Source: Lachnospiraceae bacterium
GTDB taxonomy: Bacteria > Bacillota > Clostridia > Lachnospirales > Lachnospiraceae
Direction: 5' to 3'
Assembly: GCA_017634975.1 (NCBI GenBank)
Contig: JAGBMJ010000103.1
Location: 62,001-126,000, forward strand
Length of the DNA: 64,000 bases
Positions 1 to 64,000 of this stretch are shown piece by piece; the stretch's first letter is position 1; every line of letters starts with the position of its first letter. Position numbers and translations under genes: made by a program. The notes under the pieces were generated by a model. It saw only the letters and a list, made by a program, of their open reading frames with translations, was not told the origin of the DNA and ran no database searches.

Positions 1-1052
1 ATATACAACTTGCTGACCTTTTCTTCAATATCTTTATCTTTGTTATAGATCATATCATCCGCTTTCAGCACACCGCTCATCACTTTGATCAGCGAATATT
101 TGCCGATGAACGGATCCACGATAGTCTTCCAGATATACGCACTCTTCGCTTTGGAGAAGTCGTAATCCGCCTGGAAGATCTCGTTATTCTTCAGCGAAAT
201 ACCGGCCACTTTCTTATTCAGCGGAGACGGCATCAGCTTCACGATATCATCCATCAATGCATACGTACCCTGGCAGAGAATATTGGACCCCATCGAGATC
301 GGGAAGATATCACAGGTATTCACGCTGATACGCAGTGCTGCACGGATCTCGTCTTCAGAAAAAGTCTCACCGGAGAAATAGCGGTCCATCATATCTTCGC
401 TGGTCTCCGCAACAGCTTCCATCAGGGAATCCTTATACATATCCAGATACTCTTTACTGTAATCCGGCATTTCCATGTCCACGACTTCCTTGCCCTGCCA
501 CTTCTGTGCCTTCTGGCTGATGATATTGATATATCCGACAAACTTTTCATTCTCACGGATCGGGAAATGCAGCGGTGCGATCTTCTTGCCGTATTTCTCA
601 GTCAGGGAATCCACGACATTTTTAAAAGATGCATTATCCACATCCATATCCGTTACATAAAACATTCTCGGCAGTTTATATTTTTCGCACAGATCCCATG
701 CGCGCTCGGTTCCGACTTCCACGCCGGCCTTACCGGAAACCACGATGATCGCCGCATCGGCAGCAGACGCCGCTTCTTCCGCTTCCCCCACAAAATCAAA
801 CATACCCGGAGTATCCAGAATATTGATCTTTGCACCTTCCCACTCCATCGGGATCACGGATGTCGAAATGGAGATCAGACGCTTCTGCTCTTCTTTTCCG
901 TAATCGGAAATCGTATTCTTATCTTCTGCTTTGCCCATACGGGAAGTAATACCGGCCAGATATGCCATCGATTCTGCCAGTGCCGTCTTTCCCGCACCAC
1001 TGTGCCCCAAGAGTACCACATTTCTGATCTTGTCTGTTGTGTAGACGTTCAT
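1..1052 (-). CDS. EF-G-like translation GTPase, C-terminal part cut by window edge
   Basis: The first 350 codons of a translational GTPase are present; the rest lies left of the window. The P-loop GHSGAGKT is at about residues 16-23 and the DTPG motif (G3) follows at about residue 80. The sequence resembles elongation factor G, but it lacks the typical neighbours of the fusA str operon, and this type is usually annotated as an EF-G paralogue or tetracycline-protection-like GTPase. EF-G drives translocation on the ribosome; the role of a paralogue is less certain. The start at 1052 has a GGAGG ribosome site seven bases upstream. Which EF-G subfamily it belongs to cannot be decided without domain IV. 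Confidence 0.85.
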   Translation of the reverse strand, partial: MNVYTTDKIRNVVLLGHSGAGKTALAESMAYLAGITSRMGKAEDKNTISDYGKEEQKRLISISTSVIPMEWEGAKINILDTPGMFDFVGEAEEAASAADAAIIVVSGKAGVEVGTERAWDLCEKYKLPRMFYVTDMDVDNASFKNVVDSLTEKYGKKIAPLHFPIRENEKFVGYINIISQKAQKWQGKEVVDMEMPDYSKEYLDMYKDSLMEAVAETSEDMMDRYFSGETFSEDEIRAALRISVNTCDIFPISMGSNILCQGTYALMDDIVKLMPSPLNKKVAGISLKNNEIFQADYDFSKAKSAYIWKTIVDPFIGKYSLIKVMSGVLKADDMIYNKDKDIEEKVSKLY

Positions 1053-1192
1053 ACTGTAACCTCCGATTTTTTATATTATGTATATTCTTCCAAGGATGAC
1101 ATTGTGCATTTTTCACAAATCATCATAATGAAAGAACCACATTTATCTGTATTTTAACAAAAAACTTTCTTCATGACAAGCATTATTTCAAC

Positions 1193-1356
1193 CACAGGGA
1201 CGGTTCTCCGGCCCATTTTCGGCCACAGGGGACGGTTCTCTGGCCCATTTCCGCTACACTGCCAAATTCCGGTTTGTCGAGCCGGCGAGCCACGGGGACG
1301 GTTCTTGTGGCTAAAGATCTTCGATCTTGTTGCCACAAGAACCGTCCCCATGGCTC
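1193..1356. repeat. REP/REPIN-like GGGACGGTTCT palindromic cluster
   Basis: Three direct copies of the core GGGACGGTTCT begin at about 1197, 1229 and 1294, and one inverted copy ends at 1350. The last direct copy (1287-1311) and the inverted one (1332-1356) form a 25-base inverted repeat with one mismatch. The 20-base loop contains its own small hairpin (AAGATC/GATCTT). Such cores are common between genes in Firmicutes and resemble REP elements mobilised by Y1-type REP transposases. No such transposase is present in the window. All open frames across this stretch are by-products of the repeat. Confidence 0.75.
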
Positions 1357-1386
1357 ACCGATAAACGTGAATTTACAGATTACGCC

Positions 1387-1415
1387 TTGCGAAAAGAATA
1401 CCGCCATGATAAGAT
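1387..1415 (+). promoter_or_regulatory. Putative tyrA promoter giving a nearly leaderless mRNA
   Basis: TTGCGA (1387-1392), a 17-base spacer and TAAGAT (1410-1415) form a plausible sigma-A promoter. The tyrA ATG follows the -10 box by only seven bases, so transcription would start at or next to the start codon. No Shine-Dalgarno sequence precedes that ATG, which agrees with a leaderless message. The boxes were identified by eye only. Confidence 0.45.
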
Positions 1416-1422
1416 TGCACTT

Positions 1423-2526
1423 ATGAAAACATATGACTTTAAAACATACTTATTCTTGGGCTTCGGCCTGATCGGCGGTTCGATCGCCAAGGGGATCCGT
1501 GCAACACAGCCGGATGCCCGCATCATCGCTTATACGAGACATAAAGAAAAACTGCAGCCGGCGGTTGCGGACGGTACTCTGAATACGATTGCGGATACGC
1601 TCACCTCGGAACTGTCAAGCGCAGACGTGATCCTTCTTTGCGCGCCTACCGGTACCAATCTGGAAAACCTGCGTACCATCGCTCCTTTGGTCGGGAAGGA
1701 TACCCTGATCACCGATGTCGGCTCTGTAAAACATGATATTCAGGAATGTGCTGAAGCTCTTGGTTTATCCGCGCAGTTTCTCGGGGGCCATCCTATGACC
1801 GGTCGTGAAACCACCGGCTACGAAAGCGCCGATGCCATGATCCTGGAAAATGCCTATTATATCTTAACGCCGTCCAAAGAAACCCGGCCGGAGTTTACCG
1901 AACAGTTTACCTCTCTGGTGCATGAGCTTCACGCCCTTCCTCTGGTTTCTGATCCGGTCTATCATGATTATGCGACTGCGGCCATCAGCCATGTTCCGCA
2001 CCTGATCGCAGCAGCTCTGGTCGATCTGGTCAAAACGGAGGATAACGACGCCCAGTTTATGAAGACCATTGCCGCCGGCGGTTTTAAAGACATCACCCGT
2101 ATTGCATCGTCCGATCCTTCTATGTGGGAAAACATCTGCCGCAGCAATACCGATAATATCAGCCTATTGCTCCAGCGTTATATTGATAAACTGACCGACA
2201 TCCAGAGGACGTTGAAGAACAGCGCTTTTTCCGATATCAATGAACTTTTCAAAGACTCCGGCGCGTATCGCAATTCAATGAGTGACCGCCGTACCGGAGC
2301 AATCGAAAAAGAATACCGCCTCTTCGTCGATATTCCTGATGAAGCCGGCGAGATCGCAATGGTCGCCACCTTACTTGCAACCAAAGCCATCAACATCAAA
2401 AACATCGGCATCGTTCATAACCGGGAACAGGCTGAAGGTGCCCTTTGCATTCTCTTCGATACGGAAGAAGATATGAAAGCTGCGATCCCCGTACTGAAAA
2501 AACACGACTACCGGGTGATCCTGTAA
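1423..2526 (+). CDS. tyrA: Prephenate dehydrogenase with C-terminal ACT domain
   Basis: This enzyme oxidatively decarboxylates prephenate to 4-hydroxyphenylpyruvate with NAD+, a step of tyrosine synthesis in the cytoplasm. The N-terminal Rossmann motif GFGLIGGS lies at about residues 10-17, GGHPMTGRE near 124, and the helical dimerisation part HVPHLIAAAL near 190. The last 75 residues look like an ACT domain, which in this family binds tyrosine for feedback inhibition. The open frame extends upstream into the REP-like repeat, but homology begins at the ATG at 1423, which I chose as start (367 residues). It has no visible ribosome site and sits seven bases after a -10-like box. It stands alone and faces degV. 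Confidence 0.93.
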   Translation: MKTYDFKTYLFLGFGLIGGSIAKGIRATQPDARIIAYTRHKEKLQPAVADGTLNTIADTLTSELSSADVILLCAPTGTNLENLRTIAPLVGKDTLITDVGSVKHDIQECAEALGLSAQFLGGHPMTGRETTGYESADAMILENAYYILTPSKETRPEFTEQFTSLVHELHALPLVSDPVYHDYATAAISHVPHLIAAALVDLVKTEDNDAQFMKTIAAGGFKDITRIASSDPSMWENICRSNTDNISLLLQRYIDKLTDIQRTLKNSAFSDINELFKDSGAYRNSMSDRRTGAIEKEYRLFVDIPDEAGEIAMVATLLATKAINIKNIGIVHNREQAEGALCILFDTEEDMKAAIPVLKKHDYRVIL

Positions 2527-2571
2527 ATTTCCCCGACTGCAGTCATAGACAAAAGTCACAGATACGGCAAC

Positions 2572-2602
2572 AAAAAAACAGGGCACACCCTGTTTTTTTA
2601 TT
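2572..2602. terminator. Bidirectional terminator between tyrA and degV
   Basis: The hairpin CAGGG-CACA-CCCTG is flanked by a run of A on the left and a run of T on the right, so it can end transcription of both convergent genes. Confidence 0.85.
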
Positions 2603-2605
2603 GTC

Positions 2606-3475
2606 TTATCCGATTTCCGGTGACAGCGTCACCGCCGCTCCCGCCGCATTCGGTCCCGTATGACACGAAATACTTAACGACAGCGGATCATAATGTATGT
2701 CATATCCGGGAAATTCACGGGAGACCCATTGCTGCCACGCATTGGCATCTGCAGCCTCCAAAAAGGAACCGGCACAGTAAATGCGCAGATCTTCCGGCTT
2801 ATACTCCGAATAGGACGTAGCGATCTCTTTTTTCAGAGCATCGATCACACCCTGTCGCGATTTTTCAATTCCCCGTACTTTTTGATAGGTATCAAACTTT
2901 TCGCCGCGTGTTACCAAAACCGGTTTGATCCCGAGCAGGTTACCGAGAGCTGCAGCTGCAGGAGTGACACGTCCGGTACGTTTAAAATACTCCAGCGTCT
3001 CAACCGTCAGAAAGACACAGGATTTATAGGCATCCTCTTCGAGTTTCTTCTTGATCTCATCGGCGCTTTTCCCTTCCCCGGCCAGTCTGCAGGCCTGCAC
3101 GACCGACTGGCGCATAGTAACGGAGATCCGGTGATTATCCGCAACAAAAACCCTGCCTTCATACTCTTCCGCAAGCATTGCCGCGGTCTGGTAAGATCCG
3201 GACAATCCGCTGGACATAGGGATATAGATCAGCTGATCTGCTGTATCCAAAACCAGCTCCCATACATCCATGATCGATGCCGGAGAAGGCTGTGAAGAAG
3301 TCACATTCCGATTTCCCATCAATGCTTCAAAAAACTCTTTTTGCGTGATATCCTCATTTTCAAAGTAGGTATGATCGTCAATGATGACCGGCATCGGGAT
3401 CACATGGATGCCCATTTTTCTGGCCTCATCGCCGAAAATACCACTGTTGGAATCCGTAACTACAGCTGTTTTCAT
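2606..3475 (-). CDS. DegV family fatty-acid-binding protein
   Basis: DegV-type proteins (289 residues here, the usual size) bind a fatty acid; in Firmicutes some act as FakB, presenting exogenous fatty acids to the kinase FakA. The N-terminus MKTAVVTDSNSGI carries the family's TDS motif, the TSQPSP motif is near residue 60, and the SGLSGSY motif near 93. No fakA gene is nearby. The gene is monocistronic between a bidirectional terminator and a palindromic repeat. The ligand cannot be deduced from the sequence. Confidence 0.9.
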   Translation of the reverse strand: MKTAVVTDSNSGIFGDEARKMGIHVIPMPVIIDDHTYFENEDITQKEFFEALMGNRNVTSSQPSPASIMDVWELVLDTADQLIYIPMSSGLSGSYQTAAMLAEEYEGRVFVADNHRISVTMRQSVVQACRLAGEGKSADEIKKKLEEDAYKSCVFLTVETLEYFKRTGRVTPAAAALGNLLGIKPVLVTRGEKFDTYQKVRGIEKSRQGVIDALKKEIATSYSEYKPEDLRIYCAGSFLEAADANAWQQWVSREFPGYDIHYDPLSLSISCHTGPNAAGAAVTLSPEIG

Positions 3476-3520
3476 AGAAAATCTGTTTTCCTTTCATCAC
3501 GGGAAATGATAGTATTTATA

Positions 3521-3662
3521 GTATAGCAAGCGACAAAACTCATTTCGTTTTGTCGCTTGCTCCGCGCCGACCGCAGGCCGCTTGCGGCCAAATACCATAT
3601 GCGGTCGTGCGCATCCGCCGGAGGCATAGTAAACGCAATTTTTAATTGCGTTTACTATATCA
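3521..3662. repeat. Composite palindromic intergenic element
   Basis: Three nested inverted repeats lie between degV and queA. The first pairs 3526-3539 with 3547-3560 (14 bases, GCAAGCGACAAAAC). The second pairs CGACCGCA with TGCGGTCG around 3568 and 3601. The third pairs ATAGTAAACGCAA with its complement at about 3626-3658. The first hairpin lies where the degV promoter should be. The layout suggests an extragenic palindromic element, not a gene. Confidence 0.6.
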
Positions 3663-3687
3663 TATTTACATAACTCCCGCAAGTATA

Positions 3688-4743
3688 TCAGATCAGCAGC
3701 ATTGCATCCCCGAAACTGAAGAAACGATACCGCTCCTTTACTGCTTCCGCATACGCTGCCAGCACCTGTTCACGCCCCGCAAACGCCGATACCAGCATCA
3801 GCAGCGTTGATTCCGGCAGATGGAAGTTCGTCACCAGACCGTCCACTGCTTTAAACTCATATCCCGGATAGATAAAGATATCCGTTTCTTTTTCTCCGGT
3901 ATGCACGATCCCCTTCGCATCCGCAAAGCTTTCCAATGTACGTACGGAAGTGGTTCCTACGCATATGATCCGTCCGCCCTGCGCTCTGGTCTCATTGATC
4001 GTACGCGCTGTCTCCTCATCGATCCGGCAGCTTTCCGTATGCATATGGTGATCCAATATATTTTCTTCTTTGACCGGACGAAACGTTCCCAGTCCTACGT
4101 GCAGTGTCACAAACGCACTCCGTACACCCTGTTCCTTCAGGGAAGCCATCAGTTCCTTTGTAAAATGAAGCCCTGCCGTAGGTGCCGCTGCAGATCCTTC
4201 ATGCTTTGCATACACGGTCTGATATCGTTCGCGGTTTTCTCTGGGCAGTTTATGCGTGATGTACGGCGGCAGCGGCATCTCACCGAGTGCATCCAGCACT
4301 TCTTCCCAGATGCCCTGATAATGGAACTGCACCAGACGGTTTCCGTCCGGCAGTACCTCTTTGATCACCGCACGCAGAGGTGCCTGATCTGCCTCATCCG
4401 CACTGACGCCAAAAACCACCTCTGCACCGGTGCGCAGCTTTTTGCCCGGTTTTACCAGGCTCTCCCATACATCATCCGCATTGCGTTTCAGCAGCAGGAT
4501 CTCGACCGCCGCACCTGTATCCTTTTTCAGCCCCAGCAGTCTTGCCGGGATCACACGGGTATCATTAAAGACCAGGCAGTCGCCTGCATTCAGGTAACTG
4601 CCCAGCTCATAAAAATGCTTATGTGTGACACTGCCGTTCTGACGATCCAGAACCATCAGACGTGACGCACTGCGATCCTCCAAAGGATCCTGCGCGATCA
4701 GTTCCTGCGGCAGATCATAGTAATAATCCGATTTCGTCATCAT
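3688..4743 (-). CDS. queA: tRNA preQ1(34) S-adenosylmethionine ribosyltransferase-isomerase
   Basis: QueA transfers and isomerises the ribosyl part of S-adenosylmethionine onto preQ1 at the wobble base of tRNA, giving epoxyqueuosine. The family motifs are clear: [19 protein letters not shown] at the N-terminus, [13 protein letters not shown] near residue 60, PPYI near 160, and the [20 protein letters not shown] block near 310. At 351 residues it is full length. Its first ATG overlaps the pheT stop codon as ATGA, so it is translationally coupled to pheT. No tgt or yajC gene follows, unlike the common queA-tgt-yajC order. Confidence 0.96.
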
Positions 4744-7163
4744 GATCTTAATTCAATTCCCATACTTTCAAGACCGTTCAGGATCTTCTTCATTGCTCCG
4801 TTCACTTCATCATCCGCAAGGGTTTTTTCCATATCACGGAATACCAGTGCGTAAGCCAGAGACTTATAGCCGGCTTTGATCTGACCGCCTTCATAGATAT
4901 CAAACAGCTTCAGGCTTTCCAGCTTCTTGCCGCCGCGCTGACGGATCATCTTTTCAATATCACCGGCCAGAACTGTCTTCGGTACTACCATGGAAATGTC
5001 ACGGGTCACTGCCGGGAACTTCGCAATGCCGCTGTACTTACGGTCAAATGTCGTAAACGGCACGATCGCCGGGATATCCAGTACTGCCACATACGCGCGG
5101 GTCTTCATATCATAGTTCGCACATACGGCCGGATGGACCTCGCCAAGATATCCGATTGCGGAACCTTCGTAGGAGATGGCTGCCTGACGTCCCGGATGCA
5201 GGAAATTCTTAGCTGCCTTCGGATCGTATTCCGGCAGAGCCTTCATTCCGACACTCTCCAGAAAAGCTTCTACAACACCTTTCAGGGTATAGAAATCGCC
5301 TTCGCCGTAGAAACCGAGGGTCAGCATCTTGCGCTCATCCGGCAGTTCGGTAAGCGGCAGGCTCTTGGGCAGATATACATTTGCCAGCTCATAAAGTCGT
5401 ACGTCCTTGTTCCGGCGGTTGTAGTTGGTTGCGAGGCTCGTCAGCATACCGTTCAGCGGCAGCGTACGCATCACAGAGAAATCCTCCCCAAGCGGATTGG
5501 AGATCGTGATCGCATTTCTTGCCGGATCGTCTTTGGACAGCATCAGTTTATCAAATACCTTCGGACTTTCGAAGGAATAGGTCATTCCCTGGGAGAAACC
5601 GCAGTATTCTGCGATATCCTGTGCTTTCTTCTCAATACGCATCTGATAAGCAAGACCGCCCTGCATGCTCTCGCCGCCCGGCAGGGTTACCGGGATCCTG
5701 TCATAGCCGTAGAAACGTGCCACTTCTTCGGCGATATCCGCCTGTCCGAGCAGATCCTGACGGAAAGACGGAATATGCAGCATATTGTTCTCTTTATTGT
5801 AGGTGATCTCCAGCGGTTTGAAGTACCCGAGCATCTCCTCGGCGCTGATATCGGTACCTAACAGATCATTGTATTTCTCCGGCTTAAACGGCAGTTCCAC
5901 TTCGTCCTTTATCGGCTCACATACATCTACCACACCGCCGACTGCTTCTCCGCAGCCCAGCTCTTCGATCAGCTGGCAGGCACGGTTGATCGCCGCCAGG
6001 GCATTCTTCGGATCCAGCCCCTTTTCAAACTTACCGGATGCATCGGTACGCAGACCGATACGCTTTGCACTCTTACGGATATTCGATCCGTTGAAAGTTG
6101 CTGCCTCAAACAGTACCGTTTTCACCCCATCGGTGATCTTGGAGTTCTCACCGCCCATGATCCCGGCGATACCGATCTCTTTTTCCGCATCACAGATCAT
6201 CAGCACTTCGCTGTCCAGGGTACGTTCCACACCATCCAGTGTCACGAATTTATCGCCATCCTGCGCACGGCGAACGATGATCTTTTTGCCGGCAATGGTA
6301 TCCAGATCAAACGCATGCATCGGCTGGCCGTATTCTTCCATGACATAATTGGTGATATCCACCAGATTGTTGATCGGACGAATCCCGCTTGCCGCAAGAC
6401 GTCTCTGCATCCATTCCGGAGACGGTCCGATCTTGATATTCTTGCAGACTCTTGCACAGTAACGTGTGCACAGATCCGTATCCTTTACTTCTACGGAAAT
6501 GTAATCGGATGCTTTCTCACCGTTATCCTTTACTTCTACCACCGGAGGTACAAACGGCTTGCGGAAGGTAGCTGCCGCTTCTCTGGCAATTCCCAGGATC
6601 GAGTAGCAGTCTACACGGTTGGATGTGATCTCATACTCAAATACGGTATCACGCAGTCCCAGCGCCGCCACAGCATCATCTCCCGGCTTTACGCTGCCTT
6701 CCTTAAAGATATAGATACCGCCTTCCGGTGCTTCCGGATAAAAGTTACGATCACTTCCCAGTTCCTCTATGGAGCACATCATACCGAAAGAATCCACACC
6801 GCGCAGCTTGCCGGCTTTGATCGCGATCCCCTCCTCCGGTAACGGCCCGCCGTCATGTCCGCCGGCCACCTTACCGCCGTCCAGTACTACCGGCACCAAT
6901 GCGCCGACCACCACGTTCGGAGCACCGGTTACGATCTGGATCGTCTCGCTTCCTACATTTACCTGGCAAATGATCAGTTTATCCGCATCCGGATGCTTTT
7001 CGATCGACTCTACCCTGCCGACTACAATCTTTTCCAGATTCTTATCCAGTCGTGTGAAACCTTCTACTTTGGTCCCGGAAAGAGTCATACGGTCAAAATA
7101 TTCCTGATCGGTGCACTCCAATTCCGGTACATATGCTTTGATCCAAGATAATGCTGAATTCAT
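4740..7163 (-). CDS. pheT: Phenylalanine-tRNA ligase beta subunit
   Basis: PheT pairs with PheS to form the alpha2-beta2 synthetase that charges tRNA-Phe and edits mischarged Tyr-tRNA. The 807 residues have the bacterial order: a tRNA-binding OB domain at about 40-150 ([16 protein letters not shown]), the B3/B4 editing domain, the B5 domain, the core domain, and a C-terminal FDX-ACB anticodon-binding domain from about 710. It is separated from pheS by about 100 bases that contain a small repeat, and overlaps queA by four bases. A good ribosome site (AGGAGG) precedes the ATG. Confidence 0.97.
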
Positions 7164-7192
7164 TTTCTATATTTCCTCCTACTAACTATTCT

Positions 7193-7240
7193 TGCCTTTC
7201 CCTTGAGAGAAAGGTGCCCGAAGGGCAGATGAGGTGTTCT
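7193..7240. repeat. Small two-hairpin intergenic repeat between pheS and pheT
   Basis: The sequence CCTTTC-CCTTGAGA-GAAAGG is followed by TGCCC-GAA-GGGCA and then GATGAGGTGT. This two-hairpin layout recurs, with a different arm sequence, at 14593-14695. Similar CTTGAG/GATGAGGTG repeats are widespread between genes of gut clostridia. Here it lies inside the pheST operon and would form part of the transcript. Confidence 0.6.
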
Positions 7241-7264
7241 CGAAATTATTGTTTCCCTCAACTA

Positions 7265-8284
7265 TTAAAACTGGCTTAAGAAACGGTCATCGTTCTCATA
7301 CAACAGCCGCATATCATCGATCTCATACTTGAGCAGCGCGATACGCTCCAGACCTACGCCAAATGCAAAACCAACATACTCCTCCGGATCAATACCGCGC
7401 ATCTCCAAAACGTGCGGATGCACCATACCACAGCCTAAGATCTCGATCCAGCCGGAACCCTTGCAGAAACGGCATCCCTTACCGCCGCACTTGAAGCAGC
7501 TCACATCCATCTCCGCAGACGGCTCGGTAAACGGGAAGTGATGCGGACGGAACTTCGTTTTGGTCTCCTCCCCGAACAGCTCTTTTGCAAAGCGATCCAG
7601 AGTCCCCTTCAGATCCGAGAAGGTCACGTGCTTGTCGATGACCAGACCTTCGATCTGATGGAAACAAGGGGAATGGGTAGCATCGACTTCATCGGAACGA
7701 AATACTCTTCCCGGAGCGATCATACGGATCGGCAGGCGTCCTTTTTCCATCTCATGGATCTGTACGGAAGAAGTCTGCGTACGCAGCAGGAAATCGCCGC
7801 TGATATAAAACGTATCCTGCTCATCCTTTGCCGGATGGTCAGCCGGGATATTGAGCGCTTCAAAGTTGTAATAATCTTTCTCTACTTCGGGCCCGCTTAC
7901 CACTTCATAACCGAGTCCTACAAAAATACGCTCTACCTCTTCGAGCGCGATGGTATTCGGATGACGGTGTCCCATACGCGGCTTCTGCGCCGGCAGAGTC
8001 ACATCGATCACTTCTTTCTTCAGTTTTTCGTTCAATGCTGCATTATCCAGCTTCTTTTTGGTTTCATCCAGCACTTCCTCAATGGCGGTACGGGTATCGT
8101 TCACCATCTGGCCAAACTTCGGCTTTTCTTCCGCCGCGAGATCCTTCATGGATTTCAAAAGAGCCGTCAGTTCGCCCTTCTTCCCGAGATACGCTACCTT
8201 GATCTCGTTTAAGCGTTCCGGATCCGTACTTTCCTGAATACGCTTCAACGCCTCCTGTCTGATCTGTTCCAATTTTTCTTTCAT
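7265..8284 (-). CDS. pheS: Phenylalanine-tRNA ligase alpha subunit
   Basis: This is the catalytic alpha subunit (339 residues, usual length). The N-terminal 100 residues form the tRNA-contacting coiled coil. The class II motif 2 region is seen near residue 190 (GRVFRSDEVDATHSPCFHQ), and motif 3 near the end (GFAFGVGLERIALLKY). A CxxC-type cluster (CFKCGGKGCRFCKGSG) at about 262-277 is an insertion known in clostridial-type PheS. It follows the TPR gene with only a 46-base gap. No T-box leader is present in that gap, so any tRNA-dependent control would have to lie upstream of a longer operon. Confidence 0.97.
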   Translation of the reverse strand: MKEKLEQIRQEALKRIQESTDPERLNEIKVAYLGKKGELTALLKSMKDLAAEEKPKFGQMVNDTRTAIEEVLDETKKKLDNAALNEKLKKEVIDVTLPAQKPRMGHRHPNTIALEEVERIFVGLGYEVVSGPEVEKDYYNFEALNIPADHPAKDEQDTFYISGDFLLRTQTSSVQIHEMEKGRLPIRMIAPGRVFRSDEVDATHSPCFHQIEGLVIDKHVTFSDLKGTLDRFAKELFGEETKTKFRPHHFPFTEPSAEMDVSCFKCGGKGCRFCKGSGWIEILGCGMVHPHVLEMRGIDPEEYVGFAFGVGLERIALLKYEIDDMRLLYENDDRFLSQF

Positions 8285-8330
8285 AGTCTTTCTGTCCTTT
8301 CTGAAAAAACTTTATTGATATCTTGATCCA

Positions 8331-9767
8331 TCAGTAAATCACCTTGTCCCCGATCACATCCTGCATCAGGTTCAGCCGGACCGCATTCCATCCCGATATA
8401 TCAAAATGTATCTTTAAGGAAGACAGGGACATTTCCGCATCGATCCCGCTCAGCTCCTCTTTCGCCATTGCCAGAATCTGCGTTGCATCCGACCCCGACA
8501 GATCCGCCTCGACATGTGTGACATGATCCCCATCCAACAGTATATACCTTACACTGGCCACATCCAAAGCCTTGAGCATACTTTCATATTCTCCGAGATC
8601 CGCTCCGTCAAACAAAGGCAGATAATCCTTACCGCTCTTATGATCCCGCTTGATCATACAGAGACCGAAATTGTAATTCACGGAATTTTCATCGGTACTG
8701 CCTTCGTGTGCCAGCTGTTCGTACCTGGTAAATGCTCCCTCTGCCGCAGCCGAAAGATCTCCGCTGCGCTCACTGTACGAAAACGCAGCATTCCCCGAAC
8801 TTCTCTGGTAACTCTGCAGGATATCCTCTTCCTGTATATAACAGCCTTCCCGGTAGATCTCTTCGGTCTGCCCCATCAGCTCGGTCTTTGCGTGTACCAG
8901 ATAATGCAGCTGCGCTTTCTCCGGATCGTTACCGTCATAATGTATGTAATACTCCATATCGATCGGTACATCCACTCGGAATCCGCCGAATACTACCGCA
9001 GTAATGGTTCCCTCACCATATCCGTTTACAGAAAACGACGTGATCTCCTCTTTACCGTCCTCGCTTAAGCGATCCATGATCGCTTTTACTTCGGCATTGT
9101 CCGGATCCAGCAGAAGCACCATACTATAATACTGCTTTGCCGTTGTTTTGTCATCCTCTATCAATGCCTGTCCGCCAAGTTCCGTAAATCCGTCGATCCG
9201 AAATTGCCGGAACACCTCATAATCTACCTTTTCCGGATCCGGCTTTGTAAGAAACGATAAAGCATTCTTCAATTCCCCGGCCTCTTTGATCTGCTGCGCC
9301 CGTCCCAGATAGGCCTGCGAAAGCATATCCCTGACGCCTTCTGCCGTCACATAGCGTTCCTGCGCATTTTCCAGAAGATCAATTGCCTGTTTCGGATCGG
9401 ATTGTGCGATCAGCTGCTCTGCGCGCTTGTTAAAGGCCGCCGTCAGTTCCGGCACCACAAGCTCCGTTTCTCCGTTCGTATCATACGCTTTTTTCAAAAG
9501 AACGATGGTATTGGCATAGCGTTCGTCCTTATTATAGATCCCGGCGATCGCCAGATACGCATCCAGCTGCCGGTAATCCCGGTCAATCACTTTACGATAC
9601 AGCGCTTCCGCTTTCTCGTAATCTTCTTTTTCCATCTGCTTTTCTGCCAGCCACATCCGCAGCGATACATAGGTTTCATCATTGATGAATGCAAAATACA
9701 CCGTCAGCAGCCCCAGCAGAAATACAACAATGGTTGCAATGATCGTAATCTTATATTGTTTCGTCAT
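8331..9767 (-). CDS. Membrane-anchored TPR protein of unknown function
   Basis: I do not recognise a named family. A single N-terminal membrane segment (residues 8-27) is followed by an outward-facing soluble part. Residues 40-230 hold tetratricopeptide-like repeats (for example the MEKEDYEKAEALYRKVI unit), which usually mediate protein contacts. The remaining 240 residues are mostly beta-rich and contain no motif I can name. It is the first gene before pheST in the same direction and follows the MscS gene, so it may be co-transcribed with housekeeping genes without sharing their function. It could be a cell-surface scaffold. Confidence 0.7.
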   Translation of the reverse strand: MTKQYKITIIATIVVFLLGLLTVYFAFINDETYVSLRMWLAEKQMEKEDYEKAEALYRKVIDRDYRQLDAYLAIAGIYNKDERYANTIVLLKKAYDTNGETELVVPELTAAFNKRAEQLIAQSDPKQAIDLLENAQERYVTAEGVRDMLSQAYLGRAQQIKEAGELKNALSFLTKPDPEKVDYEVFRQFRIDGFTELGGQALIEDDKTTAKQYYSMVLLLDPDNAEVKAIMDRLSEDGKEEITSFSVNGYGEGTITAVVFGGFRVDVPIDMEYYIHYDGNDPEKAQLHYLVHAKTELMGQTEEIYREGCYIQEEDILQSYQRSSGNAAFSYSERSGDLSAAAEGAFTRYEQLAHEGSTDENSVNYNFGLCMIKRDHKSGKDYLPLFDGADLGEYESMLKALDVASVRYILLDGDHVTHVEADLSGSDATQILAMAKEELSGIDAEMSLSSLKIHFDISGWNAVRLNLMQDVIGDKVIY

Positions 9768-9788
9768 TGCACCTCCATATCCTGCCTT

Positions 9789-10787
9789 TTACGGCATTTC
9801 CTTTACCATCACATCCAGCTTCTGATAAGGGATCTCGATTCCGTTCTCGTCAAATACACGTTTTAAGTCTTCCGTGTAACGCCATTTCACTTCGAAATAA
9901 TCCTCGTTCTTTACATATCCGCGAACACCGATCGTCACCTGCGATGCATCCAGCGAATCTACATATACGGTAACGCCCTTATCCTTGAGGATTTTGTCTT
10001 CCTTCTCCATCAGCTCTTTTGCCAGCTTCTTGGCCTTCGCCACATCAGCATCATAGGCGATCCCAAACGTGAGGATCAGTCTCCGGTTGGGCGATTTATT
10101 TACATTCGTGAGTGATGTATTGGCCAGGGTACCGTTTGGCAGGATCACAACCTTTTCATCCAGCGTATGCAGCTTGGTATAAAAAAGTCCGATCTCGGTC
10201 ACAAAGCCTTCGTTGTTCTTGCTGTCTTCCTTGATATAATCCCCTACCTTAAACGGCTTGAGCAAAAGCAGCAGCACGCCGCCGGTAATGTTGGAAAGGC
10301 TCCCCTGCAAAGCCAGCGCTACCGCTACACCCGCAGACCCCAGTACAGCGATCAGTGAGGTCGTCTCCACTCCGAATGCACCGGCAATCCAGATGATCAG
10401 CAGTCCGTACAGCGCCACCTTCAGCAGCGAATCCGTAAACTGCTTTAAACCCAGATCCGCGTTGGCACGGTCCATCGACTTTTTGACCACTTTACGCAGC
10501 AGGTTGATCAGCTTGCTTCCGAGCCAGAACAGCAGCAGCGCACATACTGCCTTTATCCCGAACTGCAACAGCTTGGGCGGCAGATCCTTCATAAACTGCT
10601 GAAACGCATTCAGATTTTCCGTCACTTCTTCCACACTGGTTCCGGCAGCTTCCAGTATGGTTTCTGCCGGTGCTGCCAGATTCTCCGAAACAGCGCTTAA
10701 CATGTTCGAAGAAACGCTTTCCCCATCTGTTCCGTTTTCCGATACAAAGGCGATCAGCCGCCCTCCGCCTATTTTGTCCAATATCAT
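9789..10787 (-). CDS. mscS: Small-conductance mechanosensitive channel
   Basis: The 332-residue protein has an N-terminal tail of about 70 residues, then three membrane helices at about 72-95, 115-140 and 145-170. The third is the glycine/alanine-rich pore helix (GSAGVAVALALQGSLSNITGG). The beta domain follows (FKVGDYI, VTEIGLFYT, LPNG), then the C-terminal cage. Such channels open under hypo-osmotic membrane tension and release solutes. The start is only ten bases after the stop of the GlgB-like gene, with a poor ribosome site, so it is probably coupled to it. The acidic, signal-like N-terminal extension is longer than in E. coli MscS. Confidence 0.92.
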   Translation of the reverse strand: MILDKIGGGRLIAFVSENGTDGESVSSNMLSAVSENLAAPAETILEAAGTSVEEVTENLNAFQQFMKDLPPKLLQFGIKAVCALLLFWLGSKLINLLRKVVKKSMDRANADLGLKQFTDSLLKVALYGLLIIWIAGAFGVETTSLIAVLGSAGVAVALALQGSLSNITGGVLLLLLKPFKVGDYIKEDSKNNEGFVTEIGLFYTKLHTLDEKVVILPNGTLANTSLTNVNKSPNRRLILTFGIAYDADVAKAKKLAKELMEKEDKILKDKGVTVYVDSLDASQVTIGVRGYVKNEDYFEVKWRYTEDLKRVFDENGIEIPYQKLDVMVKEMP

Positions 10788-10796
10788 AATCTGTAC

Positions 10797-13247
10797 TTAC
10801 TTCTTCGTTGTTTTCTTTTTCTTAAGTTCCGAGCCGCCTGCGATCGCTGCTTCCGCTGCCGCGATCTTCTCGCTCAGTTCTTCCTTCAGAGACTGACGGA
10901 TCTTTGCACGCTGTTCGATCAACTGTTTCCGCTGTTCCTCTTCCGCCTTCTTCCGTGCCTTTCGCTCCTCGATCCGGCGATGGATCTCCGCCGTCTCTTC
11001 TGCACTATACGGAATATACTCAAAGATCCTAAACGATAACGGTGCCAGATCCACACGGATATGCCAGGGGTGTCCGTCTGTTTTTCCTTCATGAGCGGCT
11101 ATGGTAGGCCCGTCGATATCACCCGCCATTGAAGAGAACACTTCATGATATTTTCCCTCTTTGGCTGCGCCGACATGGAACTTCTCATAGGCAGCATTCG
11201 CAAAATTAAAGACGCAGATATAGGACTTTTTCTTCCCGTCACTGCGGACAAAGGAAAGTATGTTTTCCTGCATCGCATGATCGTTGATCCAGGTGAAGCC
11301 CTCCTCCTGATCGTCTGCCGCATAAAATGCCGGTGTTTTTGCATAGAAGTTATTCAATGCCCGTATAAACCGGCGGAAGCCTTCCTGTACTTCCCCCTTC
11401 TCTTCCTGCGGAAGAGTATGTTCCATATCTTCAAACGATGCATCACTTCCGTATTCCTGTCCCAGAAAGATGGATTTGCGGCCCACGTGCGTCATAAGAT
11501 ACCCATAGAAGAGCATCAGGTTCTTCCACTTCATCTCTTCATCACCGTTCATACGGCAGATCAGGCCGCCCTGACGGAAATTGATCCGCCTGGCATCTAC
11601 CGGCAGGATATACCGCTCGCAGTATTGATATATACTGCTCTGTGTCAGTTCATAATGATACGCATGCCTTGAGATCGGATCTCTGGACAGGTAATCCAGC
11701 ATCTCTCTGACAAAATCCACATCCGTTGTAAAGTCAAAACCGAGGCCTTCCTCCTCCGTTCCGGTCACATGCGCAAAATTGCTGGTTTCCGCCGCGATCG
11801 TGATCATTCCCGGATAATTCTTATGCAGCATGGCATTCATCTCACGGAAAAATGCGATGCTTTCCAGATTCTCCACACCGCCGTACATATTCGGCACCCA
11901 TTCCCCGGGTTTACGGTAATAATCCAGATAGAGCATCGAAGCCGTATCCAGAGTCGCGATACCATCGAGTTTGTATTCCTCGGTCCAATGATTCAGCGCG
12001 GACAACAGATACGATCTTACCATTGCGGAACCCAGATTAAACTGCAGCATACCGGTACGCGGATCGATCCCGCGTCGGGGATCTGCATATTCAAAAAGCG
12101 CCGTGCCGTCAAAATACCCAAGACCGTATTCCACATTTGAAAAATCACCGGGTGCCCATGCCAGGATCACACCGATCCCTGCCTTGTGCATGGTCTCCAC
12201 AAAACGCTTATAATCTTCTCCGGAACCAAAACGGGATGCCGGTGCAAAGAAATGGGATGCATGATAGCCCGCATCCGAAGCATTCGGATATTCCATCAAC
12301 GGCATCAGCTGCACATGCGTGTAGCCCATTCCCTTCAGATAGTTTCCAAAGCCATCCACCGCCTTAGGATCCTTCAGAAATCCTTCCGGCATTTTTTCCA
12401 TGGACATCTCATAAATATTCACCGGACCGTTATAAAGATCCTTTTTCTTTTCCGCTGCCTTTTCGTCTTTCCGATTATGGGACGTCCCATTGGGTACGAT
12501 CGATACGATCCGGCCATCTTCCTGTACAAGCTCTTTTGCAAAGGGATCGGCTTTGAGCATCGTCGAACCGCCATGGATCAGCACCTCATAGGCATAGCTC
12601 GCCCCGTCTTCCAGTCCCGGAACAAACAGTTCAAAGATCCCGGAATCCTCCAGCCGGTTCATCGGATTTTCCAGCCCGTTCCAGTGATTAAATCCACCGA
12701 CTATACTGACACGTACCGCATTTGGTGCCCACACACGGAATACGACACCGCGTACACCACCCACAGTCTTTTTATGCGCTCCCATATAATCGTCCATATG
12801 GGTATCCCCGCCGGACAAAAAGCGCTGTTCCTCTTCTTCCGTCAATATTTTTCCGTATACATAGGGATCACGGAACTCACGGACGATACGATCCAGCTGC
12901 TTTCCGCTTTTTTTCTTTTTTTCCGTGGGCAGATCACGCACGTCCTCGACAAGGTATTCCGCATGGTAACGGTAACCTTTAAGATCTGCACGCGGCACCA
13001 CACAGACAAAGAATCCCGCTTCGTCCGCCCGTTCCATCGGGATCTCTTCTTTTACGATTTTCCCTTTAGCACCTTCTGTACCTTCCAGATACAGATCCAC
13101 GCTTTCCGCTCCGGGCAGGTATACCTGCACCAGTGTCTGACGTCCTGCCGTATGAGCTCCCAGAAAGTCGGCCGGCCGGTCACATTCACCGTAAACCACT
13201 TCCTCGATCTTTGCCCAATCCATCAATGCATACAGTTTCTTATTCAT
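10797..13247 (-). CDS. Glycogen-branching-enzyme homologue without catalytic residues
   Basis: The 816 residues align end to end with GlgB: a first N-terminal domain, a CBM48 domain (WAPNAVRVSIVGGFNHWNG, 173-191), a TIM-barrel (275-620) and a beta C-terminal domain. The family motifs, however, are changed. The nucleophile region RVDAVASM reads ATLDTASM (431-438), so the catalytic Arg and Asp become Ala431 and Leu433. The acid/base motif AEEST reads AAETS, leaving Ala486. The SHDE motif reads DARR, leaving Arg553. All three carboxylates are therefore absent while the fold residues around them are kept. Residues 745-816 form a charged coiled coil ending in a lysine tail. It is probably not a branching enzyme; a glucan-binding or scaffold role is inference. 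Confidence 0.85.
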   Translation of the reverse strand: MNKKLYALMDWAKIEEVVYGECDRPADFLGAHTAGRQTLVQVYLPGAESVDLYLEGTEGAKGKIVKEEIPMERADEAGFFVCVVPRADLKGYRYHAEYLVEDVRDLPTEKKKKSGKQLDRIVREFRDPYVYGKILTEEEEQRFLSGGDTHMDDYMGAHKKTVGGVRGVVFRVWAPNAVRVSIVGGFNHWNGLENPMNRLEDSGIFELFVPGLEDGASYAYEVLIHGGSTMLKADPFAKELVQEDGRIVSIVPNGTSHNRKDEKAAEKKKDLYNGPVNIYEMSMEKMPEGFLKDPKAVDGFGNYLKGMGYTHVQLMPLMEYPNASDAGYHASHFFAPASRFGSGEDYKRFVETMHKAGIGVILAWAPGDFSNVEYGLGYFDGTALFEYADPRRGIDPRTGMLQFNLGSAMVRSYLLSALNHWTEEYKLDGIATLDTASMLYLDYYRKPGEWVPNMYGGVENLESIAFFREMNAMLHKNYPGMITIAAETSNFAHVTGTEEEGLGFDFTTDVDFVREMLDYLSRDPISRHAYHYELTQSSIYQYCERYILPVDARRINFRQGGLICRMNGDEEMKWKNLMLFYGYLMTHVGRKSIFLGQEYGSDASFEDMEHTLPQEEKGEVQEGFRRFIRALNNFYAKTPAFYAADDQEEGFTWINDHAMQENILSFVRSDGKKKSYICVFNFANAAYEKFHVGAAKEGKYHEVFSSMAGDIDGPTIAAHEGKTDGHPWHIRVDLAPLSFRIFEYIPYSAEETAEIHRRIEERKARKKAEEEQRKQLIEQRAKIRQSLKEELSEKIAAAEAAIAGGSELKKKKTTKK

Positions 13248-13321
13248 TCGAAAACCCCCGTTTTCAGAATTATTTTATTTCGTCTCCGGCATCTTCAATG
13301 ACAAATATTCTATCACAAATT

Positions 13322-14563
13322 TCAGATTTCGTGAATAAAGATACCACTGCGCAGTTTCGGCTCAAACCATGTGGACTTCGGCGGCATCAGCCGTCCCGCA
13401 TCCGCAACCGCAAAGAGTTCGGAGATCTGCGTCGGATACATGGCAAATGCCACACCCTCCTCCGAAAGTGCATCCACACGTTTTTTCAGTTCACCGAGTC
13501 CGCGGATACCGCCGACAAATTCGATCCGGTTATCCGTCTTGGGATCCGCGATACCGAGGATCTTATCCAGCACATGGTTCTGCAGGATCGCTACATCCAG
13601 ACCGTCTACGGGATCTGTGCTCTTTACGGAATCCTTCATTGTCAGCAGTCTCCAGCTGCCGTTTAAGTACATGCCGACCTGTCCCTTTTCCTGCGGTTTT
13701 ACTTCTTCCGCAACCGGCTCGCCGATCGTAAATACATCGGCAAGTTTCTGCAGGAACTGCTCTGCCGTATTTCCGTTCAGGTCATGTACCACACGGTTAT
13801 AGTCCATGATCATCAGTTCCTCATCCGGGAATATAACCGACAGGAAATAGTTATACTCTTCATTTCCGGTATGTGCCGCATTGGCAGCACGTCTCTTCTG
13901 TCCCACACGTACGGCGGAGGCACAGCGGTGATGACCGTCCGCGATATATAATGCATTCATCTCGCGGAATGCCTGTTGGATGATCGCAATATCCGCTGCT
14001 GCATCGATCACAAACACACGGTGACGGATACCGTCCTCCGAGGTAAAATCATACAGTGCTTCGCCCTCTTTGGTGTGTGTCATCACATCACGCAGTGCCG
14101 GTACCTGCCGATACGCCAGAAAGATCGGACCGGTCTGTGCACTGCAGGTATCTACGTGACGGATACGGTCTGCCTCTTTGTCCGCGCGGGTATTCTCATG
14201 CTTTTTGATCACCTGATTCTCGTAATCCTCGATGGAAGCACAGCCGACGATACCGGTCTGGACACGCCCATCCATGGTCAGCTCATACAGATAATAGCAG
14301 TCCTGGTTTTCACGTATGAAATCGCCTTTAGCGATCTTGTCCTGAAGCATCTCTGCCGCTTTTGCGTACACGCAGTCCGCATAGGTATCTACACTGTCGT
14401 CAAACTGTGTCTCGGCACGGTCGATTGCCAGAAACGAATCCGGATTGGCCGCTACGACCACCTTTGCCTCCGCGCGGCTGTACACATCGTACGGGAGCGC
14501 TGCGATCTTTGCCTCCATTCCCTTTGCGGGTCTTACTGCTTTAAACGGTCTGATATCTGCCAT
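13322..14563 (-). CDS. DUF1015 family protein
   Basis: This is a full-length (413 residues) member of the DUF1015 family, a cytoplasmic group of unknown function often found beside serA/serC in Firmicutes. Visible family motifs are IRPFKAVRP at the N-terminus, ALPYDVYSRAEAK, the ENTRADKEADRIRH block near residue 140 and the IADGHHRCASA block near residue 215. The histidines in the last motif suggest metal or phosphate binding, which is inference. Neither serA nor serC is present here; it sits between ilvA and the GlgB-like gene. Its ribosome site (GGAGGATT) is good. Confidence 0.88.
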   Translation of the reverse strand: MADIRPFKAVRPAKGMEAKIAALPYDVYSRAEAKVVVAANPDSFLAIDRAETQFDDSVDTYADCVYAKAAEMLQDKIAKGDFIRENQDCYYLYELTMDGRVQTGIVGCASIEDYENQVIKKHENTRADKEADRIRHVDTCSAQTGPIFLAYRQVPALRDVMTHTKEGEALYDFTSEDGIRHRVFVIDAAADIAIIQQAFREMNALYIADGHHRCASAVRVGQKRRAANAAHTGNEEYNYFLSVIFPDEELMIMDYNRVVHDLNGNTAEQFLQKLADVFTIGEPVAEEVKPQEKGQVGMYLNGSWRLLTMKDSVKSTDPVDGLDVAILQNHVLDKILGIADPKTDNRIEFVGGIRGLGELKKRVDALSEEGVAFAMYPTQISELFAVADAGRLMPPKSTWFEPKLRSGIFIHEI

Positions 14564-14592
14564 GTTTTTAATCCTCCATTTTCTTTTTTTCT

Positions 14593-14698
14593 CGCCTTCT
14601 CCTTGAGGAGAATACCAGTTCCTGCTTAACGAGCTTGCGAGTTTAGCAGGACTGTATGCAGTAGCTGGTGGCGCGAAGCGCCGTATAAGGTGTCCCTG
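14593..14698. repeat. Two-hairpin repeat interrupted by a palindromic insert
   Basis: The outer parts (CTTCTCCTTGAGGAGAA on the left, GGCGC-GAA-GCGCC then AAGGTGT on the right) match the layout of the repeat at 7193-7240. Between them are about 55 extra bases, bordered by ACCAG and CTGGT, with a central hairpin pairing CCTGCTTAAC with GTTTAGCAGG (one mismatch). This looks like one palindromic element inserted in another. Confidence 0.5.
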
Positions 14699-14703
14699 TA
14701 TAT

Positions 14704-15927
14704 TTAGATCAGCGTCCTTACCACCTTTGGCTTATATCCGCCCTGCTCCAGTGCTTCCATGATCTTCTCTTTGTGCTCGGTGCCGAAGGCCTCGATCGTA
14801 ATACGCAGTTCCACGGCGCTCTTACGATTGGTGGTAACAAACTGGTTGTGCTCCAGCTTGATCACGTTACCGTTCTGCTCGGCGATCACACCGGATACAC
14901 CCTGCAGCTGTCCCGGCTTGTCCGGAAGCAGTACAGATACGGTAAAGATACGGTTGCGGAAAATCAGGCCCTGCTGTACCACGGATGCCATCGTGATCAC
15001 ATCCATATTTCCGCCGGAGAGTATCGCTACAATCTTCTTTCCCTTCACATCCAGCTGTTTGAGTGCCGCTACCGTCAAAAGCCCGGAATTCTCGACGACC
15101 ATCTTATGATTTTCCACCATATCGAGGAATGACACGATCAGATCTTCATCCTCTACGGTGATGATCTCATCGATATTCTGCTGGATATACGGGAAGATCA
15201 CGGAACCCGGGGTCTTAACTGCGGTACCGTCGGCAATGGTATCCACTCCCGGAAGGGTCACCACTTTGCCTTCCTGCAGAGACTTCTTCATACATGCCGC
15301 ACCGGCCGTTTCCACACCGACCACCTTGATCTTTGGATTTAACAGTTTCGCCAGCGTCGATACACCGGTAGCCAGTCCGCCGCCGCCGATCGGCACCAGG
15401 ATCACATCGACCAGAGGCAGTTCCTTGATGATCTCCATCGCGATGGTTCCCTGACCGGTAGCTACCGCCGGATCATCAAACGGATGGATAAAGGTATATC
15501 CATGTTCTTCTGCCAGCTGATAAGCCTTCTCGCAGGCTTCGTCATACACATCGCCGTAAAGTACCACATCTGCACCGAAATTCTTGGTGCGGTTTACCTT
15601 GATGAGCGGTGTCGTCGTCGGCATTACGATCGTTGCCTTCATCCCTTTCTTTTTCGCTGCATAAGCAACGCCCTGCGCATGGTTTCCTGCCGAAGCCGTG
15701 ATCACGCCCTTAGCCCGTTCTTCCTCACTTAAGGTGCTTGCTTTGTAATATGCGCCTCGTACCTTGTACGCGCCGGTAAACTGCATATTCTCCGGCTTCA
15801 GATATACCTTATTGCCGGTCAGTGTGCTCAGGTAATCGCTGTATACCAGCTTGGTCTCCAGTGTCACTTCTTTGACGATCTCGGAAGCTTCTTCAAAAGC
15901 CTCCAGCGTCAGCATCTCTTTTGCCAT
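14704..15927 (-). CDS. ilvA: Threonine ammonia-lyase with ACT domain
   Basis: This pyridoxal-phosphate enzyme deaminates threonine to 2-oxobutanoate, the first step to isoleucine, or feeds threonine breakdown. The PLP lysine is in FTGAYKVRGAYYKA near residue 50; the glycine loop GGGGLATG lies near 180. Residues from about 325 form one ACT domain, as in the TdcB/short biosynthetic type. The frame is open upstream into ftsY, but the ATG at 15927 has a strong AAGGAGGATAAC ribosome site and matches the family start, giving 407 residues. It lies 34 bases after ftsY, probably in the same transcript. Biosynthetic or catabolic use cannot be settled without nearby ilv genes. Confidence 0.94.
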   Translation of the reverse strand: MAKEMLTLEAFEEASEIVKEVTLETKLVYSDYLSTLTGNKVYLKPENMQFTGAYKVRGAYYKASTLSEEERAKGVITASAGNHAQGVAYAAKKKGMKATIVMPTTTPLIKVNRTKNFGADVVLYGDVYDEACEKAYQLAEEHGYTFIHPFDDPAVATGQGTIAMEIIKELPLVDVILVPIGGGGLATGVSTLAKLLNPKIKVVGVETAGAACMKKSLQEGKVVTLPGVDTIADGTAVKTPGSVIFPYIQQNIDEIITVEDEDLIVSFLDMVENHKMVVENSGLLTVAALKQLDVKGKKIVAILSGGNMDVITMASVVQQGLIFRNRIFTVSVLLPDKPGQLQGVSGVIAEQNGNVIKLEHNQFVTTNRKSAVELRITIEAFGTEHKEKIMEALEQGGYKPKVVRTLI

Positions 15928-15961
15928 GTTATCCTCCTTCATGGATTCGGTCCCATCCGGC

Positions 15962-17299
15962 TTACTCTTCACCGTCTTCCTCATCCTCTTCTTCATCCTT
16001 TTCCAGCTCCACATCAAAGAGCGCCTCTACGAATGCATCCGCATCAAATTTCTGCAGATCCTCGATCTTCTCACCGACACCGATATACTTCACCGGTACT
16101 TTGAGTTCTGACTGGATGGCGATCGCGATACCGCCCTTTGCCGTACCGTCCATCTTGGTCAGGATGATACCGGTCAGATCCGCTACGTCGTTAAAATCTC
16201 TTGCCTGCTGCAGCGCATTCTGTCCGGTCGTCGCATCCAGAACGATCAGGTTTTCACGATGCGCTTCCGGAAACTCGCGGTCGATCACGCGGTTCATCTT
16301 CTTCAGCTCTTCCATCAGGTTCTTCTTATTATTCAGACGTCCTGCAGTATCTACCAGCAGTACATCCACATGTCTTGCTTTCGCAGCATTTACGGCATCA
16401 AAGAGCACGCTGGACGGATCCTGCCCTTCCTTTCCGCCGATCAGCTCCACGCCGGCACGTTCCGCCCACACCTTCAGCTGGTCTCCGGCGGCTGCACGGA
16501 AGGTATCCGCCGCTGCCATCATGACTTTTTTATGCTTTTTCTTCAGCATCGATGCGATCTTTCCGATGGACGTCGTCTTACCCACGCCGTTCACACCGAT
16601 CACAAATACGATGGAAGTTTCTTTTTCAAAACGATAAGCCGTCTTGCCGACCGCCATCTGCTCACGGATGTTCTGGATCAGCAGCCGTTTGCATTCCGAA
16701 GGTCTTACGATATCCTCTTCCTCGATCTGTTCCCGCAGACGATCCAGGATCGCTTCCGTCGGTCCCACACCGATATCCCCCATGATCAGAATCTCTTCCA
16801 GATCATCAAAGAAATCATCATCGATCATCTCAGCGCCGTCAAAAACAACATCCAGGTTGTAGACGAAGCTGTCTCTGGTCTTGGCAAGTCCTTCCTTCAG
16901 ACGTGCAAAGAAGCCTTTTTTCTTTTTGACCGGAGGAATATCGTCCTCATCCTCGTCATCGTCATCGTCTTCCTCTTCTTCCTCATCTTCTTCGGTTTCG
17001 TCCGTGGTTTCTTTCTTCTTTCCGAACCATGAGAACGGCTTTTTCTTCGGCTTTAACTCTTCTTCCTCTTCAGCTTCCTTCTCCGGTTCCCCGGTTTGGA
17101 CCGACTCCTCTGCCGGCACATAAGATACCGCTGGAGTCACCGGCTCTTCCTTCTCTGCAGACACTTCCGCAGACGCCGTATCATTTACCGCAGGTCCTTC
17201 TTCTGCCCCAGCGTTTTGCGTGCTCCCGGCTGCTTCTTCCGCCGCTTCCGTTACTTCTTCGGTTTTTTCTTTCTTTTTCCCCCAGTTCCACCAGGCCAT
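15962..17299 (-). CDS. ftsY: Signal recognition particle receptor GTPase
   Basis: FtsY receives the signal recognition particle at the membrane and hands nascent chains to SecYEG. Residues 20-125 are strongly acidic (runs of Glu and Asp), the A domain typical of the longer bacterial forms. The NG domain follows: GVNGVGKTTSIGKIA near 235, DTFRAAA near 262, DTAGR near 316 and TKMDGTAKGG near 382. The total of 445 residues is normal for a form with an A domain. It belongs to the smc-ftsY cluster typical of Firmicutes, although a small membrane protein gene separates the two here. ffh is not in the window. Confidence 0.97.
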   Translation of the reverse strand: MAWWNWGKKKEKTEEVTEAAEEAAGSTQNAGAEEGPAVNDTASAEVSAEKEEPVTPAVSYVPAEESVQTGEPEKEAEEEEELKPKKKPFSWFGKKKETTDETEEDEEEEEDDDDDEDEDDIPPVKKKKGFFARLKEGLAKTRDSFVYNLDVVFDGAEMIDDDFFDDLEEILIMGDIGVGPTEAILDRLREQIEEEDIVRPSECKRLLIQNIREQMAVGKTAYRFEKETSIVFVIGVNGVGKTTSIGKIASMLKKKHKKVMMAAADTFRAAAGDQLKVWAERAGVELIGGKEGQDPSSVLFDAVNAAKARHVDVLLVDTAGRLNNKKNLMEELKKMNRVIDREFPEAHRENLIVLDATTGQNALQQARDFNDVADLTGIILTKMDGTAKGGIAIAIQSELKVPVKYIGVGEKIEDLQKFDADAFVEALFDVELEKDEEEDEEDGEE

Positions 17300-17324
17300 A
17301 TCGTTTTCCTTTCCATCTTCAATG

Positions 17325-17921
17325 TTACTTCAGATCTTCACTTAAAGTATACTTCCCCACATGATACATACGCAGTATTTTTCCGTTGCAATATACTTTA
17401 TAATATTCTGCTGTTTTCGTTGTCTCCCGGTCAACCTCACGAACCAGCTTATCGCTGCTGTTTACCAGTGGTGTTTTATCGTTCGATGTCGAACGCGTCA
17501 CGTCGGATTCTTCAATATCGTATACCACCGTGATTGGTTTGCTCATGATCGGCACCACATCACTTAACAGGTACGTGAAGATGCACAATCCGAAGATCAA
17601 CGTGACAATTCCCAACCATTTCAACTGAATTGCATTTAACTCGGTAAATTCCCGAAGAAATACCGCCAGCGTCGTCATCAGAAAACATATGGCAGCAATC
17701 GTACCAAAAATCGCGAAACGTTCACGTACCACGATCTGCCTTACAGTTTCCAGAAATGCCTGATCGATCACCGTACCGTTCGTATGACCGGAATAGCTCT
17801 TTCCATAACCGACAAAGATCAGTGCGATCACATCCAGCGCGATCAGTACAGTCCGAAACCATCTGCTCCCTTCGACTTTCTCAAAACCAGATTCCAATGT
17901 TTTCCTCCCTGCATCAGTCAT
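17325..17921 (-). CDS. Small membrane protein inserted between smc and ftsY
   Basis: This 198-residue protein has three predicted membrane helices (about 22-40, 68-90 and 100-122) and a soluble C-terminal tail of 75 residues. I do not recognise a family. It starts eight bases inside the 3' end of smc, so translation is probably coupled. The smc-ftsY pair is usually contiguous, which makes this gene an interruption. A role in secretion or chromosome anchoring would be pure guess; the position alone suggests co-expression with smc and ftsY. Confidence 0.65.
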   Translation of the reverse strand: MTDAGRKTLESGFEKVEGSRWFRTVLIALDVIALIFVGYGKSYSGHTNGTVIDQAFLETVRQIVVRERFAIFGTIAAICFLMTTLAVFLREFTELNAIQLKWLGIVTLIFGLCIFTYLLSDVVPIMSKPITVVYDIEESDVTRSTSNDKTPLVNSSDKLVREVDRETTKTAEYYKVYCNGKILRMYHVGKYTLSEDLK

Positions 17922-20900
17922 CCAGCTGTTCGTCGATCAGATTGACAGACACCAGCGTTGACACCCCCTTCTCCTGCATCGTGATACCGTACAGACGGTC
18001 TGCTTTTTCCATCGTACCGCGGCGGTGCGTGATAACGATAAACTGCGTGTGTTTGGTCAGCTTGTGCAGGTATCCCGCATAACGGTCTACGTTGCTCTCG
18101 TCCAGAGCCGCCTCGATCTCGTCCAGCAGACAGAACGGTGACGGTTTTAGGTTCTGGATCGCAAACATCAGTGCGATCGCTGCCAGCGCCTTTTCTCCAC
18201 CGGAAAGCTGCATCATATTCTGTACTTTCTTTCCGGGCGGCTGTGCATTGATCTGGATTCCGGCTTCCAGGATATCTTCCCCTTCCATCAGCTTCAGAGT
18301 ACCGCTTCCGCCGCCAAACAGTTCCTTAAATACCTTATCAAACTCTTTTCCGATCTCTTCAAACTTTTCTGCGAACTGCTTGCGCATCGCCTCATCCAAC
18401 TCGGTAATGATGCCCTGCAGTTCCTTCTCGGCTTCAATCAGATCATCATGCTGCCCCTTCAGGAACGTATACCGTTCCATCACTTCTTTAAACTCTTCGA
18501 TCGCGTTGACATTGACCGGACCCAGACGTTTGATGCCATCCTTCACTTCGGCAATACTGCGTTTTAAGAACGTTACATCCGTAAGTGTCTCATCCTTCAG
18601 CTCTTCCGCATCCCGCAGCGTGATCTCATACTCAGTCCACATATAATTGTTGAGGCCTTCCATTTCCTCACGCAGCTTCTCCATCTGCGCATTCAGGCGG
18701 AAGGTTTCCTTATCCAGTCCGGAGATCTTTTCTGCCAGTTCATCCCGCAGCTTCAAAGAAGTTTTCTGCTTTTCGGCCATCTCTTCTTTCTGCTGCTGCA
18801 GATCTGCCAGATTCTTCTGTGATTCCTCTTCGGAAGCAAAGGATGCTTCAATGGTCTTTTTAATCTCTTCGATATCGTGTTCGCGTTCCTCGATCGAACT
18901 CGTATTCTGCGCGACCGCATCCTGCGCTTCTTTCAGTTCCTGCGACAGTCTGGCGATATCGCTGTCGATACGCTCCACGTTCTGCTTTTCAAACTCCGCT
19001 TTCTGCAGGACTTTTTCCAGCTCCACTTCGCATTCCGTCACTTTGCCGGCCTGCTCTGCTTCCTCGTTGCGATATTCGTCCAGAGTTTCCGAACCTGCTG
19101 TGATCCGCTTCTCCAGCTCTGCTTCCTTTTCTGCAGACGCCTTCAGTTCGGCCTTTAAGCGTTCCTGATTCTCCTTGATATCCACGACCTGCTGCTCGAT
19201 CTGCCCCTGTTCCGCATTCAGATCGTCCACACCTCTGGTGGTCTCATCGATCTTTTCCTGCGCCTTCTGCAGATTCAGGTTTGCCGTATTCAATTTGATG
19301 AACTGCTGCTGGATCTCATACTTGACATCTTCGATCTCTACACGCAGTTTGTTTCGTTCTGCCTTGACCTTTTCGATCTCGTTCAGATACTGGTCGATCT
19401 TGGCCAGTGCATCCTTTACGCGCGCCTCGAGCTCATCCATCTCACGTCGGCGGCCCAGCAGATTGGAATTGTTCTTAAACGCACCACCGCTGATCGCGCC
19501 GCCGGGAACCAGGAGTTCTCCTTCCAGTGTGACCATACGGATACCGTAATGATATTTCTTCGCGATCTGCAGTGCGTGATCCATTGTATCGATCACCACG
19601 ATACGACCAAGCAGCGTCTTCGCCACATCCCGGTATTTTTCTTCCGTCTCTGCGATCTCATCTGCCATGCCCAGAGCACCGCGCTCATTGAGCACTTCGG
19701 GCGTCTTAAACTCCTGGGGATCCCGGATCGCATTCAAAGGCAGGAAGGTCGCACGTCCGAAGCGGTTCTGCTTCAGATATTCGATCATCTTCTTTGCCGT
19801 TTCTTCGTCTTCCGTAACGATGTTCTGGATATTACCGCCAAGCGCCGTCTCGATCGCGGTCTCAAAACGTTTCTCCGCTTTGATGATATCCGCAACGACA
19901 CCGATCACACCCTTCACATCGCTCTTCCGCTCCATGACGCGGCGCACGGAGTTTCCGTATCCTTCGTAACGCTCGGTCAGGTTCGAGATCGATTCCAGCT
20001 TGGTCTTGTCCTGATGGTATGCGACCTGCTTTTCCTGCAGTTTCCGGTCCAGTTCTCCCAGTTCATCGTGGATCTGCCCGGTGCGTTCTTCCTTCTTCTT
20101 CTGTTCAAAATTCAGCTCTTCCAGCCGTTTGTTGACATCTTCAAAATCCTTCTGCAGTCCGGCAATGATCGTCTGCTGTTCTTCCTCATTGGTCTTGGCC
20201 TGCAAAAAGCGTGAATTCAGCTCTGCCTTACGCACGTGCGTCTGTTCCAGCATCGTATCGTAACGTTCTTTGGATGCCTTGATGTTCGCACGGTCATTGA
20301 TCAGGTTGATCACTTCGTTCTTGTCAGCCTCCACAGCCCCGGAAAGCGCATCGATCTTTGCCTGGATCGCATTCAGCTTTTCTCTCTCGCCGTCCCGTTT
20401 CGCCTGGTACTCAGCCACCACATCATCCGCACCGGATTTTTGCTCGGAAAGTCCTTCTTTTTCCTTTTCTTTTTCGGTAATATTCGCGGTCAGACTGTTC
20501 ACACGCTGCTCAAAATGTTCAATATTACTCTTCGCCGACCGGATCTGCTCGTTCATAACGTTGATCTGGCCTTCCAGTCGTGTACGGATCGTCCCGGTAC
20601 TGCTTACCGCATTTCTGGCTTCTTCAATCTTTTCTTCGAGCTCTGCCAGCGTGCCTTCCATCTGCTCGTACTCGGCACGGCTTCCTTCCAGTTCCGCCTG
20701 CTGCTTTGCCAGATCGTCCGAGGCGATCTTCAGCTTTTCTTCCGTCTCGGTCAGTACGCCTGCCTTGCGTCCGTTTTCCTGCAGGAAATAATTGACATCC
20801 AGACGTTTCAGTTCTTCTTTTTTCTTCAGATATTCATGCGCCTTTTCGGACTGTTTCTCCAAAGGTCCCACCTGACGCTCCAGCTCGGACAAAATATCAT

Positions 20901-21474
20901 TGACACGTACCAGGTTTGCCTGCTCGCTTTCCAGCTTTTTCGCTGCGGCATCCTTACGCTTTTTAAATTTTACGATACCTGCCGCTTCATCAAACAGTTC
21001 ACGGCGCTCTTCCGGTTTGCCCGAAAGGATCTTGTCGATCTGTCCCTGTCCGATAATGGAATATCCTTCCTTACCGATACCGGTATCGTAAAACAGTTCA
21101 TTGACATCTTTCAGTCGGCATACACTGCCATTCATCAGGTATTCGCTCTCACCGGAACGATAGATCTTTCTGGCTACCGTCACCTCATCACAATCGATCT
21201 GAAGGGAACGGTCTGCGTTATCCAGCGTGATCGCCACGTAAGCAAAGCCCTGCGGTTTGCGCAGTTCCGTACCCGAAAAAATGACATCCTGCATGGATGC
21301 CCCACGTAACTGCTTTACTCTCTGTTCTCCCAGTACCCATCGTACTGCATCGGCCACATTGGATTTTCCGCTTCCGTTCGGTCCTACAATACCGGTGATA
21401 CCGTTGTGAAACTCAAAGCGTATTTTATTCGCAAAGGATTTAAAACCCTGTACTTCAATGGACTTTAAATACAT
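17914..21474 (-). CDS. smc: Chromosome segregation ATPase SMC
   Basis: SMC dimers with ScpA/ScpB load at parS sites and extrude DNA loops to organise the origin region. The Walker A motif GPNGSGKSNVADAVRW is at residues 32-47. Two long coiled coils flank a hinge at about 510-680 (GVIGVVADIIK to LVPGGAISGG). The ABC signature LSGGEKALAAIAL is near 1095 and Walker B (LLDEIEAALD) near 1120. With 1186 residues the protein is full length. scpA and scpB are not in the window. The start is two bases after the rnc stop, as in other Firmicutes. Confidence 0.98.
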   Translation of the reverse strand: MYLKSIEVQGFKSFANKIRFEFHNGITGIVGPNGSGKSNVADAVRWVLGEQRVKQLRGASMQDVIFSGTELRKPQGFAYVAITLDNADRSLQIDCDEVTVARKIYRSGESEYLMNGSVCRLKDVNELFYDTGIGKEGYSIIGQGQIDKILSGKPEERRELFDEAAGIVKFKKRKDAAAKKLESEQANLVRVNDILSELERQVGPLEKQSEKAHEYLKKKEELKRLDVNYFLQENGRKAGVLTETEEKLKIASDDLAKQQAELEGSRAEYEQMEGTLAELEEKIEEARNAVSSTGTIRTRLEGQINVMNEQIRSAKSNIEHFEQRVNSLTANITEKEKEKEGLSEQKSGADDVVAEYQAKRDGEREKLNAIQAKIDALSGAVEADKNEVINLINDRANIKASKERYDTMLEQTHVRKAELNSRFLQAKTNEEEQQTIIAGLQKDFEDVNKRLEELNFEQKKKEERTGQIHDELGELDRKLQEKQVAYHQDKTKLESISNLTERYEGYGNSVRRVMERKSDVKGVIGVVADIIKAEKRFETAIETALGGNIQNIVTEDEETAKKMIEYLKQNRFGRATFLPLNAIRDPQEFKTPEVLNERGALGMADEIAETEEKYRDVAKTLLGRIVVIDTMDHALQIAKKYHYGIRMVTLEGELLVPGGAISGGAFKNNSNLLGRRREMDELEARVKDALAKIDQYLNEIEKVKAERNKLRVEIEDVKYEIQQQFIKLNTANLNLQKAQEKIDETTRGVDDLNAEQGQIEQQVVDIKENQERLKAELKASAEKEAELEKRITAGSETLDEYRNEEAEQAGKVTECEVELEKVLQKAEFEKQNVERIDSDIARLSQELKEAQDAVAQNTSSIEEREHDIEEIKKTIEASFASEEESQKNLADLQQQKEEMAEKQKTSLKLRDELAEKISGLDKETFRLNAQMEKLREEMEGLNNYMWTEYEITLRDAEELKDETLTDVTFLKRSIAEVKDGIKRLGPVNVNAIEEFKEVMERYTFLKGQHDDLIEAEKELQGIITELDEAMRKQFAEKFEEIGKEFDKVFKELFGGGSGTLKLMEGEDILEAGIQINAQPPGKKVQNMMQLSGGEKALAAIALMFAIQNLKPSPFCLLDEIEAALDESNVDRYAGYLHKLTKHTQFIVITHRRGTMEKADRLYGITMQEKGVSTLVSVNLIDEQLDD

Positions 21475-21476
21475 AA

Positions 21477-22172
21477 TTACCTGTTATTCCTTTTGATATT
21501 TTCAAGTGCTTCCGCGGCAGCTGCTTTTTCCGCGCTCTTCTTATTGTGTCCGGAGCCGTTCCCTTCAATGTTCTCGCCCACATGAACACGAACCACGAAG
21601 ATCTTGTCATGCTCCGGTCCGCTTTCTTCGACCAGTTCATAACTGACACTCCCAAGCCCTTTGGCCTGTGCCAGTTCCTGCAGCTGTGTCTTGGCATCGA
21701 CCACCTGTACGGTAGGTTCCTCCTGCAGCACTTCCCGTTCGACAAATTTTCTGGCCACATCCGGACCGCCGTCCAGAAACAGGGCACCGATCAAAGCTTC
21801 ATAAGCATCCGAGGTAACCGAAGGTTTGGTGCGTCCTCCGCTGCCTTCCTCACCCTTTCCCAAAAAGATCAGATCCCCTAAGCCGATCTTTTTTGCACAT
21901 TTGGCCAGCGCTGTTTCGCACACCATAGCAGCTCGCAGCTTGGACATCTGGCCTTCCGGCATCTTAGGATGATTCCGAAAAATATGCACACTCGAAATCT
22001 GCTCCAGAACGGCATCTCCCAGAAACTCCAGTCGTTCGTTACATTCCACTTTATTGATCTTGCGCTCATGCGCATAAGAGGAATGCGTCAATGCCGTGCG
22101 CAAAAGCGTCTTATCGGTAAAGGTATACCCGATCCGCTCTTCCAGTATCGCAAAGCGTTCCTGTTCATTCAT
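21477..22172 (-). CDS. rnc: Ribonuclease III
   Basis: RNase III cleaves double-stranded RNA in rRNA precursors and regulatory duplexes. The signature ERLEFLGDAVLE with its catalytic acidic residues is at about 44-55. The DAYEALIGALFLDGG motif near 120 supplies the second acidic pair. A double-stranded-RNA-binding domain fills the last 70 residues (KTQLQELAQAKG to GSGHNKKSAEKAAA). At 231 residues it is normal. Its first bases overlap the acpP stop region by eight bases. Confidence 0.97.
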   Translation of the reverse strand: MNEQERFAILEERIGYTFTDKTLLRTALTHSSYAHERKINKVECNERLEFLGDAVLEQISSVHIFRNHPKMPEGQMSKLRAAMVCETALAKCAKKIGLGDLIFLGKGEEGSGGRTKPSVTSDAYEALIGALFLDGGPDVARKFVEREVLQEEPTVQVVDAKTQLQELAQAKGLGSVSYELVEESGPEHDKIFVVRVHVGENIEGNGSGHNKKSAEKAAAAEALENIKRNNR

Positions 22173-22410
22173 TTTTCGCTACCGCCTTGCAGATAAACTC
22201 ATGCGCATCGCGCACTGTTTTCGTCTCCGCGATCGCCTCTTCCGGGATCCGGATCTTCAGTTCCTGTTCCACCAGCCGGTAGATCTGTGCCATATCGATC
22301 GAATCCGCACCCAGTTCGGTCGCAAAGACCGAATCCGGCAGGATCTCTGCATCATATACCTGTAACGCCGTTTTTATGGCTTTTTTTAATACTTCATACT
22401 CCATTGTCAT
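22165..22410 (-). CDS. acpP: Acyl carrier protein
   Basis: This 81-residue acidic protein carries the acyl chain during fatty-acid synthesis on a phosphopantetheine arm. The attachment serine is in the motif GADSIDMAQI (family consensus DSL) near residue 36. It overlaps plsX by about 17 bases if the first ATG is used; a second ATG six bases downstream is an alternative start. The placement between plsX and rnc identifies it as the main fatty-acid ACP and not one from a polyketide system. The sequence around the serine is more divergent than in most AcpP. Confidence 0.9.
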   Translation of the reverse strand: MTMEYEVLKKAIKTALQVYDAEILPDSVFATELGADSIDMAQIYRLVEQELKIRIPEEAIAETKTVRDAHEFICKAVAKNE

Positions 22411-23416
22411 CGCCTGTCATCAGCCGTTCCCGGATCCTGTCATTGATCCTCTGTTCTTTAAAGGTCCTGCACTGCAGGATCGAATTACGCACTTCCACCG
22501 CTTCGGCAGATCCGTGTGTTTTTACCACCAGCCCGTTTAATCCGAGCAGCGGGGCTCCGCCGTATTTCTTCACATCAAAATCACGCAGGGTTTCCTTAAG
22601 TGCCGGCTTCACCATCAGCGCCCCCAGTTTGCTGCGCAGGGAACTCATCAGGCCTTTTTTGATCGTCTTTAATATAAAGGTCGCTTCCCCTTCGTACAGC
22701 TTCAGGATCACATTGCCGACAAACGCTTCCGTCACAATGACATCCGCTGCGCCGAAAGGAATATCTCTCGATTCGATACTCCCGATAAAATTGATATCTT
22801 CACACTCTTTTAAAAGCGGCATCGTCTGTTTTACCAGCGCATTGCCTTTTTCTTCCTCCGCTCCGATATTTACGATCGCCACACGAGGCTTGCTTACCTT
22901 CAGAGCGTGCTCACAGTAGATGCTGCCCATTCTTGCAAACTGTACCAGCTGCTCTGCTTTTGCATCCACGTTGGCGCCGCAGTCGATCAGAAGTGCTGCG
23001 CCTTTTTCCGTCGGAATGATCGGCGCAAGCGGCGCGCGCTCCACACCCTTGATCCGCCCTACGATCAGCTGACCGCCCACCAGGATCGCCCCGCTGGATC
23101 CTGCCGAGACAAAAGCATCGCAGGTACCGTCTTTCACCAGATACAATGCCTTTACGATAGAGGAATCCTTCTTGCGGCGTACTGCCATAACCGGCGGTTC
23201 CGCCGTCTCGATCACCTCGGAAGCATGCACGATCTTCAACCGGCTTTCATCATAACTGTATTTTTCCAGCTCACCCCGGATATCGTCTTCACGTCCTACC
23301 AGATGCACGATCACATCTTCGGCATCTTGCAGGGCATCGCATACGCCTTTTACGATCTCACCCGGTGCGTTGTCACCACCCATGGCATCCACTGCCACCC
23401 GGACCATTTCGCTCAT
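22394..23416 (-). CDS. plsX: Phosphate acyltransferase
   Basis: PlsX converts acyl-ACP to acyl-phosphate, which PlsY uses to start phosphatidic acid synthesis at the membrane. Family motifs are VAVDAMGGDNAPGEIVKG at the N-terminus, SAGSSGA near residue 105 and the NIGAEEEKGN block near 180. The length of 340 is usual. It overlaps acpP and starts about 105 bases after a terminator downstream of rpmF, so it probably has its own promoter. In many Firmicutes fapR precedes plsX; it does not here. Confidence 0.97.
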   Translation of the reverse strand: MSEMVRVAVDAMGGDNAPGEIVKGVCDALQDAEDVIVHLVGREDDIRGELEKYSYDESRLKIVHASEVIETAEPPVMAVRRKKDSSIVKALYLVKDGTCDAFVSAGSSGAILVGGQLIVGRIKGVERAPLAPIIPTEKGAALLIDCGANVDAKAEQLVQFARMGSIYCEHALKVSKPRVAIVNIGAEEEKGNALVKQTMPLLKECEDINFIGSIESRDIPFGAADVIVTEAFVGNVILKLYEGEATFILKTIKKGLMSSLRSKLGALMVKPALKETLRDFDVKKYGGAPLLGLNGLVVKTHGSAEAVEVRNSILQCRTFKEQRINDRIRERLMTGDDNGV

Positions 23417-23521
23417 GCAGACTCCTCCTACTCATAAAAATACAATCTATATAATACTAAAAATCAGCCCAAAAAGCAAGAAAAAGTGTACTTCCGCCAT
23501 ATCTGTATCTTAGATAAAACA

Positions 23522-23556
23522 AAAAGACCGTTTTCTGCACGAAAACGATCTTTCTT
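23522..23556 (-). terminator. Terminator after rpmF
   Basis: On the minus strand the hairpin AGATCGTTTTC-GTGCA-GAAAACGGTCT is followed by TTTTGTTTT. It separates rpmF from plsX. Confidence 0.8.
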
Positions 23557-23590
23557 CTTTTACTTAACGTATCTGATTCAATACAGATCC

Positions 23591-23770
23591 TTAACCAACT
23601 TCAAGGATCTCCTTCTTATTATACGCGCCGCATGCCTTGCATACTCTGTGCGGAACCATCAACGCACCACACTTGCTGCACTTTACCAGTGTCGGAGCAG
23701 TCATTTTCCAATTCGCGCGTCTTTTATCTCTTCTTCCTTTGGAAGATTTGTTCTTAGGACAAATGGACAT
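23591..23770 (-). CDS. rpmF: 50S ribosomal protein L32
   Basis: The 59-residue product starts MSICPKNKSSKGRRDKRRAN, the usual L32 start apart from the MAV-type second residues, and carries the zinc-type pairs CSKCG and CKACG. It lies just upstream of plsX, its standard neighbour, but a terminator separates them. The DUF177/YceD gene normally upstream is missing; a metallopeptidase gene is there instead. The ribosome site GGGAGGTG is strong. Confidence 0.95.
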   Translation of the reverse strand: MSICPKNKSSKGRRDKRRANWKMTAPTLVKCSKCGALMVPHRVCKACGAYNKKEILEVG

Positions 23771-23802
23771 CTTTTAGCACCTCCCTTTTTCTCAGATTAA
23801 AG

Positions 23803-23837
23803 ATTTTGATCATTCTTACAAAAAATCTGATCAAAAT
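23803..23837 (-). promoter_or_regulatory. Hairpin in the rpmF leader
   Basis: ATTTTGATCA (23803-23812) pairs with TGATCAAAAT (23828-23837) across a 15-base loop, about 35 bases upstream of the rpmF start. It may be a regulatory leader structure or an operator; no long T run follows on the minus strand, so it is not an obvious terminator. Confidence 0.35.
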
Positions 23838-23910
23838 TTACTCTTCTCTTAAATCGCACTTTGCTATTATAATCACAACGCAGCAGTTTTGTCAACCACT
23901 TTATTGCGTA

Positions 23911-26727
23911 TTATTGAAGAAACTTTTCATATTCATCGATCAAAGCTTTTGCGTACGCCAGACCTGTGCCGGTCTGTTCTCTGCAGACTTTGATCGCGTC
24001 GAGTTTCTGCCCGCTGCGGATCATCGTAAGCATCACTTCTTTTTGTTCCGGCGTGAGTCTTCCCGCCAGTTCCCGGAGCGCTTCTTCCGGGATCACGGGA
24101 TTATCGTCCTCCCGATCCATATCTTCCGGATTGGTCGGTTCTGCTGTCCCAAACGACTGCACTGCCTGTACCTGCGTTGCCGCTGCCTGCGCAGTCTGCT
24201 CCTGCTGTGACTGTGCCTGCATGGTCTGCAGATTCTGCAGATACGGATTCACCGGCTGTTGCTGTGCATACGGATTGATCTGCAGATTCTGTCCTGCGTA
24301 GGGATTGATCTGCGACTGTTGCGGTGCAGGATTGATCGCACCCCCCTGCAGTATATTGGCCGTGGAAATCTCCGTACTATTGCCGGACAGAATGCCGCCG
24401 CCCGGCTGTATATTCTGTCCCGTTGCCATTCCCTGATTCTGCTGCAGATACGGGTTGATCGGCTGCTGCGGCGGCATATTGTTCCCGCCGTTTGCTGCAT
24501 ACGGATTCACCACGCCGGCCGGCACATTCGGCATATTCGCCGCAGGCTGATTATTCCGATACGGGTTCGGTGCATTCACTGCCCGGTTCTGCACTGCATT
24601 CTGCTGTGCAGCCTTTTTCCCTTTCGTTACCTTCAGGATCACCACGATAAGGATGACGAGCGCGACTCCGATCATTCCGAGTGCAACTACCATTGCGACT
24701 GTCTTTCTGGAATCCCCTTCTTCACGATCTTTTTCTGCAGGATCATCGACATCATCTCCATCCTGATCCGTCGTATCCTCCGGTTTTTCTGCTATCGTAG
24801 GTTCCGCATCACCCGTCGGCTCCGGATCTCCGGTCTGCGCAGGGACAATGGCTTCACCGCCTCCGCCCCAATATGTTGTGGCAATGTGCGGATCATACTC
24901 ATTCACTACCGTACGTTCATCCACCAATCCTACTGTATACTTGATATCATCTGCATACAGATCAAAGCGTGGGTTCTGGATCGGATTATTCAGCCCCACA
25001 TTCTCCAGGGTTTCCTGGAAATCCTGCTGGTATTCGGAATCCACCAGCGCCAGATAGCAATCAATACCTTCATCGCGATCGTCCAGGATCACATCAAGCA
25101 GTTCAAACACCGCCGCTGCAGATACCGAATAGCTGATGTAATACATCGGCGACTGGAAGGTATGCGGGATATCGATCCACTCGTAGCATTCGTTTGTCGG
25201 AAGCAAACCACTCTGCCCCCAGGAAATGGAATCATACATCATCGATCCAAAACGCCCGGAATATTCGGTACAGCAATCGTAGTAGATCTGGTTCAGTTTC
25301 TCCACCGTCAGGTTATCGGCATTTTTATACACCTCATACTGGAACGCATCTTCCTTGCAGCCTTCTACGGTCGCATAAGCCAGATTGAACAGTGTGTACA
25401 GCTTCATAACATCCGCATAATCGCCGTAGATATCTTCCGCATACTCCATAAAGAGCAGCTCCAATCCCTGGGAATGGATCTCCGCCAGGTCCAGATTTCC
25501 CTTATCGTAGTACCAGCTGTCTTCCGTCATATAATACATTTCGTTGTAATGTCCAAACTCGTGGATCAGTGTCTCCATATCCTGGATCGAACCGTCCGCA
25601 CAATTATAGATAAACGGAGCATTGTAGCCGCCAATGGAGATCGTATAACCGCCCGGCGCTTTTACATCACTGATGGAAAGATCATAGAGATGATGATCTT
25701 CCATATAATCCAAGGACACCAGAAGATCCGAGGAGATCTCCGGCAGATATTTCCGAAGTGTATCCAGGCAGTCCTGTTCCGTCATCTCCTGATTAAACAT
25801 ATCCATCAGCTCGTTATAATATGTTCCATAAAGCTCCATCATCAGGGAATCCTGCAGCGGAACGATCTCATTCTTTACCTGCTCACGGTATTCATCCAGT
25901 TCCGCTGTGGTATAATCACGCCCATAACGTTTATCATAAGCATATTCCGCAAAATCATTATAACCGTAGCTGCGTGCGATCTTGGTACGTACATCGACCA
26001 GTTCCAGATATAGCTCTGCGCGCTCCTGATTCTTCTGCTGAAGCAGATCTACCAGCGCTGCATTATAGCCGTCATGATCCAATGTGCCGTCCCCAAGCAA
26101 TCCGGCGAGTTCATCTTCCGTATAATCTTTTCCGTTGACCTTGGTCGTATATTCTTTATTGTACAGGACATCATACTTTAAGGACAGTTCCGTTTCCTTC
26201 GCAGACAGATCCTTCTGTTCCTGTGTCATCACGGTATAGTCCAAAATGTCCTGCCATTCATCCTCATCATCAACCCGTTCGTGAAGCACATCCGAATTGG
26301 GCGAAGTGGCGATCACATTGTAGCTGGTCATGATCTTATCGCCGATATTCGTTGTCAGCTCATCCCAGAACATCACCTCATCATCCCAGTACTCATCATC
26401 CGCTACCAGATCGGACTTGATATGTGCGATCGAATAATTGCGGGCAGCCTCGCAATAGTAATCCTCCATGCCGACGATCACATCCAGCACCTGATCGGCA
26501 TTGGCGGTATCCTGCACCAGGTCTTCCAGCCCGTCGATGATCACGTCAAAATCCGCCTCATCCATCCGTTCGTATTCATAATCCTCAAAATCCTTATCGG
26601 TATGATCCGTACGATCCGTCAGACGGCCGTCATGCTCTCCCGCCGCATATACCGTCATATTGGATAACAACGTTACTGCCGTTGCACCCGTTACGACCAC
26701 TCGTTTCCATAAATCTCTTTTTCTCAT
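23911..26727 (-). CDS. Secreted-side M3-like metallopeptidase with membrane anchor and cytosolic L12-like tail
   Basis: The order of parts is unusual. A signal peptide (residues 1-29, ending VYAAG) leads into a large peptidase domain with HEFGH (389-393) and a following EIHSQGLE glutamate, as in gluzincin M3-type oligopeptidases. An acidic, Pro-rich linker (625-675) precedes one membrane helix (676-700) and a KGKK stop-transfer sequence. The part after it should be cytosolic: a Gln/Asn/Pro-rich stretch with six NPY units (721-829), then residues 885-937, of which 905-935 (KLDAIKVCREQTGTGLAYAK) resemble the C-terminal domain of ribosomal protein L7/L12. Extracytoplasmic peptide cleavage is a family-based inference; the tail's role is unknown. 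It precedes rpmF. Confidence 0.8.
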   Translation of the reverse strand: MRKRDLWKRVVVTGATAVTLLSNMTVYAAGEHDGRLTDRTDHTDKDFEDYEYERMDEADFDVIIDGLEDLVQDTANADQVLDVIVGMEDYYCEAARNYSIAHIKSDLVADDEYWDDEVMFWDELTTNIGDKIMTSYNVIATSPNSDVLHERVDDEDEWQDILDYTVMTQEQKDLSAKETELSLKYDVLYNKEYTTKVNGKDYTEDELAGLLGDGTLDHDGYNAALVDLLQQKNQERAELYLELVDVRTKIARSYGYNDFAEYAYDKRYGRDYTTAELDEYREQVKNEIVPLQDSLMMELYGTYYNELMDMFNQEMTEQDCLDTLRKYLPEISSDLLVSLDYMEDHHLYDLSISDVKAPGGYTISIGGYNAPFIYNCADGSIQDMETLIHEFGHYNEMYYMTEDSWYYDKGNLDLAEIHSQGLELLFMEYAEDIYGDYADVMKLYTLFNLAYATVEGCKEDAFQYEVYKNADNLTVEKLNQIYYDCCTEYSGRFGSMMYDSISWGQSGLLPTNECYEWIDIPHTFQSPMYYISYSVSAAAVFELLDVILDDRDEGIDCYLALVDSEYQQDFQETLENVGLNNPIQNPRFDLYADDIKYTVGLVDERTVVNEYDPHIATTYWGGGGEAIVPAQTGDPEPTGDAEPTIAEKPEDTTDQDGDDVDDPAEKDREEGDSRKTVAMVVALGMIGVALVILIVVILKVTKGKKAAQQNAVQNRAVNAPNPYRNNQPAANMPNVPAGVVNPYAANGGNNMPPQQPINPYLQQNQGMATGQNIQPGGGILSGNSTEISTANILQGGAINPAPQQSQINPYAGQNLQINPYAQQQPVNPYLQNLQTMQAQSQQEQTAQAAATQVQAVQSFGTAEPTNPEDMDREDDNPVIPEEALRELAGRLTPEQKEVMLTMIRSGQKLDAIKVCREQTGTGLAYAKALIDEYEKFLQ

Positions 26728-26825
26728 CTTCCCTCCATTCGCAGGCTGTTTTGCGCCCTTCCCTCATAACAACAGTTCATATTATAATGCATTATTGCAC
26801 TCTTGACAACCAAGCCTCCCGGGAC

Positions 26826-27692
26826 TCAGCCGTACTTGATCATAAAATGCACTACTCCGAAAAACTCACGGATCGTATAATGGATCCCTACAGGCAGCAG
26901 TGTGGTTGCCGGTACGCTGTATGCATTTTTAAAGCCCTCGTTTTCTGCGATCATCCCGGCGCGGTATTCGTGAAAGCCGTTTGTGATGATACCGACAGCC
27001 GCATCTGCGTCCCCGATGATCTTTAAGCTGTATCGCAGGTTCTCTTCCGTCGATGTTGACCGGTCTTCCAGCAGGATACGCCCCTCCGCAATACCTTTTT
27101 CCACAAGGGATCGTTTGATACATTCCGCCTCGCTGATCCGTTCGTCCGGCCCCTGTCCGCCGGAGGCGATCACGATCGTATCCGGATTCTCTTTCATATA
27201 TTCCGCCGCTTTATCGATCCGCACCCGCAGCGGATTGGTCGGCTGATCCCCCACCAATCCAGCTCCGAGCACGATCACATAATCCAGATCCTTTTCCGGC
27301 ACGCCGGTCATGGCATCCACGATCAGTCCTTCCACGATCAGAAACAACAACAGTCCCGCTGTAAAACATGTACGGTAGATATAACGGATCACCTTCGGGA
27401 TTCTGATGATCGGCTGGTCCCTGATCTCCGCGCGAAGCATGATCATCCGCATCACACCAAACAGTGCCAGAACCGGCCACAGCCACACCAGGGACAGGTG
27501 AATCCCCGCATAGCGCAGACACACCAGAAAGTAAATTGCAGACCACAGGCTCATCGGCGCATACAGATACACCAGCAGGATACTGAACCAATGCTTCGAT
27601 CCCTTCTTCGCCTTCCGCAAAAAAATAGCCGCCACGATCAATCCAACCACAAATATGATCAGTGAAAAAACGATAATACGTACTTTTATCAT
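26826..27692 (-). CDS. YdcF/DUF218 family membrane protein, copy 1
   Basis: Four to five membrane helices in the first 130 residues are followed by a DUF218 domain (residues 135-288). Its motifs are DYVIVLGAGL, ASGGQGPDE, STSTEENLRYS and TNGFHEYRA. DUF218 members include SanA/YdcF/ElyC proteins linked to cell-envelope integrity; the biochemical activity is not established. It is a tandem paralogue of the next gene upstream, with the same domain layout, so a local duplication is likely. A gap of 26 bases suggests one transcript. Confidence 0.85.
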   Translation of the reverse strand: MIKVRIIVFSLIIFVVGLIVAAIFLRKAKKGSKHWFSILLVYLYAPMSLWSAIYFLVCLRYAGIHLSLVWLWPVLALFGVMRMIMLRAEIRDQPIIRIPKVIRYIYRTCFTAGLLLFLIVEGLIVDAMTGVPEKDLDYVIVLGAGLVGDQPTNPLRVRIDKAAEYMKENPDTIVIASGGQGPDERISEAECIKRSLVEKGIAEGRILLEDRSTSTEENLRYSLKIIGDADAAVGIITNGFHEYRAGMIAENEGFKNAYSVPATTLLPVGIHYTIREFFGVVHFMIKYG

Positions 27693-27718
27693 ATCTGTAT
27701 CCCCCCAGTCTCATCATC

Positions 27719-28579
27719 TCATCGTCCGCGCACAACAAACGAGACCACTCCGAAAAACTCCCTTACTGTATAATGGATCCCGATTGGCAACAATGTCTTT
27801 GCCGGCACGCTGCTCAGTTCACGAAAACCGGCTTTCCTTGCAAACATCATAGCTCGGTATTCGTGAAAGCCGTTCGTTATAACGCCCACACTTGCATCCA
27901 CATTTCCTATGATTTCCATACTGTATCTCAGATTCTCTGCAGTAGACGTTGACTGGTCTTCCATCAGGATACGATCCCCGGCAATACCATGCTTTTCCAT
28001 CAGTGTCCGTCGAATACACTCTGCTTCGCTAATCTCCTCATCACTTCCCTGGCCGCCCGACGCGATCAACAAAGTATCCGGGTTTTCTTTCATGTATTCC
28101 GCTGCCCGGCTGATCCGCTGCTCCAGTGTCGGCGAAGGTTCTTCACCTTTCACCTGGGCTCCCAGCACGATCACATAATCCAATTCTCCCTTCGGCTCTC
28201 CGGTCATTGCTCCAAGTACGAGTCCTTCCACAATAACAAACAGCAAAAGCCCTGCTGCAAAACACCCACGCCAGATACATCGGATCCATTTCGGGATCCG
28301 TATCAACGGTTTACCATAGATCTCGGTTGTCAGCATTACGATCCGTGCCGCACCAAACACTGCGATTGCCGGCCACAGCCAGATCATCGACAGCCCCGTC
28401 CCATGCAGACACCAGAAATAATAAAACACCGACCATAATGTCAGCGATGTATAAATATATATCAAAACCTTTTCAAAGGCATACTTTCTTTTTTCCACCT
28501 TGCGTAACAGCAGTCCGGCTGCGATCACGCCGATCAGAAAAATGACCAGCATATATACAATCACGTTTCCTAAAGACAT
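27719..28579 (-). CDS. YdcF/DUF218 family membrane protein, copy 2
   Basis: This protein has the same length, helix pattern and motifs as its downstream neighbour (DYVIVLGAQV, ASGGQGSDE, STSTAENLRYS, TNGFHEYRAMM). The two copies are closely similar in the C-terminal domain and more divergent in the membrane part. The ATG has GGGGAT nine bases upstream. It is divergent from tmcAL, with about 170 bases between them. A function in the envelope is family-based inference. Confidence 0.85.
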   Translation of the reverse strand: MSLGNVIVYMLVIFLIGVIAAGLLLRKVEKRKYAFEKVLIYIYTSLTLWSVFYYFWCLHGTGLSMIWLWPAIAVFGAARIVMLTTEIYGKPLIRIPKWIRCIWRGCFAAGLLLFVIVEGLVLGAMTGEPKGELDYVIVLGAQVKGEEPSPTLEQRISRAAEYMKENPDTLLIASGGQGSDEEISEAECIRRTLMEKHGIAGDRILMEDQSTSTAENLRYSMEIIGNVDASVGVITNGFHEYRAMMFARKAGFRELSSVPAKTLLPIGIHYTVREFFGVVSFVVRGR

Positions 28580-28714
28580 CTTAAATCAATCCCCGTTCTC
28601 TTATTTTCAGCGAAATTGTCATCCGCATCTGCCATTTTAACAATCTCCAGTTTATGTTAACAAATTATCGAATAAATGACCAGCATTAATCCTTTACAAA
28701 TCCGCAATTATTTA

Positions 28715-28742
28715 TTGCGTTTATATGACAATTTGCTAGAAT
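28715..28742 (+). promoter_or_regulatory. Putative tmcAL promoter giving a leaderless mRNA
   Basis: TTGCGT (28715-28720), 16 bases, TAGAAT (28737-28742). The ATG of tmcAL begins seven bases after the -10 box and no Shine-Dalgarno sequence is present, the same layout as upstream of tyrA. Confidence 0.45.
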
Positions 28743-28749
28743 AGTCCTT

Positions 28750-29910
28750 ATGAAAACCATCGGCATCATTATGGAATGCAATCCGTTCCACAAAGGTCAT
28801 GAATATATTCTGAATGCGGCGAAGGAACCGTTCGGTGCAGATCATATTATTGTGGTGCTGAGCGGCGATCACGTGCAGCGCGGCGAGCCTGCGATCATGG
28901 ATAAATACGCCCGTACTGCCTGCGTATTACGCGCCGGTGCCGATCTGGTACTGGAGCTCCCGGTTCCCTTTGCCACCGGCAGTGCGCAGTATTTCGCCCG
29001 CGGGGCTATTTCAACACTGTTACATACAGGCTCCGTTGATGCCTTGCTGTTCGGCAGTGAATGCGGTGACATCCGTGCTTTGCGGAAGCATACTGCAGCT
29101 CCCGCGGAAACTTCCGATCCGGGCGATCACAGAGGACGGCACACTTCTATGGAGGACCGCCTGTCTCCCAACGACTTGCTGGCCGTCGAATACATGAAAG
29201 CATTGGACTATTTCCGCTCCGGAATATCCGCTCATACGCTTCCGCGGATTGGCGCTGCCTATAATGAACCCGATCTGTCGCAAAAATTTTCCAGTGCTTC
29301 CGGTCTCCGCCGATCTCTCAACAATAGTGAAAAATCCTTTGACGAAGTCGCTTCCCATATGCCGCCCTATGCGTTCGATCTTTTACAGTCCTATGCCGAA
29401 GAACATCGTCTTCTTTCATTGTCGGATTATTCCGATCTGATCTTCTATGCCCTGCTCCGTGAACAACTGAACGGATATGCCGCCTATTTTGATCTGTTTG
29501 AAGACCTTTCGCAAAAGATACGTGCCAGGCTCAATGATTTTGTGGATGCTTCCTCCTTTATCGCATTGCTGAAGAGCAAGGATATCACCTATAGCCACTT
29601 AAGTCGTGCACTCTTACACATTCTGTTGGGGATCACCAATGAACAGGTCTCTGTCTTAACCGACCGTTACGACTATTGTCCGTACCTGCGCATCTTGGGT
29701 CTTCGCAAAGAAACCTCACTTTTGCATACCATCAAACAAAACGCCGACCGGCCGATCCTCACCAAACTGGCCGATGCACGCAAAATCCTTGCTCCGGATG
29801 CCCTCGCTCTTTTGGAACAGGATATCTTTGCCTCCACGCTTTATGCCAAATGTGCCTCCAAAAACGGCGGCATCGTTTCCGAATACCGCCGCAGCCCTGT
29901 TCTTATGTGA
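28750..29910 (+). CDS. tmcAL: tRNA(Met) cytidine acetate ligase
   Basis: TmcAL (formerly YlbM) uses ATP and acetate to acetylate C34 of elongator tRNA-Met in Firmicutes. The N-terminal nucleotidyltransferase motif GIIMECNPFHKGHEYIL is at residues 4-20, SGDHVQRGEPAI near 38 and the FGSECGD motif near 99. The length of 386 is close to the family norm. There is no Shine-Dalgarno sequence before the ATG, and a -10-like box lies immediately upstream. It is a single gene facing the GH10 gene, with the two stops almost touching. Confidence 0.93.
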   Translation: MKTIGIIMECNPFHKGHEYILNAAKEPFGADHIIVVLSGDHVQRGEPAIMDKYARTACVLRAGADLVLELPVPFATGSAQYFARGAISTLLHTGSVDALLFGSECGDIRALRKHTAAPAETSDPGDHRGRHTSMEDRLSPNDLLAVEYMKALDYFRSGISAHTLPRIGAAYNEPDLSQKFSSASGLRRSLNNSEKSFDEVASHMPPYAFDLLQSYAEEHRLLSLSDYSDLIFYALLREQLNGYAAYFDLFEDLSQKIRARLNDFVDASSFIALLKSKDITYSHLSRALLHILLGITNEQVSVLTDRYDYCPYLRILGLRKETSLLHTIKQNADRPILTKLADARKILAPDALALLEQDIFASTLYAKCASKNGGIVSEYRRSPVLM

Positions 29911-31851
29911 TCATTTGACGGTCTCATAAACCCGTCCGTCCTTATCCACCTGTTTCAAGAAGTGATCCGTTTCAAACGTCAGCTCTTCCACCAGATCCGT
30001 ATCGATATTGTGGCCGGTATTGGAGTACATCACCAGCTTGCAATGCGGCAGTTCCTTTGCCGTACGCAGCATCAGTTCCGGTGTACTGATCGGATCATCG
30101 ACCGCACCAAGGATCAGGGTCGGGGTCTGTATCGTATGCAGTGCTTCTCTGAGCTTTTCCTCGGTCTTGTATTTCAACAGCGGTCTGCCGTAATCGATTG
30201 CCTTCTCCCGGGGATCCGGCTCCGGATTCTGCGCGATGTGGTTTTCACGGAATTCCCGGCGTCTTACGCGTGCCGGATCGTTATCGATCGGCGGGTCCAT
30301 CGGCGGTATCTCTTTGAGCGCACCGGACAAGGCCATCTGTCGCAGGCTCATGGTCCCTTCTTCCAGGCTGTGCGGCCCCGGTACCATAGCAACCAATCCT
30401 TTTACACGTTCCGGATGGTTCAGGCACAGATGCCAGCCCACGCCGGCTCCATGGGAAGCTCCCATATAGAAAAACTTATCGACCTTCATCTTATCCGCCA
30501 CGCGGATCACATCTTTTGCAAACACATCATACCACTGATCTCCGTAATCTTCCGTGACATACGACGACGGTGCAAATCCGCGCAAAGTGATACAGATCAG
30601 ATGATAACCTTTGGACGCTACCGGCCACTGCATCCCGAGAGGATAAAATCCCATCTGTGCCGAAAAAATGTAATTATCCCCCCAGCCGTATTCCTCATAG
30701 GCCAGTTTCACTCCCGGTTCCACTTCAACAAAATGGGTATTCAGTTTTGCATAGGCCCGCCGGTAGGAATGAGGCACATTTGCCTGCAATTCTTCTTCGG
30801 TGTATTCGTTATGCAGTTCATCGATCTGTGCTTCATCCACTACGGTTTTCAGCACACTGTAATACGACTTCTTCGGCCGGGAATCTCCGTCAAAAAGGAG
30901 CGGATAACTGGTCTCTTTGCGGAATCCGGTCAGCCAGCTGTCGCTGTCCCGCAGATTCCACAACGTAACCGCCGTAATATTCGCTTTTCCGTTTTTCTTC
31001 GTCTCTACCAGCAAGCGGAACAGATCCGCATAACGGTCTGCCAGCGCCTGCATTGACTCCTCCGAAGGATCTGCATTATGGATATCCAGCTCGGTCAGCT
31101 GTACTTCGATCCCCAGAGCTCCATAGCGGTAAAGAGCCTCTTTGAAGAGGTCCATCCCCGGAAAGTCCATCACGAAGTGGGACTGCATACCGAAACCGTC
31201 GACAATTCCCTTTTCCTTCAGCGGTTTTAGGATCTTTTCGATGATCAGATCCCGTTTCCATTCTTCGTAGCAGTTGTAATCATTATAGAAGAGTTTCACC
31301 TCCTCTGCCGCGTATTTGCGGGCAAAGGTGAATGCCTTCTCCACAAAATCCGTACCGACCGTTTCCGTCCAGCGTGATTTACGGAAATCCCCCTCATCAA
31401 TGGCCTCGTTTACCACGTCCCAGCAATAGATCACGCCCGGATAGTTTTCCTGTACAAAAGTAAGTACGCCTTTGATATAGTTTTCCATTCTGGAAAGCAT
31501 CTTCTCCCGGCTTACCAGCGGAGCAAATTCATCATAATTCTCGCGGAAAAACCATTCCGGTGTCTGATTATGCCATACCAGGGTATGTCCGCGCATCGGT
31601 ATCCCGCTTTTTTTGGCAAACTCCAGAAACGGAATCGCAAATTGAAAATCCAGTTTCGGTGCCGTATCGTATTTTTCCGGTTCCAGCCGGCTGTCCGGAT
31701 CCAGAAAAAACATCGGCTTCATATCATTCTCTGCCGTAAAACTGCTGAACTGCGAGCAGACCAGCTTCCGGTTTGCCTCGGTTTCCAGATTGCGTCTGGA
31801 CAATGCCACACCGATCTTAAAAAGATCCTGAAATGCTGTTTTCAAATCCAT
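29911..31851 (-). CDS. Cytoplasmic GH10 xylanase fused to an alpha/beta hydrolase
   Basis: Residues 1-340 are a GH10 glycoside hydrolase with the acid/base Glu149 (WDVVNEAI) and nucleophile Glu255 (QLTELDIH). Residues 365-646 are an alpha/beta hydrolase with the serine elbow GASHG (Ser466), an acidic residue in GAVDDP (585/586) and a C-terminal histidine in NTGHN (614). There is no signal peptide, so it likely acts inside the cell on imported xylo-oligosaccharides, removing ester groups with one half and cutting the chain with the other; that division of labour is inference. The ATG at 31851 has the strong site AAGGAGGG; a longer frame upstream lacks one. No transporter or xylosidase gene is adjacent, although a GH31 lies elsewhere in the window. 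Confidence 0.9.
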   Translation of the reverse strand: MDLKTAFQDLFKIGVALSRRNLETEANRKLVCSQFSSFTAENDMKPMFFLDPDSRLEPEKYDTAPKLDFQFAIPFLEFAKKSGIPMRGHTLVWHNQTPEWFFRENYDEFAPLVSREKMLSRMENYIKGVLTFVQENYPGVIYCWDVVNEAIDEGDFRKSRWTETVGTDFVEKAFTFARKYAAEEVKLFYNDYNCYEEWKRDLIIEKILKPLKEKGIVDGFGMQSHFVMDFPGMDLFKEALYRYGALGIEVQLTELDIHNADPSEESMQALADRYADLFRLLVETKKNGKANITAVTLWNLRDSDSWLTGFRKETSYPLLFDGDSRPKKSYYSVLKTVVDEAQIDELHNEYTEEELQANVPHSYRRAYAKLNTHFVEVEPGVKLAYEEYGWGDNYIFSAQMGFYPLGMQWPVASKGYHLICITLRGFAPSSYVTEDYGDQWYDVFAKDVIRVADKMKVDKFFYMGASHGAGVGWHLCLNHPERVKGLVAMVPGPHSLEEGTMSLRQMALSGALKEIPPMDPPIDNDPARVRRREFRENHIAQNPEPDPREKAIDYGRPLLKYKTEEKLREALHTIQTPTLILGAVDDPISTPELMLRTAKELPHCKLVMYSNTGHNIDTDLVEELTFETDHFLKQVDKDGRVYETVK

Positions 31852-31910
31852 CGTGTAACCCTCCTTATTACTTTGCATATTCTGTTGCTGCCGAAAAAAG
31901 ATCACATTCC

Positions 31911-33434
31911 TTATCTTGATCCGGTCTTTACCGGTCCCATTGCATTATACTGAATTTCCACTGCCAACGTATCATTCTCCTTATGCCGGTCGGTTGTAAA
32001 GATCATATTGGAACTGCCAAAACATTTTTCCAGCCTTATGCGGTGCAGATCATATTCCATGCCGCGTTCCGCCGACAGGACGGCCTTTTTGAGTGCCGAT
32101 AACCCGGGCTTTTCGATCGCATCCAGCTTCATCTTGGAGCAGTGATGCGGCACATGCAGGATCTGCAGCGCTTCACCGATCGTCCCTTCCCGCATGGACG
32201 AATACGGCACGTCCGAAGCGAGTACGGTATTTGCATTCCCCGACTCATCTGCGACTGCAAAATACAGCCCGTGCCGGTTGCGCAGAGCGATATCCCAGTC
32301 GCCGCTTCCCGCGCCTCCCATTTCCAGACGGATCACCTGTTTTCCCTGACCACCCAGACTCGCAATGGTTCTGGGCATATCCTTCCAGTCCACCAGTATG
32401 AGTACACCTTTTTTCTTCAAAAAAGCCGCAAACCGATATGCATTCGTCCCGATCGAAGTGGCCGTCCGGTTCCGTTTCTGATATCCCTTCCGACAAAGCG
32501 TCGGTGCGATCCAGGGCACATTAAAGATATCGGCGTTTGCATATACCCATCCGGTATAATGATCCGAATCCCAGTTGGACAGTACGACTACGGAAGGCTT
32601 GGCTTGCCGGATCGCCAGCAGTGCCCTCCGGTAATACATAGGATTTTTTGCAGGAACGCTTTTTTGCGGATACCCCAGATCAAACAAAACCCGGTTCTTC
32701 CCGCAGCGCAGATAGTTGGCATTTCCCTGACCCACATTGTAGATCTCGATGGTTCGCAGCGCATCTTTTTTCCATATTCCCTGCAGCGCATCACGCACCT
32801 CTTCATCCGTCGCCGCCGCGAAGTGTTCGGGATCATACAGCGAAGGATACATGCGGTTGATATGTTCGCCGCAATAGACGATATCGTTTGCTTCCGGTAC
32901 GATAATCAGTTTTCCCTCCAGGCAAAACCCCGGACTTGCCGAAAACTGAAATACCGCATCTGCTGTAATATATTGTTCCGAAGAAAATAGTTCCTTATAC
33001 TCCTCATCCTTTTCGATCGGATAAAAATACGCTCCGTACCAGGCATACTCCAGTTTGGAGATCCGTGCCTGCACCTCCCGATCTGCCCGGATCATAAAGG
33101 ACGCATAAAAAGGTCTGTATGCAGCATTCTCTTCCTGCATCAGATCAAACCCTTCCGATAGAATGGTCTCTTTATCATACGAAACGATTTTTTCGGACAA
33201 GATCGAGCATTCTATGATCCGGTTCTCCGATACATTCCGGTCCGTCGCCAGATTATCAATGCTCTCCGCTTCTTCCGCGTACGATACCTCCAGCGTATTG
33301 TCATTGATCAGATAATCCTCAAATCTGACCGCGATCACCGGTGGCAGAACCGAACCGTTCTGACAGATCCGTTCCGTATGAATTTCTCTGCGTATTTCTT
33401 CTATTTTATGTTGATGATACATATCAATGCACAA
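31911..33434 (-). CDS. ComEC-like metallo-beta-lactamase-fold protein with a novel N-terminal domain
   Basis: Residues 228-500 resemble the stand-alone metallo-beta-lactamase module of ComEC: IYNVGQGNANYL, then SNWDSDH (286-292), and VPHHCSK near 427. The canonical motif has histidine where Asn287 stands (HxDxDH), so one metal ligand is changed. Residues 1-227 match nothing I can name. No membrane segment is seen, so this is not a DNA uptake channel. The first codon may be TTG at 33434; the ATG at 33422 is an equally good start. It lies 60 bases upstream of the GH10 gene, in the same direction. Nuclease or phosphodiesterase activity is only a possibility. Confidence 0.75.
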   Translation of the reverse strand: MCIDMYHQHKIEEIRREIHTERICQNGSVLPPVIAVRFEDYLINDNTLEVSYAEEAESIDNLATDRNVSENRIIECSILSEKIVSYDKETILSEGFDLMQEENAAYRPFYASFMIRADREVQARISKLEYAWYGAYFYPIEKDEEYKELFSSEQYITADAVFQFSASPGFCLEGKLIIVPEANDIVYCGEHINRMYPSLYDPEHFAAATDEEVRDALQGIWKKDALRTIEIYNVGQGNANYLRCGKNRVLFDLGYPQKSVPAKNPMYYRRALLAIRQAKPSVVVLSNWDSDHYTGWVYANADIFNVPWIAPTLCRKGYQKRNRTATSIGTNAYRFAAFLKKKGVLILVDWKDMPRTIASLGGQGKQVIRLEMGGAGSGDWDIALRNRHGLYFAVADESGNANTVLASDVPYSSMREGTIGEALQILHVPHHCSKMKLDAIEKPGLSALKKAVLSAERGMEYDLHRIRLEKCFGSSNMIFTTDRHKENDTLAVEIQYNAMGPVKTGSR

Positions 33435-33558
33435 TATCCCGTCGTATTAATCACCAGTTTCAGGCGACATTTACCCCATAATATAATCCTTATCCCGCTA
33501 TTATAGCATAAAAATTCTCCGCCTTACATATCTATTTTTCTCTATAGGATCTGAAATC

Positions 33559-33587
33559 TTGAAAATGCAGACAAAATAGAGTATGAT
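33559..33587 (+). promoter_or_regulatory. Promoter of the MATE gene
   Basis: TTGAAA (33559-33564), 17 bases, TATGAT (33582-33587), about 40 bases before the start codon. Confidence 0.6.
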
Positions 33588-33625
33588 AGGCTTTCACACA
33601 AAATACAAGAGGTTTCAAACAGAAA

Positions 33626-34960
33626 ATGAAAGAAATGACAAAGGGCAGTCCTCTGCGGATCATCATCAGTTTTACCATTCCCCTGATCTTCGGGAACCTG
33701 CTCCAGCAGCTATACAATATCGTGGACAGCAAGATCGTATCGAAATACGTCGGCAGCGATGCCTTTGCTGCCGTGACTCTGACCGCCGTAGTCAGCAATA
33801 TGCTCATCGGTTTCATTAACGGCTGTACACAGGGGTTTGCGATCCCCGTAGCACTTTATTTCGGTGCACAGTCTCCGGCTGAGATGCGCCGAAACATCGC
33901 CGGCTCCTTAAAACTCGTACTGCTCGATATCGCCCTTCTTTTGAGCCTGGGGCTTTTGTTCATCGAACCGGTCCTGCATCTGATCAACACACCGGATAAC
34001 ATCTTTTCCGATGCGCTTTCCTACGTGCGGATCATTCTTTTGGGCATTCCATTTATCTCACTGTATAACGAGTTTGCCAATATACTCCGTGCCGTGGGTG
34101 ACAGCCGGACGCCGCTTTACTTTCTTCTGCTCTCGGTCATCCTGAATACCGGTTTCGATCTGTTGTTCGTCAAAGTCCTTCAACTCGGGATACAGGGTGC
34201 TGCCGGTGCTACCATCTTATCCCAGTTTCTGTGTGCGGCAGCCTGCCTGATCTACATCCTGCTGCGCTACAAAGAACTCATCCCACATAAAGATGAGTGG
34301 AAAACCGATCGCCGTACCGGTTCCAGACTCCTTACCAGCGGTCTGTCCATGGGGCTGATGGGCTGTATCGTCAATATCGGAACGATCATCCTGCAAAGCG
34401 GCATCAACGATCTGGGAACCCCTACCATCACCGCACACTCTGCAGCACGCCGCTTTATCGATATGCTGATGATCCTGATCTATACCTATGGCTTTACGAT
34501 GACAACATATTCCAGCCAGAATCTCGGCGCCGGTGAATACAAACGCATCCGCGACGGTGTGCGTACCAGTGTCCTTATCGTTACCACGATCTCCACACTG
34601 CTCATCGGTGTATGTTATCTCGCAGCACGCCCTGTCGTTCAATGGATCGCAAGTACCGAAGATCCATCCATCGTACAGATGTCTGTAAACTACTGCCGAT
34701 TCAACGTACTGTTCTTTTATGCTCTCGGTCCGCTGTTTATCTTCCGCTGTTCCCTGCAGGGACTGGGACACCGCTTTATCCCGCTCACTGCGTCCGTACT
34801 GGAACTCTGCATCAAGATCTGCGCCGTCGTTTTCCTGGTCCCCCGCTTCGATTACTGGGGCGTCATCGTCGCCGAGCCTGTCAGCTGGTGCATCATGACC
34901 ACACTACTGTTTCTTGGCTACGCCCATACTATCCGACATCTTTCTCCGGGAAAACCTTAA
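33626..34960 (+). CDS. MATE family efflux transporter
   Basis: This 444-residue protein has about twelve membrane helices in two homologous halves. The MATE-type motifs are visible: GNLLQQLYNIVDSKIVSKYVG in helix 1-2 and the related sequence in the second half around residue 235. Members expel drugs or metabolites in exchange for Na+ or H+. The substrate cannot be read from the sequence. No TetR or MarR regulator gene adjoins it. A moderate ribosome site (AAGAGG) precedes the ATG, and a terminator shared with HU follows. Confidence 0.9.
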   Translation: MKEMTKGSPLRIIISFTIPLIFGNLLQQLYNIVDSKIVSKYVGSDAFAAVTLTAVVSNMLIGFINGCTQGFAIPVALYFGAQSPAEMRRNIAGSLKLVLLDIALLLSLGLLFIEPVLHLINTPDNIFSDALSYVRIILLGIPFISLYNEFANILRAVGDSRTPLYFLLLSVILNTGFDLLFVKVLQLGIQGAAGATILSQFLCAAACLIYILLRYKELIPHKDEWKTDRRTGSRLLTSGLSMGLMGCIVNIGTIILQSGINDLGTPTITAHSAARRFIDMLMILIYTYGFTMTTYSSQNLGAGEYKRIRDGVRTSVLIVTTISTLLIGVCYLAARPVVQWIASTEDPSIVQMSVNYCRFNVLFFYALGPLFIFRCSLQGLGHRFIPLTASVLELCIKICAVVFLVPRFDYWGVIVAEPVSWCIMTTLLFLGYAHTIRHLSPGKP

Positions 34961-34983
34961 TATCCCGTCTGCTATAATGCAAA

Positions 34984-35016
34984 AGTGCGGAACAGTCTTT
35001 CCCGTTCCGCACTTTG
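34984..35016. terminator. Bidirectional terminator between the MATE and HU genes
   Basis: GTGCGGAAC (34985-34993) pairs with GTTCCGCAC (35004-35012); A and T runs on either side suit both directions. Confidence 0.85.
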
Positions 35017-35033
35017 TTCGCAATTCTGATTTT

Positions 35034-35321
35034 TTATTTCTTCTTGGTTCCGTTTACCAGATCCTTCAGAGCTTTACCAGCCTTGAATTTAGGAACGGTA
35101 GCTGCCGGGATCTTGATAGCTTCGCCGGTTGCCGGATTCTTACCCTTGCGGGCTGCTCTCTTGGAAGTTTCGAAAGTACCGAAACCTACCAGCTGCACTT
35201 TACCTTTCTTCTTCAGTTCCTTGGAAACGGTGTTTGTGAAAGCCTTAAGAGCCTTCTCAGCGTCAGCCTTGCTCAGGCCGGCTTCTTTTGCCATTGCATC
35301 GATCAATTCTGCTCTGTTCAT
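35034..35321 (-). CDS. hup: DNA-binding protein HU
   Basis: HU is a small nucleoid protein that bends DNA as a dimer. The 95 residues start MNRAELIDAMAKEAGLSKAD and contain the HU signature GFGTFE near 46 and the beta-arm stretch RKGKNPATGEAIKIPAA. The final lysine-rich tail is usual. The frame is open further upstream, but the ATG at 35321 has the strong site GGAGGGG and matches the family start. It is transcribed alone. Confidence 0.97.
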   Translation of the reverse strand: MNRAELIDAMAKEAGLSKADAEKALKAFTNTVSKELKKKGKVQLVGFGTFETSKRAARKGKNPATGEAIKIPAATVPKFKAGKALKDLVNGTKKK

Positions 35322-35364
35322 TTTTAACCCCTCCATATTTGGTTTTATTTGGTTGAACAAGTGA

Positions 35365-35393
35365 AATATACCATAAAATAAGCATTTCAGCAA
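35365..35393 (-). promoter_or_regulatory. HU gene promoter
   Basis: On the minus strand TTGCTG (35388-35393), 17 bases, TATATT (35365-35370), 44 bases before the ATG. Confidence 0.65.
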
Positions 35394-35493
35394 TAGGAAA
35401 ACGCGAATTCCTTTGAAAAATCAAGATCCTGCGTCTCCGTTCTTATCTCCTTCCCTTGCCACCGCGTTTTTCATAATACAGACGCTTTTTCCG

Positions 35494-36609
35494 TCATACT
35501 TCCAAACAGTTTCTGCCGTTCTCTTTCGCCTTGTACAAAAGCTTATCTGCCTGGCTGATCGCTTCCGTGTAGGTTTGAAAAGCTGCACAATCCACCATAC
35601 CGGCACTGAAGGTAATGACCAGTTCCGGTTGTGATTCCCAGACATTCTTTTCAAATTCCTCACGTACACGATTGATCCTCTCGATCGCCTGCTCCTTTTG
35701 TTCGGCTTTCACGACGATCAGAAATTCCTCCCCGCCATAGCGTGCCGCAAGTTCACTCTCTCCCACACGGATTTTCTCATTACAGATGCGCCCCAGGGTA
35801 CGCAATACCAGATCTCCGAAGACATGTCCGTAAGTATCATTCACATTTTTGAAATGATCAATATCGATCATGCACAGATAATGACAGCCGTCCGTAAGCG
35901 GTGTTTCCTCCAGAAAGTGAAACAGCTCACGCCGGTTATACAAGCCCGTAAGTTCATCCCGTTTGGAAAGATCATCGAGTTTTTCCAGCAGTTCTTCTCT
36001 CTTGGTACGCTCTTTCTGATAAGCATCCATGATCAGTGCCGTAGTAACGATGATATAGACACTGATGATGAGTAAAGAGCTGACAATATCAATATAACGG
36101 TCCTTCAGGTTTAATTCCGGCATCAGCCCGAGTTTTCCGGCAATAAACCCGTAAGGGTTCTGTCTGAGAAAATAGGCGATCGAAATGCAGATGATATCTA
36201 CCGTAAACGAGACCAGCAGACAGATAAAGCGATGCATCTCTTTCAATACCGGTATGATCGTAAAGATTCCGGCCAGCATATACAACGGCATACCGGAATC
36301 AAATCCGCCGCAGGAAAAGAAAGCAATCGGGATCACAATGCAGTTAAAGGCATAACAGATCAGGATCCTTGCTCTGTCCGGCCGCTTGCGTACATATGCT
36401 TCGTAAACAACGATCAACAGGAGAATGCCCCCCATCGCCGTACCGAGATTTGCTATGAGTCCTATGTTTTCGATCATAGTTACGATCTCCGATACGGCAA
36501 CGATCGCCAGTCCGACGATCACCACCACGGAAAAGAACCTGTCCTCTAATGTTTTATTATCATTGATCTCATGGTCGATTTTCTTCAGCCATCCCATCGA
36601 TCTCACCAT
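35494..36609 (-). CDS. Membrane diguanylate cyclase (GGDEF)
   Basis: This protein makes c-di-GMP from two GTP. Five or six membrane helices occupy residues 26-195, with no recognisable ligand-binding module. A GGDEF domain follows from about 207 with RDELTGLYNRREL, the metal-binding IDIDHFKNVND, and the active loop GGEEF at 292-296. No RxxD inhibitory site is obvious at the usual distance before the loop. The ATG at 36597 has a better ribosome site (GGTGAG) than the first ATG at 36609. A strong promoter with a palindrome precedes it. Confidence 0.92.
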   Translation of the reverse strand: MVRSMGWLKKIDHEINDNKTLEDRFFSVVVIVGLAIVAVSEIVTMIENIGLIANLGTAMGGILLLIVVYEAYVRKRPDRARILICYAFNCIVIPIAFFSCGGFDSGMPLYMLAGIFTIIPVLKEMHRFICLLVSFTVDIICISIAYFLRQNPYGFIAGKLGLMPELNLKDRYIDIVSSLLIISVYIIVTTALIMDAYQKERTKREELLEKLDDLSKRDELTGLYNRRELFHFLEETPLTDGCHYLCMIDIDHFKNVNDTYGHVFGDLVLRTLGRICNEKIRVGESELAARYGGEEFLIVVKAEQKEQAIERINRVREEFEKNVWESQPELVITFSAGMVDCAAFQTYTEAISQADKLLYKAKENGRNCLEV

Positions 36610-36663
36610 TCTCTTACAAAAGCCTGTTCCCCAGTCATCCTATGCGGACATACGCGATATATA

Positions 36664-36705
36664 AAACATGTTATATTATATCACATGTTTACATAATTTT
36701 GTCAA
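36664..36705 (-). promoter_or_regulatory. Promoter and palindromic operator of the GGDEF gene
   Basis: On the minus strand TTGACA (36700-36705) and TATAAT (36675-36680) are 19 bases apart; GATATA gives an alternative 17-base spacing. An inverted repeat AAACATGT (36664-36671) and ACATGTTT (36683-36690) straddles the -10 box, the position expected for a repressor site. Confidence 0.6.
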
Positions 36706-36729
36706 CGGTCTCCGTCCATCCGAAATCGT

Positions 36730-37326
36730 TTATAATACACTTTTTTCGATTTCTTCCCAATTCGTGCATCTTTGGTAATTTACTCCCGGCAATTCGTTCT
36801 CCCGATTCCATGGACGGTCGTAGACCAGCACCTTCAGTTCCGGCAGATGATCAAAGAATCGAAACGCCAGCGGAGAATCTTCAACGGCATAATCAAACTG
36901 CATCTTATAGTAATCTTCCAGTTTCAGACTGAAATCACTGCCCTTCATAAAATTCTCCCGTCCGTACTTATCCAGGCAAAACAGCTTCACCCGTTTCATA
37001 CCATGTCGGTCAAGCCAGATCCGTGACGGTTCATACGCACTGAACGGTCGTCCGGTAATGATCGATACCTCATATCCCCGGTCCACCCAGCGATTGACCA
37101 CCGTCGCCGCCCCCGGTGTTTCCTGATAAGACAGCAGCACCTCCGGACGATGTCCTTCGAGCATCAGCTTCTCAAACTGCTCATCCGTAAGTTCAAAGGA
37201 TTTCTGCAGATTAAAGAAATGCATCTTTTCATAGGGCACCCGTATCCCGAACATTCTGTCCGCAATGTCCGAAAAACTGCGCGCTGTCTCGCACAGGCAA
37301 TCGTCAAAATCCACATAGATCTTCAT
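36730..37326 (-). CDS. HAD-type 5'(3')-nucleotidase-like protein
   Basis: The start MKIYVDFDDCLCET carries the HAD nucleophile pair Asp6/Asp8. The motif SIITGRP lies near residue 92, and AVEDSP near 150 supplies the last acidic site. The pattern resembles the NT5C-type nucleotidase or related HAD phosphatase; the substrate is unknown. An upstream extension of the frame is open, but the ATG at 37326 with GGAGG eight bases before it fits the HAD fold start (198 residues). It lies between two GGDEF genes in the same direction. Confidence 0.8.
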   Translation of the reverse strand: MKIYVDFDDCLCETARSFSDIADRMFGIRVPYEKMHFFNLQKSFELTDEQFEKLMLEGHRPEVLLSYQETPGAATVVNRWVDRGYEVSIITGRPFSAYEPSRIWLDRHGMKRVKLFCLDKYGRENFMKGSDFSLKLEDYYKMQFDYAVEDSPLAFRFFDHLPELKVLVYDRPWNRENELPGVNYQRCTNWEEIEKSVL

Positions 37327-37375
37327 AGAATCCTCCATTATCCTGATCCGTTTTTTTCTTCTATTACCGAAAGAA

Positions 37376-37400
37376 AGGGTTCCGCTCGCGGAACCCTCAC
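37376..37400 (-). terminator. Terminator after the second GGDEF gene
   Basis: AGGGTTCCGC (37376-37385) pairs with GCGGAACCCT (37388-37397), a ten-base stem with a two-base centre; on the minus strand it is followed by a T-rich stretch. It separates the GGDEF gene at 37496 from the HAD gene. Confidence 0.7.
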
Positions 37401-37495
37401 GCCCGGCACAGTCCCGGATATTCTTCCGCAACCGCCCTATCGTATTGCCCGGTATCAGTCTGCCAGTTCCTTCAGTTTTCCGAAGAGCTTTAGAG

Positions 37496-38578
37496 TTACT
37501 TCGGGGCATCCTCAAATATGACGATATTCTTTCCGTTCTGCTTTCCGTAATACATCCTCTCGTCAGCCACCTTGATGATATCGTCCGGCTCCTGATGTTC
37601 TTCGCGTTTTTCCTCCAGCCCGATCGTGATCGTTGCCGAGATTCTTTTGTTATAAAAGATCGTCGGCGAATTCTCTATGCTTTTTCTGAGATATTCCATC
37701 TTTTCCTTTGCGACATTCATATCATAATCCCGCATCAAAATAAGGATCTCCTCGCCGCCCCACCGGCAGATCTCACACCCCTGCATTTCTTTGCGAATCA
37801 TCGTCGAGATATGGCGCAGCACTTCATCCCCTGCATCGTGTCCGTGGGAATCATTGATCCGTTTAAAATTATCAATATCGCAAAAAGATATGCAGAAATG
37901 GGAAGAACGGTCTGCCATAAGCTGTTCGATCACCGGCAGGAATCCGCGCCGGTTTAAAAGTCCGGTCAGCACATCCTCGTGTGCATCTGTTGACAGTTTC
38001 TGGTTCTTCTGTTCAAGACTGACTACCTCCACCTCACTGGAATAAATGTACATGATATTATAAAAGATCGTCGAGAATACCATCACGAAAGAGGAAAAGA
38101 GAGTCAGGAACAAACGCATCCCCGGAGTCACATCATAAACCGGAGGTATAGCGTTAAACACTGTGTACAAAATTGCAAACGTCGCAAAATTCAATACCAG
38201 AAGCATCGCTATGATCCAGCGCTTTGCTCCTTTAAAGAGAAAACACCCGAAATAAATGATGACCGGGACGATTGCAAATAGGAAGCAGTAGGTACCGCAG
38301 CGCAATCCGATATAATAAGTCGATACGCATACATAAACCGTTACCTCCAGGACCGTGCTTATGTATACCGGCAGGATATAACCGGCCTTACACAAAAATA
38401 TACAGAGAAAATAAACAATGACACTGAATATATTAAACTCAACCAGCCGCGTCACGCCCGCGATCGCAAACGTTGCCAGCAGCACGATATGCACTCCGCA
38501 CAAGACCACAACCGCAACAAAATTACTGTTATGGACCAGAAAATGCATTATTTTATCGATGATTCCTTTTTCCTTCAT
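37496..38578 (-). CDS. Membrane GGDEF protein, GGEEI active loop
   Basis: Five or six membrane helices (about 18-175) precede a short coiled coil and a GGDEF domain with EDVLTGLLNRRGF, CDIDNFKRINDSHGHDAG and the loop GGEEI (274-278), where the last Phe is Ile. The other catalytic residues are present, so it is probably active as a diguanylate cyclase, though the loop variant leaves some doubt. It overlaps no gene and follows the HD-GYP gene by 21 bases, so the two are likely co-transcribed: one makes c-di-GMP and the other degrades it. Confidence 0.88.
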   Translation of the reverse strand: MKEKGIIDKIMHFLVHNSNFVAVVVLCGVHIVLLATFAIAGVTRLVEFNIFSVIVYFLCIFLCKAGYILPVYISTVLEVTVYVCVSTYYIGLRCGTYCFLFAIVPVIIYFGCFLFKGAKRWIIAMLLVLNFATFAILYTVFNAIPPVYDVTPGMRLFLTLFSSFVMVFSTIFYNIMYIYSSEVEVVSLEQKNQKLSTDAHEDVLTGLLNRRGFLPVIEQLMADRSSHFCISFCDIDNFKRINDSHGHDAGDEVLRHISTMIRKEMQGCEICRWGGEEILILMRDYDMNVAKEKMEYLRKSIENSPTIFYNKRISATITIGLEEKREEHQEPDDIIKVADERMYYGKQNGKNIVIFEDAPK

Positions 38579-38599
38579 ACAAGGATATTCCCTTCTCTT

Positions 38600-40162
38600 T
38601 TAAACCGCTTCATCTCCATGTTCTTCGATCACTGCCTTCACTTCCTCAATAGCCTCGAAGAACACTTCCACACACTTCGAGTCAAATTTCGTACCGTTTT
38701 CTTCCTCGATCAATCGTATCGCTTCCTCCAGAGGAAACGCCGGCTTGTAGACACGCGCTGAAGTCAATGCATCAAAAACATCCGCCACCGCCATAATACG
38801 TGCCGACAGCGGAATCTCTTCCCCTTTGAGTCCTTCCGGATAACCTTTCCCATCCCATCGCTCATGATGGTAAGCCGCCATATTCCGTGCCTCGCGCAGG
38901 AAGTTTTCTCCGCCTACGGAACGGATCGCCTTGTCCAGGATCTTCTTTCCACATGTAGCATGGGTTTTCATGATCTCAAATTCTTCCGGCGTCAGTTTCC
39001 CCGGCTTGTTCAGGATCGTATCCGAAATATTGATTTTCCCCACATCGTGAAGAGGGGCCGATTTAATGACATCCTGTATATACTCGGGGGTCAGCAGTTC
39101 TTTGTAATAGCCCTTTTTCTTAAGCCCCTCCAGAATGATTTTTACATAAGCTGCTGTTTTTTGGATATGGTTCCCGGTGTCCGAATCACGTGTTTCTACC
39201 ATATCCGCCATCAGCACCATCAGGCCGTTTTGCATCTTCTCGTTTTTTTCGCTATACAGGCGGAGATCTCTCAATTGCTTTGCCATATCGGTCTCCATCT
39301 TACTGATGGTACGGTAAAGATCCCCGACCTCATTTTTGGCGTGGATATCCAGCTGTGCGAGCTTCTGAGCGCTTTCATCCATCGCTCTCTGGTTCCCGAT
39401 ATTCTTGATAAAATCCTTTGCCGAGCGCGTAATGCTTGTAATGGGATTGATCAGGGAATGCTCGATCGCTGAAATATACGAAAGCGTAACGATCAGGGTA
39501 AATGCTGCCGCAAACAGCGCGATCATCCGGACGTAACGGTTGAGTTCCTTACTGATATCATTGACATCGATCTCAACGCACAAAAGCCCTGCCGCCTGAT
39601 CGTTACTGTCAAAGATCACCTTATATCCGTTCAGCATATGCCCATATTCCGAAGAATAGCCATCCAGCGTCCCGCATTCCCTTTGCCCGATCTTGACCGC
39701 CCCCTGCAGGATACGCAGCGTCTCATCCTCAAAGCTGCCCGCTTCACAAGGCTTACCCATATAGGTATACTCGCCTCCCTTGGCCAGTTCTTCGGCGGTT
39801 TTGGTATTGATCGCATAGGTTATACTGTGAATGTTATTGATATCCTCAAAATAGACGGCATACAGATAGCCGATATCAGAACTCTCTTTGATCTTGTTTA
39901 AGTGCTCACGCATCTCCTCGTAACGCTCCGGCATCTCACGCGCAACGATCATGTCCCCGAAGGAATACTCCGTGGCAACCGTGTATGCATACTCCAGTAC
40001 CGTTGTTGCATACTTTTTATAGTTTCGTTCTACATTCTGGTTAAACAGATGATAGCCGATCAATACAAGCACACAAGTCAGGATCATGATCGCGATGACT
40101 GAGTACATCGCTGTGATCTGTTTGATACCAAATATTTTATACTGCTTCTTCTCCATGTCCAT
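38600..40162 (-). CDS. Membrane HD-GYP c-di-GMP phosphodiesterase
   Basis: The 520 residues contain a membrane helix at 20-40, an extracytoplasmic sensor of about 165 residues, a second helix at 212-232, a HAMP-like linker (232-285), a coiled coil and an HD-GYP domain (315-510). The domain has HD at 372-373, HATCG near 401, HHERWDGKGYP at 432-442, and the family EEI. HD-GYP enzymes hydrolyse c-di-GMP to GMP. The fold of the sensor part was not recognised; its ligand is unknown. It lies directly after a remnant of an EAL-domain gene, four bases away. Confidence 0.93.
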   Translation of the reverse strand: MDMEKKQYKIFGIKQITAMYSVIAIMILTCVLVLIGYHLFNQNVERNYKKYATTVLEYAYTVATEYSFGDMIVAREMPERYEEMREHLNKIKESSDIGYLYAVYFEDINNIHSITYAINTKTAEELAKGGEYTYMGKPCEAGSFEDETLRILQGAVKIGQRECGTLDGYSSEYGHMLNGYKVIFDSNDQAAGLLCVEIDVNDISKELNRYVRMIALFAAAFTLIVTLSYISAIEHSLINPITSITRSAKDFIKNIGNQRAMDESAQKLAQLDIHAKNEVGDLYRTISKMETDMAKQLRDLRLYSEKNEKMQNGLMVLMADMVETRDSDTGNHIQKTAAYVKIILEGLKKKGYYKELLTPEYIQDVIKSAPLHDVGKINISDTILNKPGKLTPEEFEIMKTHATCGKKILDKAIRSVGGENFLREARNMAAYHHERWDGKGYPEGLKGEEIPLSARIMAVADVFDALTSARVYKPAFPLEEAIRLIEEENGTKFDSKCVEVFFEAIEEVKAVIEEHGDEAV

Positions 40163-40166
40163 CTCC

Positions 40167-40313
40167 TCACTTCGGCCGTGCCAGATAATACCCCTGGAAA
40201 AGATCTACGCCCAATCCAACAAGACAATCAAACTCTTCCTTTTCTTCTACCCCTTCTGCTACAACACGGATCCCTTTGGAATGAAAATCATCCACAGACA
40301 GCAGATTTTTCAG
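40167..40313 (-). pseudogene. Remnant of an EAL-domain phosphodiesterase (last 48 codons)
   Basis: Minus-strand translation ends with VVAEGVEEKEEF, then LGVDLFQGYYLARPK and a stop. This is the classical C-terminus of an EAL domain (consensus VIAEGVE..., QGY...P). An in-frame TAG lies directly upstream (40314-40316) and no start codon or earlier EAL motifs follow it. The gene has lost its N-terminal part. The remnant's stop is just before the HD-GYP start, so the ancestral gene probably formed an operon with it. Confidence 0.85.
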
Positions 40314-40363
40314 CTATAAAAACTGTTATAATTTTATCACAAATCGAAACACAAAACAATAAG

Positions 40364-41209
40364 TTACCGACTCAGTTGTCCATCGTTGTTTATTGTTTTG
40401 TTCATACTGCCCATTTGGTAGCCGCGCAGGTCCAGGGTAACAAATTGAAAACCGATCCGTTTGAAGAACTCATATACCTTCTCTCGGACCCCGTCCTCTG
40501 CCAGTCGCGGGATATCTTTCGCCGGTACCTCGATCCTGGCGATCTTTCCATGCATACGTACCCGCTCTTCCAGAAAGCCATGTTCGATCAGAAACTGCTC
40601 CGCCTGATCGATCATCTTGAGCTTCTCCTCCGTTATCTCTTCTCCATAGACAAAACGTGAGGCCAGGCAGGCATACGCCGGTTTACTCCAGGTCGGCAGC
40701 CCCATCGCTTTTGAGAGCATGCGGATATCCGCTTTGGTCATCTTCGCCTCTCTTAAAGGACTCTTTACAGAGAGCTCCTCCACGGCACGAAGCCCCGGGC
40801 GATAATCTCCGAGGTCATCCATATTCGAACCTTCCGCCATATATTCGATCCCGTTTTCTTCTGCGATCCTACGGATCTCTGTATAGATCCCGCGTTTGCA
40901 GAAATAACAGCGGTCCGGCCCGTTTTTGCGGTACCCTTCCTCCTTCATCGGATCCATCGTATAGATGATGTGGCGGATCCCGCGCTCTTCGCAAAAGGCC
41001 TTTGCCTCTTTGATCTCGCGCTCCGGCACGGATGCATCCGTTCCGGTAACGGCGATCACCCTCTCGCCCAGCACCTCATGTGCCACGGCCAGCAGAAAGG
41101 TGGAGTCGACGCCGGCCGAAAAGCCAACGGCAAGAGACCCCAGCCCCCGGATATATTCTTTCAGCTGCGCGAGCTTTTTCTGTTGTTCCATACTCAGTAC
41201 ATCTTCCAT
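40364..41209 (-). CDS. larE: LarE-type ATP-dependent sacrificial sulfur transferase
   Basis: LarE adenylates a pyridinium carboxylate and donates its own cysteine sulfur in building the nickel-pincer cofactor of lactate racemase. The PP-loop SAGVDS is at residues 35-40. The conserved cysteine in PAYACLASRF (near 185) matches the sacrificial Cys of LarE. CYFCK near 110 is also conserved. The length of 281 is normal. larA, larB and larC are not near, so the gene is isolated; some LarE-like proteins use other substrates. Confidence 0.85.
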   Translation of the reverse strand: MEDVLSMEQQKKLAQLKEYIRGLGSLAVGFSAGVDSTFLLAVAHEVLGERVIAVTGTDASVPEREIKEAKAFCEERGIRHIIYTMDPMKEEGYRKNGPDRCYFCKRGIYTEIRRIAEENGIEYMAEGSNMDDLGDYRPGLRAVEELSVKSPLREAKMTKADIRMLSKAMGLPTWSKPAYACLASRFVYGEEITEEKLKMIDQAEQFLIEHGFLEERVRMHGKIARIEVPAKDIPRLAEDGVREKVYEFFKRIGFQFVTLDLRGYQMGSMNKTINNDGQLSR

Positions 41210-41271
41210 GTCGTTTATCCCCCTAAAACGATATTGAACCTTCGAATGGTATTGCGATACCCCGGTCCTCT

Positions 41272-42282
41272 CTATAGAAATCTTTCAAACCAGATCCGCG
41301 ACAGTTCCGGCCACATATGCACATCCGCAAACAAATCCGCCAGCTCCTGCGGGGATGAGCTCCTGTTTTCCGCATCCTCCTGCACAGAGTCGTTCTCCTT
41401 AGCGGCAAAGAACTGCTGCATCAGTTCTTCCCGGCGTTTCGGCGTCAGATTCACCGCGGTATCCGCTTTTACATGTTCCAGAGCAAGCCCGAGCTGTTCA
41501 CAGACATATTCGCCGCCGTGCCAGCCCGAGAACTGTTCTAGACTGGCTACGGAAAGGCCATGTCCTCCCTTCGGGAATACATACTGTGCATAGGGAACCC
41601 CTTTTTCTTTTAACGCTTTTGCGAACAGATAGCTGTTTTCCACGGGTACCAGATCATCTTCCAGAGTCTGCCACAGAAAACAGGGCGGCGTATTCTCTCT
41701 GACCTGTTTCTCCAATGAGAAATATTCCAGTTCTTCCGGATCCGGATCCGTTCCGAGCAATGCCTGCATCGAATAAATATGGGTATATTTTCCCGAGGTG
41801 ATGACCGGATAGCATAGGATCGCACCATCCGGCCGGTTGGATACCGTATTCAGCTCCGGATCCGGATCCATGATATCATCAAAATGTGTGCAAAGGCTGG
41901 CGCATACATGCCCACCGGCCGAAAAACCGCAGACCAGCAGCTTATCTGCTGCGATATGATATTCCTCCGCATTCCTTCGGATCAGGCGTACCGCTCTGGA
42001 GAGATCCTCCATCGGCTGGCGTTTCAGCGGTACCGACATCGTGATGTCATTTGTATAAGTGAGAACAAATACGTTCATCCCCATCCGGTAATACTCCATC
42101 GCCGGGAGTTCCCCTTCGTGAGGTGCCAGCATACAATATCCTCCGCCGGGTACCATCACCATACATCTGCGGATAGCATCATCCTCTTCATGCAAAAAGG
42201 CGCGCACATTGGGCTGAAAGCCATATGCCGCCGCATAGGTGTATTCCGCGTCCTTCCACAGATCCAGTCGAAACTGCTTCAT
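41272..42282 (-). CDS. Alpha/beta hydrolase, esterase-like
   Basis: This 336-residue protein has the Ser nucleophile in GFSAGGH near 118, an oxyanion-type GGGY near 50, and a His in GGHGLS near 262. It resembles the Aes/BD-FAE/xylan-type acetyl esterases. The C-terminal 60 residues are low-complexity and not part of the fold. It overlaps the upstream phosphatase gene by four bases (ATGA), so the two form an operon. The substrate is not known. Confidence 0.8.
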   Translation of the reverse strand: MKQFRLDLWKDAEYTYAAAYGFQPNVRAFLHEEDDAIRRCMVMVPGGGYCMLAPHEGELPAMEYYRMGMNVFVLTYTNDITMSVPLKRQPMEDLSRAVRLIRRNAEEYHIAADKLLVCGFSAGGHVCASLCTHFDDIMDPDPELNTVSNRPDGAILCYPVITSGKYTHIYSMQALLGTDPDPEELEYFSLEKQVRENTPPCFLWQTLEDDLVPVENSYLFAKALKEKGVPYAQYVFPKGGHGLSVASLEQFSGWHGGEYVCEQLGLALEHVKADTAVNLTPKRREELMQQFFAAKENDSVQEDAENRSSSPQELADLFADVHMWPELSRIWFERFL

Positions 42283-43076
42283 CTCTGTTCCTCCATATGT
42301 TTTGGTGCCTGCCGGAACCGCACCGGAAACTCTTTGAGATCATCCAGCCGCAAAAAAAGCATCCCGTTTTCGTGCTCCGGCGTACCATCGTCAAAATGCT
42401 CCCCATAGCTGCATCCGCCGTCGATATCCACCATATTACCGTGCCACAGCGCCGTCAGCCCCGGCGGAACCTGCCCGCCTCCATAATAGCATTTTACGTA
42501 CTGCACCGGCACATGTCCGCTGATAAAGGTGTAGTCATACTGATCATACAGATCCACAGCGTTCGTTCCCGGTTCCTCGCGGTAGATCGAACGCCAGACA
42601 ACGTTATAAACCGCGTGGTCTTCGGCATAACGATACCGCAGGTTGATAAGTTCTTCATCAAAAAAAGAGTGTGACAGGCAGAAATTCCTTCCGTTTACTT
42701 CCAGCGTCTTCACGACATAACGGTTTCTCAGCCATCCCAGGAGCCGTTTTCGTGCGCCTTCCGTCAACGCGGCATAATGCGCAAAAGTAACCTCTCCGCC
42801 GTTGTAATCCAGCCAGATCACGGAATCGATCCCGCTGCACAATGCTCTTCCGCTACGATCCACAGAATGCAACATCATGTGTTCATGATTGCCCAGAAGC
42901 AGATCCATGTTTTTGTGATCCCGGATATACCGGAGAAGCTTGATCCCCTCGGCTCCCCGGTCGATCACATCCCCGAGGACGTACAGCTCATCCGCGTCGG
43001 AAAAGCCGATCGTCTCCAGTCCTTTTCGGAATAAATCATAATGCCCATGTAAATCGGATACTGTGTATACTGCCAT
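42279..43076 (-). CDS. Metallophosphatase (PPP family)
   Basis: The motifs of a calcineurin-like PPP phosphatase are all visible: DLHGHYD at residues 8-14, GDVIDRG near 36 and GNHEHMM near 62, with later histidines. Bacterial members act on protein Ser/Thr-phosphate or on ApppA-type nucleotides; this sequence alone does not choose. The 265 residues are within the range for both. The start has no strong ribosome site. It is coupled to the esterase gene by a four-base overlap. Confidence 0.85.
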   Translation of the reverse strand: MAVYTVSDLHGHYDLFRKGLETIGFSDADELYVLGDVIDRGAEGIKLLRYIRDHKNMDLLLGNHEHMMLHSVDRSGRALCSGIDSVIWLDYNGGEVTFAHYAALTEGARKRLLGWLRNRYVVKTLEVNGRNFCLSHSFFDEELINLRYRYAEDHAVYNVVWRSIYREEPGTNAVDLYDQYDYTFISGHVPVQYVKCYYGGGQVPPGLTALWHGNMVDIDGGCSYGEHFDDGTPEHENGMLFLRLDDLKEFPVRFRQAPKHMEEQR

Positions 43077-43100
43077 AATTCTTTCGCTTCGGCTCCGTTC

Positions 43101-43316
43101 TCATTTTTCACGCAAAGCGCTTCTCCGGTAGCGGATACAAAGGATCGTCAGATCATCAAACTGTTCCGCGTCTCCGACGAACAGATCCACATCCAGTTTT
43201 ACATTCTTTACCAGTTCGGCCGGCGTAGCATTCGGATACAGATTCAGCGCTTCCAGAATACGATCGGTACCATACAGATTGTCGTTTGCCGCTGTTGATC
43301 GTCTTACCTGCTCCAT
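43101..43316 (-). pseudogene. C-terminal remnant of a SpoIIE-type PP2C phosphatase
   Basis: The 71 residues align with only the end of SpoIIE/RsbU phosphatases (YGTDRILEALN, then DVDLFVGDAEQFDDLTILCIRY). The catalytic N-terminal part is missing and an in-frame TAA lies just upstream. It is preceded by a reasonable ribosome site, so a small protein might still be made, but it cannot be an active phosphatase. Confidence 0.75.
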
Positions 43317-43344
43317 AATACCACCTTATGACCGAAAAAGCAAA

Positions 43345-43382
43345 AAAACGGTTATGCGTGAGATTTCATAACCGTTTTTTCG
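43345..43382. terminator. Terminator after the K+ channel gene
   Basis: AACGGTTATG and CATAACCGTT form a stem with A and T runs on both sides, so it works in either direction. It ends transcription from the channel gene. Confidence 0.85.
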
Positions 43383-43389
43383 TATTTTC

Positions 43390-43821
43390 TTATTCCCGAT
43401 CGTCCTGCAGAGCTTCCATATATCCCGCCGTGATGATACCGGCCGGGAGCGCAACGATCGCTATGCCAAATATGGATGAGATCATCGTGATGATCCGCCC
43501 GGCGGTCGTCACCGGATAGATATCGCCGTATCCTACTGTCGTGAGCGATACCGTTGCCCAGTAGATTGCATCAAAGAAGGTCTCAAAGGAATCACCTTCC
43601 ACATTAAATACGATCAGGGCGGAAACGATGATATATCCAAGTGCCAGAGTACATACCGCCATCAGAGCCTCCCTGGAATTGCGGATCACGCGTACGATAA
43701 TGACGATACTCTTGGAATACCGAAACGCCTTAAACACGCGGAAGGTTCGGAATATCCGAAACAGGCGGAACAGGCGGAACCCTTCGTTCAACAGCGTCAT
43801 ATCTCCCATAAATACACTCAT
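43390..43821 (-). CDS. Potassium channel lacking the first voltage-sensor helices
   Basis: The 143-residue frame has an S4-like stretch (RLFRLFRIFRTFRVFKAFR) with regularly spaced arginines, an S5 helix, the selectivity filter TVGYGD and an S6 helix. It resembles KvAP-type voltage-gated channels, but S1-S3 are missing. The frame is open to 43917, yet that upstream part overlaps another gene in a different frame and does not resemble channel sequence. The ATG at 43821 is my chosen start; its ribosome site is poor. A deletion between this gene and its neighbour is likely. Confidence 0.7.
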   Translation of the reverse strand: MSVFMGDMTLLNEGFRLFRLFRIFRTFRVFKAFRYSKSIVIIVRVIRNSREALMAVCTLALGYIIVSALIVFNVEGDSFETFFDAIYWATVSLTTVGYGDIYPVTTAGRIITMISSIFGIAIVALPAGIITAGYMEALQDDRE

Positions 43822-44491
43822 ATTTTCTTTTCGCCGATGACCACGGCGCCAGTTCCTGATATTTTTCATCATGAACGATACAATATCCCCGCCCGTTCGC
43901 GTCCTCATCCGTTTCAAAAAGAATACGCCCTTCCCGGATCAGGTCAACGGCCGTCTCTTCGTCCACAATCTCCCTCACCAGCTTATCATACGCCTCCCGG
44001 GCAATCTCATACAGCTTATAATAACCACGTGCACCGTATTCCGCCGTATAGATTTTTCTGTTCTCATCCCGGCATACTTTCCAGCCGGATCCTTTTTTAA
44101 AGAATACTTTTGTTTTCTCCGTGCCGTCCTCAGCCGCATCATAAGACATGCCTTCCAGCAGTTCGGAGAACTGTTCCAAAAGCGGACAGATGATCTCCGC
44201 CGGCTGCCACATATAGAAATAAAGCTTTTCCATCGTCTCCGGTTGCCGGGCCGATCCGATCATCTTCTGCAAAAAAGCAATATCCTCCGATACGCAGTTC
44301 TTATCCCAGGGTATATCCCGGATATCAAAGGTATAGGTTTCCGCACCGCACAGAATATGATGCCCGATATCTTCCAGATATTCAATAATCGTCAATTGGG
44401 ATTCCGTCATTTCAACCGCTTCCGCCGCTTTTGCCAGCAATAAGAAAAAGCACTCCCCTTCACGATTCGACATACGCAGTATCTTTTCCAT
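43730..44491 (-). CDS. Uncharacterised protein with C-terminus running into the channel gene
   Basis: I do not recognise this 253-residue acidic protein. The last 30 residues (PPVPPVSDIPNL) are read out of frame from the sequence that encodes the channel's S4 region, so the natural end of this protein is probably missing. Its start has a strong promoter (TTGCCT, 18 bases, TATAAT) about 55 bases upstream. Whether it still folds is unclear. Confidence 0.5.
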   Translation of the reverse strand: MEKILRMSNREGECFFLLLAKAAEAVEMTESQLTIIEYLEDIGHHILCGAETYTFDIRDIPWDKNCVSEDIAFLQKMIGSARQPETMEKLYFYMWQPAEIICPLLEQFSELLEGMSYDAAEDGTEKTKVFFKKGSGWKVCRDENRKIYTAEYGARGYYKLYEIAREAYDKLVREIVDEETAVDLIREGRILFETDEDANGRGYCIVHDEKYQELAPWSSAKRKYECIYGRYDAVERRVPPVPPVSDIPNLPRV

Positions 44492-44544
44492 CTTTGATCT
44501 TACTTTGCCTCCATATTGCCATACATAAATACCCTACCTGCAGT

Positions 44545-44574
44545 ATTATACCCCTGTTTTGTCTCTGCAGGCAA
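44545..44574 (-). promoter_or_regulatory. Promoter of the 44.5-kb gene
   Basis: On the minus strand TTGCCT (44569-44574), 18 bases, TATAAT (44545-44550). The remaining bases between this promoter and tcdA (about 190) contain nothing I can identify. Confidence 0.6.
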
Positions 44575-44768
44575 TAACCGGTATCCAAAAAGCTGCTGTT
44601 CCACGCCGTTCAAAAACGCACGTTTGCATGTTACTGATAATCTCGCGGCAGCCGACAACAGCCTCAGGCTCCCCGCACCCGGGTTATGCTTGTAATCCCC
44701 GATAAAACATGGTAGGATAAATTGCCTATGAAACAAGTAGGAAATCAAAAGGATCGGTGAATACAGTA

Positions 44769-45521
44769 ATGTTAAATCAGTTTTCAAGAACACAATTAAT
44801 CTACGGACCGGAGGCCATGGAAAAACTGGCCGCTTCCCGCGTGGCGGTCTTTGGAATCGGCGGTGTGGGCGGATATGTTGTAGAAGCTTTGGTACGAAGC
44901 GGCGTAGGAGCACTGGATCTGATCGATGATGACAAAGTGTGTCTGACCAATCTCAACCGCCAGATCATCGCCACCAGAAAAACGGTAGGAAAATATAAAG
45001 TGGATGTGGCGGAGGAACGGGTACATGATATCAATCCTGACTGTGTTGTTCGCAAATATCAGACCTTTTATCTGCCGGAGACGGCAGATCAGTTTGATTT
45101 CCGGGAATACGATTATGTTGTGGATGCGATCGATACCGTCACCGGAAAGCTCGGGATCATCGAGCAAGCCAGGGAAGCCGGTGTGCCGGTCATTTCCTCT
45201 ATGGGTGCCGGTAATAAAACAAATGCAACCCTCTTTGAAGTAGCGGACATCTATGAGACCTCGGTCTGTCCGCTGGCAAAAGTAATGCGCCGGGAATGCC
45301 GGAAACGCGGCATCGAAAAACTCAAGGTGGTATATTCGAAAGAAGAGCCGAAGCGGCCTCTGGAAGATATGTCTATCAGCTGCCGCCAGCATTGCATCTG
45401 CCCGCCGGGGACTGAGCGAAAGTGTACACAGCGCAGAGACATCCCCGGTTCGACTGCCTTCGTTCCTTCGGTCGTCGGCCTTATCATCGCCGGCGAAGTG
45501 ATCAATGACCTTACCGCATAG
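44769..45521 (+). CDS. tcdA: tRNA threonylcarbamoyladenosine dehydratase
   Basis: TcdA (CsdL/YgdL) cyclises t6A37 of tRNA to the ct6A form in an ATP-dependent reaction. It is a ThiF/MoeB-like E1 protein: the Rossmann loop GIGGVGGYVVEAL is at about 30-42, DDDKVCLTNLNRQ near 57, and AIDTVTGK near 117. With 250 residues it is full length. The ATG at 44769 has GGTGA eight bases upstream; a GTG at 44757 with AAGGA before it is an alternative start. It is a single plus-strand gene followed by the AI-2E-type permease, with its own promoter between them. Confidence 0.92.
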   Translation: MLNQFSRTQLIYGPEAMEKLAASRVAVFGIGGVGGYVVEALVRSGVGALDLIDDDKVCLTNLNRQIIATRKTVGKYKVDVAEERVHDINPDCVVRKYQTFYLPETADQFDFREYDYVVDAIDTVTGKLGIIEQAREAGVPVISSMGAGNKTNATLFEVADIYETSVCPLAKVMRRECRKRGIEKLKVVYSKEEPKRPLEDMSISCRQHCICPPGTERKCTQRRDIPGSTAFVPSVVGLIIAGEVINDLTA

Positions 45522-45578
45522 TCTTCTCTGCAAAGCCCTGTTTCACGCTGATAGCAGTCATGCGGATCCCTGCGGATA

Positions 45579-45607
45579 TTGACAAAACTACGGATTGATA
45601 TTACTTT
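45579..45607 (+). promoter_or_regulatory. Promoter of the AI-2E-type permease
   Basis: TTGACA (45579-45584), 17 bases, TACTTT (45602-45607), about 50 bases before the start codon. Confidence 0.5.
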
Positions 45608-45655
45608 TATACTTGTTTAACGAAAATACTGAAATCACAGAAGAAGGATAAAAAA

Positions 45656-46924
45656 ATGGACAATGATCCGAATGGATTTTTTAACAAAAAATATGTGAAA
45701 ATCTGCATTTATGCTTCTGTAACTGTCGTATTGACTCTGATCGCCATCTATCTGGTATACCTTACCGGTGGATTCTGGGCAAAGATCTGGGCGCTTTTTA
45801 CCGCGATCCTCCGTCCTCTGCTGATCGGACTGATCCTCTGTTATCTGCTCTCCCCTTTGGTGTCTTTTCTTGAAAACGCCATTGTCAAGAAGAAAAAGAA
45901 TAAAGGCAGCAGGATTCAGGCCATTCTGCTCAGTTACCTGCTGGTTATAGCGGTCATCGCTGCCCTGGCCGCTCTGATCCTGGTCACCGCCTACAAGAAC
46001 ATTGCCACGATCAATTACGACAGTCTTATCAAAGGAGTTACAAATGCGATCACATCCTTGCAGCTAAACTTTAACGATCTGCCCGCAAAAGTGCAGGAGA
46101 TCCTGGATCTTGCCGGCATTTCCTTCGGCGGTGTCGGCAGTATGGCTACCGAAGCCGTCAATGCCGTGTTCACTGGCCTGGAGCGTTTCTTCACCGGTAT
46201 GTTTTTCGGCATCATTTTTTCTGTTTACTTTATGCTGGACGGTTCCAATATCAGTAAATACTGGGAAAATGTATTCCGCACAGTTTTCGGCAATGCCGCT
46301 GGTGACACGCTGCAGCTCGCCCTGGATGATTTCAACCGTGTCTTCTCCGGCTATCTCCGCGGGCAGATGCTCGATGCCAGTATCGTACTGGTGATCTCCT
46401 GCATCCTGCTCACCCTGATCGGTGTTCCCAATTCCATCCTGGTCGGCGTTCTCATCGGTCTCGGAAACCTGATCCCCTATGTCGGTCCGATCGTAGGCTA
46501 TGTGGTCCTGGCGATCGTCTGCATTCCCGGACACGCCTTTACGGAAATGATCATCGGTTTTATCTGCGTAGCCGTTATCATGTTTATCGATGCCAATATC
46601 ATCAACCCGCGTCTTCTGAGCGACAATGTAGAGGTACATCCCCTGCTGGTGGTCGCTGCCCTGATCGGTGGCGGTGCGCTGGGCGGACTGCTTGGTATGA
46701 TCATCGCCGTTCCCGTAGCCGCATTCCTGAAAGTACAGTTGGACCGCTACGTCAGCCAAAAAGCGGAGAAAGATGCCAAAGAATCCGCATCTCAGAAACC
46801 CGAAGTGCAGAAAGCGGAACTGGCAGCTCCGAAAGCGCAGGATCCCGAAGTACGTGAAGCGGCTCCCGCAAAGGCAAAGCCGCTTCCTAAGAAAAGAGCA
46901 AACAACGTTAAGAAAAACAGGTAG
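45656..46924 (+). CDS. AI-2E family transporter (PerM/YtvI type)
   Basis: The 422-residue protein has a characteristic layout: two N-terminal membrane helices, a soluble segment, and several helices in the second half. The motif LIGLGNLIPYVGPIVG near 272 and DANIINPRLLS near 318 are hallmarks of the AI-2E family (PF01594). Members are proposed Na+/H+ antiporters or exporters; the name does not prove AI-2 transport. The last 60 residues are charged and rich in Lys, Pro and Ala (QKPEVQKAELAAPKAQ), likely a cytosolic tail. Confidence 0.92.
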   Translation: MDNDPNGFFNKKYVKICIYASVTVVLTLIAIYLVYLTGGFWAKIWALFTAILRPLLIGLILCYLLSPLVSFLENAIVKKKKNKGSRIQAILLSYLLVIAVIAALAALILVTAYKNIATINYDSLIKGVTNAITSLQLNFNDLPAKVQEILDLAGISFGGVGSMATEAVNAVFTGLERFFTGMFFGIIFSVYFMLDGSNISKYWENVFRTVFGNAAGDTLQLALDDFNRVFSGYLRGQMLDASIVLVISCILLTLIGVPNSILVGVLIGLGNLIPYVGPIVGYVVLAIVCIPGHAFTEMIIGFICVAVIMFIDANIINPRLLSDNVEVHPLLVVAALIGGGALGGLLGMIIAVPVAAFLKVQLDRYVSQKAEKDAKESASQKPEVQKAELAAPKAQDPEVREAAPAKAKPLPKKRANNVKKNR

Positions 46925-46927
46925 AGA

Positions 46928-47944
46928 CTATTCGTACATTGCCTTTTTTTCGTATAACTCCAGGAAACATCTTATGCTGGCTTCGCATCTTCCCGGATTC
47001 GTGCGGTAGATAAAATGACTTCCCGGGCAGTAGTCGATCGTATAATCTCCCCCCATTTTTTCAAGATAGGGGATCAATTCATGTTCGTTTGCATATCTGC
47101 TTTCCGGGTCCTGCAAATCCGCATCTCTTGCAGAAATATATAGTTTCGGAACATTTGACTCCTGAAGAGACTCCCACGTCGCATTCCGGTTTCTATTGAT
47201 TGCCGCACTTTCCGCCGCGACCGCATCGGAAGATATGGACAATAACTGCAGGATACAGTAAGCACGCCATTCGTCTTTCGGAAGGTTCAATTCATTCTCA
47301 TAAAACAGCGGAACCATAATGTCAAAGATCCCAAACTCTATCGCCAGTTTATACAGCGTATTGTCCGGAGGACTTTCCACCATTTCTTCTTCCGTCATCG
47401 GTTCCACATAGGTTCCGTCTATGTTGACGAATGCCTCCACTTCCTCCGGGTACTTGTTTGCCCAATAGCTTGCATACGTTCCCCCCATCGAATGTGCCAT
47501 CAGAATAACCGGCGTTTCCACTCCCGATGCCTTCAATGCCTTACGATACTCTTCCACGATCACATCAACGTTTCTGTCATCATGCACATCATCGCTTCCG
47601 TCCCATCCGGTTCTTCCGATGTAGATAAACTGATAATCGTCCTCCATATTTCTCGCCATTGTCCGCAGATCGACAGCCATTCCGGCCCCCATACCACTCA
47701 GAACGACGATTTTTCCTCTTCCTTCTTCATATCCGAACTTTACAACGTTCAGCGAATAGTCTCCGATGGAAACCGGATTATAATAGCCTTTTTTTGCCAA
47801 AAATTTCATATCCAGGCTGTGTTTCACCCGGTGAAAAACAAACAATCCCGCAAAAATTCCGACAAGCACCAATACAATCGTGACAAGCACTTTCACAGGA
47901 TTTCTTTTTTTCTTTTCCTTATTCTTTTCCTTATTCCTTTCCAT
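46928..47944 (-). CDS. Membrane-anchored alpha/beta hydrolase
   Basis: A lysine-rich N-terminus precedes a single membrane helix (residues 19-38); the hydrolase domain should be outside the cell. The nucleophile elbow AHSMGG lies near residue 150 and a histidine in GSHF near 312. The lid segment varies from named families. It resembles uncharacterised clostridial hydrolases near the lipase/peptidase branch. Lipid or peptide substrate is open. Its stop is four bases from that of the permease gene, which faces it. Confidence 0.8.
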   Translation of the reverse strand: MERNKEKNKEKKKRNPVKVLVTIVLVLVGIFAGLFVFHRVKHSLDMKFLAKKGYYNPVSIGDYSLNVVKFGYEEGRGKIVVLSGMGAGMAVDLRTMARNMEDDYQFIYIGRTGWDGSDDVHDDRNVDVIVEEYRKALKASGVETPVILMAHSMGGTYASYWANKYPEEVEAFVNIDGTYVEPMTEEEMVESPPDNTLYKLAIEFGIFDIMVPLFYENELNLPKDEWRAYCILQLLSISSDAVAAESAAINRNRNATWESLQESNVPKLYISARDADLQDPESRYANEHELIPYLEKMGGDYTIDYCPGSHFIYRTNPGRCEASIRCFLELYEKKAMYE

Positions 47945-48017
47945 ATGCCCAGCCCCCTCAACCTTAGGAACTATTCTATACGTAACAATGTATCATTGGG
48001 TTCTGACCCCCTATATT

Positions 48018-48917
48018 CTAAATCCCCAGATAGTTTCGGATCAAAGCATCATTCTCCACTCCATCCCGGTATCCCAGCCAGTACAGATTTCCCAATTTTT
48101 CCATATTCCCTTCCACGCGGGCTACCGTTACCGTCTCTGACGGTTCGATCCGAAGCAGTCTGCCTTCCATATGCAGCTGTTCGATCTCGTCACACTGACG
48201 ATTGTAGGATTTATTGCTGATCGCCAGTTTCTTTGCAAAAGCCTCCCGTGACCGGTAGAAACGCAGCGCTGTTTTGGAAATCTTGTCCGGTTTGCGATAG
48301 GTGGTTTCCCTGGTGCGAAGCACGATGATCTTTTGAAATCCGTTTTGCAGCGCCCAATGATATGGGATCTTACAGGTGCATCCACCATCCAGATACGGCA
48401 CACCGTCGATCCAGACCATCGGGGAAATATACGGCATGGTCGCCGAGGCCCTTACGCCGGCAAAAATGTCCCGGCTCCGTCCCTTTTCAAAACATACTGC
48501 CTTTCCGTTATCGCAATTCGTTGCCACCGCAATAAAGCGTTGCTTGCTGTTTTCAAAACGCTCATGATCAAACGGTTCCAGAATTCCTCTATCCTCGGTC
48601 AAAAATCCGATATCCAGCAGACTATGGCTGTGGAGCACCGCTCTGGCACCAACATAGCGGCTGTCATGCCGAAACCCCAGATTGATGCGTCCCGATCTGC
48701 CGATCTGTCCTGATATATAATTCATTCCGGACAGTGCTCCGGCCGATACACCGATCACACAGGCCATATTGATATCATTCTCCATCATCGCATCCAGAAA
48801 TCCTTGTGTATAGAGCCCGCGAAATGCTCCACCTTCCAGTACCAGACACCCCTCCGTAATATGATCAGACGCCCTTCCTTCCGGAAGGTTCTCTAATCCC
48901 GAATATACCTTATGCAT
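48018..48917 (-). CDS. Patatin-like phospholipase
   Basis: This protein has the patatin catalytic dyad: Ser58 in GVSAG and an Asp in the YLDGGC motif near residue 172, plus the oxyanion GGAFRG loop (29-34). The length of 299 is normal for bacterial RssA/YjjU-type proteins. The ATG at 48917 follows AGGAGAG by ten bases; the frame is open upstream without a better site. It probably acts on membrane phospholipids or lysophospholipids in the cytoplasm. A carbonic-anhydrase remnant precedes it. Confidence 0.9.
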   Translation of the reverse strand: MHKVYSGLENLPEGRASDHITEGCLVLEGGAFRGLYTQGFLDAMMENDINMACVIGVSAGALSGMNYISGQIGRSGRINLGFRHDSRYVGARAVLHSHSLLDIGFLTEDRGILEPFDHERFENSKQRFIAVATNCDNGKAVCFEKGRSRDIFAGVRASATMPYISPMVWIDGVPYLDGGCTCKIPYHWALQNGFQKIIVLRTRETTYRKPDKISKTALRFYRSREAFAKKLAISNKSYNRQCDEIEQLHMEGRLLRIEPSETVTVARVEGNMEKLGNLYWLGYRDGVENDALIRNYLGI

Positions 48918-48960
48918 GCTTTTCCACTCTCCTGTGATTATATTTGATTTATAAACAACT

Positions 48961-49041
48961 TCATCGTGATGCCGGCCCGATCGCAACATACTGTTCATTT
49001 CCCTTTTTTAGTCGTTCTATTGCTTCTTCTGCAGATATCAT
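48961..49041 (-). pseudogene. Possible N-terminal remnant of a beta-carbonic anhydrase
   Basis: The short frame reads MISAEEAIERLKKGNEQYV then ends within seven codons. This resembles the start of bacterial beta-carbonic anhydrases (SPEEALERLKEGNRRYV). A GGAG ribosome site is in place, but the remaining 170 or so residues are absent, as if a deletion joined it to the patatin upstream region. The match is short, so the identification is moderate. Confidence 0.5.
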
Positions 49042-49116
49042 TGTCGTCACTCCATCTTATCACGAGATAGTCTTCCATTATACTTATCCTCCGGAAAGAC
49101 GTTTCCCCTTACTGAT

Positions 49117-49650
49117 TTACAGATCCTTAGGGATCAGATTCCCCATCATCCCCCAATATACTTCCATATCCGACAATTCAAGATTTGAGATATTATCTTC
49201 TCCATTCAGAAACAACGGAACCTTATATCCTACGCATTTTTCGTGAGGAATATCGCATCCGGCATCGGATCCATACCATTCCTCAAAAAAATCAGATGCA
49301 AGCGAATCCGCGCTGTAATCTGCGATCTCCTCATCATGAAACATAATAAAATCAGCCGGAATATTTAATACTTCACCTGTTCCCGGCTCAAACAGCAGTG
49401 TTTTTCCCGTATGAATATTCTCGGCAAATTGCCTTCCAAGCCAGTCATATCCAAATACAATGATCGTTCCTTTATACTTCGGAAATGCCTCCTCTACGAT
49501 CTGCGTCCACTTTTCGATGTCGTTGATATTATGAATTCTGTATAGTCCCTTCTTAAAGGTTTCTCCTGAAAAAGACTGCAAAAAAGCTTCCGGATCTTCA
49601 ACAGCATCTTTCCCCTCAATACCTGCAAACTTATAAAACTTCTCAAACAT
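49117..49650 (-). CDS. DUF1851/Tdi1-like protein, possible toxin immunity factor
   Basis: The last 100 residues (GYDWLGRQFAENIHTG, FEPGTGEVLNIPADF, then CVGYKVPLFLNGEDN) match DUF1851, the C-terminal domain of T6SS immunity protein Tdi1 and its relatives in polymorphic-toxin loci. The start at 49650 has an AGAGAGG site; 177 residues result. No toxin gene is adjacent, so it would be an orphan immunity or GAD-like protein. Its role in this cell is therefore inference. Confidence 0.7.
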   Translation of the reverse strand: MFEKFYKFAGIEGKDAVEDPEAFLQSFSGETFKKGLYRIHNINDIEKWTQIVEEAFPKYKGTIIVFGYDWLGRQFAENIHTGKTLLFEPGTGEVLNIPADFIMFHDEEIADYSADSLASDFFEEWYGSDAGCDIPHEKCVGYKVPLFLNGEDNISNLELSDMEVYWGMMGNLIPKDL

Positions 49651-49750
49651 AATTTTTCCTCTCTTTCTCCTGTTATTCATACAATTTCCCGATCATCTGC
49701 TCACTTTATCCTCTTCATCGCTTAGTTCCCGGGGAAACCCTTTTCCTTAT

Positions 49751-50107
49751 GTGATGAAAAATCCGGTAACGACGATGCTGAACCGCGCCGCCCAGTTTGC
49801 CCCCTTTGCAGCACTCTCCGGCTATGAGGAGTCGGTCCGCGAGACGGAACGCCTGACCGACCGGCGCATCGAACCGGACGAAGCCGTGATCGCCGAGCTG
49901 AACGACAAGCTCCAGTATCTCTATCTGACCAGGTCCTCGCCCCCGCATGTCACCATCACTTACTTTGTCAAGGATCCCCGCAAGGACGGCGGCTCCTACG
50001 AAACCATCTCTTGCACCATCAAGAATATCGATGCCGTCTTTGCTTATGTGGTCATGGACGATGGCAGTCTGGTTCCGATCAAGGATATCTGTGCGATCGA
50101 GATGTGA
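49751..50107 (+). pseudogene. YolD-like gene fragment lacking its normal start
   Basis: Residues from TTMLNRAAQFAPFAALSGYEE to the end resemble the small YolD-like proteins usually coded beside a Y-family DNA polymerase in clostridia. The usual N-terminal segment before MLNRAAQ is replaced by six unrelated codons, and no ribosome site precedes the ATG. No polymerase gene is close. It may be a decayed fragment or a shortened but functional gene; I favour decay. Confidence 0.55.
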
Positions 50108-50251
50108 CTCCGGTCAGACTTTGACTATATTTACTATATTGTCTCCGTACTCTATTCCGTTTCCGGTCAGAAAATCTACCAGTCCTTCGATCTTCTCAGG
50201 CTGGCAAACGATCTTAGGTGTGTGGGCATCACACCCGATCCTTTTCCCTTC

Positions 50252-51103
50252 TCAGTTCCCGTCCTGCCAAAATGTCTTCTTAAATACTTCGTAATTCCTG
50301 CTACTGCCGGGTGGGCAGTATACGGCAAATTCTATCTTATCAAACACCTTTGGGAACTCCTGAATTGCCGTCTTGTATGCTCTGGCCACCACCTCCGGAT
50401 CATTCTGAAATGCGCCACATCCAAATGCTCCAAGAACAAGAGTATCTGCTCCTTTGGCCGCCGCACAGGTCAGCATATGAATGGCGCGCTTCACATGATA
50501 TCCGAATAACTCAGCGTTATTCATTATCGTCCCGCCATTTACCAGATCAAAGTGAATATTTGACCTCTTCCTGAGATCCGGCGCTGCGATAGTGATTACG
50601 TCCACCGTCACCCAGTCCTCTTTCGGCATACGCTCCGGCAGGTCTGTATCCGTCTTACAAATGATCACGCCCTCCGTATACACCAGCGAATCCGTTGCTT
50701 TTGGGGTATTCAGGTCATGATGATGCTTATAGAAAGTATCCCTTAATGCCCGACGATATATCAGCGGATACAGCGTAGATGTACGGCATAAGCACTCTTC
50801 CTGCGCTCCCGCCCCGTTTACCACTCCACCGCCGGCATAAAACGCATTTGCAAAGTTCATTACAGCGATCTTCGCCCTCTGATTCTCCTTATGAAGCCTC
50901 ATCGCCGCCTGGTAGCTCCGGTCTCCTGATACCGTTATATGCATTTCCCTTGTCTTAGTCGCATCAAAAACCGGATAATCATCCTCATAGAAAACGGTCG
51001 TTTTCTTCTTTGCGACAGGTATCGAAGCAGAGAGATCCGGATCTGATTTGATCCAGCTCTGCGTATCCTGAAACACTTCTATTCTTTGCTCTTTTGTAGA
51101 CAT
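50252..51103 (-). CDS. TIGR02452 family (PARG-like) protein
   Basis: This 283-residue macro-domain-type protein has the PARG signature GGG (AGGGVVNG) followed by QEE (AQEECLCR) near residues 92-105, typical of bacterial poly(ADP-ribose) glycohydrolases, and the C-terminal GAFGCGAFQNDP loop near 230. It is predicted to remove ADP-ribose from proteins or nucleic acids. Members often lie near toxin or phage-defence genes. No ADP-ribosyltransferase was recognised here. A strong GAAGGAGG ribosome site and TTGACA box lie upstream. Confidence 0.88.
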   Translation of the reverse strand: MSTKEQRIEVFQDTQSWIKSDPDLSASIPVAKKKTTVFYEDDYPVFDATKTREMHITVSGDRSYQAAMRLHKENQRAKIAVMNFANAFYAGGGVVNGAGAQEECLCRTSTLYPLIYRRALRDTFYKHHHDLNTPKATDSLVYTEGVIICKTDTDLPERMPKEDWVTVDVITIAAPDLRKRSNIHFDLVNGGTIMNNAELFGYHVKRAIHMLTCAAAKGADTLVLGAFGCGAFQNDPEVVARAYKTAIQEFPKVFDKIEFAVYCPPGSSRNYEVFKKTFWQDGN

Positions 51104-51343
51104 ATACTGCCGCCTCCTTCGAAGCTAATATCAATTGATAACCAAAAAACTTATGTACATTACCAGCATAATTGTCAATAGTTAACTGAAACCGCTTAGA
51201 TAGTTACCCATCTTGTGTTGCCGCCCCCTCTGATGAAACATCACGAATAACCAAAGATTCAATCTCCTCCCCGGCTGAGAGCTCAACAATTTAAATATGC
51301 CAAATATCTATAGACTTCTCAAATAACCATTATCTTTCATCGG

Positions 51344-51862
51344 TTAATATCCAATAACCAAAATACCTTTCAATGCAATTTTAATTCTATCACTCAAATA
51401 TAATGTTTCAAAATATGTCACTACTTTTTCAAAATCCTTACTCAATGTAGCTCCATTCATATATTCATTTCTAACTGCTATGCATAGATAATCAACATCC
51501 TGCATCATACATGCTTCAAAGAAATCTTTAAGGAACTGAAAATTTGTTACTGCTCTACCAGCCTCAACTTCTATCACAGTTCTCTTATCCGCATGAAACG
51601 CATCAGCCTCAAAATACTTTTCCTCTACACCGTTCTCTCCGAATAATACCGGAACATGGATCTTGTCATCCGCTCTTTTACTTTTTTCAACTATATATCC
51701 TAATGATTCAAGCCCCGGTCTTACTGCCTCCAGGACCTTATTGCTCTCCATCTTTTTTCTTGGAGAGGACGCAATTTCGTTTTCTACATCTTCAAAGGCT
51801 TTTACAATACTCCGAAAATTCTCCGACGGGGGAATATTCTTAGGAAAACTAATCCATCTCAT
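51344..51862 (-). CDS. PD-(D/E)XK nuclease-like protein, BglII/BstYI-type core
   Basis: The 172 residues contain the stretch YFEADAFHADKRTVIEVEAG (84-102). The spacing of Asp88 and Glu98-x-Glu100 fits the variant PD-(D/E)XK core (D...ExE/Q) known from BglII-like enzymes and many uncharacterised proteins. I cannot assign a recognition site. It is divergent from the SinI-like endonuclease gene, 71 bases away, with an inverted repeat between them. It may be a third nuclease of this locus or a regulatory partner. Confidence 0.55.
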   Translation of the reverse strand: MRWISFPKNIPPSENFRSIVKAFEDVENEIASSPRKKMESNKVLEAVRPGLESLGYIVEKSKRADDKIHVPVLFGENGVEEKYFEADAFHADKRTVIEVEAGRAVTNFQFLKDFFEACMMQDVDYLCIAVRNEYMNGATLSKDFEKVVTYFETLYLSDRIKIALKGILVIGY

Positions 51863-51893
51863 GATTTTCTCCTTTTCACTTGTATGCCCAATA

Positions 51894-51919
51894 TGGTATA
51901 ATAATTTTAAACTATACCA
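51894..51919. promoter_or_regulatory. Inverted repeat over the endonuclease promoter
   Basis: TGGTATA (51894-51900) and TATACCA (51913-51919) flank 12 bases. The left arm overlaps TATAAT (51897-51902), a likely -10 box for the endonuclease gene. This is a classical operator position. Confidence 0.55.
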
Positions 51920-51933
51920 AAGGAGGGCATGTT

Positions 51934-52707
51934 ATGTCAAAAAACAAATACTCCATTTCCGCTTCTTCTATTTCGCCTGAGGAATTATACCGGCTCTATG
52001 CTCAGGCCAAGCAGAGAAATCAACTTAATAAACCCTACACTGAACTTGATTATATTTTTGATATTGCTGCAAATCACCGTTCACTTTTCCCTGCTATAGA
52101 TTACAAGGGCACCATCTCTGAAGAAATCTATGTAGAGAGATGGGTTAAAAGCTATTGTGATGCAGAAAACACGCTTCCCAGCCAAAGAGAAGCTAAACCC
52201 AAAGGATCTTGCTCTGATCCAGCATTAAGAGTTTTAGTGCAGACCACCCAGGGCCTAACCGAAGAACAAGTCTCCATTGGAGAAAGCAATCATGATCTAT
52301 TTATGGCGGCTGAAAACCTCCAAGGTAATCTTCTCGAAGAATATATAGCGAATCGTATTCGTCCATATGGATTCGTATGGGCCAATGGAAATGTTCTAAA
52401 AGCCATAGACTTTATAACTACTGACGGTTCTCTTTTGTTACAGATAAAAAATAAATATAATACTGAGAACAGTTCTGGCAGCGATATCCGTGAAGGTACT
52501 ACTATCGAAAAATGGTATCGTCTTGGAGTCAGAACGGTTAATCATCAAAAGGTTCCCAATTTTAAATGGTCTGAACTCAATGAATTGATTAACAAATACA
52601 AAACTGAAGGATTTGATTTGCCACCTTGTAATATGTCCGAAGATGACTACCGTAATTTCCTTTCTGATGCTGTCAGGCGAAATCCTCATCTTCTTTCAGG
52701 AGATTAA
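51934..52707 (+). CDS. SinI-like type II restriction endonuclease
   Basis: The 257-residue protein resembles the SinI/AvaII group (GGWCC specificity in the type members). The core is PD-(D/E)XK-like: Asp159 in KAIDF, and Gln170-x-Lys172 in LLQIKNK, followed by the conserved block NTENSSGSDIREGTTIEKWYR. The ATG at 51934 has a strong AGGAGGG site. The cognate enzyme is a C5 cytosine methyltransferase at 53914-55311, agreeing with the SinI type. The recognition site of this protein is not known; GGWCC is inferred from family only. Confidence 0.8.
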   Translation: MSKNKYSISASSISPEELYRLYAQAKQRNQLNKPYTELDYIFDIAANHRSLFPAIDYKGTISEEIYVERWVKSYCDAENTLPSQREAKPKGSCSDPALRVLVQTTQGLTEEQVSIGESNHDLFMAAENLQGNLLEEYIANRIRPYGFVWANGNVLKAIDFITTDGSLLLQIKNKYNTENSSGSDIREGTTIEKWYRLGVRTVNHQKVPNFKWSELNELINKYKTEGFDLPPCNMSEDDYRNFLSDAVRRNPHLLSGD

Positions 52708-52708
52708 C

Positions 52709-53119
52709 ATGAAAGTCATTACTCTTAGAGAACCCTGGGCAAGTCTTATCGGAGAGCAGATCAAGAAAATCGAAACCCGCAGTTGGTTCACTAATTACCG
52801 AGGTGAGATGTATATTCATGCCGGATTGTCCAAAATCCCATCGAAAGATGCACGAATGAATCGCCTTGCAAAAGAGCTCCAGGGCCCTTTTCACTATGGA
52901 ACTATATTCGCCAAATGTAACCTTTCTGATTGTATCTTGATTGATGAATCATATGCCGAATCCGTAAAGAAATCGGATTATATGTGTTACGATTGCGGCG
53001 ATTACACTCCCGGACGCTATGCTTGGATCCTAACAGACATCGAATTAATCGATCCCATCGTTGCCACCGGAAAGTTAGGGCTATGGAATTATACTATTCC
53101 CGAAGGAGGCAATAACTGA
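52709..53119 (+). CDS. ASCH-domain protein
   Basis: The 136-residue protein has an ASCH (PUA-like) fold with the pattern GEQIKKIETRSW at 15-26 (family G-x-K-x-x-E-x-R) and RGEMYIHAG. ASCH domains bind RNA or modified bases. The start is two bases after the endonuclease stop, with AGGAG in the preceding gene, so the genes are co-transcribed. In this position it could be a reader of modified DNA or an RNA-binding partner; that is inference. Confidence 0.8.
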   Translation: MKVITLREPWASLIGEQIKKIETRSWFTNYRGEMYIHAGLSKIPSKDARMNRLAKELQGPFHYGTIFAKCNLSDCILIDESYAESVKKSDYMCYDCGDYTPGRYAWILTDIELIDPIVATGKLGLWNYTIPEGGNN

Positions 53120-53856
53120 TGGAAGGACTTCTTGTTGAAATCTGCCCTAACGAAACATACGATATTGTCGATACCAGGAACGATCAGTATGGCAGGCTGC
53201 GTATGTATTACAGCAAGATCAAAGAGAACCTTGCGTTAAATTCCACCGTCAGCTTTGATATCAAAAGAAGTGCCGCTGGAAACATTTATGCAAAATACAT
53301 AGCTGCTGTAGAACGTAATACTGCCATATTCAATACCGAGGATCGTTCTCAATGGTATAACTGGGGCGAAAATGAAGAAAATGATTTTATCTCCTACATA
53401 GTTCCGCACCTCAACTTGGATATCCAAATCAACCCCGCGAAAAGAACGTGTAGCTGGGCCATCGATTTAATCGATTATACGCGCAATCGTCCAGCCGATT
53501 TAAAAACACAAAACACCCCCTTTTTTACTGTAGCGAAATATAAATACAAGGGAGTGACTTGTAATCCAACCTACTCCGTAACATTTAATCGAAAGGATTA
53601 TATCAATTACAAATCCAACTACCCAAATTGTGATATCTACTTTTGGGTTCATTGGACCCAGACCCAATATCGCAACTATACTGTTCCGGAAATATACGGA
53701 GTATGGCGCGGTGACTTTTCAAAAATGGCCTTATGTATTGAAAGCGGTCAGGCACCTTTGCATCCATACATGCATCGGGTTGATGATGACCATAATGCAA
53801 AAGACAGCTATGTTTTCAATCTACAAGATGAAGACATATTCGAAAAAGTCTATTGA
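53119..53856 (+). CDS. Predicted nuclease with N-terminal OB-like domain
   Basis: No named family was recognised. The first 65 residues have the look of a small beta-barrel (cold-shock/OB-like). The second part contains SWAIDLIDYTRNRPADLKTQ (112-130): acidic residues at 116/119 and Asp127-Leu-Lys129 fit a PD-(D/E)XK-type nuclease with DxK. NTPFFTVAKY after it is conserved-looking. It overlaps the ASCH stop by one base and is the last gene of the operon. Its link to restriction is inferred from location. Confidence 0.55.
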   Translation: MEGLLVEICPNETYDIVDTRNDQYGRLRMYYSKIKENLALNSTVSFDIKRSAAGNIYAKYIAAVERNTAIFNTEDRSQWYNWGENEENDFISYIVPHLNLDIQINPAKRTCSWAIDLIDYTRNRPADLKTQNTPFFTVAKYKYKGVTCNPTYSVTFNRKDYINYKSNYPNCDIYFWVHWTQTQYRNYTVPEIYGVWRGDFSKMALCIESGQAPLHPYMHRVDDDHNAKDSYVFNLQDEDIFEKVY

Positions 53857-53861
53857 TGATT

Positions 53862-53888
53862 AGGGAGATCTGAGGATCTCCCTTTATT
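53862..53888. terminator. Terminator between the nuclease and methyltransferase genes
   Basis: AGGGAGATC (53862-53870) pairs with GATCTCCCT (53875-53883) around TGAG. Two direct copies of a 15-base unit ATTCATATTCAGCCT follow (53886-53900 and 53901-53915), at the end of the methyltransferase frame. Confidence 0.75.
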
Positions 53889-53913
53889 CATATTCAGCCT
53901 ATTCATATTCAGC

Positions 53914-55311
53914 CTATTCGTCTTCGCCAGTATCTTCTTCCGCTTTTTTCAACGCTTTATCCATCGCTTCACGCCAGGTTATATCGCTTGTATTCTTATA
54001 TCTTGAATAGGGAAAACCATCATACTGGGGAAGTTTCTCGCCCTTCATATCAGCGATAATCGTCCTAGCTATTGCTTCTCCCAATTTAATAGGAACCGCA
54101 TTGCCAATTTGCTTATACTGTTCAAGAATCGGCCCACATATTACCCAATCTTCGGGAAACTCTTGAATCCTGCTATACTCTTCTACACTTAATGGCCTAT
54201 CTTCCGTGGGATGGCACAAATCTGTTGCTGGCATAGTAGGATTAGTAACAAGAGTCGGAGAAGGGCGGTCAAAGTTCAGCCTTCTGTAAAACCCAGTTTT
54301 TCCTCCTCCAAGCTGAAGTTTGGATCCCATTGCCTCTTTCTGAATATCTTTAGGCAAATCTTTCCAATACTGGCCTTGTTTCAGCATTCTGTAATATTTT
54401 AGTCGTTTCTCTGGGAATTCAATGTAATGATGTTTCCTTATCTTCTTCCCCTTCGCTACTTCTCCCAATGTTCGCCACTTAGGTAATCCATATTCACCGT
54501 TTTCCGAATGTGTAGGAGATAAATATGGCATCTTCTCGACAGCTCCCAGCTTACCTATCATCACCACTCTTTCTCGAATCTGGGGAGCTCCAAAATTAGC
54601 AGCATTATATAACTCAAATGAAATTGTATACCCCGCCTCTTTCAATCGATCCATAATGATACATAATGCTCCACCCTTAATAGGCTTTTCTATGTTTTTG
54701 TATGGATACGGCGCTGAAAGCAACCCTCTAACATTCTCTATAACTACATATCTTGGTCTTATTTTCTCAACCACTTCTATATATCTTAAAAAGACATTCC
54801 CACGTTCATCGTCCAACGCACGTCTTGCTCCTGCTGTGCTAAATGCCTGGCAAGGCGGTCCCCCGAAAATAACATCAACTTGTCTCCCCTCCGGAATTTT
54901 GGCATATCTCAAAATATCCTCAGCCTCGTATTTATTTATATCGCCAATAAGCGCCATATCCGGCTCATTTTTCTGTATTGTCATACGACAATACTTATTA
55001 AATTCACAGGCCAATAGCGCATGTATTCCTCCGTTTTTCATTCCGATATCAAGTCCCATAGCGCCGGAAAAAAAACTTAGCGTCACTATGTCGGGAAGGT
55101 CATCAGATGTTCTTTCATGATCATCCGGCTCAATCATAACATCACACTCTCTGATGAAATCATCCAAGGCCTTTGGTTCAACTACCCATTGAGATCCTAC
55201 TCTTGTTGCCTTTAATTTCTCTTCGCTAATAAGTTTACGGACATATTGCTGAGTCACTTTAAGCGTTTTTGCTACCGCTGAAACAGTTAATAATTCGTCC
55301 AAATTCCCCAT
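53914..55311 (-). CDS. C5-cytosine DNA methyltransferase with N-terminal helix-turn-helix
   Basis: This 465-residue enzyme methylates cytosine in DNA and would protect against the linked endonuclease. Motif I is FFSGAMGLDIG (80-90); motif IV GGPPC has the catalytic Cys154; motif VI ENVR is at 192-195; QIRERVVMIG (motif VIII) at 244-253; QIGNAVP (motif X) at 401-407. The target-recognition part (about 270-370) is normal size. Residues 7-55 form an excisionase/MerR-like helix-turn-helix (LLTVSAVAKTLKVTQQYVRK), an extra domain that could autoregulate the promoter, as N-terminal domains of some C5 methyltransferases do. It converges on the nuclease genes. Confidence 0.92.
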   Translation of the reverse strand: MGNLDELLTVSAVAKTLKVTQQYVRKLISEEKLKATRVGSQWVVEPKALDDFIRECDVMIEPDDHERTSDDLPDIVTLSFFSGAMGLDIGMKNGGIHALLACEFNKYCRMTIQKNEPDMALIGDINKYEAEDILRYAKIPEGRQVDVIFGGPPCQAFSTAGARRALDDERGNVFLRYIEVVEKIRPRYVVIENVRGLLSAPYPYKNIEKPIKGGALCIIMDRLKEAGYTISFELYNAANFGAPQIRERVVMIGKLGAVEKMPYLSPTHSENGEYGLPKWRTLGEVAKGKKIRKHHYIEFPEKRLKYYRMLKQGQYWKDLPKDIQKEAMGSKLQLGGGKTGFYRRLNFDRPSPTLVTNPTMPATDLCHPTEDRPLSVEEYSRIQEFPEDWVICGPILEQYKQIGNAVPIKLGEAIARTIIADMKGEKLPQYDGFPYSRYKNTSDITWREAMDKALKKAEEDTGEDE

Positions 55312-55352
55312 TGGTCTATCTCCTTTTTCTTATTCGCAACTTTTCATAGACC

Positions 55353-55381
55353 ATATTATCACATGAACATTTGTTCTGCAA
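55353..55381 (-). promoter_or_regulatory. Methyltransferase promoter with an internal palindrome
   Basis: On the minus strand TTGCAG (55376-55381), 17 bases, TAATAT (55353-55358). The spacer contains GAACA-AA-TGTTC (55365-55376), a palindrome between the two boxes. It could be the operator of the helix-turn-helix domain; it also looks like GAAC-N4-GTTC, the LexA-type site of Firmicutes. Confidence 0.65.
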
Positions 55382-55509
55382 GTTTTTTTTGCGACAAGTA
55401 CTTTAGCTATACCTACTGTCACATAAAAATATAAAGCAACCGGGATTAGTATCTCGATTGCTTATGATAACAATAGCACATTATAAGTCGCAGATAAAGG
55501 TGCATCTAT

Positions 55510-55555
55510 GGTCATATGCGGTGAACTTTCGGTCATTCGCGGTCGCTTACGGTTC
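55510..55555. repeat. Phased degenerate 10-bp repeats
   Basis: GGT triplets at 55510, 55520, 55531, 55541 and 55551 head five degenerate copies of a GGTCATWYGC-type unit. The 10-11 base period places all copies on one side of the helix, as in iterons or protein-loading sites. There is no gene across this stretch on either strand that I can support. Confidence 0.5.
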
Positions 55556-55600
55556 ATTATAACTATAGCACGGTCTATACTTGAAAAAAATACTCAGACG

Positions 55601-55643
55601 GTACTATTTTGGTACTATTTTCGTACTATTTCAGTACTTTTTT
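55601..55643. repeat. Four 11-bp tandem repeats
   Basis: GTACTATTTTG-like units begin at 55601, 55612, 55623 and 55634, an exact 11-base period; the fourth copy is degenerate. The stretch partly overlaps the end of a possible small minus-strand frame. Confidence 0.7.
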
Positions 55644-55763
55644 CAAATACAGCTCGTAATTTTGCCTGGACCAGCTTATCCTTTCGTTTATAATCCTTAC
55701 ATCAAACTTGGCATCAACTGTTTCATCACCTCCGGCTCCTTCAAGATAGATCAGTTTCTGCAT
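55626..55763 (-). CDS. Possible small protein, 45 residues
   Basis: The frame starts MQKLIYLEGAGGDETVDAKF and ends in the 11-bp repeat array. It overlaps the frame before it as TGATG, a coupling pattern. No family was recognised. It may be a remnant of a mobile element. Confidence 0.25.
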   Translation of the reverse strand: MQKLIYLEGAGGDETVDAKFDVRIINERISWSRQNYELYLKKVLK

Positions 55764-55900
55764 CAGTCGTTCCTCCCGAAGAGTACGTCATCGACGGAAT
55801 CTACAAAGGCAAACCCGAATGCGATCTGTATGATGGCTCCCAGAATTTTGAACGGCAGCCAAATCGGCAAGAGAACAAGCTTTATCATCAGTTTCACCAT
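55763..55900 (-). CDS. Possible small hydrophobic protein, 45 residues
   Basis: The frame has a hydrophobic core (KLVLLPIWLPFKILGAIIQI) and a good ribosome site (AAAAAGGAG) ten bases before its ATG. It could be a small membrane protein; no family was recognised. The IS66 remnant follows on the other side, so this may belong to a decayed mobile element. Confidence 0.35.
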   Translation of the reverse strand: MVKLMIKLVLLPIWLPFKILGAIIQIAFGFAFVDSVDDVLFGRND

Positions 55901-56031
55901 AATCCCACGCTCCTTTTTAATGCGCTATTCGCTTTTTCAGCGATCTCTGTATTCTTCAATGAGTCCATGGTAGCAAAAATACTGTCCTATAAAAGCGACT
56001 CGAACCAGGATCGTCCCTTCTCATTCTTCTC

Positions 56032-56397
56032 ATGAAAGTGGATTCTCTTTTGGATAGTGAATATAAAGAGTACATTGCTAATCTGGGACATTATTATGAA
56101 AGTGATGAGAATGCTCTTCTCAACAGAATCAGAGAATATAAAAGTAACTACTTTGACTGGGTTAAGGATTTCTCCATTCCAACAACAAACAATCTAAGCG
56201 AGGGATCACTCAGATTCGTAAAAACTAAAGATTAAGTCTCCGGAAAGCTCCAGAGCATTGAATACGCATCATATTTCACGGACATCAGAACTTATCTTGA
56301 GACCTGCGCCAGAAATGGTGTTAATGAATTCACTGCACTTTTGAGACTGACTTCCGGTGAACCATATACTGTAGCGGAACTATTAGGCGCAGCATAA
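56032..56397 (+). pseudogene. Remnant of an IS66-type transposase
   Basis: The frame reads FDWVKDFSIPTTNNLSEGSLRFVK, a stop TAA (56233-56235), then SGKLQSIEYASYFTDIRTYL and a C-terminal VNEFTALLRL, all in one frame. This matches the C-terminal half of IS66-family TnpC (NN-x-E-x-x-LR, then ISG/VSG). The N-terminal half, the accessory genes and both terminal repeats are absent. It is a dead insertion sequence fragment in the island. Confidence 0.75.
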
Positions 56398-56407
56398 CTC
56401 CGCCTGG

Positions 56408-57145
56408 TTAGTGTGCTCCATCATTTATGACAATCATTAGAAGGTCAACTACACCCAAATCTTGTTGTTCATTATATTTGCTGAGGTCTTCGATATTCTT
56501 CTTTTCAAACGAAATCATTTTATCTATTTCATCATTCCCAGATTCAGCTTTATATTTTCTGAAAGATACAATTATCGCCTCCGAATCCATATTTGATTCA
56601 AAAACTGTTTGTATTCCATACTTCTTTCCGTTTGTAATAAGAAAAGAATCACTAACATCATAGATGCTGTTTCTAATTTCGGAACCTGCCTCCTCTTCGA
56701 GTTCTCTCAACGCGGCCACAATCGGATCCAAATTACCACTCTCAGCATTTCTGTCATTAGGATCAATTGCTCCACCTATAAACTGTATTTTTCCGTTAAA
56801 CTCTGATCCCCTACCGTTTAGTGACACAAAGTACCTGTCATCAACAGATTTTATCAAGCATCCTGCATATAAATTTCTACACGCAAATTGGCCCAATTCT
56901 TTTGTTTCACTATACTTATAATGAGCATAATCAGAAATGTAGCATCTCAAAGAAACCACCCCTTCCTTGACTGCCATATCGCACACTGAGAAAACAGGTC
57001 CATTAAACATCTTGGGATTATGACTTATCTGTTCATTCCAGTAAGCAGCTACACCTGCTCTTACGTCTTTAGGTAATTCTGATTCAGGTTTTACTTCCAA
57101 TATACTGATATTTTTTATTGGAATGATTCTAGCGTCCTCTATCAT
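56408..57145 (-). CDS. NUDIX hydrolase with interrupted Nudix box
   Basis: The Nudix motif is recognisable as GGAID (124-128) and REL-EEEAG (147-154), but the usual G-x5-E-x7-REUxEExGU spacing is widened by about eight residues (PNDRNAESGN). The N-terminal 100 residues do not match a family I know. Such insertions occur in Nudix proteins acting on ADP-ribose or other nucleotides. The substrate is not determined. The gene lies on the edge of the AT-rich island, next to the IS66 remnant. Confidence 0.75.
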   Translation of the reverse strand: MIEDARIIPIKNISILEVKPESELPKDVRAGVAAYWNEQISHNPKMFNGPVFSVCDMAVKEGVVSLRCYISDYAHYKYSETKELGQFACRNLYAGCLIKSVDDRYFVSLNGRGSEFNGKIQFIGGAIDPNDRNAESGNLDPIVAALRELEEEAGSEIRNSIYDVSDSFLITNGKKYGIQTVFESNMDSEAIIVSFRKYKAESGNDEIDKMISFEKKNIEDLSKYNEQQDLGVVDLLMIVINDGAH

Positions 57146-57210
57146 ATAAAAGCCTTTCTCGTTTTTGTTATAATGTGACTATCTTTTTATTATATTCTTA
57201 CTGCAACATA

Positions 57211-57240
57211 AAAGGAAGTCTGATCATTCAGACCTCCTCA
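57211..57240. terminator. Terminator-like hairpin
   Basis: AGGAAGTCTGA pairs with TCAGACCTCCT (one mismatch) around 57211-57236, between the Nudix and MutT genes. Confidence 0.4.
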
Positions 57241-57332
57241 TCAAAAACATCTGTGAATAGTAACGCAAACGGAGTTTTTTCGGTTCATATAGTTAAGGAT
57301 TATTCAGGGAAGACTTTTATCGTTTACTATAC

Positions 57333-57938
57333 TTATACGAATGCCTTCTCAACATCCTCGATCAGTTCCAGATCAGCCGGAAGCCATTTCACGTCTTTCA
57401 GGTCATCCTTGGTGAGCCACTTAGCAGCTTCCGCTTCTTTCAGTTCCAGATGTCCGCTTTTCACGGTAGCCCAGAAGCAATCCATGGATAGATGAAAGCC
57501 CGGATAATCATATTCGATGGTCCGGATCAGATCTCCCACTTCGATCTCTGCGGTTAATTCTTCCCGTATCTCACGAACAAGCGCTTGCTGCGGCATCTCG
57601 CCCTTTTCGATCTTGCCTCCCGGGAATTCCCACCAGCCTTTGTACTCACCATATCCTCTGGCAGTGGAAAAGATCTGTTGTACGCCATCTGACTCCCTCT
57701 GTATCACTGCCGCCACCACGCGGATATATTTCAGTATCTCTCCGCTTGCCGTAAAGATCACTTTCTTGCCTTCGCTGATCCCCTTTTTCTCCAATTCACT
57801 CTCGGACAGTTCGATATATTTTTCCTCTGCACCCGATTTGAGTTTCAGCAATGCCATGGGCTCTTTTCGTTCCGTTTCTTCACATCCGAAATCTGCCTCT
57901 GTGATCTGTTCAACCGTATAAATGTCCATCTTTTTCAT
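57333..57938 (-). CDS. MutT-type NTP pyrophosphohydrolase
   Basis: The C-terminal 130 residues are a standard MutT/CTP pyrophosphohydrolase with the complete Nudix box (GGKIEKGEMPQQALVREIREEL, 107-128) and an RVVAAVIQ start strand. The first 70 residues are an additional acidic segment of unknown fold, not typical for MutT. It is likely to remove damaged nucleoside triphosphates such as 8-oxo-dGTP, with the alternative of another pyrimidine nucleotide. An AAGGA site precedes the ATG. Confidence 0.88.
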   Translation of the reverse strand: MKKMDIYTVEQITEADFGCEETERKEPMALLKLKSGAEEKYIELSESELEKKGISEGKKVIFTASGEILKYIRVVAAVIQRESDGVQQIFSTARGYGEYKGWWEFPGGKIEKGEMPQQALVREIREELTAEIEVGDLIRTIEYDYPGFHLSMDCFWATVKSGHLELKEAEAAKWLTKDDLKDVKWLPADLELIEDVEKAFV

Positions 57939-58018
57939 AATTTCCTTATATTCCTACAATGTATTCGTAAATGTCTTCTCGTACCACAACGTGTGGCTTC
58001 CGGACTCTATTGCATGAA

Positions 58019-58495
58019 CTACGCTTCGTTTACAAGCTTCCCTGTCATATGCTCTATGTCCAGTTCCAGGCAGCATACCCGGGGGAAGGCATTTTTCATT
58101 TCCTTTTCAAGATATGCTTCATCATCCGTAAATTTCCGGCAGAGACAGGTGCAGATCTCTTTTTTCTTTTCTATGTCTGTGACTTCGCGGATCCGTCCAA
58201 ACACGATCACGCTACGGATATTGAGCGCCCACTCACCTTCTTTTCGATAGCCCTTATCCATCACGCAGTAGCTTGCCTTATCGCACTTTGAAATGGCATC
58301 AAGCTTATGCCCTTCTTTTGCGCCATGAAAGTAAAGCTTTCTGTCACTCTCCGAATACCAGTGATCCAGCGGAATACCATATGGGTATCCCTCATCTCCA
58401 AGAACGGATAACACGCCTCTTGGCTCGCTCTTCAGTATTTCTATGCATTCCTCGTTTGGAATCTGTTGCTTAAAACGTCTCATTTTTCTGAACAT
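58019..58495 (-). CDS. Pyridoxamine 5'-phosphate oxidase-like flavoprotein (NimA type)
   Basis: The 158-residue protein has the split-barrel FMN-binding pattern (GVLSVLGDEGYPYGIPLDH, LYFHGAKEGHKLDAI, and VIVFGRIREV). Members include nitroimidazole-resistance NimA and other uncharacterised reductases. The typical N-terminal Arg and later Gly residues are present. The substrate is unknown. The gene stands alone. Confidence 0.88.
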   Translation of the reverse strand: MFRKMRRFKQQIPNEECIEILKSEPRGVLSVLGDEGYPYGIPLDHWYSESDRKLYFHGAKEGHKLDAISKCDKASYCVMDKGYRKEGEWALNIRSVIVFGRIREVTDIEKKKEICTCLCRKFTDDEAYLEKEMKNAFPRVCCLELDIEHMTGKLVNEA

Positions 58496-58680
58496 GATCT
58501 CTACATCCTCACCATATAATCTTGATACTGCACATTATATAGCATTTGCAGAAGAAAAAGCAATTCTTTCTGTTTTTCTCCACAAAAATCCTCTCCCCCT
58601 TCCGTATCTTGGTCAACGGCGATATAGAGAGCCCGAAATGATCGTGTCATGTATAAAAATCTATGAAGGAGACCAGCTAT

Positions 58681-59169
58681 ATGAAAAAAGCAGTCGTAGT
58701 TCTGTTAAGCGGCATATTATTGCTGTCTGCATGCGGGAAAAGCCAGGATCAGACACCTAAGGAATCAGATGCTGCAGTTATTCAAATTTATCCGTCTGAG
58801 GATGAGCCGGATAAAACGGAATCTTCGGCAGACGTATCGGAGTTGAACGCCGATACTGCAGATGCTGATGATACCTCTGCAGATAATTCATCCGCAAATG
58901 CTTATATAAATGTAAAATGGAGCGGCGTTTATGGCTCGGTATTTGGCGGAGACTATGTTTATATAGATCAGTTCGGAAACCTCTATATGGAAAGTGAGGT
59001 TGAGCAACCGGATTTCAAACCTTTGGGCGCATGTAAAGAAACTTATACAGGAACACACTTTACTAAAGATGAACTTATTGAGTTTTTCAATATAGATCCG
59101 GATGATAAGGACGGTCAGATTGAGATGCTCCAAAAGAAGGGGCTGACCTTTCTTCGCCAAAATGATTAG
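58681..59169 (+). CDS. Small lipoprotein
   Basis: The product has a lipoprotein signal ending in LLSAC (Cys19) and a low-complexity, Asp/Ser-rich linker of about 65 residues, followed by a folded domain of about 75 residues (VYGSVFGGDYVYIDQFGNLYME to end) without a known family. The 162 residues start at 58681, with GGAG 12 bases upstream; an earlier ATG gives a longer but unlikely form. It is predicted to be anchored to the outer face of the membrane. Confidence 0.8.
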   Translation: MKKAVVVLLSGILLLSACGKSQDQTPKESDAAVIQIYPSEDEPDKTESSADVSELNADTADADDTSADNSSANAYINVKWSGVYGSVFGGDYVYIDQFGNLYMESEVEQPDFKPLGACKETYTGTHFTKDELIEFFNIDPDDKDGQIEMLQKKGLTFLRQND

Positions 59170-59262
59170 TGTCAGTAGAGCTATTCCTAAAACGCCAGAA
59201 CCGATCGTTATTATCGTACGGCTGTGCAATTTTGCAGGCCAGAATAACCGCTCACACCGCTT

Positions 59263-59460
59263 TCAAGGGTTCACCCCTTGCTTATCCAGTTCCTTACGCC
59301 ATCTGATTACAAAAACAATGATTACAATAGGAACAATAATCATCAGCGGCCAGAGCGGCACTGTCTGCAGCACGTGGGACAGTTTCCTGTCGGTTGCAAA
59401 TATTCCGAACAGCAGCCCGATCAATAAGTACACAGCAACGATAATCAAAATCGTCTTCAT
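59263..59460 (-). CDS. Small two-helix membrane protein
   Basis: The 65 residues contain two hydrophobic stretches (residues 3-22 and 36-53) and a charged C-terminus RWRKELDKQG. A GAGAGGTG ribosome site lies eight bases upstream. The function is unknown; it resembles other short clostridial membrane proteins, without a family I can name. Confidence 0.5.
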   Translation of the reverse strand: MKTILIIVAVYLLIGLLFGIFATDRKLSHVLQTVPLWPLMIIVPIVIIVFVIRWRKELDKQGVNP

Positions 59461-59568
59461 CCTCTGTACACCTCTCTATCTATCCGTTCTGCCCTCTTTG
59501 CCCTTTTCGTAACCGCGTTACGCTTCGATGCAGATATTATCATATATGCTTTTCACACGCTCAAATTT

Positions 59569-60651
59569 TCACGGCAATATGCCATGTCCCTCATCATCAT
59601 AGCTGTAGCAGTCTATAACCACCTGATTTTTTCCGTTTTGATCCCATTCCCGCAGATCGATTACATAGGTCATATTCCCTATCGTATGGGTATATAACAG
59701 CTTTGAGCTCTCTTCCCAGCCGGCCCGCTGCAAGGTTTCGCAATATCCGGTCATTGCCCTGGTTCCTTCCCAGTCCACATCATAAACCGAACAAAAATGC
59801 AAAAACGGATACTGACCATCTCCCTCTCTTTTATATTCATAGACTGTTCCGCCCTGATCATATGCCGGATATACGCCAATGTATTTTTCCCAATCGCTTC
59901 TCATCGCTTGATTTTTGGTGATATCTACCCTTTCTCCTTTATGCTCTCCGTAATATTCTCCATACAATTTCTGCAGCTTGTTGTAATATACAAATTTGCC
60001 TGCCTGATCCAGAAAATACCCGAAAATAAAACTCACAAACATCAAAAAGAGGATCATTACAACACTGTGGATCAGACCGGGGCGGCTCTTTTTTCGCGGA
60101 TCCGGATCACCTTCATTTTTGTACAGCGCATTGTCTCTCTGTTTGTGATATTGCATTCCCGATACGATCCATCCGCCCACTGCAATTGCTCCTGCCCCGT
60201 AGAAAAAAGGCAGCCAGTCGCTCATACCCATACTTAAGAAGTACGAACGCTTCCACAGCATCCAGCAGGCAAACATAATACTGCATCCAAACGAAACAAT
60301 ACTGAAAACAAAACTCTTTTTGTCAGTCGCCTCCTGCGCTTCTGCATCTTCCATCGGCTGCAGTTTCTCTGCATTTTGCAGGATCATTGCAACCTCGGCC
60401 GCATCATTCTTATGGATCGGCGGTTCGATTCCGTGCCGTCTCAGTTCCTTAAAATACAGAAGGCTTTCCGCGTACTTGATCCAGGTACCAATCGCTATCG
60501 GCGGCAGTGTCATAATTGTTATAATAACAACCATCGGCATCCTGTTAACAAGGTAGTCTGCAAGCAGGATTGCAAGTACCGGCAATAGAGTAAATACCGC
60601 AGAAACAATACATAAAACCTTCTGCTGTGTTTTGTCGAATTTAAAATCCAT
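59569..60651 (-). CDS. Uncharacterised membrane protein
   Basis: The 360-residue protein has five or six membrane helices (two near 15-60, two in the middle near 120-180, one near 205-230) and a C-terminal outside or inside domain of about 120 residues (YDQGGTVYEYKREGDGQYPF). No family was recognised. The ATG at 60651 has a strong GGAGGGG site, and the first 23 codons of the longer frame are excluded. The next upstream gene is 450 bases away, across a repeat array. Confidence 0.65.
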   Translation of the reverse strand: MDFKFDKTQQKVLCIVSAVFTLLPVLAILLADYLVNRMPMVVIITIMTLPPIAIGTWIKYAESLLYFKELRRHGIEPPIHKNDAAEVAMILQNAEKLQPMEDAEAQEATDKKSFVFSIVSFGCSIMFACWMLWKRSYFLSMGMSDWLPFFYGAGAIAVGGWIVSGMQYHKQRDNALYKNEGDPDPRKKSRPGLIHSVVMILFLMFVSFIFGYFLDQAGKFVYYNKLQKLYGEYYGEHKGERVDITKNQAMRSDWEKYIGVYPAYDQGGTVYEYKREGDGQYPFLHFCSVYDVDWEGTRAMTGYCETLQRAGWEESSKLLYTHTIGNMTYVIDLREWDQNGKNQVVIDCYSYDDEGHGILP

Positions 60652-60788
60652 ATGCCCGCCCCTCCGTATATCATTCCAGTATCGCTCCGGATCTGTTACA
60701 TATCGCTTACTTGATGTCATCTTACTCGATATTTTGATCGAAGGGGATAATAATAGTGTGAAGAGGTTATTTTATCGTGCGAATGGAT

Positions 60789-61079
60789 CAAAGCATCAAA
60801 ATCCGTGAACGCCGTGGTTTTTGATGCTTTTCTCTTCTCTGGCCGTCGCGAAAAGCATCATATTTCAAGGTTTCCGCGATTTTTGATGCTTTTTTCTTCT
60901 TGGGCCATCGTGAAAAGCATCAATTTCCGAGAATTCCGCGGTTTTTGATGCTTTTTTCTTCTTAGGCCGTCGTGAAAAGCATCATATTTCAAGGTTTCCG
61001 CGATTTTTGATGCTTTTTTCTTCTTGGGCCATCGCAAAAAGCATCAAATCCCAAGGTTTCCTCGGTTTTTGATGCTTTG
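60789..61079. repeat. Array of five 62-bp repeats with terminator-like hairpins
   Basis: The motif AAGCATCA starts at 60791, 60853, 60915, 60977 and 61039, and its complement TGATGCTT at 60822, 60884, 60946, 61008 and 61070, an exact 62-base period. Each unit can fold an AAAAGCATCA/TGATGCTTTT stem of eight to ten bases over a loop of about 23, followed by T-rich TTTTTTCTTCTT on the plus strand. The spacers between units also pair with their neighbours. Copies 2 and 4 are almost identical, 1, 3 and 5 differ more in the loop. There is no spacer diversity as in CRISPR. It lies between the GH31 stop and the membrane protein gene, both on the minus strand. Confidence 0.9.
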
Positions 61080-61108
61080 TATACTCAAAATATTAAGTAG
61101 CCCCACCT

Positions 61109-63073
61109 TTACGGTTTCGCGAAAATGATCCGCGTAAGCTGCTTCTCATCGATCTGCTCCACGTGCCTTGCCGGTGTGGCCAGCGGCAGCTCGCACCCCG
61201 GCCGGAGGAAGACAAGCACTTCGTTCAGCGCCGCTTTGACATAGTGGTCTCCCGCAGGCAGCACTTCCGAATCGTAGTCGTTATAGGCACGGAAGCGCAG
61301 CATCCGCATGCTCTCGGGTAGATATACATATCTTCCGGTTTTGTTCTGTTCATAGACAGGCGCGATCATCAGGGCGTCTCCCACCAGCAGCTGGTCTTCG
61401 ACCTCGCGGCATCGTTCATCCTCCCGATACGCAAACCAGAGCGGCATCATATACATGCCGTTGGTTTCCGCTGCCTTCAGAAACTCCCGGTAGATATAAG
61501 GGATCAGCGCGTATCGCAGTTCGATCAGATGTTTAAAGTCCTCTTTGCGTTCAAAGCGGTACAGTTCCTGCTCCCTTGTTCCCAATGCAGAGTGATTTCG
61601 AAACAGCGGCGTAAAGATCCCAAAGGCCACCCATCGCAGCATCAGATCTTCGGTCGTATTTCCGCCAAAACCTCCGATGTCTGCACCGGAATACAAAAAG
61701 CCGTTCATATTCAGTCCGGGCATCATCTGAATGTTCATGAGCAGATGGCTCCATCTGGAGCAGTTATCTCCCGTCCAGACGCCGCCGTAGCGGTGCATCC
61801 CTGTATAGGAGGCTCTGGAAAACAGCAGGATCTTCTTCTCCGGACAGTTTCTTGCAAAGCTCTCAGCGGCAGACTTCGTCATATAGAACCCATACAGGTT
61901 GTGCACTTTGTCATGCCGTACCTTCTGTCCGTGAAACTTGTGATAAAATCTGCGGTAATCCTCCGGATGGTTTGCGATGGAACCTACCACATCTTTGAAT
62001 TCGAAAAAGCCCCAGATATCGAGTTCCTTCTGTTCAAACTCTTTGATCTGCGCAAATACTTCTTTCAGATGGTCTTCGGTATAAAAGATCGCCGGCTCAT
62101 TCATATCATTCCAAAAGCCTTCGATCCCCGCATCTGTAAGGACCTGATACTGATCCCCGAACCAGTCACTTGCCTCCCGGTTCAGAAAGTCCGGGAAATG
62201 CACCTTTCCCGGCCAGACCGCAGCCACCAGATCTTCCCCGTTCTCCTTTTTGCAGAAATACCCCTTTGCCTTTCCTTCTTCATATACGTCGTAGCCCGTT
62301 TCCATCTTGACGCCGGCATCGATGATGGGGATCAGGCGGATGCCTTCCGCTTTCATCTCCCGGACAAAATCTGCAAACTCCGGGAAGCGCTCCGGGTTCA
62401 CGGTAAAGTCCTTAAAGTCCTGCATATAATCGATATCCATATAGATCATATCCAGCGGGATGCCCAGCGCTTTATATCCGGCAGCGACTTCCCGGATATC
62501 CTCTGCCGTTTTGTACCCCCATCTGCTCTGGCCATAGCCAAAGGCCCACACAGGCGGCACATAACTCTTCCCGATGAGTTCCCGGAAAGTCCCCACGATC
62601 CCGGCGGGCGTCTCTCCCTCGATCACATAGAATGACGTGTCATTATACTCGGGATGAATGCTTAACACATCCGGATCCGTATAGCCGATATCAAAGGTAA
62701 CACTCCCCGGATTATCCACAAAAACGCCAAAACACTCCGTACCGTCATCTACCAGGAGAAAATTCTGTGACGCGTACAAAGAGATCCTGTTTTCATTATG
62801 CTCCGGATCGTCGGCATTGTTACTCACATAGATCCAGCCACGTTTATTGATGCCGCGCACCGTTTCCCCCAGCCCAAAGACCAGATCCTTTTCCTTCAGG
62901 GTATAGGAAAAAGTGCCCGTTTCCGCCGCAAAACGGAATCGCTCAGGAATGCCGCCGGCCGGCTCGACCGGAAGCACGGTTGCTCCGGTTTCATATGGAT
63001 TTCCGAATACGTATTTTTTGATCATCATACTTAATCTACTTTGTTCTGATTCTTTAATATATTTCTGATACAT
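61109..63073 (-). CDS. GH31 alpha-glucosidase or alpha-xylosidase
   Basis: The 654-residue protein is a GH31 enzyme with the nucleophile Asp323 in GFWNDMNEP and the acid/base Asp436 in VWTGDN. The N-terminal beta domain precedes the barrel. No signal peptide is present, so it likely acts in the cytoplasm on imported oligosaccharides. The substrate (glucosides, xylosides or others) cannot be decided from sequence; the presence of a GH10 xylanase in the window makes xylo-oligosaccharides conceivable. The first ATG (63073) has GGAAAG eight bases upstream; an inner pair of ATGs at 63025/63028 has no good site. Confidence 0.93.
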   Translation of the reverse strand: MYQKYIKESEQSRLSMMIKKYVFGNPYETGATVLPVEPAGGIPERFRFAAETGTFSYTLKEKDLVFGLGETVRGINKRGWIYVSNNADDPEHNENRISLYASQNFLLVDDGTECFGVFVDNPGSVTFDIGYTDPDVLSIHPEYNDTSFYVIEGETPAGIVGTFRELIGKSYVPPVWAFGYGQSRWGYKTAEDIREVAAGYKALGIPLDMIYMDIDYMQDFKDFTVNPERFPEFADFVREMKAEGIRLIPIIDAGVKMETGYDVYEEGKAKGYFCKKENGEDLVAAVWPGKVHFPDFLNREASDWFGDQYQVLTDAGIEGFWNDMNEPAIFYTEDHLKEVFAQIKEFEQKELDIWGFFEFKDVVGSIANHPEDYRRFYHKFHGQKVRHDKVHNLYGFYMTKSAAESFARNCPEKKILLFSRASYTGMHRYGGVWTGDNCSRWSHLLMNIQMMPGLNMNGFLYSGADIGGFGGNTTEDLMLRWVAFGIFTPLFRNHSALGTREQELYRFERKEDFKHLIELRYALIPYIYREFLKAAETNGMYMMPLWFAYREDERCREVEDQLLVGDALMIAPVYEQNKTGRYVYLPESMRMLRFRAYNDYDSEVLPAGDHYVKAALNEVLVFLRPGCELPLATPARHVEQIDEKQLTRIIFAKP

Positions 63074-63127
63074 TTATATTCTTTCCATAATGGATTCGTA
63101 TACTTTCTGAATTTCCTCAAAGAGTTT

Positions 63128-64000
63128 TTACACCCCTATCAACCGCTCCCTGAGCATCGTATTCCGTTTCGTCACGGTCACATTCTTTACGGCATAGGAC
63201 AGAGCCTTCTTTGTACCGATCATCACCAGTACCTTCTTCGCTCGGGTGATGCCGGTATAGATCAGGTTGCGCTGCAGCATGATGTAATGGTTCATCAGCA
63301 CCGGCATGACCACGATGGGATACTCGGATCCCTGCGCCTTATGGATCGTGGTGGCGTAGGCATGCACCAGCTCATCCAGTTCCGTCACATCGTACTCTAT
63401 GCTCCGGCCGTCAAAATTCACACTAAGCGATCTGTCTGTTTCCGTTACAGATTCAATGATGCCGATATCCCCGTTGAACACTTCCTTGTCGTAGTTGTTC
63501 TTGATCTGCATCACCTTATCGCCCTCACGGTAGGCAAAGCCGCTTCTTCGCAGGCATTCCTTAGGCATCATCACTTTACCGCGACCACGCAGAAAGACTT
63601 CTTTCTCCGCCGGGTTTAAGGCTTCCTGTAGAGCCAGATTCAGATTGGTGGCGCCCACCACGCCGCGCTGCATCGGTGTAAGCACCTGAATCTGATTGGA
63701 TGCCACGCCATAATATCCCGGCAGGTTCTCCTTCACCAGCTTCACGATCTGCGGTACCACCGCTTCAGTATCTTCATTTTCCATAAAGAAAAAGTCGGAT
63801 TCTTTTCCGTTATTGATCTCCGGCATCCTGCCTTCATTGATGCGGTGGGCATTCATAATGATCCGGCTGGTCTGTGCCTGGCGGAAGATCTTCGTCAGCC
63901 GCACCACAGGGAACACTCCGGAATCGATTACATCACGAAGCACATTTCCGGCACCAACCGACGGCAGCTGGTCGATATCCCCAACCAATACCAGGCGCAT
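63128..64000 (-). CDS. recD2: RecD2-like helicase, C-terminal part cut by window edge
   Basis: The 290 residues are the C-terminal half of a RecD2-type superfamily I helicase: [12 protein letters not shown] (motif III region) at the cut end, VLTPMQRG (motif IV), then [12 protein letters not shown] and VMPVLM (motif V/VI) and YTGITRAKK. The N-terminal part, with its Walker A motif, lies beyond the window. RecD2 proteins unwind DNA 5' to 3' in repair. The apparent start at the window edge is only the cut point. Confidence 0.92.

Follow-up and report, generated by a model that had tools for sequence, protein, structure and literature searches.

The window analysed here, a stretch of 64,000 nucleotides of Lachnospiraceae DNA, carries a gene whose product has an N-terminus resembling a signal peptide, followed by a complete M3 oligopeptidase domain, a single membrane helix, a long Gln/Asn-rich linker and a C-terminal module that appears, beyond what chance would explain, to be homologous to the GTPase-binding helix 4-5 hairpin of ribosomal protein L7/L12 (Table 1). 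We regard this architecture as nearly certain, and the order of its parts is the one read by the first-pass annotation, which had been made from the sequence alone. Among the titles and abstract openings listed in searches of the open-access literature, neither a protein with this domain order nor a recurrent L12-hairpin module of membrane proteins was found described. The single parts are known, and it is their combination that is new. Excerpts of PMC8283722 record a Ribosomal_L12 domain on a cyanobacterial orthocaspase (1 of 473), which joins a protease to an L12-type domain as here, although its peptidase belongs to a different family, C14; phage proteins annotated with an L7/L12 C-terminal domain appear in excerpts of PMC12509530.

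Table 1. Features of the M3 peptidase gene and its product (positions in the window).
Feature	Residues	Window positions	Strand	Basis or remark
Whole gene, 938 aa		23911..26727	minus	stop codon 23911-23913
Signal-peptide-like N-terminus	1-28	26644..26727	minus	hydropathy peak 10-28; similar N-termini
M3 oligopeptidase domain, probably extracytoplasmic	47-587	24967..26589	minus	profile and PDB matches
HEFGH zinc/catalytic motif	389-393	25549..25563	minus	alignment A2
EIHS with E416	416-419	25471..25482	minus	aligned to solved M3 peptidases
Membrane helix	680-698	24634..24690	minus	mean Kyte-Doolittle 3.32
Gln/Asn-rich low-charge linker	701-870	24118..24627	minus	32% Gln+Asn
C-terminal module, probably helical	881-938	23914..24087	minus	alignments A1, A3; helical periodicity
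Hairpin corresponding to L12 helices 4-5 (E. coli 64-88)	907-931	23935..24009	minus	profile comparisons

The HEFGH peptidase proposed by the first-pass annotation was found to be a full M3 domain. When compared with PDB entries, residues 47-587 were best aligned with residues 6-547 of 2h1j (E 1.8e-33), and 3sks and 3ahm were also matched end to end. The Pfam profile PF01432 was matched with an E value of 6.6e-8 and 32.8 bits, above its cut-off of 27, and TIGR02289 gave 194.1 bits, below its cut-off of 442.35; as judged from these sequence scores, the window peptidase is a member of peptidase family M3 outside the named subfamily M3_not_pepF (TIGR02289). Its active-site motifs are intact, because HExGH (H389, E390, G392 and H393; F391 is replaced by Tyr in the orthologue L005) and residues 416-419 are unchanged in 16 of the 16 aligned orthologues. 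E416, presumably the third zinc ligand, aligns with the glutamate of EIHS in 2h1j, 3sks and 3ahm. The window peptidase is thus homologous from end to end to the M3 oligopeptidases of the PepF / Pz-peptidase group (the three PDB entries above and TIGR02289), and it shares with them HExGH, EIHS and a segment H-x-(F/Y)-x-x-(P/A)-x-Y-Y-I-x-Y near the domain end; unlike them, it is extended by a signal peptide in front and, behind the domain, by a membrane helix with a long inner tail. Region 30-600 is strongly acidic, with 127 Asp and Glu against 36 Lys and Arg.

Concerning the placement of the protein in the membrane, the proposed signal peptide was supported by the hydropathy of the N-terminus and by a cleavage-like VYA/AG sequence seen by eye; most rows of alignment A2 begin, also by eye, in a way that resembles the window peptidase. 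The membrane helix, which had been placed at residues 676-700, was recovered as one strong helix, directly followed in the window peptidase by a net charge of +4. A strong hydropathy peak after HExGH was present in all 30 orthologues read, and in 30 of 30 the 15 residues after this peak were net positive. Since a signal peptide is combined with a membrane helix that has positive charge behind it, we infer that the M3 domain is likely to lie outside the cell and the tail in the cytosol. The linker between the helix and the terminal module holds, as had been noticed, the six NPY units, which are exactly those of the whole protein (at 721, 741, 758, 808, 818 and 827). It also contains NPYLQNL at 827-833, a motif that eight of the orthologues lacking the module have close to their C-terminus.

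The likeness of residues of about 905-935 to the C-terminal domain of L7/L12, claimed by the first-pass annotation, could be upheld for the helix 4-5 hairpin and had to be given up for the complete domain. When the whole protein was compared with PF00542, residues 897-936 were matched with E 3e-4 and 21.5 bits, short of the cut-off of 25.9, and the 66-residue tail by itself reached 27.1 bits against the same cut-off. This match covers profile positions 2-40 of 67, and the protein ends two residues later. PF00542 was matched by 10 of the 12 modules of alignment A3; in the window peptidase, TIGR00855 matched residues 894-935 only. A comparison by hhalign with five bL12 sequences gave a probability of 96.1% over 36 columns, and when a profile made of 12 modules was compared with the PDB, the bL12 entries ranked first (best E 1.1e-6). 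When a profile of the five M3 tails was searched in 60 genomes at E 0.01, matches were obtained in 50 of them, the strongest being module-bearing proteins. Frames of 121-185 residues, assigned to bL12 by their size (the five that were read, L046, L048, L050, L053 and L057, are bL12), were matched in 47 of the 60 genomes at this threshold, mostly at profile positions 34-59 or 35-60.

Thus, the stretch that the tail has in common with bL12 consists of helices 4-5 plus a little before them, and because of this limit the tail is classed as a hairpin-homologous module and not as an L12 C-terminal domain. A whole domain was rejected, as neither the second strand nor the last helix is reached by the match. 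At the place of the first strand of L12, the alignment has a periodicity of 0.55 for helix against 0.19 for strand, weak evidence that a helix may replace the strand. Ahead of the hairpin, a front part of the form YLxxxAxxLxxEQKxxLLxMI is common to the tail and to membrane proteins of the genus (A3). Compared with the bL12 C-terminal domain (PF00542), the window hairpin has the equivalents of K65, I69, K70, R73, T76, G77, G79, L80, A83 and K84; unlike bL12, the tail has this additional helical-looking front part and Ala at position 68, and K81 is lost. The N-terminal dimerisation domain of bL12 is absent from the window protein, where the peptidase, the membrane helix and the linker are found instead. 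The same genome has a full bL12-type match at C67. An EF-Ts-like (UBA-type) helix pair, considered as another candidate, was absent from the list of Pfam matches of the 12 modules, as far as this list goes. In PHROGs, no family was found for the tail, and two module proteins (L066 and L076) matched, with their L12-related module, only the families 5819 and 26927, phage proteins of unknown function.

A peptidase relative was found in 34 of the 35 genomes of the genus, the one without it being 72% complete. Among the best 30 of the 34 loci, the module was present on the peptidase in five (G000, G032, G021, G006 and G010) versus 25 without it, and a search of all 35 genomes with the tail profile gave no peptidase with the module beyond these five. 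The same-order homologues that the first-pass annotation had proposed to look for in related genomes amount to a fusion in 5 of 35. In a tree of the 30 peptidase domains, the five module-bearers formed one group (support 97/96), corresponding to one change; on this sequence tree, the module is shown to have been gained once on the peptidase, in one clade. It is present in all five species of that clade, and ten columns are invariant in the alignment of the five tails, while the linker before them diverged widely. A motif NP(F/Y)L(Q/E/K)(N/K/R)L begins 17-25 residues from the C-terminus in eight orthologues that lack the module and 105-150 residues from it in the five module-bearers. The module is therefore probably an extension of an older C-terminus. 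As the hairpin is absent from 25 of the 30 orthologues read, the peptidase does not need it. Among the other orthologues, some have a Gln/Pro-rich end, some terminate close to a motif of the NPFLQNL type, and L020 and L021 stop shortly behind the membrane helix. In one orthologue (L029, genome G017), the inner tail ends in a zinc-ribbon-like CxxC pair and not in an L12 hairpin.

Outside the genus, 43 of 150 family genomes matched the peptidase at E 1e-20, with closer relatives (31-37% identity) in four other genera. Two of these, L144 and L146, look by eye like lipoproteins, and the other two, L145 and L147, have a membrane helix near the C-terminus, followed by a short tail; all four are probably extracytoplasmic M3 peptidases of Lachnospiraceae. 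No module was seen on them when both ends were examined by eye. The fusion was found in three named relatives, all of them uncultured Lachnospiraceae, two of which are labelled as coming from roe deer and sheep rumen.

Related modules were furthermore found on proteins other than bL12 and the peptidase. Six such proteins were read among the 60 relatives (in G013, G024 with two, G029, G006 and G023), a count that excludes two weak matches, G050:C138 and G038:C4 (E about 0.009). Of 250 family genomes, 215 were matched, and the non-bL12 proteins among the matches listed were, besides the window's, in G099, G188, G146 and G180; 101 phylum genomes added the module matches in G312 and G372. In 199 phylum genomes searched at E 1e-6, only the window protein stood out by its frame length. 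A membrane-helix peak was seen in the hydropathy of nine of ten module proteins, the tenth (L064) being cut by a contig end, and also in L073, L074 (Moraxellaceae), L141 and L142, barely so in L073 (1.69); the search profiles had been built from membrane proteins, so that this sample is biased towards them.

Apart from the peptidases, the proteins most closely related to the tail are L066, L067 and L068 (E 4.8e-17 to 4.4e-14, the extra front part included), which form together with L064 a multi-pass membrane family of the genus with one or two modules. In these three proteins the module is internal and followed by more sequence, unlike the terminal module of the window protein. L064 and L068 run into contig ends and are incomplete, and Pfam named no domain in the C-terminal part of this family in a scan made without L068. 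Two DUF6709 proteins, L076 and L077, carry a terminal hairpin and have an apparently similar order, with a domain between two membrane helices, a linker and the terminal module. Like the window protein, they and the small single-pass proteins L125, L141 and L142 present a membrane helix, a linker and a C-terminal hairpin, but none of them has a peptidase, and their modules have little or nothing of the extra N-terminal part. Altogether, the data point to an L12 helix 4-5-related module that recurs on membrane proteins, and its occurrence on DUF6709, small single-pass and multi-pass proteins suggests that it is mobile and used on the inner side of such proteins. A different arrangement was observed in L069 (G023:C84), where a complete L12-type C-terminal domain (52 bits) stands at the N-terminus, ahead of a membrane helix and leucine-rich repeats. 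The genome G383 has two bL12-sized frames (G383:C18 and G383:C63), the second of which (L143) reads as a whole bL12.

Excerpts of PMC6753160 name a conserved, positively charged site in helices 4 and 5 as the L12 surface that binds IF2, EF-Tu, EF-G and RF3, and describe this binding as charge-driven; for RF3, this helix 4-5 site is the sole contact in the fit of the authors, according to excerpts of PMC3677378. Mutants of K65 or K70 bind EF-Tu poorly, and lysines 65, 70, 81 and 84 are termed conserved, in excerpts of PMC10602876. The window hairpin keeps K65, I69, K70, R73, L80 and K84 as K908, I912, K913, R916, L923 and K927. Of these, I69, R73 and L80 are residues that we take to be L12 contacts as well. 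In the five M3 tails, positions 65, 69, 73, 80 and 84 are the same as in E. coli L12 in 5/5, position 70 is Lys in three, Arg in one and Gly in one, and K81, Lys in bL12, is replaced by Ala or Ile in all five.

Over 19 modules, the set 65, 69, 70, 73, 80 and 84 agreed with E. coli L12 in 88.6% of alignment cells, versus 51.5% elsewhere in the hairpin, similar residues being counted as agreeing (permutation p 0.007-0.008). When the conservation was tested again with other sets, the p value was 0.35 for K65 and K70 alone, 0.21 for lysines 65, 70, 81 and 84, 0.14 for positions 65, 70, 73, 81 and 84, and 0.025 for the six-residue set plus 81. The conservation of the contact face depends on the residues chosen, and the strongest p value needs I69, R73 and L80 to be counted as contacts. 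Moreover, the modules are mutually related and were collected by similarity, so that even the better p values serve only as a guide. On the other side of the comparison, Val occupies position 68 in 51 of the 53 distinct bL12 hairpins (from 73 loci), whereas 19 of 21 modules have Ala there, and the opposite face of the hairpin is further altered at 71, 72, 75 and 78; since the pattern used for bL12 fixed or limited positions 65, 69, 70, 73, 80-84 and 86-88, only the other columns are fair for bL12. The net charge of the hairpin is +1, -1, -1, +1 and 0 in the five M3 tails and +2 in both E. coli bL12 and that of the same genome; it is -3 in L076, -2 in L077, +2 in L141 and +4 in L142.

M3 domains cut short peptides, and the M3 domain of the window protein, if active and outside the cell, would act on such substrates. 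On the other side of the membrane, the tether of about 170 Gln/Asn-rich residues would present the probably helical hairpin as a flexible hook, as the hinge of L12 does for its domain, and the face formed by K908, I912, K913, R916, L923 and K927 would grip the acidic helix on a G domain. As partners, the translational GTPases EF-Tu, EF-G, IF2 and RF3 are the best candidates; their binding would keep the peptidase near membrane-bound translation or, conversely, a factor near the membrane. The tie between outside proteolysis and translation that the first-pass annotation proposed is a hypothesis, and no coupling between the outer and inner sides would be required. A protein-docking role of the module in the cytosol seems probable to us, whereas the full scheme, in which a membrane-anchored outer oligopeptidase would bear a docking module that catches a G domain, is put forward tentatively and may well be wrong. 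A G domain is the most specific guess for the partner, because the face that is kept includes the G-domain-binding face of L12; a translational GTPase as this partner is nevertheless unlikely, our estimate having been lowered from about a quarter to about a fifth in view of the re-test of the residue sets, the loss of K81 and the low charge. At least equally likely is a partner that has nothing to do with translation. The most far-reaching reading is that the factor-binding hairpin of the ribosomal stalk, minus its beta sheet, has been reused as an inner-face hook on assorted membrane proteins and would here recruit a translational GTPase (EF-Tu, EF-G or another), or indirectly ribosomes, to the membrane beside the outer peptidase; its probability is estimated at roughly 0.18.

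The scheme of a G-domain hook has to be weighed against another reading, to which we give nearly an even chance, namely that the hairpin descends from L12 and serves general docking or self-association with a partner unrelated to translation, such as a membrane protein or a scaffold, the kept residues stabilising the hairpin itself. The occurrence of the module on several unrelated membrane proteins, the extra N-terminal part common to the modules of the genus, the low net charge and the missing K81 all fit such a role, and the lysines backed by the literature, taken alone, are kept no better than the rest (p 0.21-0.35). What it explains less well is that the charged positions 65, 73 and 84 are the same as in L12 in 5/5 M3 tails and in most of the 19 modules, as a hydrophobic core alone has no obvious need for them.

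The tail could also be one of many exchangeable endings of the peptidase, concerned with localisation or stability only and with no specific partner of the hairpin. The varied ends of the orthologues (Gln/Pro-rich, NPFLQNL-type, zinc-ribbon-like or short) speak for it, as do the relatives of the four other genera, which appear to be lipid- or helix-anchored with short or no tails; we nevertheless consider it improbable, since the module was kept with its ten invariant columns in 5/5 species of the clade in spite of the diverged linker. Finally, the Pfam score of the whole protein, below the curated cut-off, would be compatible with a short helical pattern that matches by chance; alternatively, an error of assembly might have created the fusion. 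This is strongly disfavoured and close to negligible, as the same fusion occurs in five genomes, the tail profile finds bL12-sized frames in 47 of 60 genomes, and hhalign relates the two families with 96.1%.

Should the hairpin of the window protein bind translational GTPases in the manner of L12, a membrane-side docking system for translation factors may have arisen from a ribosomal part; no description of such a system was found in the searches of the open-access literature. Even if it does not, the module recurs on membrane proteins and could be mistaken in annotation for ribosomal protein L7/L12.

The peptidase gene adjoins plsX-acp-rnc-smc, with ftsY farther out, and this order, with ftsY beyond the cluster, is common in Firmicutes. 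A plsX relative, a HIGH-nucleotidyltransferase gene or their neighbours were seen beside the peptidase gene at 23 of 30 loci, in flanks of about 1.5 kb or less; at the other 7 of 30, no such neighbour was seen within them. In the window, the gene at 15962-17299 (minus strand), downstream of plsX-acp-rnc-smc, encodes an SRP54-type GTPase and is ftsY by its place and size; the proximity of this SRP receptor gene is at most suggestive as a hint to a partner. Also adjoining the peptidase gene, at 26826-27692 and 27719-28579 (both minus), lies a tandem pair of DUF218 (YdcF-like) genes with about 60% mutual identity, which is found again in L072 and with one copy at the edge of L070. Farther on, at 29911-31905 (minus), one gene joins a GH10 xylanase-type domain to an alpha/beta hydrolase domain; inspection by eye showed no obvious signal peptide.
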